Both the position numbers and the translations under genes were made by a program. A model generated the notes under the pieces. It was not told where the DNA came from. It ran no database searches and saw nothing but the letters and a program-made list of their open reading frames with translations. From IMG/VR virus record IMGVR_UViG_3300025319_000050, positions 1-40,260 of that record: a stretch of 40,260 nucleotides of DNA; one strand, given 5' to 3'. Shown here piece by piece: positions 1 to 40,260 of this stretch (position 1 is the first letter of the stretch; the number at the start of each line of letters is the position of its first letter). The stretch comes from a virus.

Positions 1-285
1 GATGGTTTTGAGTTTGTCCGCCTGATCGACCAAATCACCCCAGTCGTAGTCGAACATCACCGCCGCGCGCCGTGAGTGCGGCGTGTTCATCAGCGGGGTG
101 TCGGCGTGGCGGGTGGTGATTTTCTGCGCGGCGGTGGCGCCGATACGGTCGAAAAATACCTTCTTGCCGACAATATCGCCGTCATCGCGCACGGTCGAGC
201 GCAACCGGCTCATGCGCTGTTGGGAAAGAAAAACGACGTTGTCTTTGTACTGCTGAACGCGGTGTGCGTCGATTTCCACTGACAT
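1..285 (-). pseudogene. Major capsid protein, 5' part only (contig-end copy)
   Basis: The first 95 codons of the capsid gene, starting at the ATG at 283-285 with a GAGGAG ribosome-binding site, run off the left edge. Compared with the full copy at 39245-40111, Ala replaces Val at residue 7 and Ile replaces Val at residue 56; the other coding changes are silent. That pattern indicates two real alleles under purifying selection, not sequencing error. In the closed circle this is the same locus as the complete gene, so it is probably not a true second gene; a real partial duplication cannot be excluded from sequence alone. Confidence 0.85.
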
Positions 286-434
286 GATAGCTCTCCTCGA
301 AAGTGTCTTACCTGGCCTTACGGCCACCTTTCGGATGAGCTACCCGGAACTGCCGGACCCTCCTCGCCTGTATCGCTGGCGTGGGCGCGTGCCATGTTGG
401 CCCGCGTCAACCGGACGCGAAAGCGCTACCCGGT
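1..434. repeat. Terminal redundancy of the contig, copy 1
   Basis: This block matches 39827-40260 base for base without indels except for 13 substitutions (positions 91, 120, 127, 136, 154, 157, 184, 204, 265, 266, 277, 287, 312), about 97% identity. Eleven fall in the capsid coding part and change only two amino acids. The simplest reading is a circular or circularly permuted genome whose two contig ends were built from different alleles. Confidence 0.93.
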
Positions 435-483
435 CAAATATTTACTTCACTTGATACTGATCCTAAGAGTTAAAGCGGCCTTG
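286..483 (-). other. Leader between the YkgJ-like gene and the capsid gene
   Basis: About 200 bases without an open frame. On the minus strand it carries the capsid ribosome-binding site (GAGGAGAG) and a short perfect hairpin, TGGCC-TTAC-GGCCA, at 313-326 about 25 bases upstream of it. I see no convincing -35/-10 pair. The region is presumably the untranslated leader of the highly expressed capsid gene within the late operon. Confidence 0.5.
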
Positions 484-909
484 TCAACCACGCAAAGCCG
501 CTTGGATTCTGGTCAACGGAATCACTTCGCCGCGGCCGATGCCCTCGCACCGCTGCCCCGCGATCTGCCAAGCAGTAGCACTATTCACCAGCCCCGGCCA
601 GAACGGATAGTGCCGGCATTGCGCCGGGCGCACGGCGTAGATACCGCAACGATTATCGGTTCCGAGAAATACGCATCGTTTCACCGGATGGCCAGACACG
701 AGTAAGCTTTCGATACCATTGTCGAGGCGCATTAAATACCGGCGCCGAAACCAGGAGCGCGAAATGCCCAGATGCCGGCGGATGTCTTCCTGCTCTGCAG
801 GCGTGACCTGTAGATAGCACGTGCCGGAACCAGTGCAACACTTGCCGCAGCCAGTACATTCAAAGCGCAGCGGATGGTTCAGATAATACGGGGGGGGCGG
901 ATTATTCAA
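484..909 (-). CDS. YkgJ-family cysteine-cluster protein
   Basis: The 141-residue product has the pattern of the YkgJ/UPF0153 family (zinc- or iron-binding cysteine cluster): CTGCGKCC near residues 19-26, a further Cys at 31, then CVFL...RCGIYAVRPAQCRHYPF around residues 79-104 and a late Cys. These cysteines are presumed metal ligands; the family's chemistry is poorly known. The likely start is a TTG immediately after the stop of the gene at 910-2013, with no strong ribosome-binding site, so translation is probably coupled. It is an odd resident of a virion operon, lying directly before the capsid gene. Family assignment is firm; the role in the phage is unknown. Confidence 0.85.
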   Translation of the reverse strand: MNNPPPPYYLNHPLRFECTGCGKCCTGSGTCYLQVTPAEQEDIRRHLGISRSWFRRRYLMRLDNGIESLLVSGHPVKRCVFLGTDNRCGIYAVRPAQCRHYPFWPGLVNSATAWQIAGQRCEGIGRGEVIPLTRIQAALRG

Positions 910-2013
910 TTATGGCCGATGCCAAATAAAGCCCAGCATCCGCCGCGCGTGACGGCTGGCGGCGTCGGCCACCGCGCCGACAAAGTTCGAGATGAAGTTC
1001 CCGAGCGTGACGGCGATGTTGCCGATGATCGTGGTGGTTCCTTGAATCGCCGAGACGAACGAATCGAGCACGGCGGCTATCGTGCCGGTAACGCCCCCGA
1101 CGCTGCCTGAGATGGCGCTCACGAAATTGCCGAGCGTATTGGAAATCGTGCCGAGGATCGTAGTGGTCCCGGTGATGGAACTGACGAAGTTCGAGAGCGT
1201 ATTCGAGATCGTCCCGAGGATCGTCGTCGTGCCCGTAATCGAGCTGGTGAAATTGCCGAGCGTGTTGGCAATGGCGCCGATGAGGGTCGTGGTGCCGGAC
1301 ATGGCAGGCGAGAACGGATTGAGCGTGACGGCTATCGTGCCAGAGACGCCGGCCGCCGCCCTCATAAGGCCGCGCGTTTTATAAGGACGAATGAATATCG
1401 GTGGGTCGGCCTCTTCCGTCAATGTCCCATTTTGCGTCCACGCACGCCCTTTGGCGATATCGAACACATGTTCGGCGGCACCGTTGCGCATTAACCAGCA
1501 AGCGTACAAATTTTCCAGGCGCACGGGATAAGGCGTAAGTCGCTCGGCGGCGATTTGGGAATTGGTCAATGCCGCTGACCACGCCTTGGAATACGTCAGA
1601 CGGCCGTTGAGCCAATCCGCTGTCTCGTAGACTGGATTGTTCTGGGCGCGCATGCGTGTGATGGCCGCACGGGCGGCGACGCTCGTGGTATTCGTCGCTA
1701 CCACGGTTCCATCCACTAACAACTCGAGAGATGTCGCGCTATTACGGCGCAGACAGGCGTGATACCACGTATTGGCGTTGAAGGTACCACCGAGTACCCC
1801 CGCATCGTTTACATAAACCGACCAACTCGTGCCCGTATCGAAATAAGCCGAATCGTAATTAGCCCCGGACGCTGCCGCCGAGCTTAGAAAACCTTGAAAG
1901 GTAGCGGTACCGATCCGATATACCCACGCCATCCAGGTATAAACGGCATTGGTGTTGAGAACGTCCGATGTTCGTGCCAGATATTCCGTGGAGACATCCG
2001 AACGCAGCGACAC
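910..2013 (-). CDS. LamG/concanavalin-like virion protein with C-terminal 21-residue repeats
   Basis: The 367-residue product has two parts. Residues 1 to about 200 look like a LamG/concanavalin-A-type lectin fold (TWYHACLRR, LLVDGTVVATN, LNGRLTYSKAWSAALT), a domain often used for glycan binding in phage fibres. Residues about 224-346 are five to six units of a Thr/Ile-rich repeat of about 21 residues with the core TTTILGTISNTLxNF. The start is GTG at 2011-2013, two bases after the preceding stop. The position among small virion-type genes between scaffold and capsid suggests a surface decoration or accessory receptor-binding protein; that role is inferred, not shown. Confidence 0.7.
   Translation of the reverse strand: MSLRSDVSTEYLARTSDVLNTNAVYTWMAWVYRIGTATFQGFLSSAAASGANYDSAYFDTGTSWSVYVNDAGVLGGTFNANTWYHACLRRNSATSLELLVDGTVVATNTTSVAARAAITRMRAQNNPVYETADWLNGRLTYSKAWSAALTNSQIAAERLTPYPVRLENLYACWLMRNGAAEHVFDIAKGRAWTQNGTLTEEADPPIFIRPYKTRGLMRAAAGVSGTIAVTLNPFSPAMSGTTTLIGAIANTLGNFTSSITGTTTILGTISNTLSNFVSSITGTTTILGTISNTLGNFVSAISGSVGGVTGTIAAVLDSFVSAIQGTTTIIGNIAVTLGNFISNFVGAVADAASRHARRMLGFIWHRP
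976..1344 (-). repeat. In-frame tandem repeats (63-66 bp units)
   Basis: Five to six coding repeats of 21-22 codons in the 3' half of the LamG-like gene. The two central units are almost identical in protein (TTTILGTISNTLxNFVSxI), the outer ones more diverged. All keep frame, consistent with expansion or contraction of a fibrous segment by slippage or recombination. Confidence 0.85.
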
Positions 2014-2015
2014 GA

Positions 2016-2522
2016 TTACGTTTCACGACCGTCGAAACCGATCAGTTGAGCGTCCCCCACCATCGTGTCTTCGGCGTTCGCCGGATCGCGGCGCCAACGT
2101 AGAATAAATTCTTCACCGTTCGCCAGACTATCCATGTCGGCGCCATTGGTAAAGGTGATGGTGGGATAACTCAGTTCCCCCGAGGCGCTCGCTACGACAT
2201 CCGTGACGCCGTTGAAATCGTATGTATGGGCGGCATCTATATCTTCCACGTCATCGTCCAGGCGGCGAATGGCTGCCTCCCACCGGGTAGAACCTGTAAT
2301 GGCCGTCGCCCCCATCCATTCGAGCGCCAAGGTCAATCCACCGCCGGCGTACCCTCGCAGCTTGCATTTGAAATCCATGTACTCCGCCGTGGTGCCATCG
2401 AATGCCCACAAGGCCAAACGCTCCGCCGGCGTGGATCCCCCAGCACGCACGGACCATTCCGCCGCCAGCGTGGCTGGCTGCATCACCTCCAACACTTGTA
2501 CTACCAGGTCGCCCGAGGCCAT
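2016..2522 (-). CDS. Virion-region protein of unknown function
   Basis: A 168-residue product starting MASGDLVVQVLEVMQPA; the ATG overlaps the stop of the upstream gene (TGATG), so this start is preferred over longer upstream extensions. The sequence is rich in beta-type segments and acidic residues (RRLDDDVEDIDAAH), with no signal peptide or membrane helix. I do not recognise a family. It sits in a tightly coupled run of small genes (4030 down to 910) between scaffold and capsid, which suggests a virion or accessory fibre component. Confidence 0.7.
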   Translation of the reverse strand: MASGDLVVQVLEVMQPATLAAEWSVRAGGSTPAERLALWAFDGTTAEYMDFKCKLRGYAGGGLTLALEWMGATAITGSTRWEAAIRRLDDDVEDIDAAHTYDFNGVTDVVASASGELSYPTITFTNGADMDSLANGEEFILRWRRDPANAEDTMVGDAQLIGFDGRET

Positions 2523-2848
2523 CAGTCCACCTCGCCGAAGACGCTGCGCACGTACTCGAGGCCGCGGCGCATCGCTGCCACGGCGAGAAATAAATCCGTT
2601 TTTTGATTCAGGATCATCGCCGCGCGCATAGCGATACTCAACGAGCCGTTGAACCCGACTGTATCCGCAGAAACGTTGCCGGCGTGCGTATCCTGCCACG
2701 CATCGGTATCCGCTACCGCTCCGGTATTCGCGACCGGATCGTACAGCGCATTCTTCAAAAAGTTACAGGGATCAATCCGGTCTCGCGACCACCGGCGCAT
2801 CAATCCGCGCCAGACGCGAGTACGATCGGCTATGGATAAAAGAGCCAT
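2522..2848 (-). CDS. Small virion-region protein
   Basis: A 108-residue product (MALLSIADRTRVWRGLMRRW...) with a GGAGG ribosome-binding site directly upstream of the ATG at 2846-2848, which overlaps the preceding stop. It is largely helical with a central Asp/Ala/Thr-rich stretch (TGAVADTDAWQDTHAG). I know similar small proteins only as hypothetical phage proteins. Coupling on both sides places it in the same translation unit as its neighbours. No catalytic motif is visible. Confidence 0.65.
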   Translation of the reverse strand: MALLSIADRTRVWRGLMRRWSRDRIDPCNFLKNALYDPVANTGAVADTDAWQDTHAGNVSADTVGFNGSLSIAMRAAMILNQKTDLFLAVAAMRRGLEYVRSVFGEVD

Positions 2849-3126
2849 CAGTACCTCCCCGTTGCCGAAACCTGAGATATGTGAACATTCTTGGCGTCCG
2901 GCGTGCGAACCGATCTCAGATCGGCGCGCCAGACCGAGACCTGCTTGTTCCATTTTCCCAGCACGCGCAGGTTGTGCTGGCGCAATTTCGTCCCGAGTGC
3001 GTACTCCCCGACGACCCCCCGCAACGACAGCGTGTAGCTTTGCGCGAACACCACCGCGAGCTTGCGCGCAGGCCAATACACGGCGTAGGTGTAGCGCGGA
3101 TGCTGCACGACGCTGTTCATCATCAT
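2848..3126 (-). CDS. Small virion-region protein
   Basis: A 92-residue basic product. The start is taken at the ATGATGATG run at 3118-3126 because the upstream gene's TGA overlaps it; a longer frame to 3369 exists but would lie inside the neighbouring gene. The sequence (VVQHPRYTYAVYWPARKLAV, then LRGVVGEYALGTKLR) is beta-rich with no recognisable motif. Function unknown; the context is the coupled gene run between scaffold and capsid. Confidence 0.6.
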   Translation of the reverse strand: MMMNSVVQHPRYTYAVYWPARKLAVVFAQSYTLSLRGVVGEYALGTKLRQHNLRVLGKWNKQVSVWRADLRSVRTPDAKNVHISQVSATGRY

Positions 3127-3605
3127 GGATTGGGAGCGGTAATCGTAGCCGATGAGATCGAAACCGGCTGCGTCGCGACAATGCTGGTGGTGGTCAGGTT
3201 CAAATCCGAGCCGGACGTACCGACATTGCCGTCCATCACGAAGCCGGCGGTCGAATCCACCATTCGGAACCAGGTCGCGGTACCCGTGGCGTTCGCGCTC
3301 GCATCCTGCGTGATGGCGCTGAAGGTGAGCACCCCGGCGGCGGGGGCACCGGCCGCTGGATCGCTGCACGTAAGCTCCGCAAGCAACGTCGTCGCCGCGC
3401 CACCCGTAGCTGGGCGCGTGCCATCGTAGATACGGATCAGTGCCGCACCGGCGCCGGCATTCAGTGCGGCATTGATGTCATCAAGCCAGCCGTTGCGGAT
3501 CGCCGCGGGGAAAGCGAGCGCACCGGCGAAAAAGAATCCCTGCGGAGGCTGAAAGAGCAGCAGCAAGAGAAGAGTGAGAATCGTCCACATTCTCTTTGCA
3601 TTCAT
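3123..3605 (-). CDS. Exported or membrane-anchored virion-region protein
   Basis: A 160-residue product with a GGAGGG ribosome-binding site before ATG 3603-3605 and a start overlapping the preceding stop (CTATGA). Residues 1 to about 30 form a positively charged then strongly hydrophobic stretch (MNAKRMWTILTLLLLLLF), like a signal peptide or N-terminal anchor. The rest is Ala/Gly/Thr-rich and beta-type (TATWFRMVDSTAGFVMDG), resembling small phage coat-type folds. The hydrophobic leader in a late structural run is unusual. I do not recognise the family. Confidence 0.65.
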   Translation of the reverse strand: MNAKRMWTILTLLLLLLFQPPQGFFFAGALAFPAAIRNGWLDDINAALNAGAGAALIRIYDGTRPATGGAATTLLAELTCSDPAAGAPAAGVLTFSAITQDASANATGTATWFRMVDSTAGFVMDGNVGTSGSDLNLTTTSIVATQPVSISSATITAPNP

Positions 3606-4030
3606 AGCTGCGCCCTCCGGTAGTGCTCGACTCTCTCCCGCATGGCGCGGTGGGAGTCCTTTGCCGCCGCATCGCGAGACGTTGCCGTCCCCGTGAGTTC
3701 TTCCAACAACGTAACCGCCTGCGGTCGCTCGGCGTAATACTTTTCCCACGCTATTTTATTTTCTGGCGGCGCAAGCCCCTCGGCGTAGGTCGTCGGGTGG
3801 CGTAGCGTCGGCTCCGGGACATCGGCGGGCGATTCCGCATACGTTTCGCCCTGATACATCCAGGCGAGGGGTTCGTAGGAGTAGAAGCGCACAGTCCACG
3901 TTCCGTCGTCGGCGATCTGCGCCTCGGGATAGGCCCTGTGCGAGTGGCGCGTCGGTAATGTCGGTCGTGCATCGAGCACCTTCGCAAGACGCCGGCGTGC
4001 GCGGTTAAGTAGTTTTGCCAGCATCACCAT
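3602..4030 (-). CDS. Hypothetical protein of the structural region
   Basis: A 142-residue product with an AGGAG ribosome-binding site before ATG 4028-4030. The N-terminus is very basic (MVMLAKLLNRARRRLAKVL), the middle aromatic (DDGTWTVRFYSYEPLAWMY), and the C-terminal third a charged helix ending RERVEHYRRAQL. No family is recognised. The basic leader could contact DNA or the capsid interior, but that is a guess. Its stop overlaps the start of the exported protein gene downstream. Confidence 0.65.
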   Translation of the reverse strand: MVMLAKLLNRARRRLAKVLDARPTLPTRHSHRAYPEAQIADDGTWTVRFYSYEPLAWMYQGETYAESPADVPEPTLRHPTTYAEGLAPPENKIAWEKYYAERPQAVTLLEELTGTATSRDAAAKDSHRAMRERVEHYRRAQL

Positions 4031-4040
4031 CGTTGATCTC

Positions 4041-4397
4041 CTAGCCTTGGTCTGGAACGCCCATGCGGGTCGCGCTCAGAAGCCCGCCCGCGCTGATCCC
4101 GAAAGCGGCGATGTGTGTAGCCCCGACCGGCACCTCGGCGAGTTCCACGCCCTTCGGGAAGAGCGGTGTGACCGCACTGGCCGCAACGGTGTTGTCACCG
4201 AAGGCGATGTACGAATCCACGTTGCACGCGATGCGTAAAAACTCAGAATCCGCTGGCAAGGCGACCCGGTCGCTCGACCCGCTCGGCACCGTGAGCGCGG
4301 CGTTGGCGCCGTTGAGCGAAAGCACCTGAACGGGATGGCCGTTCCTGTCTTTCGGCATCAGCGCCTTGCCACGGTAACCGAGGGAGTCTTTCGCCAT
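4041..4397 (-). CDS. Small structural protein, possible head decoration protein
   Basis: A 118-residue product directly downstream of the scaffold gene, with two bases between stop and start. The sequence is beta-rich and Ala/Val/Gly-rich (NGANAALTVPSGSSDRVALP, DSYIAFGDNTVAASAV), the style of small capsid-associated or tail-associated proteins in short-tailed phages. There is no enzyme motif, signal or membrane helix. The position suggests a head-related structural role; the specific function is unproven. Confidence 0.65.
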   Translation of the reverse strand: MAKDSLGYRGKALMPKDRNGHPVQVLSLNGANAALTVPSGSSDRVALPADSEFLRIACNVDSYIAFGDNTVAASAVTPLFPKGVELAEVPVGATHIAAFGISAGGLLSATRMGVPDQG

Positions 4398-4399
4398 CG

Positions 4400-5386
4400 C
4401 TATGCCGCTCTCGCCGCTTTCTCGGACTGCGCGATCTGCTCGTAGTACGAGTTCACACGCTCAATCGCCTCGGTGTGACCCGGCTTCTTCTTGTCGTGAT
4501 ACGGGTGGTCCTTGTTGTTCTTGATCTCGGCGATCTTCTCGCGCAGTTCGGTCGTACTCGGCACGAGGCTGCCTTTGTCGCCCGAGATCACACCGTCCTC
4601 CAGAAAATGCATGCCGGCGGACGAGAGTGCTTTCGCAAGCCCCGGATAGGTGATGAGCGAGGCGGTGAGTTCGGCGGCCGTGTCGGCGTCGGCGAACTGC
4701 TTCAAGAACGCATTGGCCGCCGCCATGCGCTGATCGAACCCAGCGCCCCATTCGGCGCGCAACGCCGTTTGGCCCTTCTTCACCTCGACCACGCGGGCCT
4801 CGCCTCGCTGAATCTCGCCTGCGTTGTACATCTGAAAGAGCCCGGCGAGCTGCTTCTGAGAAATGCCGAGCTTGAAAGCGGCGTCGCGAATCTCCTTCTC
4901 ACGGCCCTCGTTATAGACCATGCCCTCTGGGAGCTGCTTCGGGCGCTCGATCTGGTACTTGTCCGCCGACGCCGGCCGGCCGAGCTTGGTGTACAGATCG
5001 CCCATAGCCGCTTCATCGGCACTATCTGGGATCACGACAACCCCCTGGACCTCTTTCAGCTTGCCGTGAAATGCATCGAGATCGGCCTTGCCGGCGTCTT
5101 TGCCGGGGATGCGAATGGACCTACCGATCAGCTTCTGCGACTCGACGTAGGTCTTGGCAAGCGATCCTACGTCCTTGATGTCGGCGAGCGACTTCTCGCC
5201 ACGGATGTCCTCGGGGAGTGTAGCGCGCCAGTCAGCGCCACCCTCTGCACCGCCAGCCGCTTTCGCGGCAGCGGCAGCCGCAGCGGCGGCACCTTCGTCA
5301 CCGCCTCCACCAGCACCAGAACCGGCGCCAGCGCCATCGCCGGCTTCTGCCATCAACTGTCCGAAAAGTAGTCTGTGTATATTCAT
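4400..5386 (-). CDS. Capsid assembly scaffolding protein
   Basis: The 328-residue product fits phage scaffolding proteins in position (after portal) and composition: a low-complexity Gly/Ala N-terminus (residues about 13-50), acidic helical middle, and a charged, Lys-rich helical C-terminus (REKIAEIKNNKDHPYHDKKK) of the kind scaffolds use to bind coat protein. The segment with LYTKLGRPASADKYQ and RDAAFKLGISQKQLAGLFQMY is typical of scaffolds of short-tailed phages. It would act transiently inside the procapsid. The capsid gene usually follows directly; here about 4 kb of other genes intervene. Confidence 0.85.
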   Translation of the reverse strand: MNIHRLLFGQLMAEAGDGAGAGSGAGGGGDEGAAAAAAAAAKAAGGAEGGADWRATLPEDIRGEKSLADIKDVGSLAKTYVESQKLIGRSIRIPGKDAGKADLDAFHGKLKEVQGVVVIPDSADEAAMGDLYTKLGRPASADKYQIERPKQLPEGMVYNEGREKEIRDAAFKLGISQKQLAGLFQMYNAGEIQRGEARVVEVKKGQTALRAEWGAGFDQRMAAANAFLKQFADADTAAELTASLITYPGLAKALSSAGMHFLEDGVISGDKGSLVPSTTELREKIAEIKNNKDHPYHDKKKPGHTEAIERVNSYYEQIAQSEKAARAA

Positions 5387-5402
5387 GTCTTTCGTCTCCT
5401 AC

Positions 5403-5621
5403 TCAGTCAGGGGGTGTTCCGTTCTTGGCATAAAACTTGGCGTACATCTCCCATGTCATGTCGCCACCGTTCTCTCGGTACTGATTGAACCTCGGGCGAA
5501 TCTTGAGTACATCCGCCGTAGAAAGCGTTCCACCCAAACCACCGGGGGTGGGCTCGCCTTTCAGTTTTTCAGCCGCTGATTTCGGCTGTCTGTCTAGCAG
5601 TCCTCCAAACAAACCGGCCAT
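5403..5621 (-). CDS. Small protein between portal and scaffold
   Basis: A 72-residue product starting MAGLFGGLLDRQPKSAAEKL, with an AGGAG ribosome-binding site before ATG 5619-5621. A longer frame upstream overlaps the neighbouring gene and is not used. It has a Gly-rich start and a polar C-terminus (RENGGDMTWEMYAKFYAKNG). It occupies the slot where short-tailed phages keep small connector- or scaffold-associated proteins, but I cannot assign a family. Confidence 0.65.
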   Translation of the reverse strand: MAGLFGGLLDRQPKSAAEKLKGEPTPGGLGGTLSTADVLKIRPRFNQYRENGGDMTWEMYAKFYAKNGTPPD

Positions 5622-5622
5622 A

Positions 5623-5910
5623 TCATTCGCTCCTATCGCTGGTGGTGTCGGGTTCGTCTGGTGCTGATACCGATTCCCGATTGAGCTGCATCGCGCGCCC
5701 AATGGAGAGGTACACGTGGCGCATTCCGACGCGCACCCATACTCGATACTCCGCAGGGATGTGATCGAGTTCTGCATCCTCATCAGCATCCGATCGGTCG
5801 TGAAATGACTGGCGCATGTCCTCGTGCACGACAAAGCCAGGGCCGTTCGCGAACGTGTCCTCGTAGGCTTGCAGCACCGCTTTCGTCTTGGCCGAGACTT
5901 GGGTGGTCAT
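5623..5910 (-). CDS. Bbp19-like small phage protein
   Basis: A 95-residue product whose ATG overlaps the portal stop (CTATGACC), so translation is coupled to portal. The sequence combines FANGPGFVVHEDMRQSFHDR with AEYRVWVRVGMRHVYLSIGRAM. This resembles, by memory of the family pattern, the Bbp19-type domain of Bordetella phage BPP-1, found just after the portal gene in related phages. Function is unknown. The family assignment is moderate; the gene itself is well supported by coupling on both sides. Confidence 0.6.
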   Translation of the reverse strand: MTTQVSAKTKAVLQAYEDTFANGPGFVVHEDMRQSFHDRSDADEDAELDHIPAEYRVWVRVGMRHVYLSIGRAMQLNRESVSAPDEPDTTSDRSE

Positions 5911-7565
5911 AGCGCCTGCGCCTGGCTCGCCGTCTTGGCGATGTCGGCCGCTTGGCCCGCCACGCTCAACGCCTGCTGCTGTCGCATCGCATCCACCCGA
6001 ACCTTGCGCGATTTGGCAACATCGTCCTTGCCACGCATAACCTTCGCCGGCACGCCTTCGAGCTGGCCGGCAATCTGTATCGCGGCGTCGTCGTTGAGGT
6101 TGTCGAACACGCTCATATCGCCGCCCTTCTCGCGAGAGATGGCGCCGGCCTGCATGTAGACGCGCTCAGTCGCTTCCACCTCCTGCATACGCTGTGCGCG
6201 CGACAATGGACCGACGTACTCGACATCGAGCGTCGGCGCTTCCACGGCTTCCAACAGTTCCCGCGGCGGCTCCTTGAACGCCCCGGCACGCAGCATCTGG
6301 TTGAACGAGCGGAACATGATCGGCGTGAGCCCATCGGTCTCGATGCGCCCGAGCACCGGACCGAGCAGGCGCTGGATGATCTCCATGCGCTTCAAGAACT
6401 CGCCCAAGGTCATTTCGCGGTCCTGCGGGGGCACGAGCTGATCGGCAAAGAACTTCTGCCGGACCGAGCGCTGCAAGTCGGTCACGTTGAATTGCGACAC
6501 GTCCCACTTCGCCTGTGAGTGCAGATAGTCAAGCTCGGCGCCGCGCTTCTTGTACGTCACACCGCTCGCGTAGGTGCGAATCTGCCCGACGATGCCCTTG
6601 TCCTCGGCCACGAGTGGCGGGTCAACGTCTTTCGCCCACGCCTTGAGCATCAGCTTGCGCCCGGTGTTGAGCGAGCGAATCGTCGGCATCGCAGACCACC
6701 CCGGCCCGCGTCCCCAGCCACGATCATCGGCGGTCTTGCGCCAGCGCATGATGGCCGCCGGCAGCTCGAAGAAGCCGGATTCCTTGATGAGGTGCTTGTC
6801 CTTGACCGCGATGTACTTCGAGCCGATCGGCATATTGCGCTGACCGGGCCGCTCGGGATCAACGCCAAAGCGCGGATAGATGCAATGCACGAACTCAAAC
6901 TGCTCGAAGCGCTTCTGGTTATTATCCGATTTCAGCGCGTCGTTGACCGATGTGCCGAGACTGAGTAAGGGGAAGTGCTGTTGTGCCTCGTAGGCCCGGA
7001 GTTTAAAGCGCCGGAAGATCGTGTCGGCCACGCCCTGCTCGTTTTCGAGGAAGGTGTACTCCGAGATCGGCCAGTTCTGAAACAGCAGCCCGTTGAACGA
7101 GCCGTCTGCATTCAGCGCCTTGGAGGGCATTCCGAGCGCGGTCGTGCCGTAGCCCCCGAGATCAAGGTAACTCTCGTCCATCTCGGTGTGAAAGTTCGAG
7201 GCGTTGAACGCCGCGTGCAGCCGGTTGGTACAGTCATCGAGCCATTCGCGCACCTCGTCCATTTCGTTTAAGTCCTCCTCCTGGAGCTTCAACTTCGCCC
7301 ACTGGAAGGCGCGCGATGTGATGCTGCCGCCGAGACTCGCGGCGAGAAGTTCATTCGCCTCGACGGCGGTGTCGTCGTAGCGCTCATGCCCGCGGCGCTC
7401 GCCGGTAACGACCGTTTGGCGATTGACGTTCGACTTCGAGGGCAGCACGTAGTCGGTGATCTCCTGCAAATTCTGCGACATCGTGCCCTTCTCGTTCGCG
7501 AGCGACTCCTGAACTTTGATGAGTTCCGAGACCGAGAGCTTGCTGAGATCGTGTTGGTGGTGCAT
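5907..7565 (-). CDS. Portal (head-to-tail connector) protein
   Basis: The 552-residue product matches the T7 gp8-type 'head to tail connecting protein' family in length and order of features: an N-terminal helical segment ending in LASSLGGSITSR-type sequence (here ELLAASLGGSITSRAFQWAK, near residues 70-90), a DLGGYGTTALGMPSKAL stretch, and ENEQGVADTIFRRFKL in the clip/wing part. It would form the dodecameric ring at the packaging vertex, engaging terminase and then the tail. The ATG overlaps the preceding stop (TGATG). Placement after terL and before scaffold is canonical. Confidence 0.92.
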   Translation of the reverse strand: MHHQHDLSKLSVSELIKVQESLANEKGTMSQNLQEITDYVLPSKSNVNRQTVVTGERRGHERYDDTAVEANELLAASLGGSITSRAFQWAKLKLQEEDLNEMDEVREWLDDCTNRLHAAFNASNFHTEMDESYLDLGGYGTTALGMPSKALNADGSFNGLLFQNWPISEYTFLENEQGVADTIFRRFKLRAYEAQQHFPLLSLGTSVNDALKSDNNQKRFEQFEFVHCIYPRFGVDPERPGQRNMPIGSKYIAVKDKHLIKESGFFELPAAIMRWRKTADDRGWGRGPGWSAMPTIRSLNTGRKLMLKAWAKDVDPPLVAEDKGIVGQIRTYASGVTYKKRGAELDYLHSQAKWDVSQFNVTDLQRSVRQKFFADQLVPPQDREMTLGEFLKRMEIIQRLLGPVLGRIETDGLTPIMFRSFNQMLRAGAFKEPPRELLEAVEAPTLDVEYVGPLSRAQRMQEVEATERVYMQAGAISREKGGDMSVFDNLNDDAAIQIAGQLEGVPAKVMRGKDDVAKSRKVRVDAMRQQQALSVAGQAADIAKTASQAQAL

Positions 7566-7846
7566 CAGCCGAGCGTCTCGGCGCCGCTGGCGTATCCGGG
7601 CTGGGTGAGGAGCGTGCCGGAGCGGTTTTGCTTACGCAGGCGCATGGCGATGAGCTTTTCCTGTGCAGCGGCGTTGGCCGCCGCCTGATTTGCTGCAAAT
7701 TTTTGCTCGCTCTGCTCAGCCAAGGACATACTGGCTTCCGGTGGTGCGCTCACTGGCGTCTGCTCTTTGAAACCCGGTAATTTATCCACGCCTGGTAGTT
7801 TGCGAATTTTATCGACTCCTGGGATTTTGCTCACGATGTCAGTCAT
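7565..7846 (-). CDS. Small protein between terminase and portal
   Basis: A 93-residue product with a GAGG ribosome-binding site; the terL stop lies three bases before its ATG. The N-terminus carries a short internal repeat (IPGVDKIRKLPGVDKLPGF), followed by an Ala/Gln-rich helix (KFAANQAAANAAAQEKLIAM) likely to form a coiled coil. Similar small Ala/Gln-rich proteins sit next to portal in many short-tailed phages, with no assigned role. A head-tail joining or assembly function is plausible but unproven. Confidence 0.65.
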   Translation of the reverse strand: MTDIVSKIPGVDKIRKLPGVDKLPGFKEQTPVSAPPEASMSLAEQSEQKFAANQAAANAAAQEKLIAMRLRKQNRSGTLLTQPGYASGAETLG

Positions 7847-7849
7847 GTT

Positions 7850-10318
7850 TCACGCCTCATGCGGGTCGAAATCGCTCAACGCGGTTTCCTGCTGTGTGCG
7901 TTCCGATCCTAACCGCTCCGTGCGATCGCGCAAGAGGTCGCCGAAGATTTCGGGCAGTGTGTGATTGAGTGCATCCGAAATGTGGGAGTACCTATTTTTA
8001 TCAGGCGCATCGGTGTAACGCATCTCGCCCATCGAGTCGCGCACGAGCAAGCGCTTGTACTGATAGCCCCCGGCGAAGCCCTTGCGTAGGATCGCGCAGC
8101 GCGGATGCACAAGCAGTTGCGGCTCGCCATTGTCGAGCAGCGTGCGCAACGCGAGGTCCACGGACTCGATGCGTATCTGTACGGTTGATTCACCCCCACG
8201 AATATCAATACCCTTGCCGCGCAGGATGTCGAAGCAGGATCGCTCGTCGGTCTGCGCCGCCGCCTCGCCCGCCGGATCGCCGATGTCGATGTACTTTGCC
8301 TTCGATCCCATATGCTCGCGCGAAACACGCAGCACCACGTCGGAAAATGCGTCAATGCCAGCGCGCTCGGCACACAGTTCCCAGCCGATGCGCACCTGAC
8401 CCGTTGGCAAGAGTTGGAAGAAAACGCACGCCGGTGTATTCCCATTCCAGTGTGGCCGTCCTCCGCGACGCACATAGAGGGTGTGATAGGGCACGTTTAC
8501 GCAGTAGATACGCCCTGCGTAGTGCTTACGACGAAAGTGTTTCGCATGCAGGCCAGCGGTCTTTGATCCCTTTTTGAATGTAACAACGTAACCGTCGCTC
8601 GATTGGATAGCCCTCACTGTCGCACCTTCCACCAGGTGGCTCATGCGCCCTCGCTGGATTCTCACAGAGGATGTCCATCCGAGCTTTTGCGCAAGCTCTT
8701 GCATATCGGCAGCCATGCGCTCTGACATGGTGAACAGCGTATGTTCTATTGCTCCGTTCTCGCGGGTGCGAACGTGGCCGTCTCCTGCCGTATAAGCAGA
8801 CACGAAACGCTCAATATGCTCAGCCGGCATTTGCGCTATTTCTCGCGGCACTCGCTTGTCTCGTGCATGGCCGAAATTCATCAACCACGCACCGAGTTCA
8901 TTGTCCGTGACGCGCCAAGATTGGCCAGTCCACTTCCACGATCTCTCGGTGCCGTCGAGGATTGCCTGCATTTCCTGACTTCTCTCGTTCTGGTAAACGC
9001 TGATTCGATAACTGTTTCCTTTGCGCTCGACAGACCCCTCTGAAAGATACAGCCCCATGAACGCAGCAAAGACTGACGCCTCCATATCGAAGTACCGACT
9101 GTCCTTCCATCCATCAGCCATCCATGATGATGTGACGTCCACCCGCCAATGCCCCGTATTGTGCTGCGACAGCCAATCAGCCGACTTCCATTGCAGCGCC
9201 CCCATGTGGTGGTCGTCCCGGCATGCAACCAAGTGCTCCGGGGTAACGCACATATTCACTTCCGGAGAATCCCACTCCAGCATTTCACCTTCATACCAAC
9301 GATCAATACCGAACTTCGGGACGTGGTACTCACACTGCCCTGTCTCGGGGTTTCTCGTGGCGACCTTATCACCGGCATGTAGCGCGCAAAAAAAACGCCA
9401 ACCGCTCTCGGTGAGAACCTCTGTTTGATCGTCGTAACAGAGCCCAAAATCCCAGCCGCGATATATCTCGATGCCCGGCACCGGAAAGTCGAACTCGCGG
9501 CAGTGAATCGAATCCTTGTACGCCGGGTAGACCGCGCGCCCGCTGCGGATGAACCCGTACTCGCCGTCGATGTAAACCTTGGCTTCCTCCTCGGTCAGGA
9601 TTTGCACCAGATCGGAGTAGTAATCGTTTTGCAGGTGATCGAGGTTCTCCGCTTTCGGTCCGCGCGCGGAGGGCTGCTTGTAGATCGCGGCGAGCTTCGG
9701 CTTCTTGTCGGTCTCGAAGAACTTATACCAATCCGATTGTGTGTCGGGGGCGTTGGTGTCGAGCACGAGGAGCTTCATGAAGGCGCCCACCTCGTCCTTC
9801 GGCGGATAGCGACCGGCGCGGCCGAACAGCACGCGGATCAGCTCCCACGGTACCTCGCGCGCTTCGTTCACCCAGCCCCCGGTGAACTCGACCGACAACA
9901 GGTGGCCGATGTGATCGGGGCGGTCCAATGCGCGGAATAGAATCTCGGCATCGAACGGCCCGTGCTCGCCCTGGCCCTTGAGGAGATAGATTTGTTTCGA
10001 CTCGCGGTATTCCCCGCAACGGTTCGGCGGGAACCAATGGAAGAAAGTTTTGATAGTGGTGTCGGCCAGCTCGCGGTAGGTATTGCGCACAACGATGTAA
10101 CGCGAGCGGATCGTGCCATCGCGCCAGGGCGGGAGTGCGGAGGCGTGCTCGATCAGTTTGACGCCAGCGGCAGACGATTTGCCCGAGCCAAACGGGCCCA
10201 TCAGCCCGATCAGCTTGTGCTCGTCGTCATTCAGAAATGCGCGCAGCACCGCATACTTGCGGATGTCGTACTCGGCCTGATTATCGGGGAGTTCGGTGAT
10301 CGGGCTCGGCGTGGGCAT
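7850..10318 (-). CDS. terL: Terminase large subunit interrupted by an in-frame intein
   Basis: The 822-residue precursor is the packaging motor. The N-terminal ATPase shows a Walker A at residues 41-48 (GPFGSGKS) and an acidic Walker B region near 143-152 (VEFTGGWVNE). The nuclease domain begins at YRGWDFG and continues TPACVFFQLLPTG. These two halves are separated by a 334-residue intein (residues 294-627); removing it leaves GWDFGL joined to TPACVF and a mature protein of 488 residues, normal for podovirus TerL. Insertion at the first nuclease-motif Asp is typical: inteins favour conserved active sites. The intein must splice for packaging. The gene follows terS after a 54-base gap. Confidence 0.93.
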   Translation of the reverse strand: MPTPSPITELPDNQAEYDIRKYAVLRAFLNDDEHKLIGLMGPFGSGKSSAAGVKLIEHASALPPWRDGTIRSRYIVVRNTYRELADTTIKTFFHWFPPNRCGEYRESKQIYLLKGQGEHGPFDAEILFRALDRPDHIGHLLSVEFTGGWVNEAREVPWELIRVLFGRAGRYPPKDEVGAFMKLLVLDTNAPDTQSDWYKFFETDKKPKLAAIYKQPSARGPKAENLDHLQNDYYSDLVQILTEEEAKVYIDGEYGFIRSGRAVYPAYKDSIHCREFDFPVPGIEIYRGWDFGLCYDDQTEVLTESGWRFFCALHAGDKVATRNPETGQCEYHVPKFGIDRWYEGEMLEWDSPEVNMCVTPEHLVACRDDHHMGALQWKSADWLSQHNTGHWRVDVTSSWMADGWKDSRYFDMEASVFAAFMGLYLSEGSVERKGNSYRISVYQNERSQEMQAILDGTERSWKWTGQSWRVTDNELGAWLMNFGHARDKRVPREIAQMPAEHIERFVSAYTAGDGHVRTRENGAIEHTLFTMSERMAADMQELAQKLGWTSSVRIQRGRMSHLVEGATVRAIQSSDGYVVTFKKGSKTAGLHAKHFRRKHYAGRIYCVNVPYHTLYVRRGGRPHWNGNTPACVFFQLLPTGQVRIGWELCAERAGIDAFSDVVLRVSREHMGSKAKYIDIGDPAGEAAAQTDERSCFDILRGKGIDIRGGESTVQIRIESVDLALRTLLDNGEPQLLVHPRCAILRKGFAGGYQYKRLLVRDSMGEMRYTDAPDKNRYSHISDALNHTLPEIFGDLLRDRTERLGSERTQQETALSDFDPHEA
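8438..9439 (-). mobile_element. TerL intein with LAGLIDADG homing endonuclease
   Basis: A 334-residue intein encoded in frame. Block A starts at Cys294 (CYDDQTEVLTESGWRFF). Block B has the expected TxxH as TPEHLVACRD near residues 359-368. Two LAGLIDADG helices, FMGLYLSEGS (420-428) and VSAYTAGDGH (506-515), carry the acidic residues for Mg-dependent cleavage. Block F/G is RIYCVNVPYHTLYV followed by WNGN, then Thr628 as the +1 extein nucleophile. The penultimate residue is Gly where most inteins have His, which may slow C-terminal cleavage. The element would home into intein-free terL genes of co-infecting phages. Confidence 0.93.
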
Positions 10319-10372
10319 GCCGAGTGATCGTAACGAGTGCGGTGATTTTCGCTACTTATTCACTCGGGAGGC

Positions 10373-10837
10373 TCATTTTTTCACCGTAAATTGAAACCGA
10401 TGCACGACCTCAGATTCTACTCTATCCACGAACATGCGCTGCGTGCGCCCGAGAAGCTCGAATGAGCGGTTGGCCGCGTCAGCATCCACGAGCCGCGTGT
10501 ACGGCGTGAGCCGCAGTTTGTGGTTGCCTTTGATATGCATGTCAGCGCTGCACGTGTCGGCGATCTTCTTCAGTCCGCGCAGCACGTAGGCTTGCTCAAG
10601 TCCGGCTGCCTTACTCAGTTCCGCCTCGCGCTCGGCGATGTAAGCTGAAACAGTGGCGTGCTTGAGTAGCTTCGATCCATTCTGCCATGCAGTTTGCTGG
10701 CTCGCATCCGGGTAGGTTTGCATATACGCCTGTGCCGCGTTGCGCGATGGATCGCAGAGGTACAGATCGGCAAACTGCCGATGCCGCGCCTCCATCTGGC
10801 GCTCCTCGCGCTTCTTGCGGGGCTTAACCTCACTCAA
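10373..10837 (-). CDS. terS: Terminase small subunit
   Basis: The 154-residue product begins with a basic segment and has the Terminase_2-type N-terminal helix-turn-helix (RQFADLYLCDPSRNAAQAYMQ, then SKLLKHATVSAYIAEREAEL), followed by a helical oligomerisation region and a beta-type tail (HRFQFTVKK). It would bind the packaging site and regulate TerL. The likely start is a TTG at 10835-10837, nine bases after GAGGAG and overlapping the upstream TGA (TTTGA); the first internal ATG would truncate the HTH. Its place directly before terL supports the assignment. Confidence 0.88.
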   Translation of the reverse strand: MSEVKPRKKREERQMEARHRQFADLYLCDPSRNAAQAYMQTYPDASQQTAWQNGSKLLKHATVSAYIAEREAELSKAAGLEQAYVLRGLKKIADTCSADMHIKGNHKLRLTPYTRLVDADAANRSFELLGRTQRMFVDRVESEVVHRFQFTVKK

Positions 10838-11103
10838 ACAGAAATCTCCTCTACCTCACGAACGCCTTGCGTTTCCTCTTCTGGCGGCATGCGCCTAAGC
10901 CAGGACAACGGCACATATCCATGAGTGCCCATATCCACCAGCGCGTGCTTCCCGCGTGTTACATAATCACAACAAAAACAACGCACGGCATCGAACTCTC
11001 CCACGTCCTCGACAGCACCGATCCAACCAATGTGCTGCCGGCCGACTGGACAGCACGCAAAAATCAACATGACTGTATAGCCGATTTCGATCTGTCCACT
11101 CAT
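10834..11103 (-). CDS. Small cysteine-containing protein
   Basis: An 89-residue product coupled on both sides (the ATG overlaps the upstream TGA, its own stop overlaps the terS start). It contains several cysteines (FACCPVGRQH, VRCFCCDYVTRGKH) that could bind metal, and an acidic C-terminus (PPEEETQGVREVEEISV). I do not recognise it. The pattern resembles the small phage-specific proteins that pad the region between replication and packaging genes. Confidence 0.6.
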   Translation of the reverse strand: MSGQIEIGYTVMLIFACCPVGRQHIGWIGAVEDVGEFDAVRCFCCDYVTRGKHALVDMGTHGYVPLSWLRRMPPEEETQGVREVEEISV

Positions 11104-11369
11104 GGATGTGCCGCAATCCGCCTAAACGCCTTGGAAGGTCTCAGTTCATTGACCCAGCGCCCGTCATGCACCCAGCGACCGTCTTTCTTTTTCGTCAGGT
11201 GCGCGTCGTGCGTTTTGTAATGCCTTTGAGAACGCCTCGCGTACCGGTTGACTGCCACCCGACCACGCTCTAGCAAGGCTGGTGTCGGTATTTCACGTGA
11301 GACAATGCTCGGCTTTTCCTCGCAGCGCTTGCCGAACCAGTCGCGCAGGAAAGAGAAAACTCGTCTCAC
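11100..11369 (-). CDS. Basic protein of unknown function
   Basis: An 89-residue product. The start is taken as GTG at 11367-11369 because the upstream stop overlaps it; an open extension to 11528 lies inside the neighbouring gene. The protein is strongly basic (RYARRSQRHYKTHDAHLTKKK) and contains a short direct repeat, DGRWVHDGRWVNEL. A nucleic-acid contact is possible but no domain is recognised. Confidence 0.55.
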   Translation of the reverse strand: MRRVFSFLRDWFGKRCEEKPSIVSREIPTPALLERGRVAVNRYARRSQRHYKTHDAHLTKKKDGRWVHDGRWVNELRPSKAFRRIAAHP

Positions 11370-11563
11370 GCCGCCGCCTGCCGCTCTTTGTGCCGCTGCC
11401 CGTTCTTCGCCTGACGCTTGCGTGTACGTGCCTTCACACAGGCATATCGTCCGCACGTCGCGCGCTTCTTGAAGTGGCCATGAGACTCGAACATCGTCTG
11501 CGGAAAATCTACTCCGCACTCGGTGCAAGCCTTAAACGGCCGCTCGATTGATGTGCTCATCAT
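11366..11563 (-). CDS. Small zinc-finger-like protein
   Basis: A 65-residue product with two cysteine pairs in a zinc-finger-like layout (CTECGVDFPQTMF, later HGHFKKRATCGRYACVKAR) and a Lys/Arg-rich tail (RTRKRQAKNGQRHKERQ). The ATG overlaps the rusA stop (GAATGATG). It is probably a small nucleic-acid-binding protein of the replication/recombination module. The ligand geometry is inferred from residues, not from a matched family. Confidence 0.65.
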   Translation of the reverse strand: MMSTSIERPFKACTECGVDFPQTMFESHGHFKKRATCGRYACVKARTRKRQAKNGQRHKERQAAA

Positions 11564-12024
11564 TCCAACAGATCAAGCGCGGATTGGAGCAATGCCGCAC
11601 GAGCGCGGATGAGTGGCCGCCGACGTTGTTGACTCCGCTTGTATCCTTTTTTGGTCGGCTCGATCTGCCCCACGCTCACCTGCACAACCCCACCTCGCGT
11701 CACCTCTCCGCGAAATACCTGAATCACGTCGAATTGTGAGTCGTCCTCAATGACGCCCGCGTGTGTCAGCGAATCGAGCAGGCTCTTGAGGATGTTGTCG
11801 AGGTCGCGCACGCGCCGGTCTGGCGCATGGGCATGTATCGTGATGCCAAGACGCCCGGCGAGCTTAAGATCGCACAGGCGCAAGCCGTAACAACGGCGCA
11901 TCACCTCGGCTCGATACGCCCTGCCCTTCTCGCTGATGAGTGTGCGGCCTGCCAATGGGCCACGGGAGAGATGGCGCCAGTAGGTATTAACGGAAGGCGG
12001 ATATGGAAGTGTTAGCTCAGTCAT
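11560..12024 (-). CDS. rusA: RusA-family Holliday junction resolvase with a replaced C-terminus
   Basis: The 154-residue product has the RusA pattern: PYPPSVNTYWRH at the start, then DRRVRDLDNILKSLLDSLTHAGVIEDDSQ (split here into DRRVRDLDNILKS and LLDSLTHAGVIEDDSQ), whose acidic residues coordinate Mg at the active site, and a lysine-rich end. RusA resolves four-way junctions made during recombination or replication. The family is usually about 120 residues; the extra tail here (RARAALLQSALDLLE) is encoded by a 64-bp inverted copy of part of the P-like gene at 14656-14719. The original 3' end appears to have been replaced. Confidence 0.88.
   Translation of the reverse strand: MTELTLPYPPSVNTYWRHLSRGPLAGRTLISEKGRAYRAEVMRRCYGLRLCDLKLAGRLGITIHAHAPDRRVRDLDNILKSLLDSLTHAGVIEDDSQFDVIQVFRGEVTRGGVVQVSVGQIEPTKKGYKRSQQRRRPLIRARAALLQSALDLLE
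11564..11627 (-). repeat. 64-bp inverted repeat, arm 1 (rusA 3' end)
   Basis: This segment is the reverse complement of 14656-14719 with one mismatch. Here it is read antisense and supplies the last codons of rusA; at 14656-14719 it is read in sense within the P-like replication gene, encoding QQIKRGLEQCRTSADEWPPT. The sense context identifies the P-like gene as the donor. Confidence 0.95.
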
Positions 12025-12079
12025 TGCGCCCCAACCTCCCGATGCCCGGCGATTTCAGGAGCGTGTGCGTGTTTGTGTT

Positions 12080-12322
12080 TCATGGTGTATCGAGTTGTTT
12101 ATGACCATTGCATTTTAAGCTCACAATCTCCCCTACACGGCTCGCGTAGATCGGCTGCTTTGCCCCGCAGCGCGCCAAGGCTTCCAGCAGCACGACGTTA
12201 TCCCACACCACCGCTTCCTTCGGGAACAGCGCCGGGCCAATCGCGAGCGCCCCGAGCAGGCTCATTACTGTGCCAATAGCGGCACCGATGGCGGCCGAGC
12301 CCACGTGTAGCTCAAGCTGCAT
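12080..12322 (-). CDS. Small membrane protein
   Basis: An 80-residue product with a central hydrophobic segment (SAAIGAAIGTVMSLLGALAIGPALF, residues about 9-33) suitable for one or two membrane passes, followed by a polar part with two cysteines. Its ATG lies 11 bases inside the upstream gene. Function unknown. Fifty-five bases without a gene separate it from rusA. Confidence 0.55.
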   Translation of the reverse strand: MQLELHVGSAAIGAAIGTVMSLLGALAIGPALFPKEAVVWDNVVLLEALARCGAKQPIYASRVGEIVSLKCNGHKQLDTP

Positions 12323-12821
12323 CGGCCGGTTCCTTCCTGCCGAGCGTCTTTCGGATCAGGCGTTGCGCTGTGCCGATAGCCCCGCTTGCCTGCTTTACCG
12401 CACCCCCCGCCGGTGGGGGCGTCTGCGCGGCCTCCGGCATTTTCGCGCTCGCGAGCAGGCGCTTCGCCTCGCTCACAATCTTCGCCCCGCGCGAGATTGT
12501 CACGATGGCGCAAAGCGTCTTGTCCGGCTCGAGCATTTGCACGAACGCGGAGCGGTTGAATACCGAGAGGATCAATTCGGCTGGGGTTGACTCCGAGATC
12601 AGCGTCGGGTACGCGAGCGTCACGCCGGCCTCGGAGAGCAATTGCGTGAAAACAATCGCCGCGGTCTCCCCGCTTTCCAGCGTGAGCTTCACGCCGGTTC
12701 GTATCTTCGAGACCTGCCCAGGATAGAGCGCGGTCGGTGCCAGTTCGGGTAGGCCGAGTTCGACCATCGTGTCGTCGATTCTCCGCACCTTGGCGTTGGC
12801 GTTCAGTTGTTCGATTTTCAT
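12312..12821 (-). CDS. dUTPase-fold-like protein lacking catalytic motifs (tentative)
   Basis: A 169-residue product; the start is ATG 12819-12821 after GAGGAG. Residues about 25-125 read like a trimeric dUTPase: ALYPGQVSKIRTGVKLTLES resembles the motif-1 region, TLISESTPAELILSVFNRS resembles the strand normally carrying the catalytic Asp/Tyr (DxxYxG), and LEPDKTLCAIVTI resembles the strand after motif 4. The catalytic Asp, the RSGLA motif and the Gly-rich tail are absent, so enzyme activity is unlikely. The C-terminal 40 residues are Ala/Lys-rich. Such proteins can act as regulators, but the fold match is by eye only. Confidence 0.45.
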   Translation of the reverse strand: MKIEQLNANAKVRRIDDTMVELGLPELAPTALYPGQVSKIRTGVKLTLESGETAAIVFTQLLSEAGVTLAYPTLISESTPAELILSVFNRSAFVQMLEPDKTLCAIVTISRGAKIVSEAKRLLASAKMPEAAQTPPPAGGAVKQASGAIGTAQRLIRKTLGRKEPADAA

Positions 12822-12828
12822 AGGCTCC

Positions 12829-13134
12829 TCACAAAAGTTGCATCTGTCCGATGCGGTTGGGTTTACCGACGACGCGCACAATCTTGCCCGTCACCGGACA
12901 ACGACGCTCGCCTACTTCGGCGAGTAGGTTAGCGCCGAGTAATTCTGTCAACCTCGGCCTGACGGTATTCATATCTCGATATCCAAGGCCGGCCATCACC
13001 TCGCGATCGGTCGCCGCACCGTGCGATTCGATCCAGCGATAGACCTCGCCTCGTCGGCCGCTGATGAGGTCTGCGATCTCGCGGTGCGTAGCGATCGAAT
13101 GTTCGTGCATCCGATGCAAGGCGTGGGCGGTCAT
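12829..13134 (-). CDS. Winged-helix DNA-binding protein
   Basis: A 101-residue product with a winged-helix pattern: RRGEVYRWIESHGAATDREVM (first helices), GLGYRDMNTVRPRLTELLGA (recognition helix) and a wing with two beta strands (LLAEVGERRCPVTGKIVRVV). It likely binds DNA and could regulate late or replication genes; a specific role, such as a late antiterminator, cannot be read from sequence. Translation is coupled to the upstream gene through an overlapping stop. Confidence 0.65.
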   Translation of the reverse strand: MTAHALHRMHEHSIATHREIADLISGRRGEVYRWIESHGAATDREVMAGLGYRDMNTVRPRLTELLGANLLAEVGERRCPVTGKIVRVVGKPNRIGQMQLL

Positions 13135-13340
13135 GCCGGCACCTTCAAATACGCGTATTGCTTTCTCTCGACGCGTTTCCTCGCGTTATGCCACGCATCT
13201 TTATGTCGGTCGCAGCAGAATCTTGAAGCATTGGAGCCATTTAAAACACGAGGCTTGAATTGTTCCTTGCACCATGCGCAGATCGCAAAGGCAGCATGCG
13301 GCCTGCTCTCGATCGGAAGCCACATTATCGCGGGCGCCAT
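13131..13340 (-). CDS. Small zinc-finger protein
   Basis: A 69-residue product with AICAWCKEQF followed by SRFCCDRHKDAWHNARKR, a CxxC...CxxxH-type arrangement that resembles short phage zinc fingers. The ATG overlaps the upstream TGA (TGATGG). The Arg/Lys-rich helix after the second metal pair could contact DNA. I cannot name a specific role. Confidence 0.6.
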   Translation of the reverse strand: MAPAIMWLPIESRPHAAFAICAWCKEQFKPRVLNGSNASRFCCDRHKDAWHNARKRVERKQYAYLKVPA

Positions 13341-13744
13341 CACACCACCACCGTCGAAAGAAAATGCGCCCGCGTGATGACGCGCGCGGTGTACATTCGC
13401 ACCTCCTCCTCGCTGCCCTTGTGCCAGCCCTTGAGCGAGCCGGTAGGACCGGCGATCTCGTACTCATAGCCGCACCACTTCGCGCGAAAATCGGTGAGCG
13501 AATATAGTTCAGCTTTCGGGCGTGGGAGCCTCACGTGGAACGCCGCCTCCAGGCACGCGAGAGAATGTTCGGTCGCGATGTGCTGATTCAAGAACCGCAA
13601 CACCACGGGCGGGTTCAGCCCGGTGCGCGCGCACACCGTCGCCATGTCGTAGTGCCCCGCCAAAATGTGCTTGGCGATCAGATCGGCGGCGGCCCCCAAG
13701 CCTGCGAGGGCCGTCCCGTTCTTTGGCCAGTGCTCCATGCGCAT
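13340..13744 (-). CDS. Possible HTH protein of the replication region
   Basis: A 134-residue product. Residues about 20-70 (AADLIAKHILAGHYDMATVC, then ARTGLNPPVVLRFLNQH) have the spacing of a helix-turn-helix, followed by an aromatic beta-type half (DFRAKWCGYEYEIAGPTGSL). Two ATGs are possible (13744, 13738); the GAGG upstream is rather far away. No family is recognised; DNA binding is a tentative inference. Confidence 0.5.
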   Translation of the reverse strand: MRMEHWPKNGTALAGLGAAADLIAKHILAGHYDMATVCARTGLNPPVVLRFLNQHIATEHSLACLEAAFHVRLPRPKAELYSLTDFRAKWCGYEYEIAGPTGSLKGWHKGSEEEVRMYTARVITRAHFLSTVVV

Positions 13745-13750
13745 GGATGA

Positions 13751-14050
13751 CTACTCGACCTCGGAAAATACGAGCGAGAGCTGCTCGGCCTTGGTCTGGT
13801 ACTCATCCAGCCGGTCGTTGCAGCGCGCCTTCACGTAGGCGCTGAGCACGTCCGGTCGCAGGCCGGATTTCTCCGCGACCTTCGTCACCGCCTCGCGTAG
13901 CGCCTCCTTCGCGGACTTCGCGCGGGTGAAAAGCTTCTCCAGTTCCTCGATGCTCTCCTTCACCGCCTCCATGTGGATCACGCCCTCATCGTTCTGCGAA
14001 CGGCTCGGGTGCTCGACGATGTTACTTTCTGCTGCGGCGCCTCTTGCCAT
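13751..14050 (-). CDS. Helical coiled-coil protein
   Basis: A 99-residue product with an AGGAGGT ribosome-binding site before ATG 14048-14050. From residue about 27 on it is almost entirely charged helix (EAVKESIEELEKLFTRAKSA, then KAEQLSLVFSEVE), consistent with a coiled-coil or helical-hairpin protein. The pattern is reminiscent of GapR/DUF2312-like DNA-binding helices, but not enough to assign it. Confidence 0.6.
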   Translation of the reverse strand: MARGAAAESNIVEHPSRSQNDEGVIHMEAVKESIEELEKLFTRAKSAKEALREAVTKVAEKSGLRPDVLSAYVKARCNDRLDEYQTKAEQLSLVFSEVE

Positions 14051-14092
14051 GACTGCTACCTCCTACGTGGTTGGTTGACGGTGGAAAATCGT

Positions 14093-14230
14093 TTAGCTCA
14101 CGAGCACCGCGGCGCACGCGAGGATCGCGATCCAGAACACTATGCCCACGAGCACGGACCAGAAAATGCCGCGTGCGCCGCGGTGCTCTTCGTGCTCGTC
14201 AAGATCGTAAAACGGGTTGTCGTTACGCAT
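14093..14230 (-). CDS. 45-residue single-pass membrane protein
   Basis: A small gene with GAGGAG before ATG 14228-14230, whose start overlaps the stop of the P-like gene (CATGCGTAA). The product has an acidic N-terminus (MRNDNPFYDLDEHEEHRGAR) and one hydrophobic helix (GIFWSVLVGIVFWIAILACA) near residues 21-43. Coupling and the clean ribosome-binding site support it as real. Function unknown. Confidence 0.65.
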   Translation of the reverse strand: MRNDNPFYDLDEHEEHRGARGIFWSVLVGIVFWIAILACAAVLVS

Positions 14231-14909
14231 GGGTTTGCTCCTCATTTTGGATTGCCTCGCGCTCGAGGCGGGCTTCTGGGTCGTGCTTCACTTCATGTTC
14301 TTCGAGCGCCTCGATCAGTCCAGGCGGGCCTATGTGGATGCCACCGAGACGATGCGCGTGGTATTGCCATTTCCGCTCTAACTCGGCTGTCCATCCGCGT
14401 CGGGCCAGTCGCAGCGCCTCGAATTGCGCTTCCGTCTTTCCCGCTTTCAGTGCCGCCATTTTGGCCTCGAAGAAATCCCCGAAACCTTCACCGGGAAGAA
14501 ATACATTTCGGCGCATTCCGCCTTGTGCCTTCGCGATTGTTTCAATCGCGACCGCCACGATCATCGGATCACGTTGCGGCTCCGGTAATTTCTCAAACGG
14601 CCGGTGGTACGCCGCCGCGTATTGCGTCACCAAGCAGCGCGAGCGGAACACGGGTAACGTCGGCGGCCACTCATCTGCGCTCGTGCGGCATTGCTCCAAT
14701 CCGCGCTTGATCTGTTGGACGGTGATGTCGGCGAGGCCCGTGAGCCATGTGCCATCGTCCTTGGCGCCGTAGCTCGACACCCAGCGATGGCCGTAGATCA
14801 TCGCCATGCGCTCCCACAAGAGCGCAATGTGCCGATCGCTGAGGGCGCTATCGGCGGAGGTTGTTTGCAGCGCGGACTCGGCCGGAGAAATTACCGGAGG
14901 CTCGTTCAC
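14223..14909 (-). CDS. Replication protein P-like helicase loader
   Basis: The product of about 228 residues resembles lambda P-type loaders: LLWERMAMIYGHRWVSSYG, then WLTGLADITVQQIKRGLEQC and ADEWPPTLPVFRSRC, the conserved N-terminal half of the 'replication protein P' family. It would bring host DnaB helicase to the O-bound origin. The start is uncertain: GTG at 14907-14909 has a GGAG eight bases upstream and reads MNEPP; a TTG at 14966 would add 19 residues. The gene overlaps the O-like gene. Part of it (14656-14719) was copied in inverted orientation into the end of rusA. Confidence 0.8.
   Translation of the reverse strand: MNEPPVISPAESALQTTSADSALSDRHIALLWERMAMIYGHRWVSSYGAKDDGTWLTGLADITVQQIKRGLEQCRTSADEWPPTLPVFRSRCLVTQYAAAYHRPFEKLPEPQRDPMIVAVAIETIAKAQGGMRRNVFLPGEGFGDFFEAKMAALKAGKTEAQFEALRLARRGWTAELERKWQYHAHRLGGIHIGPPGLIEALEEHEVKHDPEARLEREAIQNEEQTHA
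14656..14719 (-). repeat. 64-bp inverted repeat, arm 2 (inside P-like gene)
   Basis: Sense copy of the inverted repeat shared with 11564-11627, one mismatch in 64. The two arms are about 3 kb apart in opposite orientation; recombination between them would invert the 11.6-14.7 kb segment. Confidence 0.95.
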
Positions 14910-15624
14910 GTGTGGCTCCGTTTGGTTGGTTTTTGAGGTCGAAAATCCCCTGCCATCCGTTGGCAATGGACTGCTCCACGACAGCGGCTTGATCCGAACC
15001 GAATGCGGCCAGCTTGCGCTGGGCGGCCTGTATCGAAGCAGGCTTCAACGGCTTGCGGATTTTGCTGCGGTACTCAACCCAAGTTTTCCACGAGGTCGTA
15101 TTCAGACCTGGAGTGCTCTCTTTTTCTTTTGTGGTTGTATCTGTATCTGTATCTGTAGTTGTATCTGTAGTTGTATCTGTATGTGCGACATCTGCGATCT
15201 GCGGCGACGATGTGCGACTATGTGCGACATCGCGCGACGTTACTGATTTTTTGTTATTTTCTTTCTCCCGTTTCTCGGCAATGCGCCGACGATCTTTCTC
15301 CCGCTTGTCATCGCGGCTGAGCAGGTCTCGATAGTAGGCATGGTTGACAAGACGCCATCCCCACGGCCTAGCCGGGTCGAGAAGTACGACGCGGCGTCCG
15401 TCCTCCTCGATTGATCGGCTGAGTGGATCGGGCTCGGCTAGGTGCTTCAAACCTTCTTCGATAATTTCTAGCGGGATGCCAGTGCGGCCGTGGATCGCGT
15501 GCGGCGTCATGTCCACAATACCCTCGGGTCCGCCGAGGATGATGAGTTGCTGGAACGTAACGAGCGCCATCCAGTTTGCGCGCAGCGTCCCATCGTAGAT
15601 GCTGTCGAATATCTTCCCGTACAT
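14848..15624 (-). CDS. Replication protein O-like initiator
   Basis: A 258-residue product with three parts. Residues 1-120 form a winged-helix-type initiator domain (MYGKIFDSIYDGTLRANWMA, ... DPARPWGWRLVNHAYYRDLL). Residues about 120-175 are a charged then Thr/Asp-repeat linker (HTDTTTDTTTDTDTDTTT). Residues about 180-240 (SWKTWVEYRSKIRKPLKPAS ... VVEQSIANGWQGIF) match the C-terminal domain shared by phage initiators and DnaT-like proteins. It follows cII and precedes the P-like gene as in lambda. The origin may lie within its linker-coding DNA. Confidence 0.8.
   Translation of the reverse strand: MYGKIFDSIYDGTLRANWMALVTFQQLIILGGPEGIVDMTPHAIHGRTGIPLEIIEEGLKHLAEPDPLSRSIEEDGRRVVLLDPARPWGWRLVNHAYYRDLLSRDDKREKDRRRIAEKREKENNKKSVTSRDVAHSRTSSPQIADVAHTDTTTDTTTDTDTDTTTKEKESTPGLNTTSWKTWVEYRSKIRKPLKPASIQAAQRKLAAFGSDQAAVVEQSIANGWQGIFDLKNQPNGATRERASGNFSGRVRAANNLRR
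15127..15275. other. Candidate replication origin inside the O-like gene
   Basis: The linker-coding DNA carries hexanucleotide repeats of the TGTATC type (15127-15178), then three exact copies of ATGTGCGAC at 15181, 15210 and 15220, then an A/T-rich stretch (15240-15275, with TTTTTTGTTATTTTC). Lambda's origin has the same layout, with O-binding iterons and an AT-rich element in the middle of gene O. The function here is inferred from that parallel. Confidence 0.45.
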
Positions 15625-15914
15625 CAGTCGTCATCCTGCTCAAGAGATTTCCGGGCAAGCGTGCGAAGCGCCACTATTTCGCTGCGTTTCACGACCATGA
15701 TGTCCTCATCGCCCGGAATCAGTTGCGCCCCCACGTCGTCAATCACGAGCGCAAGCTGTTCGATGGTCCATCCGCTCTCCCCGTTGCACTTTCGAGAGAC
15801 CTCCGAGGGCGAGAGTTTCAGCAACTCGCATATCCGCGGTTGCCCGTGGCGCAGGAGCATCGTCGCGAGCCGCAGTTGCGTGTCCTTGCGTGCGATTGCG
15901 TCCGCTTGCGTCAT
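15624..15914 (-). CDS. cII: CII-like transcriptional activator
   Basis: A 96-residue product of the phage CII family: a short N-terminal helix, then the HTH GQPRICELLKLSPSEVSRKC and the following WTIEQLALVIDDVGAQLI, with a C-terminal helix for tetramerisation. In lambda, CII binds TTGC-N6-TTGC as a tetramer and activates the cI establishment promoter. Here four TTGC units at exact 10-bp spacing lie at the very start of this gene. It follows cro and a terminator, as in lambda, so its expression probably needs antitermination or read-through. Confidence 0.82.
   Translation of the reverse strand: MTQADAIARKDTQLRLATMLLRHGQPRICELLKLSPSEVSRKCNGESGWTIEQLALVIDDVGAQLIPGDEDIMVVKRSEIVALRTLARKSLEQDDD
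15876..15909 (+). promoter_or_regulatory. CII-binding array (PRE-like control site)
   Basis: TTGC occurs at 15876, 15886, 15896 and 15906, so each neighbouring pair forms TTGC-N6-TTGC, the CII recognition pattern. The 10-bp period is not a multiple of three, so the coding sequence does not explain it. Orientation and position (within the 5' end of cII, reading toward the repressor gene through cro) are those of lambda PRE. I cannot place the -10 box with confidence. Confidence 0.65.
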
Positions 15915-15952
15915 CGCTCAATCTGTCCCGTCCGATTGCGTCACCGATCGGT

Positions 15953-15988
15953 TAAAAAAAAGGCCAGCCCCGCTTCAACGGGGCCGGC
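15953..15988 (-). terminator. Rho-independent terminator between cro and cII (tR1-like)
   Basis: On the minus strand a 10-bp stem (GCCGGCCCCG pairing with CGGGGCTGGC, one G-U pair) with a six-base loop is followed by CTTTTTTTT. It lies directly after cro and before cII, the position of lambda tR1, and would limit expression of cII, replication and late genes unless transcription is antiterminated. Confidence 0.9.
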
Positions 15989-16037
15989 GCAATGGCCGCC
16001 AAGGGGGACAAGGTGGAGGGTTGGCGGCTAGGGAGGA

Positions 16038-16247
16038 TCATGCGGCTTGTCCAAACAGGTCTGGACGTAGGTCTAGGCGTGTCACTTTCCCGTCGGTGGC
16101 GCGTTCAATATCGAGACACCTCTCGGCCGGTATGCCGCGCGCCTTCCACTGCGTAATGGTCATGGGAGACACACCGATAGCCTTCGCCAGAGCGGCTTGG
16201 CTTCCAAAGACGGTGACTGCCTTTTTCAAGGCGTTGCTATTGTTCAT
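16038..16247 (-). CDS. cro: Cro-like repressor (YdaS-type)
   Basis: A 69-residue product with one HTH, GSQAALAKAIGVSPMTITQW, followed by KARGIPAERCLDIERATDGK, the pattern of Cro/YdaS-family proteins. It is the first gene of the leftward operon and diverges from the CI-like gene, with three operators between them. A strong promoter (16256-16284) places the -10 only eight bases before the ATG, with no ribosome-binding site, so the mRNA is probably leaderless. It is expected to repress the opposing promoter and steer toward lysis. Confidence 0.85.
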   Translation of the reverse strand: MNNSNALKKAVTVFGSQAALAKAIGVSPMTITQWKARGIPAERCLDIERATDGKVTRLDLRPDLFGQAA

Positions 16248-16255
16248 GCTGAGAA

Positions 16256-16284
16256 ATACTAAACGTCCTGTGTAGTGATGTCAA
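16256..16284 (-). promoter_or_regulatory. PR-like promoter for cro
   Basis: On the minus strand TTGACA (16279-16284) and TAGTAT (16256-16261) are separated by exactly 17 bases. The -10 and spacer overlap the operator at 16260-16274, and the -35 touches the operator at 16281-16295. The cro ATG begins nine bases downstream of the -10, suggesting a leaderless transcript. Confidence 0.85.
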
Positions 16285-16335
16285 CATCCTGTTTATTGCT
16301 ACACGAAAGAAACTCAGGCATAAACATCGTGTTTA
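16260..16335. promoter_or_regulatory. Three repressor operators in the cro-cI intergenic region
   Basis: Three related 15-mers follow the consensus TAAACRTCSTGTKTA: TAAACGTCCTGTGTA (16260-16274), TCAACATCCTGTTTA (16281-16295) and the perfect palindrome TAAACATCGTGTTTA (16321-16335). Two further copies lie at 17364-17399. The third site overlaps the candidate start of the CI-like gene, suggesting autoregulation. Confidence 0.82.
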
Positions 16336-16700
16336 TGCAAAACCTCATGACGCGGCTATTGAGCCGCCTAAAAGAGATTGGTATCAGCGAAGCGGCGTTC
16401 GCTCGCTTGATCGGAGAGAGCGGCCAAACATTTCACAACTGGAAGAGTCGCGGGAACATCCCATCGTGGAAAATAGCAAAAGTCGTCAAGGCAGCGAGGA
16501 TGTCCGCCGACGCTTTGCTGGGGAACCAAGAAGTTCAACAACAAGGAGCGGATGCGGGAAGTGAGGAGAAGAGGAGATGGATCGAACTGTTCGATATTCT
16601 TTCATCTGAACACCGCACCCAATTACGGGCACATGGGAATGCGTTGGCTTCAAATGGACGTTCCAGGACTTCAAGTAATCGTGCCAAGAAACGAGCGTAA
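16335..16700 (+). CDS. CI-like repressor without a peptidase domain
   Basis: A product of 121 residues from the ATG at 16335 (an internal ATG at 16347 is the alternative; neither has a clear ribosome-binding site). An N-terminal HTH is visible (GISEAAFARLIGESGQTFHN, then WKSRGNIPSWKIAKVVKAAR). The rest is polar with a basic tail (SRTSSNRAKKRA). There is no S24 LexA-type peptidase, so RecA-stimulated self-cleavage is not expected and induction must work otherwise. It diverges from cro across the operators and is the presumed lysogeny repressor. Confidence 0.78.
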   Translation: MQNLMTRLLSRLKEIGISEAAFARLIGESGQTFHNWKSRGNIPSWKIAKVVKAARMSADALLGNQEVQQQGADAGSEEKRRWIELFDILSSEHRTQLRAHGNALASNGRSRTSSNRAKKRA

Positions 16701-16712
16701 AAGGAGATCACC

Positions 16713-16973
16713 ATGAAGGCGATATTTTTTGTTTTGCTGTTTGCTTTTTCAACATTGGCTAACGCAGACAGGATATTTGAAACCACAGATGAGGCCCGCC
16801 AACGCCAGAACGCCGAACGCTACGAAACATATAAGCGCAACGGCGATCAGGCGCCACTCGGCGGATATCAGGAGCGCCTTGGCGACCCAGCGCCGCGCGG
16901 CACGGATCGTCCGGGCTATATCCCGGAGAGACAGAATCAATATCCGTCTCGAGACCGGATCTATCGTCGTTGA
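16713..16973 (+). CDS. Secreted protein, possible lysogenic-conversion gene
   Basis: An 86-residue product with AAGGAG before the ATG, 12 bases after the repressor gene, so it is probably expressed with it in the prophage. Residues 1 to about 18 form a clear signal peptide (MKAIFFVLLFAFSTLANA), with cleavage likely after ANA. The mature part is small, polar, Arg/Gln/Pro-rich (DEARQRQNAERYETYKRNGD) with no cysteine or lipobox. Position next to cI suggests a moron, for example an exclusion or cell-surface factor; this is inference. Confidence 0.7.
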   Translation: MKAIFFVLLFAFSTLANADRIFETTDEARQRQNAERYETYKRNGDQAPLGGYQERLGDPAPRGTDRPGYIPERQNQYPSRDRIYRR

Positions 16974-16994
16974 GAAGTACGCTTGCAGAATTAA

Positions 16995-17270
16995 ATCCAG
17001 GTCGCCGAGAGGTGGCTTGGTACGGTCCCCATTCAGGGGAAGAAAGGAGGCTAGAATGTTAGCCCACTTTTTGAACTCCCCTTTTCTGCGCATCCGCTGA
17101 AACGGATGAGCGCTTAACCGATGGGGCGCAGTACCGGAAGCAGCGTCAAATGGGTAGCTCCTTAACGGGAGTCCAGCCTACCGAGGTTTCAGTCTCGCAG
17201 GCCCCTCACGGGATAAGACGGGGGTTGCAGGTTAAGCCTATGGCTTGGCCATAGACGCGGAGAGCAACCC
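16995..17270. ncRNA. Structured non-coding region, candidate regulatory RNA
   Basis: Between the secreted-protein gene and the second operator region there is no credible ORF but several perfect hairpins: TCCCC/GGGGA (17026-17040), GGCTA/TAGCC (17049-17064), CATCCG/CGGATG (17091-17108), a double stem GGTAG/CTACC enclosing CTCC/GGAG (17153-17182), and GGGGTTGC/GCAACCCC (about 17223-17270) enclosing CTATGG/CCATAG. GGTAC at 17019-17023 can pair with GTACC at 17131-17135, closing the first group. This density suggests a folded RNA; strand and identity are open. A C4-type phage antisense RNA is one hypothesis. Confidence 0.45.
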
Positions 17271-17363
17271 CGCTTCCACCTTCCTTTTCGAGCCTTTTCA
17301 AAGAACCCAACCACTGCCCCGGCGACCGGGACAACCGCAGTCTACTCCTGCTTTCAAAATTAG

Positions 17364-17403
17364 TAAACGTCTTGTTGACTTTACTACACATCTTGTTTAT
17401 TCT
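17364..17403 (+). promoter_or_regulatory. PL-like promoter with two operators
   Basis: TTGACT (17375-17380) and TATTCT (17398-17403) are 17 bases apart on the plus strand. Two operator copies overlap them: TAAACGTCTTGTTGA (17364-17378) over the -35 and TACACATCTTGTTTA (17385-17399) over the spacer and -10. This is the likely repressor-controlled start of the rightward early operon (recombination genes to integrase). Confidence 0.8.
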
Positions 17404-17649
17404 TCATCTGAACCGTTCAGCAAGCTTATGCCCCGGACGTATGGGGGTCCCGCAGTAAGGCGAAAGCGCGGGAATCCGAAGGATCAGCGGCCCACAACGT
17501 GGCGAACTAGCCCCGACGAAGCACACAAGGAACGGTTCAGGCGGACGCATCGTGGGATAGACCTGGTTCACCCGATTGCAAACGGGGACGCCCTTCAGAA
17601 AGGCCGATGCGGACCGTTTTTTGAACAGACGCAAACACAGGAGGCAGTC
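17404..17649 (+). other. Untranslated leader of the rightward early operon
   Basis: About 245 bases between the promoter and the first credible gene. A hairpin TCCCGC/GCGGGA lies near 17448-17473, a site type that can act in antitermination, but no nut-like boxA/boxB could be assigned. An open frame runs through (start near 17428) without a ribosome-binding site; I do not call it. Confidence 0.4.
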
Positions 17650-17832
17650 ATGGCAACCGAGCATGAACACATCGGCCCCTGCGAACTCTGCGGGACCGTG
17701 GATCACCACCTGATCGAGGGCGTGTGCCCGGTGTGCCGCCCGAAGTGCAAGACGCTCGGCGACGTACCAGCTGATCCGCTGCGGGAAGTGGCAGCGGCAT
17801 TCGACCGGATATTCGGGAGTGTGTCTCAATGA
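17650..17832 (+). CDS. Small zinc-ribbon protein
   Basis: A 60-residue product with AGGAGG before ATG 17650. Two CxxC pairs (GPCELCGTVDHH and GVCPVCRPKC) form a zinc-ribbon-like unit, followed by an amphipathic helix (LREVAAAFDRIFGSV). It is the first gene of the rightward early operon and overlaps the next gene by four bases. Probably a small nucleic-acid- or protein-binding early factor; target unknown. Confidence 0.7.
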   Translation: MATEHEHIGPCELCGTVDHHLIEGVCPVCRPKCKTLGDVPADPLREVAAAFDRIFGSVSQ

Positions 17833-18038
17833 GCAAATTTTACAAATGCGTTTATTGCGGTGAGAAAAAGCTGAGCGGTAACGGCACTGGCTCTGACATA
17901 TCCTGCTGCAAGGAAGTGGGCCACGTGGAAGAAGTGCGTATGTGCCCGCGTTGCGACGACGAGCATTGCCCAGATGGCTGCCGCGACCCGCTTTGCCCGA
18001 GCGAGCAAGAATTGATCGTTCAGGATGCCGCCCGATGA
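17829..18038 (+). CDS. Small zinc-finger protein
   Basis: A 69-residue, cysteine-rich product (YKCVYCGEKKL, DISCCKEVGH, RMCPRCDDEHCPDGCRDPLC). At least three CxxC-type pairs suggest binding of one or two zinc ions. Its ATG overlaps the previous stop (ATGA) and its own stop overlaps the next ATG. Early-operon location suggests host takeover or nucleic-acid binding, not proven. Confidence 0.7.
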   Translation: MSKFYKCVYCGEKKLSGNGTGSDISCCKEVGHVEEVRMCPRCDDEHCPDGCRDPLCPSEQELIVQDAAR

Positions 18039-18292
18039 CCTACCTCATCACCGTTTCACTCCTCTGCGCAGCGCTCGTACTGTGGGATGCGTTAAGGCAT
18101 TCGAAGCGCGGCGAGATCAGCACAGAATATCTCAAGCTTTATGAAGAAACCGTTAAGCGTTTACTTTCCCAACGTGAAAAGACTCGAATTAATCAACGGA
18201 GCAAAGACAATGACATCAAATCTATTTCAACCAGCAGATGCAGCACATGCGTACCTCAAAGGCGGGCTCCTCGGCCTTGCAGGTTCCGGTAA
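18035..18292 (+). CDS. Small membrane-anchored protein overlapping the recombinase gene
   Basis: An 85-residue product with an N-terminal hydrophobic helix (MTYLITVSLLCAALVLW), then a charged helix (TEYLKLYEETVKRLLSQREK). The start is coupled to the upstream stop. The last 83 bases overlap the Sak4-like gene in another frame, and the C-terminus (TCVPQRRAPRPCRFR) looks like out-of-frame sequence. The gene may have been truncated when the recombination module was joined. Confidence 0.5.
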   Translation: MTYLITVSLLCAALVLWDALRHSKRGEISTEYLKLYEETVKRLLSQREKTRINQRSKDNDIKSISTSRCSTCVPQRRAPRPCRFR

Positions 18293-19313
18293 AACTTTAA
18301 CTTCCTCCCTGATTGCGGTCGGCCTTATCGGCTACATCGAAAAGCGCGGCGTCGCCGTCAAGAAAAAAGCCGCGTTCGTCGATACCGAGAACGGCGCCTC
18401 GTGGGTAATCCCGCGCTTCAAAGACGCCGGGATTGAGTTAGTTGTCGCCCGCACGCGGGCATTGACCGACCTGCGCGATGCGATCAAGTGGGCAACCGAC
18501 AATGCCGATGTCCTCATCGTGGACTCGATCACGCACTTCTGGCGTATCTACTGCGACGAGTACGCAGTCAAGCGCAACCGTAAGCGCGGGTTGGAGTTCA
18601 GCGATTGGAATGAGGTAAAGCGCGAATGGCGTCTCAACTTCACCGACCTGTATCTCAACTCTCCATTGCACATCATCATGTGCGGCCGTCAGGGTTACGA
18701 GTACGACATGCAGGAAAACGACGCCGGCAAAAAGGAACTCGTCAAGACGGCTGTCAAGATGAAGGCCGAGGGTGAGACTGGATTCGAGCCGTCCCTGCTT
18801 ATCCAAATGGAGCAGGAGCAGCGCTTGGAGAAGGGGAGCGTTGTTGGTATCGACCACGTAGCCACGGTCTTGAAGGACCGCAGCGACGCGCTGGATGGCA
18901 AGATGTTCAAGAATCCCACGTTCGATAATTTTCTGCCACACATCGAGCGCCTTGCCATCGGCACCGCAGGGGTTGCCATCGACACCGGCCGCGACAACAG
19001 TTCTCTATTCACATCCGATGGCGATGACAATTGGGCGCATGAACGACGCCAGCGCGACATCTGGTGCGAGGAAATCGAGGGCTTGCTAGTGAAGCATTGG
19101 CCAGGCGCGACCGTGGAAGCGAAGGCCAAGAAAGCATCCCTCATCGAGAGTGTTTTCCAGACACGCAGTTGGACGAAGGTACAGGGGCTGCAATCGGAGT
19201 TTATCAAGGACGGCTATGAGACACTCCGGGTTATGTTGGAGCCGCCGATACGTAACGCCCAGGAGATTGATGTTGAGGCCGATGTTCCCGAGGCGAAGAA
19301 GGACGCGGCTTAG
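18210..19313 (+). CDS. Sak4-like RecA-fold ATPase (recombination)
   Basis: A 367-residue product, starting at the ATG at 18210 with CGGAG upstream; an in-frame ATG at 18141 lacks one. Walker A is GLAGSGKT at residues 22-29 and Walker B is DVLIVDSITHFW near residue 110, followed by sensor-like LHIIMCGRQGYEY. This is the AAA_24/Sak4 type of phage ATPase, associated with single-strand annealing recombination and often paired with an SSB or nuclease. Here it is followed immediately by NinB and an endonuclease VII homologue, consistent with a recombination module. No SSB gene was recognised. Confidence 0.8.
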   Translation: MTSNLFQPADAAHAYLKGGLLGLAGSGKTLTSSLIAVGLIGYIEKRGVAVKKKAAFVDTENGASWVIPRFKDAGIELVVARTRALTDLRDAIKWATDNADVLIVDSITHFWRIYCDEYAVKRNRKRGLEFSDWNEVKREWRLNFTDLYLNSPLHIIMCGRQGYEYDMQENDAGKKELVKTAVKMKAEGETGFEPSLLIQMEQEQRLEKGSVVGIDHVATVLKDRSDALDGKMFKNPTFDNFLPHIERLAIGTAGVAIDTGRDNSSLFTSDGDDNWAHERRQRDIWCEEIEGLLVKHWPGATVEAKAKKASLIESVFQTRSWTKVQGLQSEFIKDGYETLRVMLEPPIRNAQEIDVEADVPEAKKDAA

Positions 19314-19696
19314 TGTCTGAGCGCCGCATCGTCCTCAACACGGAAAGCGCTCGGCAGACCGCGCGGCAGATGCTCGATAGGCTGCCGCTCGGCAAACCAC
19401 TGTGCGAGGTAGCATTTAGACGCTACAAGCGCCGACGCACCGTAAAGCAGAACTCCCGCTACCGGGCGCTCCTGGAGGCGATCTCGGAGCAATTGCCGGA
19501 CGAGGACGGAAAGTACCACTCGCCTGATGTTTGGCACGAATTTATGAGAAGAAGGTTCCTCGCCCCCGATACGTTCGTGGTGGACGGGGAGATTCAGGCG
19601 GTGCCCAAGAGCACGGCCGACTTGGAGGTTTCTGAGTTCGGCGATTTCATGACCAAAGTGGAGGTATTCGCGAGTGAGCACAATGTCGGGTTCTGA
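19313..19696 (+). CDS. ninB: NinB-like recombination mediator
   Basis: A 127-residue product starting at GTG 19313-19315, which overlaps the upstream TAG. It fits the NinB/Orf family of lambda: RRTVKQNSRYRALLEAISEQ, then YHSPDVWHEFMRRRFLAPDT and a C-terminal MTKVEVFASEHNV. Lambda Orf binds single-stranded DNA and SSB and substitutes for RecFOR. Position behind the Sak4-like ATPase supports a role in phage recombination. Confidence 0.85.
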   Translation: MSERRIVLNTESARQTARQMLDRLPLGKPLCEVAFRRYKRRRTVKQNSRYRALLEAISEQLPDEDGKYHSPDVWHEFMRRRFLAPDTFVVDGEIQAVPKSTADLEVSEFGDFMTKVEVFASEHNVGF

Positions 19697-20060
19697 TCTA
19701 GATAAAAATGCTTCGCCAATGCATGGAGAGCATGCACAAGGAGATGAAACAGATGGATCGTATCGTAGGAAGGTTTCCGACGATCCGCTCTACTACCGGC
19801 GCAAACAGCTCAAGCGCCTGTATGGGATTTCGCATGAAGATTATATGTCCATGCATCGCGACCAAGACGGCAAGTGCGCTATATGCAGGCAACTAGCAAG
19901 AAAGACAAAACGGCGAAACGGCACGCTGTGCGTTGACCACGATCATGTATCGAACAAAGTCCGTGGCCTGCTATGCCATGCCTGCAACGTATTATTGCAT
20001 GCTATCGAGAGGCCGGGATTTCTCAAAGCTGCCCTTGGCTACTTGGAGGCACATGGATAA
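19674..20060 (+). CDS. Endonuclease VII-family HNH nuclease
   Basis: A 128-residue product with GGAGG nine bases before GTG 19674 (the ATG at 19683 is an alternative). The C-terminal half shows the recombination endonuclease VII pattern: KCAICRQ, then LCVDHDHVSNKVRGLLCHAC, where the CxxC pairs bind zinc and the DHDH is the HNH-type active site. It could resolve recombination junctions or be a freestanding homing nuclease; A/T content is visibly higher than in its neighbours, which favours recent acquisition. Confidence 0.85.
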   Translation: MSTMSGSDLDKNASPMHGEHAQGDETDGSYRRKVSDDPLYYRRKQLKRLYGISHEDYMSMHRDQDGKCAICRQLARKTKRRNGTLCVDHDHVSNKVRGLLCHACNVLLHAIERPGFLKAALGYLEAHG

Positions 20061-20349
20061 TCGCGACGACATTCAAGGCACGTGCCCTATCTGTACCCGT
20101 GCATTCGTTAAGCGTCGGAGATGGCAGCGCTTTTGCTCCGCTGACTGCCGAAACGAGCACCACGAGCAGCACACCGCCGCCGTGCCCGGACAGATGGTGA
20201 AAGAAACCCTCGGCTACGCCAACTGCGGACACTGCAAACTATTCTGGACCGTGGTCAACCCGCTCGCCGGCAAGAGCTACCACTGCATCCACTGTGGAAA
20301 GGCCAACACGTTCCTTGAATCCGCTGCCGACGAAGGAAAAACGAAATGA
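20053..20349 (+). CDS. Zinc-finger protein
   Basis: A 98-residue product with GGAGG before ATG 20053, overlapping the upstream stop. Two metal-binding units are visible: GTCPICTRAF...RFCSADCRNEHH (residues about 9-37) and YANCGHCKLF...YHCIHCGKAN (about 55-85). The first resembles DNA-gyrase-inhibitor-type (YacG-like) ribbons. Function unknown; probably nucleic-acid binding. It overlaps the next gene by four bases. Confidence 0.7.
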   Translation: MDNRDDIQGTCPICTRAFVKRRRWQRFCSADCRNEHHEQHTAAVPGQMVKETLGYANCGHCKLFWTVVNPLAGKSYHCIHCGKANTFLESAADEGKTK

Positions 20350-20528
20350 GCACCACTGTACTTGAAGCCTTGCAAAACGCTTTGACGCTTCGCATGGCAC
20401 CGAATGCGCAGTGGGAAATTCGGCAGTACGCGAACGCAGTAGGTGAGCTGATCGCCGAGCAATTCCCGCGCACCTGGGCGCTTTTCGCGACGGCTAATGC
20501 CATGTTGAGCCACGTGGAGGAAACATGA
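20346..20528 (+). CDS. Small helical protein at the head of the attC array
   Basis: A 60-residue helical product (MSTTVLEALQNALTLRMAPN ... YANAVGELIAEQFPRTWALF). Its last codons lie inside the first attC-like site, and the C-terminal peptide TANAMLSHVEE parallels the NAVLSGAA and NATLTGE ends of later cassette genes, because all read through the same R''/L'' arm. It may itself be the first cassette gene, but no attC is seen upstream of it. Confidence 0.6.
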   Translation: MSTTVLEALQNALTLRMAPNAQWEIRQYANAVGELIAEQFPRTWALFATANAMLSHVEET

Positions 20529-20576
20529 CAACTGGCACCGCTGACAAACCACGTCGGCTCGAAAACACAGTTAGGC
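20492..20576 (+). repeat. attC-like site 1
   Basis: R'' is GGCTAAT (degenerate last base) at 20492-20498 and R' is GTTAGGC at 20570-20576. GAGCC (20507-20511) pairs with GGCTC (20556-20560) and ACGTGG (20512-20517) with CCACGT (20549-20554), leaving C20555 unpaired, like an extrahelical base. GGAGG and the ATG at 20525 lie inside the site. Confidence 0.78.
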
Positions 20577-20779
20577 AATCTGGCGATCCTTGCCGTTGTG
20601 GCGACGAAACGACGTGGCATCCCGAATGCTATGCGGACAAAGCCACCGCACAGAAACGCGGATGGCTGCGCATGCTTCCTGCACCCGAACACACCTATGA
20701 CTGGGACGAACACCCGGAAGATTACGATGGCCCTTGCTGTTGTGAACTGTGCCGCACTTATACAGTTGAAGATGCCTAA
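20525..20779 (+). CDS. Cassette A gene: cysteine-rich mini-protein
   Basis: An 84-residue product rich in Cys and His (GDPCRCGDETTWHPECYADK near residues 20-40 and GPCCCELCRTY near the end), suggesting metal binding. Start at ATG 20525, seven bases after GGAGG, both inside attC 1; the frame crosses the R' box (GTT AGG). The stop TAA is the TAA of the next R'' box, a classic cassette feature. The first 15 residues are therefore attC-encoded. Function unknown. Confidence 0.65.
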   Translation: MTTGTADKPRRLENTVRQSGDPCRCGDETTWHPECYADKATAQKRGWLRMLPAPEHTYDWDEHPEDYDGPCCCELCRTYTVEDA

Positions 20780-20856
20780 CGCAGAGGTGAGCCGCGATGA
20801 AAAATGACAAACAGGAATCCGCTGACAAAATCGTCGGCTCGACCGACGGGTTAGAA
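20774..20856 (+). repeat. attC-like site 2
   Basis: R'' GCCTAAC (20774-20780) and R' GTTAGAA (20850-20856). GGT pairs with ACC, GAGCCG (20789-20794) with CGGCTC (20835-20840) and CGAT (20795-20798) with ATCG (20830-20833). T20834 and G20841 stay unpaired on one side only, as in attC extrahelical bases. This is one of the two best-formed sites. Confidence 0.88.
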
Positions 20857-21084
20857 GGCAAAACTGGATGGTGGAACCCCGATCCGTACAGTATGCGCAG
20901 GCGCAGCGTTTTTCATTACGTCGGCACAGACGGCAGGACGCTGTGCATGAAGTGGGCCTATATGGGCCTTGGTACTGTTGAGGAAGGCATGGACGATCAC
21001 TTTGAAAATTGCGCCGCCTGCAAAAAGAAGAAGGCAAAAATGCCTTCTAACGCCGTGTTGAGCGGCGCGGCCAAAGGAGATTAA
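20797..21084 (+). CDS. Cassette B gene: small CxxC protein
   Basis: A 95-residue product. The ATG at 20797 lies inside attC 2 and the frame reads GGG TTA GAA through the R' box. After an attC-encoded leader of 18 residues the body reads GKTGWWNPDPYSMRRRSVFH and later DDHFENCAACKKKKAKMPSN, a His/CxxC end possibly binding zinc. The C-terminal NAVLSGAAKGD is encoded by the 5' arm of attC 3. No family recognised. Confidence 0.6.
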   Translation: MKNDKQESADKIVGSTDGLEGKTGWWNPDPYSMRRRSVFHYVGTDGRTLCMKWAYMGLGTVEEGMDDHFENCAACKKKKAKMPSNAVLSGAAKGD

Positions 21085-21131
21085 TATGAACGCCGACGCC
21101 TCTCCGCGTCCGGTTGAAGGCAATGTTAGCT
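21045..21131 (+). repeat. attC-like site 3
   Basis: R'' TTCTAAC (21045-21051) and R' GTTAGCT (21125-21131). CGCGG (21066-21070) pairs with CCGCG (21104-21108); the L''/L' arms (TTGAGCGG against CCGGTTGAA) pair imperfectly. The spacer contains AAAGGAG and the ATG at 21086 of the next gene. Confidence 0.72.
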
Positions 21132-21319
21132 GGCGCAAGGACTGTGATTGCAACGGGACATCTTCAACAGGACAGTTTATAAGCAAAGAGATTGGACGAG
21201 GTAAAGACTGCATATACATGGCAGTTCATTACTATCCAGGCCCATCATGCGACATGTGCGGCAAGCCGTGGGTGCAAGCTAACGCCGTGTTGAGCGGCGC
21301 GGCTGGTTCAACAACATGA
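21086..21319 (+). CDS. Cassette C gene: small CxxC protein
   Basis: A 77-residue product beginning with the attC-encoded leader MNADASPRPVEGN, then crossing R' in frame (GTT AGC TGG). AAAGGAG precedes the ATG. The body has DCDCNG near residue 18 and SCDMCGKPW near residue 55, a split zinc-ribbon-like pair. The tail NAVLSGAAG is again attC-encoded. Function unknown. Confidence 0.6.
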   Translation: MNADASPRPVEGNVSWRKDCDCNGTSSTGQFISKEIGRGKDCIYMAVHYYPGPSCDMCGKPWVQANAVLSGAAGSTT

Positions 21320-21363
21320 AACGGCACGGCGTAACCCGCGCCCGGTTCAGGGTGATATTAGGT
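21277..21363 (+). repeat. attC-like site 4 (degenerate R')
   Basis: R'' AGCTAAC (21277-21283); the R' position reads ATTAGGT (21357-21363), with A in place of the G at the exchange point. CGCGG pairs with CCGCG (21336-21340), and TTGAGC.GG aligns with CTGAACCGG on the other arm with single-base bulges. The lost G may block recombination here. Confidence 0.7.
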
Positions 21364-21378
21364 TTAACGGAGGCTACC

Positions 21379-21537
21379 ATGAAAGTGCTTGGACAGTACG
21401 ACACAAGCGGAAATTACCGAGCCTACACGGAGCCACAGGATGTTTATGTGTTCGGTCATAGCCTGAAAGACAGCGACGGTTTTCTTTTGGCCGTGAGAAA
21501 TACCTGCGGTGACTGGGTATCGCCGGATAAAAGTTGA
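21379..21537 (+). CDS. Cassette D gene: small protein
   Basis: A 52-residue product (MKVLGQYDTSGNYRAYTEPQ ... FLLAVRNTCGDWVSPDK), beta-rich, without metal motif. Unlike its neighbours it has its own GGAGG and ATG after the R' box, so the start at 21379 is preferred; an upstream in-frame ATG at 21316 inside attC 4 also keeps the frame open. The stop lies just before the next R'' box. Confidence 0.6.
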   Translation: MKVLGQYDTSGNYRAYTEPQDVYVFGHSLKDSDGFLLAVRNTCGDWVSPDKS

Positions 21538-21538
21538 A

Positions 21539-21622
21539 ACCTAACGCAAAATTGAGGCGCGAGCCATGAAAGCAAAAAAGAAACGCCGTAGTAACCGAGT
21601 CGCCTCGGATGACTTGTTGGGC
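21539..21622 (+). repeat. attC-like site 5
   Basis: R'' ACCTAAC (21539-21545) and R' GTTGGGC (21616-21622), the latter a full match to GTTRRRY. GAGGCG (21554-21559) pairs with CGCCTC (21601-21606). Pairing of the inner stem beyond this is weak. Confidence 0.75.
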
Positions 21623-21811
21623 GTCCTCGAAACCGCTAGCCGTGACCTATTGGCATGGGATGAGAAATACCCGAAAGGAACGGTCTATAACGATGGCCAA
21701 CACAAGGCATGTGAAAACGAACTGACGGCACTCATTGAACGATTCCGCGTACTTTTGACGCCTAACGCCACCTTAACCGGCGAGCGCAGGAGGAAAAATG
21801 AGCACCGATGA
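21566..21811 (+). CDS. Cassette E gene: small helical protein
   Basis: An 81-residue product. ATG 21566 lies in attC 5 behind a GAGG, and the frame crosses R' as TTG TTG GGC. After a basic attC-encoded leader (MKAKKKRRSNRVASDDL) comes a helical body (VLETASRDLLAWDEKYPKGT, ... ENELTALIERFRVLL). The end, NATLTGERRRK, is read from attC 6. No family recognised. Confidence 0.55.
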   Translation: MKAKKKRRSNRVASDDLLGVLETASRDLLAWDEKYPKGTVYNDGQHKACENELTALIERFRVLLTPNATLTGERRRKNEHR

Positions 21812-21843
21812 AAAAGCGAGTCCGGTTCAAGGCGTTGTTAGCA
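21760..21843 (+). repeat. attC-like site 6
   Basis: R'' GCCTAAC (21760-21766) and R' GTTAGCA (21837-21843). CCTT (21771-21774) pairs with AAGG (21829-21832) and AACCGG (21775-21780) with CCGGTT (21822-21827), leaving C21828 as the single extrahelical base. AGGAGG and the ATG of cassette F lie in the spacer. Confidence 0.88.
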
Positions 21844-22010
21844 CGTACTTTTCGGTGAGACGATTCACGCGGACGTTTTGCATAGCTTGCGGCAGCGATG
21901 TGACGGACACGCCTCGATTGCACGGGTTCTGTAGCTGTCCAAAATGCGATGCCTGGACGATGAATGTCGATGTGAAAGACAGGCCGCTATTCGACTTGAG
22001 TGCGTGCTAA
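21798..22010 (+). CDS. Cassette F gene: zinc-ribbon mini-protein
   Basis: A 70-residue product starting at ATG 21798 after AGGAGG, both inside attC 6; the frame crosses R' as GTT AGC. Two CxxC pairs (TFCIACGSDV and GFCSCPKCDAW) form a typical small zinc ribbon. The stop TAA is the TAA of the following R'' box. Likely nucleic-acid or protein binding; specific role unknown. Confidence 0.68.
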   Translation: MSTDEKASPVQGVVSTYFSVRRFTRTFCIACGSDVTDTPRLHGFCSCPKCDAWTMNVDVKDRPLFDLSAC

Positions 22011-22030
22011 CGCTGTGTTGAGCGGCGCGG
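22005..22030 (+). repeat. attC-like half-site 7
   Basis: TGCTAAC followed by GCTGTGTTGAGCGGCGCGG is almost identical to the 5' arms of sites 3 and 4, but no GTTRRRY box or pairing arm is recognisable in the next 100 bases. The array appears truncated here, so cassette F could not be excised normally. Confidence 0.7.
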
Positions 22031-22058
22031 CCGGGAAGTAATCGAAGCGGCACGCTAC

Positions 22059-22078
22059 GCCGGCCTATCCAGGCCGGC
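22059..22078 (+). terminator. Perfect hairpin after the cassette array (weak terminator candidate)
   Basis: GCCGGCC-TATCCA-GGCCGGC is a perfect 7-bp stem, followed by TCGATT rather than a T-run. It may pause or partially terminate transcription, or be a remnant of a lost attC. Confidence 0.35.
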
Positions 22079-22118
22079 TCGATTGAAGCATAAACGGATG
22101 CGGCGAGGAGACGCCGCC

Positions 22119-22253
22119 ATGACCATCAACAACCCTATGGAGGCATACAAGCGCCTGCGCTCGCAGAATCACCCGGATAAAGGCGGCGATGCGGATAAAT
22201 TCGACGAGGTACAGAAAGCCTACGATGAAGCGCAACGTGAATTATCAACATGA
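22119..22253 (+). CDS. Truncated J-domain (DnaJ-like) mini-protein
   Basis: A 44-residue product with the DnaJ signature HPDKGGDADKF at residues 18-28, followed by helix III (DEVQKAYDEAQREL). Only a shortened helix II (MEAYKRLRSQN) precedes it; helix I is missing. HPD is the contact with DnaK that stimulates its ATPase. An internal ATG (codon 7) is possible, and a GAGGAG lies upstream. Such a fragment might engage host DnaK, for example in replication, as lambda needs DnaJ/DnaK to release P; here that is inference. Confidence 0.7.
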   Translation: MTINNPMEAYKRLRSQNHPDKGGDADKFDEVQKAYDEAQRELST

Positions 22254-22263
22254 AGAACTCGAC

Positions 22264-22554
22264 ATGAAAACCTTAGTTGCACTCGCCCTACTACTGCTCA
22301 CCGCCCCCGCGGTCGCCGACATCGGTGGCACACCATTTGCCGAGATCGGTCCGGCCTACGCCTTCACGCCTGGGCCGGACGTGCAGAAAGAAAACCCCCT
22401 GCTCATGTATCGCGTCGGCGTCGAGTGGGAGCACGCACGCATCGAGTGGGGACACCAGTCGAGCATCCGCCGGGGCGATCCGGTTGACCGTGACACCGAT
22501 GATCGAAAGACGCAGTGGCACTTCGGCGTATTTCTACGGCATACGTTCAAATGA
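22264..22554 (+). CDS. Secreted or outer-membrane-type small protein
   Basis: A 96-residue product from ATG 22264 with a signal peptide (MKTLVALALLLLTAPAVA, cleavage likely before DIGG). The mature part alternates polar and hydrophobic residues (LLMYRVGVEWEHARIEWGHQ ... QWHFGVFLRHTFK) and ends in Phe-Lys, like part of a small beta-barrel. An in-frame ATG at 22225 would spoil the signal. Perhaps a surface-modifying accessory gene; function unknown. Confidence 0.6.
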   Translation: MKTLVALALLLLTAPAVADIGGTPFAEIGPAYAFTPGPDVQKENPLLMYRVGVEWEHARIEWGHQSSIRRGDPVDRDTDDRKTQWHFGVFLRHTFK

Positions 22555-22745
22555 ATAAAACCATCGACGAGCAGATTGCGAGCGCGCAGCGCGAGATTCA
22601 GATGCGCCAGCGCGTATATCCGAAGTGGTGCCACGACGGGCGCATGACCCAGGACGAGGCGGCGCACGAGATTACCTGCATGGAGAGCGTGTTGCGTACT
22701 CTGCACGAGGTGCGGATCAAGTCGTTGAGCGTGGGCCAAAGATGA
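22551..22745 (+). CDS. Small helical phage protein
   Basis: A 64-residue product whose ATG overlaps the upstream stop (AAATGA). It is a charged helical hairpin (MNKTIDEQIASAQREIQMRQ, then DEAAHEITCMESVLRTLHEV), a style common among phage early-region hypothetical proteins. Its stop overlaps the start of the ASCH fragment that follows. Function unknown. Confidence 0.65.
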   Translation: MNKTIDEQIASAQREIQMRQRVYPKWCHDGRMTQDEAAHEITCMESVLRTLHEVRIKSLSVGQR

Positions 22746-22807
22746 AAGAGCGCCCAATCATTTTCAGCGATGCGATGGTCCGCGCCATCCTCGAAGGAGT
22801 CCACTAA
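22742..22807 (+). pseudogene. N-terminal fragment of the ASCH-like gene upstream of the HNH gene
   Basis: A 21-codon reading frame (MKERPIIFSDAMVRAILEG, then VH and stop) that repeats the first 19 codons of the complete gene at 23268 with 15 of 19 residues identical but only about 61% of bases. The similarity stops exactly where the HNH segment begins. It is probably a flank carried in with the endonuclease gene, and it now supplies the HNH gene's ribosome-binding site (AAGGAG). Confidence 0.82.
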
Positions 22808-23271
22808 TGGCACGGAAACGTAAAGGCGGCGGCAATGAAGAACGCCGAATCCGGCTGGATGACGCGCAGATCATGGCTTGGTTTGTGGAAGGGAAAATAG
22901 CGGCAGAAATAGCAACTTCGCTCGGCTGCAGCGTCTACCCAGTCAAGCAGGCAATGCGCCGGCTCGGATTACGTAGGCCAGCGAAGCGCCGTCCCGGAAA
23001 CGGAGTTGGGCCGAACAACACCCAATGGAAAGGTGGTCGCCGAATCCGCACGGACGGCTACGTCGCCGTCTGGACGCCGGATGGCGAGCGCCTTGAACAC
23101 CAAGTCGTAATGGAAAAGATGCTTGGCCGCTCGTTGGCGGAAGGCGAAGTCGTTCACCACAAAGACGGGAACAAGCGGAACAACGATCCTGGCAATTTAC
23201 AACTGATGACGCAGAGTGCCCACATCCAGGAGCACCTGCCGGCGATGCACAATGGGAGATATGGAAAATGA
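22807..23271 (+). CDS. HNH homing endonuclease
   Basis: A 154-residue product. Residues about 14-60 form an HTH-like DNA-binding segment (DAQIMAWFVEGKIAAEIATS, LGCSVYPVKQAMRRLG); residues about 95-150 are an HNH_3 nuclease (VVMEKMLGRSLAEGEVVHHK, then DGNKRNNDPGNLQLM), where HH and N are the metal-binding and catalytic residues. Its ATG overlaps the stop of the ASCH fragment, and its stop overlaps the ATG of the complete ASCH gene. It is a freestanding homing gene inserted at the ASCH locus. Confidence 0.9.
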   Translation: MARKRKGGGNEERRIRLDDAQIMAWFVEGKIAAEIATSLGCSVYPVKQAMRRLGLRRPAKRRPGNGVGPNNTQWKGGRRIRTDGYVAVWTPDGERLEHQVVMEKMLGRSLAEGEVVHHKDGNKRNNDPGNLQLMTQSAHIQEHLPAMHNGRYGK

Positions 23272-23867
23272 AGGAAAGGCCCATCCTGTTTAGTGACGGA
23301 ATGGTCGGGGCAATATTAACCGGGACCAAGACGCAGACGCGGCGGGTGATGAAACCGCAGCCGATAAAAGAAGTAATCGATTTTGCTCGTGCTCACATCA
23401 CAAGTACGTACCCAAACACCGAGAACGAATGGCGGCGTGGATTGGCTTCATGCCCCTACGGCCGACCAGGCGAGCGGCTGTGGGTGCGGGAGGCGCACTA
23501 CATCATCGGGGAACATCCGGGGCCCACGCCCGGGACGCGGTGGGTGCATTACCGCGCTGACGCATCGACCAATCTTGGATCAGACGAATGCCAATGGACC
23601 GGACCGTGGAAACCCTCGATCCACATGCCACGCTGGGCTTCGCGCATTTTGCTTGAAGTCACAGATGTGCGCGTCGAGTGTTTAATGGACATTAGCGCAG
23701 ATGACGCCGAAGCGGAAGGTTGGCCAGGACCAAATAAAGAGGAAAGCCGTCGGTCTTATTATCCTATCGAATGGTTCGCAAACTTATGGGATTCGCTCAA
23801 CGCCAAGCGCGGTTTCGGATGGGACGCAAACCCGTGGGTGTGGGTGATCAAGTTCAAACGGATATAG
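23268..23867 (+). CDS. ASCH/PUA-like phage protein
   Basis: A 199-residue product of a family common in phages: MKERPILFSDGMVGAILTGT, then KTQTRRVMKPQ, GRPGERLWVREAHY, WKPSIHMPRWASRILLEVTD and a C-terminal WDSLNAKRGFGWDANPWVWV. The opening pattern (motif for promoter of 'KTQTRR') and the VRE and MPRWASR segments resemble ASCH/PUA-fold RNA- or nucleoside-binding proteins. A precise function is not known. It is the resident gene that the HNH element targets. Confidence 0.72.
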   Translation: MKERPILFSDGMVGAILTGTKTQTRRVMKPQPIKEVIDFARAHITSTYPNTENEWRRGLASCPYGRPGERLWVREAHYIIGEHPGPTPGTRWVHYRADASTNLGSDECQWTGPWKPSIHMPRWASRILLEVTDVRVECLMDISADDAEAEGWPGPNKEESRRSYYPIEWFANLWDSLNAKRGFGWDANPWVWVIKFKRI

Positions 23868-23869
23868 CC

Positions 23870-24379
23870 ATGAAAGCCACCCTCGACCTCATCGTCGAAC
23901 ACTACGGCCTGCGGCTCACCACCGCCGAGCTTGCGCGCGTGCTCAAGACCTCGCCCGCGAATATCCGCAAGGAGATCAGCGCCGAGACGTTCCCGATCCC
24001 GACGTACAAGGACCGGCCGACCCGGCGGGCGCCGCGGTTTGCGGATGCGCGCGATGTAGCGGAATACCTGGATCGGGACATGGTTTTGAAGGAACTGGAC
24101 TTGATACTCTCGCGACGCATTGTATTTAAGGTAATTTCCGCAGTGTATTTCTTGTTCGACAAGAGGAAACTGATATACATAGGGCAGACCGTCAACTTAT
24201 TTGATCGGCTCGAATCACACAGACAGAAGAAAGCGTTTACATGGAACAGCTACGCATTCATAGAAACGCACCCAGAAGACCTGATTAATTTAGAGCGGTT
24301 GTATATCAAGAAACTCAACCCACCTTGCAACAAGCAAATATGTCATGGACGTGTCGGCTCTGCTCCTATCTCGCGGTGA
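23870..24379 (+). CDS. HTH protein fused to a GIY-YIG endonuclease
   Basis: A 169-residue product in two parts. Residues 1-70 resemble short phage DNA-binding regulators (MKATLDLIVEHYGLRLTTAE, LARVLKTSPANIRKE). Residues about 84-160 are a GIY-YIG nuclease: VYFLFDKRKLIYIGQTVNLF, then the catalytic Arg and His in DRLESHRQ and a later Glu in LERLYIKKLNPPCN. Base composition turns A/T-rich at about 24080, where the nuclease begins. The nuclease seems to have invaded an existing HTH gene and kept it in frame; its 3' end overlaps the next gene by 35 bases. Confidence 0.85.
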   Translation: MKATLDLIVEHYGLRLTTAELARVLKTSPANIRKEISAETFPIPTYKDRPTRRAPRFADARDVAEYLDRDMVLKELDLILSRRIVFKVISAVYFLFDKRKLIYIGQTVNLFDRLESHRQKKAFTWNSYAFIETHPEDLINLERLYIKKLNPPCNKQICHGRVGSAPISR

Positions 24380-24560
24380 AATAAAAGAACTGACTGGCTA
24401 TACCAAGCCATCGAAGCAGACCGCATGGCTGCGTCTGGCCGGTTTGCGGTTCTTTATCGGAGCCGATGGTTATCCACGTGTACCACGTTCTAACTTCGAC
24501 TCCACGTCAAATCAACGTGTTAGCGCGCCAAACTTTTCAACACTGAAACAAGCGGGTTAA
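24345..24560 (+). CDS. DUF4224 protein, possible excisionase
   Basis: A 71-residue product with the DUF4224 pattern: RGEIKELTGYTKPSKQTAWL, then LAGLRFFIGADGYPRV. This family regularly sits just upstream of phage tyrosine integrases and has a MerR/Xis-like winged helix, so a role in directing excision is likely. The ATG at 24345 lies inside the end of the GIY-YIG gene. The integrase follows after six bases. Confidence 0.8.
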   Translation: MDVSALLLSRGEIKELTGYTKPSKQTAWLRLAGLRFFIGADGYPRVPRSNFDSTSNQRVSAPNFSTLKQAG

Positions 24561-24566
24561 TCTCTC

Positions 24567-25535
24567 ATGATGGGGAGGAAACGCAAGTACCGGAAAGACC
24601 TGCCAGAGCGGGTCTACCAGCGTCATGGTGCGTTCTACTTCGTATCCAAGTCAGGCGAGTGGACGTGGCTCGGCCGCGAGGTCGGCGTCGCGCTACGCCA
24701 ATACGCAACCATCGTCCAGACCACAACTACCGGAAAGATTGCCTCCATTATGGATCGCTACATGCGCGAGATTGCGCCCGCCAAGGCGCCACGGACGCTG
24801 CTCAATAACGAACTCGAAATAGAACCGTTACGCAAGGTGTTCGGCCACATGAATCCTGATGATGTGACACCGCAGGACATATATGCCTATCGGAATTTGC
24901 GCCCAAAGATTGCAGCGAACCGCGAGATAGCACTGCTATCATCCGTATTCAGTCACGCGATCGAATGGGGATTGGCAAAGTCCAACCCGTGCCGCTTAGT
25001 GCGGCGAAACAAAGAAACTCCGAGAAAACGTGCGGTTGAGTGGGCTGAGTTTCAGATCATCTACCAGCGCGCGAGCCAAGTCATCCAGTGCATGATGGAT
25101 ATAGCCATCATCACCGGTCTCAGACTTGGAGACCTGTTGAAACTGAACGAGCGTGAGAACATCAAAAAAGAGGGTCTGTATGTTGAGACAGGGAAAACAG
25201 GCACAAAGATACTTTTCTTGTGGACAGACGAACTCAAGGCCGCCGTGGATCGTGCGCGTGGTCTACGTGGTAGCGTGCGCAGCCTGACGCTTATTTCCAA
25301 CCAACAAGGCCAACGCTACACGGTCTCAGGCTTTCAAACATTGTGGCATCGCCTGATGATGAAGGCGCTGGCTGATAAGGCGATACCAGATCGGTTCCAA
25401 TTCCGCGATCTGCGTGCGATGGCGGCGGACCTGTCGGACAATCCGACCAGCCTTCTGGGCCACGACGACCCGCGCACCACCGCAAGATACCGGCGCGCAC
25501 CGAGACGAGTGATACCGAATGCGCCCGTGCGATAG
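24567..25535 (+). CDS. int: Tyrosine integrase
   Basis: A 322-residue phage integrase (from ATG 24567 or 24570). The N-terminal half contains the arm-binding and core-binding (SAM-like) domains. Catalytic residues visible are Arg186 (ITGLRLGDLL), Arg283 in the second box (FRDLRAM; the usual HxxR His is Arg280), His299 (LLGHDD) and the nucleophile Tyr308 (TTARYRR). It lacks the extra helix region of integron IntI. It reads toward the attP site, which starts about 40 bases after the stop. It should integrate the phage into a tRNA-Thr gene. Confidence 0.92.
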   Translation: MMGRKRKYRKDLPERVYQRHGAFYFVSKSGEWTWLGREVGVALRQYATIVQTTTTGKIASIMDRYMREIAPAKAPRTLLNNELEIEPLRKVFGHMNPDDVTPQDIYAYRNLRPKIAANREIALLSSVFSHAIEWGLAKSNPCRLVRRNKETPRKRAVEWAEFQIIYQRASQVIQCMMDIAIITGLRLGDLLKLNERENIKKEGLYVETGKTGTKILFLWTDELKAAVDRARGLRGSVRSLTLISNQQGQRYTVSGFQTLWHRLMMKALADKAIPDRFQFRDLRAMAADLSDNPTSLLGHDDPRTTARYRRAPRRVIPNAPVR

Positions 25536-25543
25536 CTACTGAG

Positions 25544-25737
25544 TATTTGACAAACCGCTTTCAGTATTGGACAGATGGAGCCCGCAGTCCGATTCGAACG
25601 GACGACATCCTGATTACAAATCAGGTGTGTTTTATTTCGTATTCAAGAGCTTAACTAAGAAACGTCCAATATAAAAGATCAGAACACATTCCTTATATAA
25701 TATGACGTTGCGGCACGTTGGACGACGAATATTGGAC
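25544..25737. other. attP: attP region with arm-type repeats
   Basis: Around the tRNA-like core lie copies of a short motif: TATTTGAC (25544-25551), TATTGGAC (25565-25572), its inverse GTCCAATA (25664-25671) and TATTGGAC again (25730-25737), with a related GTTGGAC at 25718-25724. Flanking repeats in both orientations are typical integrase arm sites. The region is A/T-rich, lacks genes and lies between the convergent integrase and holin-like genes. Confidence 0.75.
25576..25625 (-). other. attP core: 3' half of a tRNA-Thr(UGU) gene
   Basis: Read on the minus strand this 50-base segment has an anticodon stem-loop CCTGA-TTTGTAA-TCAGG (anticodon TGT), a variable loop, a T arm GTCCG-TTCGAAT-CGGAC, and an acceptor 3' strand TGCGGGC followed by TCCA. 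The 5' half of a tRNA is absent. Such a piece rebuilds the host tRNA gene on integration, so the host attB is most likely tRNA-Thr(UGU). Confidence 0.9.
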
Positions 25738-25770
25738 AAGTATCGGTGTGACTGTGGCCGGCGTGTGGCG

Positions 25771-26301
25771 CTACGACTTGCCGGCAAACATCACGTTCTT
25801 AGCGGCCGAGCCGGCGCTCGATCCGAGGTAGTAGTCCTTCACCGCCAGCACCCAGGCGAATAGCACGCCGAGCGTAATATCGAGCGTGCGCTGGACTTCC
25901 GCTGCCACCGTGATGTGAAACACGGCCAAGCAGAACTGGAACACGAGCACCATGAAGAAAGCAAAAAGCGCCATGTAGGCCAGTCGGCGTGTCGTGGGGT
26001 CTTGCAACGATACCTCACGGGCACGAGCGCTTGCGCGGTCGGCACCGGCGATCTCTTCGAGCTTCACCCCGGCGTTGGCGAGGCCGAGCTTTAGATCACG
26101 CTCCGCTTCCTTGATGCGAGCGAGAATATCCGGGTTCGGTTGGGCGAGTACCGCGGCGATCTCATCTTCGCTGCCGTCTGCTTTGCCGAGCAGCGCTTTG
26201 CTCAAGGCGCCGACTGCCATGCCGACGAGCGGGTTACCACCGCTCAGCAAGGTAGCAATGGTCGGGGCGACACTGGCGACAATCTCTTTCCATCCGTTCA
26301 T
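25771..26301 (-). CDS. Holin-like protein (3TM type)
   Basis: A 176-residue product with GGAGGATG before ATG 26299-26301. One weakly hydrophobic segment lies near residues 8-40 (VASVAPTIATLLSGGNPLVG), and two strong helices lie at about 108-128 (RLAYMALFAFFMVLVFQFCL) and 138-155 (LDITLGVLFAWVLAV). The middle is a charged helix (RIKEAERDLKLGLANAGVKL). This matches the 'holin of 3TMs' family. It is the last gene of the leftward late operon, next to attP. Confidence 0.75.
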   Translation of the reverse strand: MNGWKEIVASVAPTIATLLSGGNPLVGMAVGALSKALLGKADGSEDEIAAVLAQPNPDILARIKEAERDLKLGLANAGVKLEEIAGADRASARAREVSLQDPTTRRLAYMALFAFFMVLVFQFCLAVFHITVAAEVQRTLDITLGVLFAWVLAVKDYYLGSSAGSAAKNVMFAGKS

Positions 26302-26387
26302 GGTTCATCCTCCCATCCCGAGCGCAACCAGAGTATGACCCCTATCAAGACCACTAGCGGCGGGATGACGTTGAACCAGTCGGTCAT
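26298..26387 (-). CDS. 29-residue transmembrane protein coupled to the holin-like gene
   Basis: A very short gene with product MTDWFNVIPPLVVLIGVILW followed by LRSGWEDEP, i.e. one membrane helix with a short N-terminus and a charged end. Its ATG overlaps the upstream TGA (CCATGACC) and its TGA overlaps the ATG of the holin-like gene (CCATGAAC), so it is coupled on both sides. Position and topology suggest a lysis role, such as a pinholin or antiholin, but nothing confirms that. Confidence 0.65.
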   Translation of the reverse strand: MTDWFNVIPPLVVLIGVILWLRSGWEDEP

Positions 26388-26737
26388 GGAAGATATTTCC
26401 CGCAATGTTCCTCGTCCAACGCCCACGGTTCGACAATGTAACGGCAGATGAATCGAGCCTCGGCGCCACGCCATCCCTCATCGTGCACCAGGCGCTGCAA
26501 CCGCTTCGTCAATGTCCATTCGCCTCGCCGGGGCAGCGACCAGAACATCAGCGTGCCGTAGGTTAGATTGTATATCACGTCGAGCGGATAACCGACGAAC
26601 AGGATCAGGTAACCCAAGACGCGCGTGCCCAGGCTCGCTTTGCCTTTCAGATAGCGGTCACGGATGCGCATCAAGTTTACGAACAGCAACCAGAACAGCA
26701 CCGTCCAAAATAGCCACCACAGGATTTGCGTCATCAT
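26384..26737 (-). CDS. Membrane protein of the lysis region
   Basis: A 117-residue product with TGGAGG before the double ATG at 26732-26737. Residues 1-24 form a strong hydrophobic helix (QILWWLFWTVLFWLLFVNLM) and residues 35-60 a second (LGTRVLGYLILFVGYPLDVI); the rest is soluble (EGWRGAEARFICRYIVEPWA). Possible roles include holin partner or superinfection factor. No canonical spanin features such as a lipobox or long coiled coil are visible. Confidence 0.65.
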   Translation of the reverse strand: MMTQILWWLFWTVLFWLLFVNLMRIRDRYLKGKASLGTRVLGYLILFVGYPLDVIYNLTYGTLMFWSLPRRGEWTLTKRLQRLVHDEGWRGAEARFICRYIVEPWALDEEHCGKYLP

Positions 26738-26738
26738 G

Positions 26739-27212
26739 TTAGCCTCCAAAGAGATTGCTTTCGTCTCGAATCTCGATCCGCGCCTGATCGCCGCCTTGCA
26801 GGTGCGGCACGAGGCGCTTGTACCAACGCTCGTAGGCGCCCACGCTTGCGCCGATGAAGCCCGAGCCGATGCGGTTGTTGTTGGCGGTGTCGCCGAGCAG
26901 GATGCAGGCGTCGGTATCTTTCTCGGTGTTACCGACGTGGATGTAGACGTTCTCGAAGCCCGGCACGTCGAGTACTTGCACGTGCCAGGTGAACCAATCG
27001 GGGAAGCGGCGGCGGTACGCATCGGTGAGCGGCGAGAGCGCCTTGCGCAGTGCAAGCTCGTAGCCACCGGCCGGGATGCGTGTCTCGCCCGCGAGCTTGG
27101 CCGCGCGGGCCTCATCCTCCAGCGCGTAGGAGAAGAACGCGCCATCGAGAAAGAAAAGCCCGAGCGTGTCGTTGCCGTTGTCAGAGTAGCGTTGGAGGAG
27201 GTGGTTTAGCAT
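26739..27212 (-). CDS. DUF5675 family protein, possible lysis-region enzyme
   Basis: A 157-residue product. Start ATG 27210-27212; a TTG at 27251 would add 13 residues. The DUF5675 pattern is clear: GLFFLDGAFFSYALEDE, then TRIPAGGYELALRK, FTWHVQVLDVPGFENVYIH and VGNTEKDTDACILLGDT. The conserved HVGNT..DT..C stretch looks like an active or binding site, but the activity of the family is not established. It occupies the place where an endolysin would be expected. Confidence 0.78.
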   Translation of the reverse strand: MLNHLLQRYSDNGNDTLGLFFLDGAFFSYALEDEARAAKLAGETRIPAGGYELALRKALSPLTDAYRRRFPDWFTWHVQVLDVPGFENVYIHVGNTEKDTDACILLGDTANNNRIGSGFIGASVGAYERWYKRLVPHLQGGDQARIEIRDESNLFGG

Positions 27213-27243
27213 CGTTTTCACGCGAAGTGGGCGGAGAGTTTCA

Positions 27244-29220
27244 TCACACAACTACCAATGCCGTGAACCGTACACCGTTTACCGCACAATTATTCGGAGA
27301 CGTTTGTGTTCTTATTGCAAAATCATATCTGTGTACTCCATCAGTTCCGTCTATCGAGGAATCAAGAGTTGCGTTAAACGGTGCGTATTGATTGTTCGCG
27401 GTAGGCCCCCACTGTTGGAGTGCCGTAGGTAACGGTGTGCCCGAACCATCTTTCAGAATACCGACGTAAGAGTTTACGTTGGCGAGCGCATTGTTCACGG
27501 AACCGGCGGCTTGCAACATGGCGGTCGCGCCATCCGCCCATTGCCAGAACGATATAGAGGTGATGTGGGTTGTTATTTTAACCCAGTTGCCGGTATTGGT
27601 TGTCGAATCCGGCGGTAACGATGACAGGACCAACGTTTGGCGCTCGAAAAAACTACCGACGTTATTCTGAGTACCGGCGTTTATACCGAGACCTATACAA
27701 GAAGTCAGTGTGCCACCGGAAGTCCAAGGATTGACAAACGTGGTTCCTACCAGATCAATTTGTGTGGAATTTATTTTCGTTCCTACCCATGTGCCGTTCG
27801 CTTCAGTCGTCCCGCCAACACCGGCCACGACTACGGTATTCCCGCTCGTAAAACCCGACGTTGATACCACCGTTATTCTTATTGCGCCAGACCCATTATT
27901 AGCGGTCCCGATTACGTTCGTGCTTTCACCCGCACTTATGTGGTTGGCGCCGCCGATACATCTGCGCGTGGCGTCACCTGTTTTGATTGTAAAACCAGTT
28001 TCTGCATCAATCGTCTCTATGGTTGCAGAAAAATCTATAGCAAAGACTCCGTTGTTCAGGTACGCATAAGCCAAATAATTAACGTCATTCGTCATCTTCT
28101 GGCCCGGCGTGCCATTGATGGTGCAATTCAACGCATTAGTGGTCAGTCCATCCGGGACGGAGGTGAGATGCCATTGCCCTGCTGAATCTTTCAGCCACAA
28201 ACCCGAACCATTCCGGGAACTGGTTTGCATCCCGTGGTTATCGATGAAATTCGATAGGAATCGCATTCTCCCATCTATCAATCGTGGGAATGCGGTGTAA
28301 TCAGGGGAACCGGCAACGATGGCCCATTGAAAGCCGCCAGTTCCGTTTGAACAGGACAGACTCACGGTTTGAGTCCTGTCCTGCGCGTCAGCAAGTATCG
28401 TTATGGTCGGCGCTGTGCCAATTCCACGCAGTTTTATTACATCTCCAGCAAAAGCGTTTATCGTTTGCTTGGCGCTGCCTGTATTGGCGAAGGTCACGAT
28501 CAATCCAGCGATGGCGGCAGATGCTTGCGGCAGGTTGTAGATTTGTGCAATGCTGGCGCTGAACGGCACTAATATCGCGCCCATGTCACTTTGCAACATG
28601 TTGTATGTACTGGACGTTGCAACCAAAAAAGATGATAGCGGGGTTTGAAGTATTCGTTGCGCACCGGCTGGTGTCGCGGCGGAAAGCAGTGTGTCGATGT
28701 ATGCAGAAACAGGCCCGAGATTCGCGGATGTGCCAGCCGCGGCGATAGGTTTCTTGTTCGCATCGTAGGCCGCGAACTTGTTGGCGCGCGCGAACGGCAG
28801 CACGAGATCGGCAGGCGCGGTGCCTTCGGATGCCTGCACGAGCATAGCGCGGTCGAGATCGGCCTGAATCTGCTGCAACAGCATCACCGCGCGATCAAGC
28901 GCGGTCTCGTGCGCCTCGGCCGGGAACTTGCCACCGGTGATGTAATCGGTGGTCTGTGTCTTGGCGAGCTTGCGCCGCAGGGTGAGCTTGGTGCCGGAAG
29001 CGGGAGCGATGAGCATCGTCACCGTGCCACCGCTGGGCCACGGACCGGCGTTCACCGTGTAGTGCGTGGTGAGTGCCTTCACGGTCTCCACCCCTGCGGC
29101 GCTCGTTTCGATTACCTCGAGATCGGACTCGGCGAAAATCTTGAAGGCGAAGGTGAAGGCGACTTGCGCGCCGGTGCCGGCGTAGGGGCCTGAAACGGAA
29201 GTCGGTGTTTGAACGGTCAT
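27244..29220 (-). CDS. Tail fibre / receptor-binding protein
   Basis: A 658-residue product starting MTVQTPTSVSGPYAGTGAQV at 29220. The N-terminal 180 residues are the conserved attachment part of T7-like fibres (VAFTFAFKIFAESDLEVIET, then LRRKLAKTQTTDYITGGKFP and a coiled-coil RAVMLLQQIQADLDRAMLVQ). From about residue 215 on the sequence is beta-rich, repetitive and Asn/Thr-rich, and the DNA becomes visibly less GC-rich (about 27,250-28,700). This C-terminal part probably binds the receptor and may have been exchanged between phages. It ends the structural gene block. Confidence 0.82.
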   Translation of the reverse strand: MTVQTPTSVSGPYAGTGAQVAFTFAFKIFAESDLEVIETSAAGVETVKALTTHYTVNAGPWPSGGTVTMLIAPASGTKLTLRRKLAKTQTTDYITGGKFPAEAHETALDRAVMLLQQIQADLDRAMLVQASEGTAPADLVLPFARANKFAAYDANKKPIAAAGTSANLGPVSAYIDTLLSAATPAGAQRILQTPLSSFLVATSSTYNMLQSDMGAILVPFSASIAQIYNLPQASAAIAGLIVTFANTGSAKQTINAFAGDVIKLRGIGTAPTITILADAQDRTQTVSLSCSNGTGGFQWAIVAGSPDYTAFPRLIDGRMRFLSNFIDNHGMQTSSRNGSGLWLKDSAGQWHLTSVPDGLTTNALNCTINGTPGQKMTNDVNYLAYAYLNNGVFAIDFSATIETIDAETGFTIKTGDATRRCIGGANHISAGESTNVIGTANNGSGAIRITVVSTSGFTSGNTVVVAGVGGTTEANGTWVGTKINSTQIDLVGTTFVNPWTSGGTLTSCIGLGINAGTQNNVGSFFERQTLVLSSLPPDSTTNTGNWVKITTHITSISFWQWADGATAMLQAAGSVNNALANVNSYVGILKDGSGTPLPTALQQWGPTANNQYAPFNATLDSSIDGTDGVHRYDFAIRTQTSPNNCAVNGVRFTALVVV

Positions 29221-29263
29221 GGGTTCGATCCTAATAGGCGACGGGGACAAAACAAGTGCGGGA

Positions 29264-32050
29264 TCATCTCGTGGTATCAATCAGGTTTTGAATCGACGGG
29301 GGTAAGCGATCTTCACCGACCTTGTGTTCTAGCTTGAGCGCGCGATACCGGTTCAAGCGGTCGCGAAACTCCTGGTTCTTTTGATACAGCGTGGCGCGCG
29401 CCAGTTCGTCGAATTTCTGCTGCACGTTCTTGATGAGATCGATGCGCGAATCTGGTGTGGCGTTTTGATATACCGAGCTGTTGAGTGTCTTGTCCAGTAA
29501 ATCGTAAAAGTTTTTACCGTCCACGCGCACGCTTTTGCGGCTTGCCTCGACGTATTGAAAATACTCATCTGCTGTCAGGCGCATGCCCTCGATACGTCGC
29601 GCCGGCATGGTGAGTGGGACGCGCTTGGTTTCCATCATCAGGGAGGCGATGTCGAGTTTCACCGGATCGTCGCTCATGGCTTTATTCGGTAGCGGGGCCA
29701 ACACGCCAAGCAAGTCGCCGCGTGGGTGATAACGGACATCGCCGAACATATCGAGCGCTGGCGGCAAACCTTCCGAAAGAGACGCAAGTCCACTGGTCGC
29801 CTTGAGCTTATCGGCGGTGGTCCAGGCTTCGCGGATGATCGGGTCTTGAATCTTTCCAAGATCGCGGCGCAGCGCGGAAAAGGGGATGAACGCCCCCGTC
29901 ATGGAATCCTGCCAGGATTTGAAATACCGATCCGGGTCTGCCAGCGCTTCGTTGAAACGCGACAGCCCGGAGATGAACGTCTTTGACATCGTGTTCTCGG
30001 CGATGCCACCGACAATGGCCGCTGTCAGGTGTACGATCCGATCATCTTCCGGGGTCAGGTTATCGTCGCTATCTGACCATTGCGTGATTTCTACCATGTC
30101 GGCAACCGAACCGATGATGAAGGCCAAGGGCTCGGCGCGGGCATAGCTCTGATAGGTCACCTCGCCGGTAGCGGGGTTCGTTATCACACCGCTATAGGGC
30201 TGCCACCCGGTTGCTTCCAGCATCTTGCGCGCTTGCGGGTTAGACGGCCCTCCGCCCGTGATCATCCCGGAGCCTGCCGCGAGCGCGACGGACGCCGCGG
30301 TCATCGTTCCCATTGAAATCCGAGCGAGCGCCAGATCGCGTTGAGGTCCGCCCGCGGCGATCTCCGCGCGGATGCGAGATGAGAAAAGTCCGAGCGGCGT
30401 GCGCTCGACAAAGGCCGCCTTGAAGATGTTGGCCGGTGTACGAATGAAGGGGGCCAAAAATTTAAGCCCAGGCATTCTGTTCACGATCCCCTGTATCTCG
30501 CGCCCGGTGGGGCCGAGCGGGTTCTGGAAGGTGGCGTATAGCGCGGCATCCTCGGCCTGCTTCAAGAATTGCGCGGGAGGATTTTCGATCAGGCGATGCA
30601 CGATCCTCGCCGTTTCCACATCGGACAGATTTTGCGCGATCTTTTGTTGCGCTGCCTCGCGATAGGCCAAGCGCGCCACTTCGGCGCGGCGCCCGATGGT
30701 TTTGAAAAACTCATCCTCGCCGGTGAGCATTCGTTCAGTCGGGAACCTGATTACCGTTCCAAAGGCGTCCACGGCACGGCCAAACGTGCCTGAAATTTCA
30801 AGATTCTCGGAGGAGATCGCGCGCCGGATCGGCGCTTCGTATTTATAGACGTTATCCGAGACTTCCCCGGTTTTAATCGCCTTGCCTGCGAGGCGCATGG
30901 CATCGCGCCAACCGGAGATTGCCCCGTAAAACTTCGCTGACGCTTCGCCCACCATGACATGCTCATCGCCGCTCAAGAAGCGTCCCAGACGCGCCGCCAC
31001 GGCGGTCTCGGCAACCCCCATCGTTTGAAAAAGCGCATTCCCTCCGGTGTTGATCGCGTGAGTCTTAATGCCTGAGAGAATTGAGTTGACGAAAAGCTCA
31101 TTCAAGACCCCCAGCGCCTTCGACTTCTGGTAATCGCGGGCGATCTTGTTGACCCCTTCCACGCTGTCCACCAGGGAGAGCGCTTCGGCTAAGTCCTGAA
31201 CATCGCGCCCGTGCATGGTTTCCACCAATTCAGACATGCGCGCGACCTGCGTGGCATCGGTCGCGGTGGGAATTTTGAAGGCGTTCAACGCACGGCCCGT
31301 CTCGGCGCGGGCGCCGGTAAACTCGACTTGGTACTCGCGGTGGAAATCGAGTTGCCGGCGGAATGACAGTTTTTCCGTATCGCTCGCCAGCCCGCCTTGA
31401 ACCTTGCGCGCAAGCTGGATAACACGCTCAGCGGATGAGTTAAGCACCTGGCGCGCGGCCAGGATCGTTTCTGGATTCAGTACGCCGCCCGATTCCCGCG
31501 ATAGCACCTTTTGCACAACCTCAGTGTCCACGTCCAATTCAGAGGCGAGCGCGGCAAGCTGCTCCTGACCGATCTTTCCGCGCCGCGCCGTGTTGATGGA
31601 CGCTTTGTTGCGCTCGGCCACATCGGCGATCACGGCCTTGATGTCGTCGGTGGTCTCGATGCGGTCGAAATTAATCTGGTGCGTGGCGTCAAGATCGTAG
31701 TCACCGAGATTGAGACCGAGCACGCGCTTCGCCTCCTCGGGAGTCCCCGGCTCTGCCGGCGGTTTCCCCGGTGGCGGTGGCTCGATGACGGGCTGGGGCC
31801 TCTCGATAATCAGAGGCTCTTTCTTGATCGGTTTCGCTACGGTCTTGGTGCGTTTGATTACCTGCCCGATAAGATCGCTGAATGCGCTGGCTACCTGAAC
31901 TCGCTCGCCGGCGCCACCATCCTGCTCGATCGCCGCATCGGGTGCGGCATCGTCCAAACCAGGAAGCGGTGCCGGCTCTATCAGCGCCAGTTGCTTTTGC
32001 AACTCTCGCTCCGTGGATACGTTGCCGTCTTGGCTTACGTCGAGTTTCAT
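29264..32050 (-). CDS. Large internal virion (DNA ejection) protein
   Basis: A 928-residue product, start overlapping the upstream stop (AAATGAAAC). Mostly helical, with a Pro-rich segment near residues 80-105 (KKEPLIIERPQPVIEPPPPG) and hydrophobic patches (RISMGTMTAASVALAAGSGM, about 585-605) that could insert in a membrane. Position after gp14/gp15-like genes and before the fibre gene is that of T7 gp16, which forms the ejection conduit. No lytic transglycosylase motif is visible, unlike T7 gp16. Confidence 0.72.
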   Translation of the reverse strand: MKLDVSQDGNVSTERELQKQLALIEPAPLPGLDDAAPDAAIEQDGGAGERVQVASAFSDLIGQVIKRTKTVAKPIKKEPLIIERPQPVIEPPPPGKPPAEPGTPEEAKRVLGLNLGDYDLDATHQINFDRIETTDDIKAVIADVAERNKASINTARRGKIGQEQLAALASELDVDTEVVQKVLSRESGGVLNPETILAARQVLNSSAERVIQLARKVQGGLASDTEKLSFRRQLDFHREYQVEFTGARAETGRALNAFKIPTATDATQVARMSELVETMHGRDVQDLAEALSLVDSVEGVNKIARDYQKSKALGVLNELFVNSILSGIKTHAINTGGNALFQTMGVAETAVAARLGRFLSGDEHVMVGEASAKFYGAISGWRDAMRLAGKAIKTGEVSDNVYKYEAPIRRAISSENLEISGTFGRAVDAFGTVIRFPTERMLTGEDEFFKTIGRRAEVARLAYREAAQQKIAQNLSDVETARIVHRLIENPPAQFLKQAEDAALYATFQNPLGPTGREIQGIVNRMPGLKFLAPFIRTPANIFKAAFVERTPLGLFSSRIRAEIAAGGPQRDLALARISMGTMTAASVALAAGSGMITGGGPSNPQARKMLEATGWQPYSGVITNPATGEVTYQSYARAEPLAFIIGSVADMVEITQWSDSDDNLTPEDDRIVHLTAAIVGGIAENTMSKTFISGLSRFNEALADPDRYFKSWQDSMTGAFIPFSALRRDLGKIQDPIIREAWTTADKLKATSGLASLSEGLPPALDMFGDVRYHPRGDLLGVLAPLPNKAMSDDPVKLDIASLMMETKRVPLTMPARRIEGMRLTADEYFQYVEASRKSVRVDGKNFYDLLDKTLNSSVYQNATPDSRIDLIKNVQQKFDELARATLYQKNQEFRDRLNRYRALKLEHKVGEDRLPPSIQNLIDTTR

Positions 32051-32913
32051 TTATTCGCCCTCGTCTTGATCCACGCGCCGACCTTTGCCAATACACCGCC
32101 CTCGGCGCCCTCTTTCGATGCCGCCAAGTCAGCCGAGTTTTTCATCATCTCGCGCCCACCGCGCCACATGGCCTTTAAGAGACTCGATGCGGCGAAGATG
32201 ACGGGAGCCGCCACGCCCGCGCCGATAGCGTTATCCACCGCATTTTTGAATCTGCCCTCGGCGTCCGATTCGTTTTCGTTGTCCGACACATAGGCGAGAA
32301 AATCGCTTTGCAGTCCGACCGACTGTAGCAATCCGGCGAAGCGCTCCATGTGAGGGTCGAGCGCCGTGACAGAGGTCATAAAATCAGCGCCGATTGCTTG
32401 AGCAACTTTCTGCCCAACACCGAGCGCGGCCCCACCCACCGCCATGCCGGCGCCGAATGCCCGCATGTATCCCATGAACGGCACGGTGAACTTGGCGAGT
32501 TCCTGCGTCATCTTGTCGCTTGCCGAGTCGTGAGACTTGAGATACTTGAAAAATCCATCTATCGGGCCGGTGATCGCACGCGGAAGGTTCTCATTAAGCC
32601 AACGATCTCCAGCATCCACCGCCTCGTTGCCAATGAGGAGCCGGAAGGTGTTATCGGCGCCGTCTATCACGCCCTTGGTGACGTTCGCCGGCATTCGCTG
32701 GGCGAAGCTCTCGATCTCTTGCAGCAACGAGGCGGGCTTAGCGCCGGGTTGTTCACCCGCACTCTTGGCCTCCTCGCCCATCTTGCCCATGAACGCCTCG
32801 TGCTCATCGAGACGCCGCGCCTCTCCCAGATCGCGCTCAAAGGTTAGCGTCTCGCGGTCCTGGCCGGCGATTTCCAGGTAGCGCGCGGAGAGATCGTCTG
32901 GCGCCTGGCTCAT
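32047..32913 (-). CDS. Internal virion protein
   Basis: A 288-residue product coupled on both sides by four-base overlaps. The N-terminal third is charged and helical (ERDLGEARRLDEHEAFMGKM). Two Gly/Ala-rich hydrophobic stretches follow (YMRAFGAGMAVGGAALGVGQ near residues 150-170 and AIGAGVAAPVIFAASSLLKA near 230-250) that could span a membrane during ejection. I recognise no family; membership of the ejection module is inferred from position and composition. Confidence 0.65.
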   Translation of the reverse strand: MSQAPDDLSARYLEIAGQDRETLTFERDLGEARRLDEHEAFMGKMGEEAKSAGEQPGAKPASLLQEIESFAQRMPANVTKGVIDGADNTFRLLIGNEAVDAGDRWLNENLPRAITGPIDGFFKYLKSHDSASDKMTQELAKFTVPFMGYMRAFGAGMAVGGAALGVGQKVAQAIGADFMTSVTALDPHMERFAGLLQSVGLQSDFLAYVSDNENESDAEGRFKNAVDNAIGAGVAAPVIFAASSLLKAMWRGGREMMKNSADLAASKEGAEGGVLAKVGAWIKTRANK

Positions 32914-34409
32914 GGCCTGCCCTCGGCTTTGCGTTGATTTTCATCGAGCTGCATCAGCACGGACTCGAGCTGCTTTTTCAGCACGCCCGCCTCGTGCCCA
33001 CGGATAGCGCCACGCGCCTTAGCGGCTTCAAGTTCCGCGATGGACTTGTAGGGCAACTTCTGCAACCGCTGGCGCAACATGGCGAGATCCCGCTCAGCGT
33101 CCGCCCGGACGTAGGTCTTGATAACCTGTTCGGAAATTTCAATGGATTTCGACGCCCGCTCCTTCAACGGCAACTGCTCCACCGTTTCATAAAGTCGAGT
33201 GAGGGCATAGTTCGCCCGCTTCGCTATCTCCGGGTCAAGTTGCGAGATCAAACCGTCCACGAGGCCAAACTCGCCTTTGATGCGGCGCACGGCCTCTTTG
33301 CCGCTTTGGGTGTTGCGCCAATCGGAGGCGTCCTTCTCGCGCTGGCGGCGCTCGTCAATCAGCTTCAAGCGCGTATCCATCGTCAGGCGGGAATCGGTCG
33401 CGATTTCGCGTTCGGATCGCGCCATCGGATCGAGCTTGTATTCTGCGAGCGCGTGCGGGTTATCGTTCACCGGCCCACCCTTGGCGGCGGCGGAAAGCAA
33501 CTGACGGCTGATCCCCGGATCAAGGTAATCTTTCTCGACCATGCGCTCAAGGATTTCAGGCGATAGACGCCCTTGCATGAAAAGCAACGTCGCCTCGCGC
33601 TCCCCGAGCGCATAGCGCGCCTTGCGGGCACGATCTTCTCCAGAACCATAGCTAGATAGAAGCGAGCGCATGGCGGCGGCGTTTTGCTTCCACTTTTCCG
33701 GAGAAACCGACGTATCCGGCTCCGATTCGTAGGCGCGGGCTATCGCTTCGGCCTCGATCACCCCCACTTTTTGCATCGTCGCTTGAAAACTATTTACTAG
33801 CACTTCGCTGTGGAACTTCTGACGAGTCAGTTCAGCTTCTTGTGGGCTAATCGTTCCGGCATGACGCTGCGCCTCGATCGAGGCAAAGCCGAGCGCCGTG
33901 ATATTGCGAAGCTCCTCGCGCGACTCGGCGTGGAAGGAGGCCGCCGCCAGATTATTCCGTCCTACTTCCGATCTCACATTGGAGAGGGCGACGCCTTGTT
34001 GCGTGGCGGTGCTTCGCGCCTTGATGCGTTGCGAGGCGAATACCGGTTGCAGATTCCCGGAAATCTGCCGGGACGTTTCAGGATCGAGACCGTCGGTCAG
34101 CGACGTGGAAAGCTCCCGCTGGAATTTCTCGGAGTCTTTGACGAGCGTCTCGTTGGCCTCGGGATCGAGCGATCGCTGCGTAAACCACGCATCGTAGTCC
34201 ACATGCGCCTGACTCACCCGCTCGGTGACCAACGCCGCCCGTTTGGCGCGCGCCTCACGCTCGGCCATGTCGGCGCTCATCGTGCCAACCTCGCGCCCGA
34301 GCGCCGACAGCTCCGCGCCGAAGGCGCCCGCGAGCTTCGTATTGGCCGGGAGTGGCCCGCGGCTTCCGCCCGGTTGGCTGACCTGGCGCTCGATCAAGTT
34401 AAGTTTCAT
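32910..34409 (-). CDS. Internal virion protein (gp15-like position)
   Basis: A 499-residue, almost wholly helical product rich in Glu, Arg, Ala and Gln (MSADMAEREARAKRAALVTE, KAVRRIKGEFGLVDGL-type stretches, and a C-terminal KKQLESVLMQLDENQRKAEG). Size and place between the gp14-like and large ejection proteins match T7 gp15. Its ATG overlaps the preceding stop. No catalytic motif. The role in the internal core and DNA ejection is inferred. Confidence 0.7.
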   Translation of the reverse strand: MKLNLIERQVSQPGGSRGPLPANTKLAGAFGAELSALGREVGTMSADMAEREARAKRAALVTERVSQAHVDYDAWFTQRSLDPEANETLVKDSEKFQRELSTSLTDGLDPETSRQISGNLQPVFASQRIKARSTATQQGVALSNVRSEVGRNNLAAASFHAESREELRNITALGFASIEAQRHAGTISPQEAELTRQKFHSEVLVNSFQATMQKVGVIEAEAIARAYESEPDTSVSPEKWKQNAAAMRSLLSSYGSGEDRARKARYALGEREATLLFMQGRLSPEILERMVEKDYLDPGISRQLLSAAAKGGPVNDNPHALAEYKLDPMARSEREIATDSRLTMDTRLKLIDERRQREKDASDWRNTQSGKEAVRRIKGEFGLVDGLISQLDPEIAKRANYALTRLYETVEQLPLKERASKSIEISEQVIKTYVRADAERDLAMLRQRLQKLPYKSIAELEAAKARGAIRGHEAGVLKKQLESVLMQLDENQRKAEGRP

Positions 34410-34960
34410 CAGTTGCCCTCGATCGTGCCGTACTCATCACCGGCATCGTTCGTTGTGCGATCCTGACTATTCACGCGATCGTCCGTGCCGCGACTCTGCG
34501 TGGTGCTGCGATTCGTCGGCTGTTGAGAGCGCGAGATATTACTGTAGGTATTTGACGCCGAGCGCGCGGTTTTCAAAAACCCCAATTTTCGCGCGGTGCT
34601 TGCAATCTGCCACTCACCGCTGGCCGCACGGAGGAAGTCGCTCACCTGCTGCTCGCCCTGGCGCTTCAACGCGAGCATATCCTGCTCGCCGCGCAGGATG
34701 GATTCATTCAACGCGAGGATCACGGAGCCGGTGAAGCTGACGCCGCTCTTGGCGACCCCGACGACCTGTTGCCCGAGCGCTTCGCGCAACTGCGTGCGGC
34801 GCACCTGCTCGCGATCGAGCGCGGCTACGCCCTCCTCGATCGCGCCCTGGCGGTAGAACTCGTAATTTTCCGTCGCGGCCTGTTCGACGGCCCTGTTTTC
34901 TATGGCGGTACCGAATATACCGAGCACGCCGCCGATGATGCCGCCGGCCGCTTCAGACAT
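34409..34960 (-). CDS. Internal virion protein (gp14-like)
   Basis: A product of 183 residues from ATG 34958-34960 (GAGG upstream). The N-terminus is a Gly-rich hydrophobic helix (EAAGGIIGGVLGIFGTAIEN), followed by long helices (RREQVRRTQLREAL-type, here DREQVRRTQLREALGQQVVG) and a polar Ser/Thr/Asn-rich tail. This layout is characteristic of T7 gp14-type ejection proteins, which insert into the outer membrane. It overlaps the GNAT-like gene upstream by eight bases. Confidence 0.75.
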   Translation of the reverse strand: MSEAAGGIIGGVLGIFGTAIENRAVEQAATENYEFYRQGAIEEGVAALDREQVRRTQLREALGQQVVGVAKSGVSFTGSVILALNESILRGEQDMLALKRQGEQQVSDFLRAASGEWQIASTARKLGFLKTARSASNTYSNISRSQQPTNRSTTQSRGTDDRVNSQDRTTNDAGDEYGTIEGN

Positions 34961-35414
34961 TGGCAAGCCTCACGTAGTCAGCGCCATCCGAACCGTACTT
35001 GCGCATCAGCCCCTCGCGTGTGCCGCCGAGCACGCGCTCGGCGAATTTAAGCGCCTGCGCATCGTCTGCCCGAACCGCGAGCTGGATGCGGTGCAGAGCG
35101 AAGCGACGACAAGCGTCATCCAGGACCATCCTAGCGATTTTGCAGAAGGCCACCGGAAAACTATTCACCCGCGACGTTGGCACGAACCACGCCTCGCCCA
35201 CGTGTGCGCGCAGCACGTACACGCCCCCGATTGCGATAGTGAGATCGCCAGCGACGGCGGCCCAGGCGCTTCCATTGCGTTGATACATCTCGACCATCTC
35301 GGCGAACTGAGCGTCGCTCATGTCCTGCGTGTTGCGCGGATCGCGCCGCGCGGCGAACACATCGAGCACGTGTTGTAGCGTCATCGGCAAGGCGATCACG
35401 GCGATTTCATTCAT
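34953..35414 (-). CDS. GNAT acetyltransferase-like internal virion protein
   Basis: A 153-residue product; ATG 35412-35414 overlaps the end of the tail-tube B gene. The centre and end follow the GNAT order: GSAWAAVAGDLTIAIGGVYV, GEAWFVPTS, then RFALHRIQLAVRADDAQALK and AERVLGGTREGLMRKYGSDG with DYVRLANV. Similar acetyltransferase-like proteins occupy this slot (T7 gp13 position) in many short-tailed phages. The acetyl-CoA loop (Q/RxxGxG/A) is not clear, so activity is uncertain. Confidence 0.65.
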   Translation of the reverse strand: MNEIAVIALPMTLQHVLDVFAARRDPRNTQDMSDAQFAEMVEMYQRNGSAWAAVAGDLTIAIGGVYVLRAHVGEAWFVPTSRVNSFPVAFCKIARMVLDDACRRFALHRIQLAVRADDAQALKFAERVLGGTREGLMRKYGSDGADYVRLANV

Positions 35415-37779
35415 CCGCGACATCGAGCGTCCCCGTGATGGCGAGAATAGTGCAAGGTGTCGGCAGGTCGTGCGTGAAAGTGATCGGCGCGTCTTTCGAG
35501 TAGCCAAGCTGCGGCACCTGCGCGATGCCGGAGAACAAGGGCACGGGCGTGTCCATCAGATCTTCGGTCGAGCGGAACGGAACATCTTGCTGTTGCGCCC
35601 CGACCCCCACCTTGAGCCCCATCGTGTTGTAGAGGCGCACGAACACTTCCGCCCAGCGCTTGAGGCGCGCATGGGCGCTTCCAATCGCGATCTGCGCCGC
35701 TGGGGGAAGCGTTACTAGGGTGGCCGTGTACGGCAGGCCCGCGATGCGCGTGGTGGCTGAATAGTCAAGTGTTACTTGCCCACCGGAAACGACTCTCTGC
35801 GGGTGTACCGCGCCATCGGCGAGGATGGAGACCGTCTTACCTTCGAGGTGCGACAGGCCCGTTATGATGGTGGCCGCGCCCGTCTGCTTCACTCCGCAGT
35901 CAACGTAAAAATCATCGGCCTGCGCATCGCCATCGCCGTGCTCGCGCTGCATGACCTCCACGCTGCGAAAGTCCACGCCGCCGATAGTGCGCTTGCCGAG
36001 TATCCAGTGCTGATCGCCATCGGCGACCGGGATCACGCATTGCGACTCGATTAGCCCGTCGGTGTCGTGACGGTGCCAACCGACGACTTTCTGCCGGCGC
36101 TCGTAGGTCATGCCCAGCCACTTCCCATCCGAGCGAATTGACCAGACGATCGAATCCGGTTCCTGCTGGTAGGCGAGATCAGTCACCGAGGGCTTCGTGA
36201 TGTGCTCGGAGAAGATCGTGAGATCGGCCGCCTCCTCGCTTTCGGCGTCGTAGGGCAGTTCGGTGCCGATCAGTTCGCGGAGCTTTCGCCCGGCACGTTG
36301 AAGAAATATCAGCACAGAACCCACCTTGACCGGCTGTAGGTCCGCGCTTCCATGCCCGTGCTGCGGATTGGCCTTGATGTTGGTCGGAGTGATGCTCGCG
36401 TCCATCTGCCCGATGCGGTGCTCGCCGTCGGTCGTGCCGGCAAATAGGAACTTGCTCGCGCGCAGCCAGCGAATATCGTTCACCTCGTCCTCGCGGATTT
36501 CGTACACGACCGCATCGTCGGCGTTAACGCCGGGGGTCATGTTCTCGAAATCACCGGTGACAGAGCCCCACAGATGCGCCGGCTGAAATGTGGTGCGCGC
36601 GAAGAAAAGCCGCTCCTCGTAAAAAGCAATCGCGGCAGGATATCCTCGCACCCCAGACCAAGCGCCTTCGCTCCATGTCGCTGTCGCTGTCGTCGCTCCC
36701 AGCGTTTTTTTGACGGTGGCCAGCACGGTCTTGCTGTCGATAAACTGCGTGATTTCTACATAGCCGATCGTGGCGCTATGACGGATGCGCCAGTGCGCGC
36801 CGACATGGCCTAACTTAAATACATCGTCGGAGGCGGTCAACGTAATCGCGCCGGTAGTGACCGATGGCGTGATGGTAGTGACGGTGAGATTTTCGTCTAG
36901 GTATGGGCCATCTAAGAATACGACCGGGCCAATGTCCCATTGTGTCGCGCCGAAGCGGCGAATTTTGTGCGGCTTGACGTTAGGATGTACCACGTAACTG
37001 GTGTCGGCCGACTGCGCTTTCTTTAACGCCGCAAGCTGTGTGGCGAGGTATGGCGAGGCAATCTCCCACACCGTTTGACTTACCATCTGCACGTCCACGT
37101 TGTCCACTTCGACCGTGCGTGTTGCCGCATCGAATGCGATCTGAATCTCGATAAAGGTACGCGATGTGGTCGGGGTAAAATCGTTGGTGTAACTGCCGTT
37201 TGCGTTTCTCGTCTGGTTAACGAGATTGGCAGACCCGGGCGCAGTGCCGACCATGATCGTCACCGTCTGGGTGGAACCAGGAAAATTCAGTGAGTAAGAA
37301 AGCCGCTGTACTACGCGCGCGAGCGACACCACGTATTGAATCGCCCCTAAATGCCCTATCGCCGTACCGCTATTAAGCAGAACGTTGCCGGCCGATTGCC
37401 ACGTAGCGGTACCCGTGCCAGAGAGATTGCGTATCCATTGCCCGAGCCCGTTGGTGAACGTCGGGTCAACGAGATGCCCGCCTTCGGCGAGTTGCGCGTT
37501 GTTAGTGTGCGCGCGGATGGAGAGATCGCCGAACTCAAGCGCGTAGGCTTGCTCGGTGGAGAAAATGAACTCGATCAACCGCGCGAACTTAGTGGAATCC
37601 TTGACCCTCGCGGAGAACTTGGAGCCGGCGCGCTTGGTCGCGCCCCCGTGCGCGAAGGTCTTGAAGTTGGTGAGGGTCTTGACCGCGTTTTTGTACTTCT
37701 CGATATCGCTGCGCCCAAGCAGCCGTGGCGAGAACTCGCCCGCGGTGAAGTTGGTCTGCATGGGAGCTTGTCTGCCCAT
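35407..37779 (-). CDS. Tail tubular protein B (gp12-like nozzle)
   Basis: A 790-residue product with the hallmark N-terminus of phage tail tube B proteins: QTNFTAGEFSPRLLGRSDIE, then YKNAVKTLTNFKTFAHGGAT. Later segments (GYPAAIAFYEERLFFARTTF, YEIREDEVNDIRWLRASKFL) are the beta-propeller blades typical of T7 gp12. It forms the nozzle below the adaptor ring. GAGG lies before the first ATG; a second in-frame ATG at 37761 gives MQTNF. It follows the gp11-like gene after three bases. Confidence 0.92.
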   Translation of the reverse strand: MGRQAPMQTNFTAGEFSPRLLGRSDIEKYKNAVKTLTNFKTFAHGGATKRAGSKFSARVKDSTKFARLIEFIFSTEQAYALEFGDLSIRAHTNNAQLAEGGHLVDPTFTNGLGQWIRNLSGTGTATWQSAGNVLLNSGTAIGHLGAIQYVVSLARVVQRLSYSLNFPGSTQTVTIMVGTAPGSANLVNQTRNANGSYTNDFTPTTSRTFIEIQIAFDAATRTVEVDNVDVQMVSQTVWEIASPYLATQLAALKKAQSADTSYVVHPNVKPHKIRRFGATQWDIGPVVFLDGPYLDENLTVTTITPSVTTGAITLTASDDVFKLGHVGAHWRIRHSATIGYVEITQFIDSKTVLATVKKTLGATTATATWSEGAWSGVRGYPAAIAFYEERLFFARTTFQPAHLWGSVTGDFENMTPGVNADDAVVYEIREDEVNDIRWLRASKFLFAGTTDGEHRIGQMDASITPTNIKANPQHGHGSADLQPVKVGSVLIFLQRAGRKLRELIGTELPYDAESEEAADLTIFSEHITKPSVTDLAYQQEPDSIVWSIRSDGKWLGMTYERRQKVVGWHRHDTDGLIESQCVIPVADGDQHWILGKRTIGGVDFRSVEVMQREHGDGDAQADDFYVDCGVKQTGAATIITGLSHLEGKTVSILADGAVHPQRVVSGGQVTLDYSATTRIAGLPYTATLVTLPPAAQIAIGSAHARLKRWAEVFVRLYNTMGLKVGVGAQQQDVPFRSTEDLMDTPVPLFSGIAQVPQLGYSKDAPITFTHDLPTPCTILAITGTLDVADE

Positions 37780-37782
37780 GCC

Positions 37783-38358
37783 TCACCTCACCGTGAGGAT
37801 TTCGTGATCGTCGTCGATTTCCTCCGGCTCGCCCTCTTGCGAGTCGATTTCCTGCGCCTCATCGATCTTGGCTTTGTAGAGCGCCCAGAGCATCTCGGCC
37901 GTGGTCTTTTTGGCCGAGAGCGCGATGCAAACCGTCGCCGCCACCCGCGCGGCGAGCGCGTCGATGAACAGCGCATCGAAAGCGTTGGTATCCGTGATCT
38001 TGGCGATGTAGAGCGCGCTCACCGCAGCGAGATCGGTGAGCAGCTTGTCACCCTCGCGCTTCCAGTCGGTGCGACTTGAGTGCGATATTTTCCAGATGCG
38101 CAGGCAGTCGGCTGGGATCTGGTACTGTTTCACGAACCCCCAGGCCGGCGCGGCAACGAGCTGATTAAGCGCGGCGCGCTTCATGGCGAAGCCCCAGGGG
38201 AAGGCGCGAAGGGCGGCGTTGCGTTGCTTGTGGTAGTGCTGCGCGCAGACGGTGGCGGCGGGCGTGCCATCGGGCGGGTCAATCGAGATGATCGTCGCTT
38301 CGCCGAACAGCGTCAGTGCGCTGTTGCAGATGTCTACCTCGCTTGAGGACTCAGCCAC
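37783..38358 (-). CDS. Tail tubular protein A (gp11-like adaptor)
   Basis: A 191-residue product resembling T7 gp11 and its relatives: VDICNSALTLFGEATIISID, then HYHKQRNAALRAFPWGFAMK, and IPADCLRIWKISHSSRTDWK with a C-terminal acidic tail. It forms the dodecameric adaptor (gatekeeper) ring between portal and nozzle. The pairing with the tail tube B gene immediately downstream is diagnostic. Confidence 0.9.
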   Translation of the reverse strand: MAESSSEVDICNSALTLFGEATIISIDPPDGTPAATVCAQHYHKQRNAALRAFPWGFAMKRAALNQLVAAPAWGFVKQYQIPADCLRIWKISHSSRTDWKREGDKLLTDLAAVSALYIAKITDTNAFDALFIDALAARVAATVCIALSAKKTTAEMLWALYKAKIDEAQEIDSQEGEPEEIDDDHEILTVR

Positions 38359-38360
38359 GG

Positions 38361-38645
38361 TTATTCCTTTGGCCTACTTTCAATGCGCTCAACAGTCTCT
38401 CCACGATAAGCCCTATCGCAAGAACGCTCTTGCCGCTCATCCTTGGATTTTCTCAGGCAGTCGAGGTAAGTGAAGTTCAAGTCGCGCTGGGTCCACGAAA
38501 CTACTGTGTCCACCTTTCTGTCGTGAAATCGCCAATCGCCGAACCAAAACCAAAGTAGAACGGCGATCAGCATGGTGGGAATGCCATATCGGTCAATGAC
38601 CTTACCGACCCGTTCAACTCTCCCTACCACGCCATTAGTATCCAT
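38361..38645 (-). CDS. Small membrane protein in the virion operon
   Basis: A 94-residue product with GAGGA before ATG 38643-38645. One hydrophobic helix (IPTMLIAVLLWFWFGDWRFH, residues about 23-40) with a long charged cytoplasmic or periplasmic part (LDCLRKSKDERQERSCDRAY) containing two cysteines. It starts just after a Rho-independent terminator, so it is expressed by read-through or from a promoter I cannot see. A spanin-like or entry-related role is possible; unassigned. Confidence 0.6.
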   Translation of the reverse strand: MDTNGVVGRVERVGKVIDRYGIPTMLIAVLLWFWFGDWRFHDRKVDTVVSWTQRDLNFTYLDCLRKSKDERQERSCDRAYRGETVERIESRPKE

Positions 38646-38663
38646 TCGAGCTATTCCTCGGCG

Positions 38664-38695
38664 TTTAAAGAAAAGCGGGGCCAAGACGGCCCCGC
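38664..38695 (-). terminator. Rho-independent terminator after the capsid/decoration genes
   Basis: On the minus strand an 8-bp perfect stem GCGGGGCC-GTCTT-GGCCCCGC is followed by TTTTCTTT. It lies after the decoration-like gene and before the tail genes, and would make the capsid and decoration transcripts more abundant than tail transcripts. Confidence 0.88.
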
Positions 38696-38729
38696 GTGTT
38701 TCCCTCATTACAACAAGCGAGGCCGAGAC

Positions 38730-39215
38730 TTAATCCACCACGTAGGCGAGGTAGCCTTTGATCGTCGCGGCCGCCGGGATGGTGCCACCGGCCACGCGCG
38801 AGCAGATGTTGACGCCCTTGTCCGAGTCGAACTCGAACGTCTCATCGCCGCCCACGGTGCCGGTCGGGGCGTAGGCGCCAGCCGGTGTCACGGCCTGCGC
38901 CGCATCCAGCCCGGCAAAGTTGACCGCCACCGCGACGCCGTTATTTTTTGTGTACGCTTCCCACCCAAGGTCGAGCGTGCGCGCAGCGCCGAAATCCGAA
39001 TTAGCGATACGCGAGAGCGCGAGCAACACCCGCACCTTTCCGGCGGGAATCTTAATCAACCGCTGGATCGAGGCGGCGTCGCCCGCCGCCGCGCCCTGGG
39101 TGAAATCGAAGCGCGCGAAACGCACCCGCCCGTGCAGGTCGCGCGTATCGAGCATGGTCGGGGGCGTGCCATCCTGCTTCCCGATTTGCGAACTTGATTC
39201 TGTGGTAACTGCCAT
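38730..39215 (-). CDS. Head decoration or capsid-associated protein
   Basis: A 161-residue product with AGGAGG before ATG 39213-39215, directly after the capsid gene and before a terminator, the usual place of decoration proteins. The sequence is beta-rich and Ala/Gly/Val-rich (RFARFDFTQGAAAGDAASIQ, LGWEAYTKNNGVAVAVNFAG, VAGGTIPAAATIKGYLAYVV) with no motif for enzymes. High expected expression fits an abundant structural protein. The decoration role is inferred from context. Confidence 0.72.
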   Translation of the reverse strand: MAVTTESSSQIGKQDGTPPTMLDTRDLHGRVRFARFDFTQGAAAGDAASIQRLIKIPAGKVRVLLALSRIANSDFGAARTLDLGWEAYTKNNGVAVAVNFAGLDAAQAVTPAGAYAPTGTVGGDETFEFDSDKGVNICSRVAGGTIPAAATIKGYLAYVVD

Positions 39216-39244
39216 TGGAATAACCTCCTAAACGGGTTCGATGC

Positions 39245-40111
39245 TTAACCGCCCACACAGGCGACTTCGATGACCTGCTCATCCTCGATGCGCACACCGC
39301 CGAGCGACATGCAGACGTACACCTGCGTCGACATGCGCTTGTCACGCCGCGGGCCGATGTCCACCATGATGTCCTTCGGGACGCCGAGACCGATGGCGGT
39401 GCCGGCGTAGGCGTAGGCCAGCCGGTCGCCCGAGCCGTCGGTGAGCAGACGCTGCGTGCGGATGAACTTGAAGCCGAGGAAGGTGTCGAAATCGCCCTTC
39501 ACCAGCGCCTTGACGGTGTTGTAATCGGCGCTCTTGATCTCGGTCGTGTTCAGGAGGCTCGTCAGCATCTTGGCTGTGACCGCGAAATAGCGCGGGGTCA
39601 TCTCGTCCACCTCGGCCTCATCCATTTTCTCCTTGGCTGAAAGGAGCTTCGCGAGCGTCAGATTGGTCGCCGCCGCCGCTATCTTCTGCGCCGCCGGTAA
39701 CGCGACCGACGTGGTGCCCTCCTCGCCGGTCAACGCCAAACCGCCCAAGGCGCCGATGATCTCGTCGTCTTGCGAGCGGCCCATTGCGGCCGAGCCCATC
39801 ACGGCATACGAGTTCGTCGGGTCGTGGATGGTTTTGAGTTTGTCCGCCTGATCGACCAAATCACCCCAGTCGTAGTCGAACATCACCGCCGCGCGCCGTG
39901 AGTGCGGCGTGTTCATGAGCGGGGTGTCGGCGTGGCGGGTGGTGACTTTCTGTGCGGCGGTAGCGCCGATACGGTCGAAGAAGACCTTCTTGCCGACAAT
40001 ATCGCCGTCGTCGCGCACGGTCGAGCGCAGCCGGCTCATGCGCTGTTGGGAAAGAAAAACGACGTTGTCTTTGTACTGCTGAACGCGGTGGACGTCGATT
40101 TCGACTGACAT
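39245..40111 (-). CDS. Major capsid protein
   Basis: A 288-residue product beginning MSVEIDVHRVQQYKDNVVFL; the ATG at 40109-40111 has GAGGAG at correct spacing and is preferred to an upstream ATG 14 codons earlier. The sequence (QRMSRLRSTVRDDGDIVGKK, RRAAVMFDYDWGDLVDQADK, MTPRYFAVTAKMLTSLLNTT) matches the small 'phage capsid protein' family of podoviruses, expected to adopt the HK97 fold. It forms the head shell around the scaffold. The upstream gene in the closed circle is the YkgJ-like gene. The 5' part recurs at the left contig end as a different allele. Confidence 0.9.
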   Translation of the reverse strand: MSVEIDVHRVQQYKDNVVFLSQQRMSRLRSTVRDDGDIVGKKVFFDRIGATAAQKVTTRHADTPLMNTPHSRRAAVMFDYDWGDLVDQADKLKTIHDPTNSYAVMGSAAMGRSQDDEIIGALGGLALTGEEGTTSVALPAAQKIAAAATNLTLAKLLSAKEKMDEAEVDEMTPRYFAVTAKMLTSLLNTTEIKSADYNTVKALVKGDFDTFLGFKFIRTQRLLTDGSGDRLAYAYAGTAIGLGVPKDIMVDIGPRRDKRMSTQVYVCMSLGGVRIEDEQVIEVACVGG

Positions 40112-40260
40112 GGTAGCTCTCCTCGAAAGTGTCTTACTTGGCCTTACGGCCACCTTTCGGATGAGCTACCCGGAACTGCCGGACCCTCCTCGCCTGTATC
40201 GCTGGCGTGGGCGCGTGCCATGTTGGCCCGCGTCAACCGGACGCGAAAGCGCTACCCGGT
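39827..40260. repeat. Terminal redundancy of the contig, copy 2
   Basis: Second copy of bases 1-434, colinear without indels, 13 mismatches. It contains the first 95 codons and the leader of the capsid gene; bases 40112-40260 are non-coding leader. The offset of 39,826 gives the likely unit genome length. Confidence 0.93.

Follow-up and report, generated by a model that had tools for sequence, protein, structure and literature searches.

Positions 20492-22030 of this phage genome hold a genuine integron cassette array, and its genes are inverted relative to their attC sites. In the window, a whole IMG/VR virus record of 40,260 nucleotides, the interval from 20492 to about 22095 is occupied by six full-length repeats (83-88 bp each) and a seventh that is partial, with exactly one small plus-strand gene between successive sites. 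The sequence-only reading had described six sites and a half-site here with these boxes, had placed one gene in each interval, and had called the whole an integron-type attC array in a temperate phage; our analysis agrees on these points, with the ORF positions bearing out the gene layout. We think it likely that the window carries a phage-type attC cluster without intI, with genes inverted relative to attC and cassettes turned over by IntI in trans. The record itself is probably a complete genome with its terminal overlap uncollapsed, because a 434-bp repeat at 97% identity occupies both ends (1-434 and 39827-40260). PHROG matches identify phage integrase, terminase, tail and major head proteins.

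The sites were assessed with a covariance model, R1, built from 54 bacterial attC sites, either adjacent to intI in GTDB genomes or from plasmid class 1 integrons, with phage sequence excluded. R1 matched four window sites, all on the minus strand: s2 (20774-20856; R'' TTCTAAC, R' GTTAGGC; 33.8 bits, E 8.5e-6), s6 (21760-21843; R'' TGCTAAC, R' GTTAGGC; 29.0 bits, E 1.1e-4), s5 (21539-21622; R'' GCCCAAC, R' GTTAGGT; 26.4 bits, E 4.3e-4) and s3 (21045-21131; R'' AGCTAAC, R' GTTAGAA; 15.9 bits, E 0.11). A covariance-model check had been proposed from the sequence, and it came out in favor of attC: all four matches lie in the array, and apart from weak or partial ones at s1 and s7, no other match at E ≤ 10 was found on either strand of the 40-kb window. 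Sites s1, s4 and s7, also on the minus strand, are degenerate. In the left terminal site s1 (20492-20576; R'' GCCTAAC), whose R' reads ATTAGCC, R1 weakly recognized the inner arms on the minus strand (8.2 bits, E 0.44), and there is a box match within its own cassette. Site s4 (21277-21363; R'' ACCTAAT, R' GTTAGCT) has no whole-site R1 match and was assigned from repeat family D1 and its own-cassette box match. The half-site s7 (22005-22095) has an intact R' side (GTTAGCA) and an eroded R'' side; it was assigned from a partial R1 match (4.8 bits, E 2.7) and repeat family D1. It marks the end where attI/intI would be expected.

Folding the bottom strands, another check proposed for the sites, lent no support. 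As plain DNA, s1 to s6 were not unusually stable (z +0.6 to -1.1), and energies so near those of shuffled sequence mean that fold energy alone is no evidence for attC. These energies, and an Rfam search that gave no match, would suit chance repeats or transcription terminators within coding sequence. That explanation is extremely improbable given an independent model that reaches E 8.5e-6 with matches only in the array, and a cassette logic that holds in six of six cassettes (below). The sites have the R''-L''-L'-R' structure with extrahelical bases, are more numerous than the two required of a CALIN, and have no integron integrase nearby.

The polarity of the sites was determined by the strand of the R1 matches. 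R1 scored the published CALIN of phage TJE1 and the bacterial sites of genome G001 on their gene strands, as expected of controls, and in the window its matches lie on the strand opposite the cassette genes. The extra L-arm base (GAGCCGAC) and the GCGTTAG junction, which are frequent in the bacterial set, are also on the minus strand here. Crossovers therefore fall at NNCTAA|C, the left end of each window site, and the plus-strand genes run against the direction of their attC sites. The sequence-only reading had assigned the opposite polarity, its R'' (NNCTAAC) being the complement of R' and vice versa, so its G|TT crossover points at the right ends and its cassette limits were wrong. R1 polarity and three junctions in other viral contigs (below) led us to reject a plus-strand crossover.

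Cassette limits were inferred, crossover to crossover, from the minus-strand R' boxes. Cassettes A (20498-20779; gene 20525-20779, plus strand) and F (21766-22010; gene 21798-22010, plus strand) both end with their gene, the stop codon being the TAA of the crossover box, a coincidence of stop and box that had already been noticed. Three genes extend 34-46 nt into the next site: those of cassettes B (20780-21050; gene 20797-21084, plus strand; 34 nt beyond the crossover), C (21051-21282; gene 21086-21319, plus strand) and E (21545-21765; gene 21566-21811, plus strand). The gene of cassette D (21283-21544; gene 21380-21537, plus strand) starts at an ATG of its own, accompanied by GGAGG, immediately to the right of s4. 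Every ATG lies inside its own cassette, and five of the six are in the attC loop with SD-like bases upstream. Thus an attC stands at the 5' end of each gene, where canonical cassettes have it at the 3' end (PMC4670013). Some unrelated cassette proteins of other contigs (L185, L202, L211, L119 and L128) share short N-terminal motifs, among them GPVERIVG, GPVERPLG and APLQRPVM, which appear to come from translation of the attC arm.

On insertion, a circular cassette brings with it the TTRRRY to the right of the crossover, which matches its own R'' box rather than the second box of that site. The window carries this trace: the start of R' is complementary to the R'' of its own cassette, with the last three box bases matching within cassettes in 6/6 cases and within sites in 0/7 (permutation P 0.003), degenerate s1 and s4 included. 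Bacterial arrays behaved likewise, with 34/49 matches to the own cassette versus 12/61 to the same site.

The array sits in the early region of the phage. Upstream, and on the strand of the cassette genes, is an AAA/Sak4-like early gene (18141-19313, plus strand; phrog_1366 and phrog_124), and the NinB and endonuclease VII genes of the early operon are upstream as well. Downstream is a tyrosine integrase of phage type (24567-25535, plus strand; phrog_1). This enzyme shares a genome with the cassettes and belongs to the same recombinase superfamily as IntI, yet it had no IntI-model or NCBIfam match and the sites fit a model of IntI substrates; we rejected it as the agent that moves the cassettes, a role we consider highly improbable. 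Adjoining the array and ending inside s1 is a 60-amino-acid gene (20346-20528, plus strand) carrying a ThyX C-terminal fragment (Pfam Thy1, 31.8 bits, cut-off 24.8), its residues 1-41 matching the C-terminal 36 positions of ThyX. Elsewhere in the window, the large terminase gene (7850-10318, minus strand) has an apparent intein (CYDDQTEVLTESGWRF ... HWNGNT), and its middle matches thymidylate synthase phrog_85, possibly via the intein. A 64-bp inverted repeat at 98% identity (11564-11627 and 14656-14719) is a coding stretch in two copies (..QQIKRGLEQCRTSADEWPPTL..).

A search of the whole record with TIGR02249 was empty, confirming that the window lacks an integron integrase; it is thus not a complete integron, which would have intI with attI and Pc. 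Mobilization must therefore take place in trans or have ceased, and we infer that IntI acts, or acted, in trans on this array. No IntI above the model cut-off was found in 16 of 17 other viral records tested. Intact IntI is present in G200 (L125, L134, L135 and L142), a 50.5-kb temperate phage that carries at least six attC sites and also encodes TerL, portal, tail, repressor, serine integrase, DnaB and Sak4. Its IntI scored 421.9 bits against a cut-off of 265, is 52% identical to IntI1, and conserves R141, H272, R275, H298 and Y307. The G200 array genes point toward intI and share their strand with the Sak4-like early gene. The window has the same order as G200 minus intI, running from early genes through cassettes to the phage integrase. 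A tblastn scan (E ≤ 1e-3) returned 532 viral stretches encoding IntI relatives, possibly including Xer-like enzymes, the best 80 of which were examined (L143-L222). Both TerL (phrog_15) and portal (phrog_21) occurred in 13 of the 31 IntI-bearing contigs tested, and, with G200, at least 14 terminase- and portal-bearing phages encode IntI.

These phage-borne enzymes bear on where the cassettes came from. Capture in a host carrying an integron, as first proposed, is too narrow: six of the seven window sites have their closest relatives in other phages, albeit in a sample with ascertainment bias, and several phages carry IntI, so a host integron is not the preferred origin. The window might instead be a fossil, a stretch of bacterial chromosomal integron picked up once and now inert, with its orientation accidental. 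The missing IntI and the degenerate end sites s1 and s7 would fit, a betaproteobacterial genome with intI carries a site similar to the window's (L006), and Shewanella phage M16-3 is a canonical capture of this kind. We regard such a fossil as unlikely, since it must be set against the biased but one-sided resemblance to phage sites, the exchange of cassettes between other viral contigs, and gene orientation, bacterial cassettes being sense to attC in 45/49 cases and the window's antisense in 6/6.

We quantified orientation in further viral contigs obtained from attC pattern scans and an IntI scan, scoring each cassette heuristically by ORF length, start codon and SD. Bacterial arrays linked to intI had 39 sense and 4 antisense cassettes and plasmid class 1 arrays had 6 and 0, for a bacterial total of 4/49 antisense. 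The window and pattern-found viral arrays, including G200, had 16 sense and 42 antisense cassettes (42/58), where contigs without IntI were found by window-site patterns and are therefore biased toward the window's attC type, though not toward a gene orientation. Viral contigs found through IntI, from the best 80 of 532 stretches, had 31 sense and 56 antisense (56/87). Both viral sets differed from bacteria (Fisher P 4.6e-12 for pattern-found and 5.7e-11 for IntI-found), with the caveat that the counted unit is the cassette rather than the independent lineage and that some arrays are near-duplicates. Although 47/145 viral cassettes scored as sense, Pfam matches covered 16 families in 87 antisense proteins versus 4 families in 116 sense proteins, and this excess implies that the antisense strand is the coding strand in most viral cassettes. 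Inverted arrays thus recur, for the most part, in phage contigs beyond this window. Among the contigs concerned, G197 has TerL and a major head protein, G187 has portal and a major head protein, G189, G194, G201, G203 and G206 have TerL, and G199 has a tape-measure protein.

The sequence-only reading had suggested a gene-shuffling device of phages, and related viral contigs do exchange cassettes exactly at the crossover. G193 and G197 agree at 99.97% identity across 11,117 bp up to ..GACCGCTAA|CGCAGA.., where they diverge into different cassettes. G194 shares 2,276 bp with G193 at 99.96%, starting exactly at GGCTAA|CGCC and preceded by a different cassette, against 74-96% for the remaining phage genes of this pair. 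At the third junction, GGCTAA|C, the sequences differ on the right. In these metagenome assemblies, all three breaks in identity fall exactly at NNCTAA|C and whole cassettes are exchanged; for example, a Mom cassette (L124:10125-10751, plus strand; protein 76 bits, cut-off 27.1) lies between two copies of one 58-bp site in G193 and G197 and is absent there in G194. Two of the junctions share just ~6-12 bases around the crossover, so that an error of k-mer assembly is improbable, and three contigs (L089, L090 and L108) carry the G193 stretch.

The proposed check for presence or absence of cassettes at the crossover therefore succeeded in G193, G194 and G197, but for the window itself it found no close relative. 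Searches by DNA similarity and with the AAA protein in viral contigs returned no close phage relative and none with a different cassette set, the relatives found being distant ones recognized through tail and AAA proteins only; hence, the evidence for exchange comes entirely from other viral contigs. Such exchange could also arise by homologous or illegitimate recombination among repeated linkers, with the attC-like sequence being just a common linker that offers a good ribosome-binding site, as in modular mosaicism. Repeats of 53-87 bp are indeed common to the contigs, and not every difference between them is at a crossover: the near-identical phage contigs L081 (2150-2215) and L088 differ by a 136-bp deletion that adjoins an attC and was rejected as a cassette difference because it lies off the crossover, between TGACGC repeats (microhomology). 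Recombination among linkers nonetheless seems quite improbable, as all three junctions are at the R' box rather than spread across the repeat, two of them share only those few bases around it, the own-cassette match of R' and R'' is a by-product of circle integration, and other phages possess IntI.

Phage attC clusters without IntI have been published. Qi et al. 2023 (PMC9892861) reported complete integrons and 17 CALINs in phages, the latter including Tetrasphaera TJE1, Pseudoalteromonas PH101/H101, Polaribacter P12002L and others, which like the window are attC clusters without intI in phage genomes. In that work, six phage attC sites, drawn from three phages of which PH101 was one, were assayed with IntI1, and five of them recombined into attI1. 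The genes of TJE1 are sense to attC, unlike those of the window, whereas the H101 CALIN (L227, 75919-77987) seems inverted like the window, with R1 sites on the plus strand and annotated genes on the minus strand. In the passages of PMC9892861 consulted, we found no discussion of genes antisense to attC. The paper also describes complete integrons with IntI and an attC array in the prophages Vibrio anguillarum p16 and Shewanella M16-3; the M16-3 array is canonical, with genes sense to attC, whereas that of G200 is inverted and lies between early genes and a serine integrase.

Sedentary chromosomal integrons of Vibrio, Xanthomonas and betaproteobacteria share with the window their attC structure, R'/R'' logic and one-gene cassettes. 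They differ in that attC follows the gene on its 3' side and the direction of reading under Pc leads away from intI (PMC8876359, PMC11023631), whereas the window has attC 5' of the gene and genes read toward the attI/intI end. Spirochaete integrons have intI in reverse orientation, according to a citation in PMC9668308, an exception that concerns the direction of intI and is compared with the window by description only. According to reviews, selectivity for the bottom strand sets the direction of cassettes so that Pc can express them (PMC8876359, PMC11023631), and inverted phage arrays contradict this view. We found no published account of phage cassettes inverted relative to attC, of their coupling to a phage operon, or of exchange between phages, in a search that covered few subscription journals and preprints.

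The six cassette proteins of the window had no useful family match, including none for cassette C, and no homologues in phage or plasmid records. The cassette B protein weakly matches phrog_2358, a family with no assigned function, and that of cassette F has CxxC pairs and looks zinc-ribbon-like by eye, with all its family matches below cut-off. In other phages, the majority of cassettes also lack annotation; those with family matches encode N6/N4 and C5 DNA methylases, Mom, PAPS-reductase-like and DUF5131 proteins, and DNA methylases, Mom and Acb2/Tad1 are among the cargo of inverted cassettes. A G189 cassette encodes an Acb2/Tad1 hairpin protein (L118:3095-3316, minus strand; 65.1 bits, cut-off 27); L211:5202-5441 had been considered for this assignment and was rejected. 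A Lar-like gene close to the array of phage L001 scored 26.6 bits, under the 28.6 cut-off. Methylases, Mom and Acb2/Tad1 have roles in evading restriction and CBASS/Thoeris. By comparison with these, the six window cassettes may have counter-defence or accessory functions.

In the mechanism we favor, each cassette consists of an attC followed by its gene; the attC loop usually contains the SD and ATG, and the TAA of the next R' box often supplies the stop. Through inversion relative to attC, cassette genes are co-oriented with the phage early operon and most likely expressed from its promoter rather than from an integron Pc. IntI, provided in trans by a host integron or a co-resident IntI-bearing phage, would act on the plus strand in its folded form, which is the bottom strand of attC, leading to gain and loss of cassettes. 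We are evenly divided on a broader reading, that temperate phages own a dedicated form of integron with inverted cassettes placed in the early operon, attC doubling as translation start region, and phage-encoded IntI moving cassettes in cis or trans from a pool of counter-defence and accessory genes exchanged between phages. The window would be a member of this form without IntI.

Integrons are regarded as bacterial devices in which all cassettes are constrained to a single direction that allows Pc to express them. Phage arrays keep their genes in the other direction, so that the phage's own early operon would express the cassettes. If this is true, temperate phages would have a site-specific mechanism for swapping counter-defence genes such as methylases, Mom and Acb2/Tad1, and the arrays would offer a defined motif for finding new ones.
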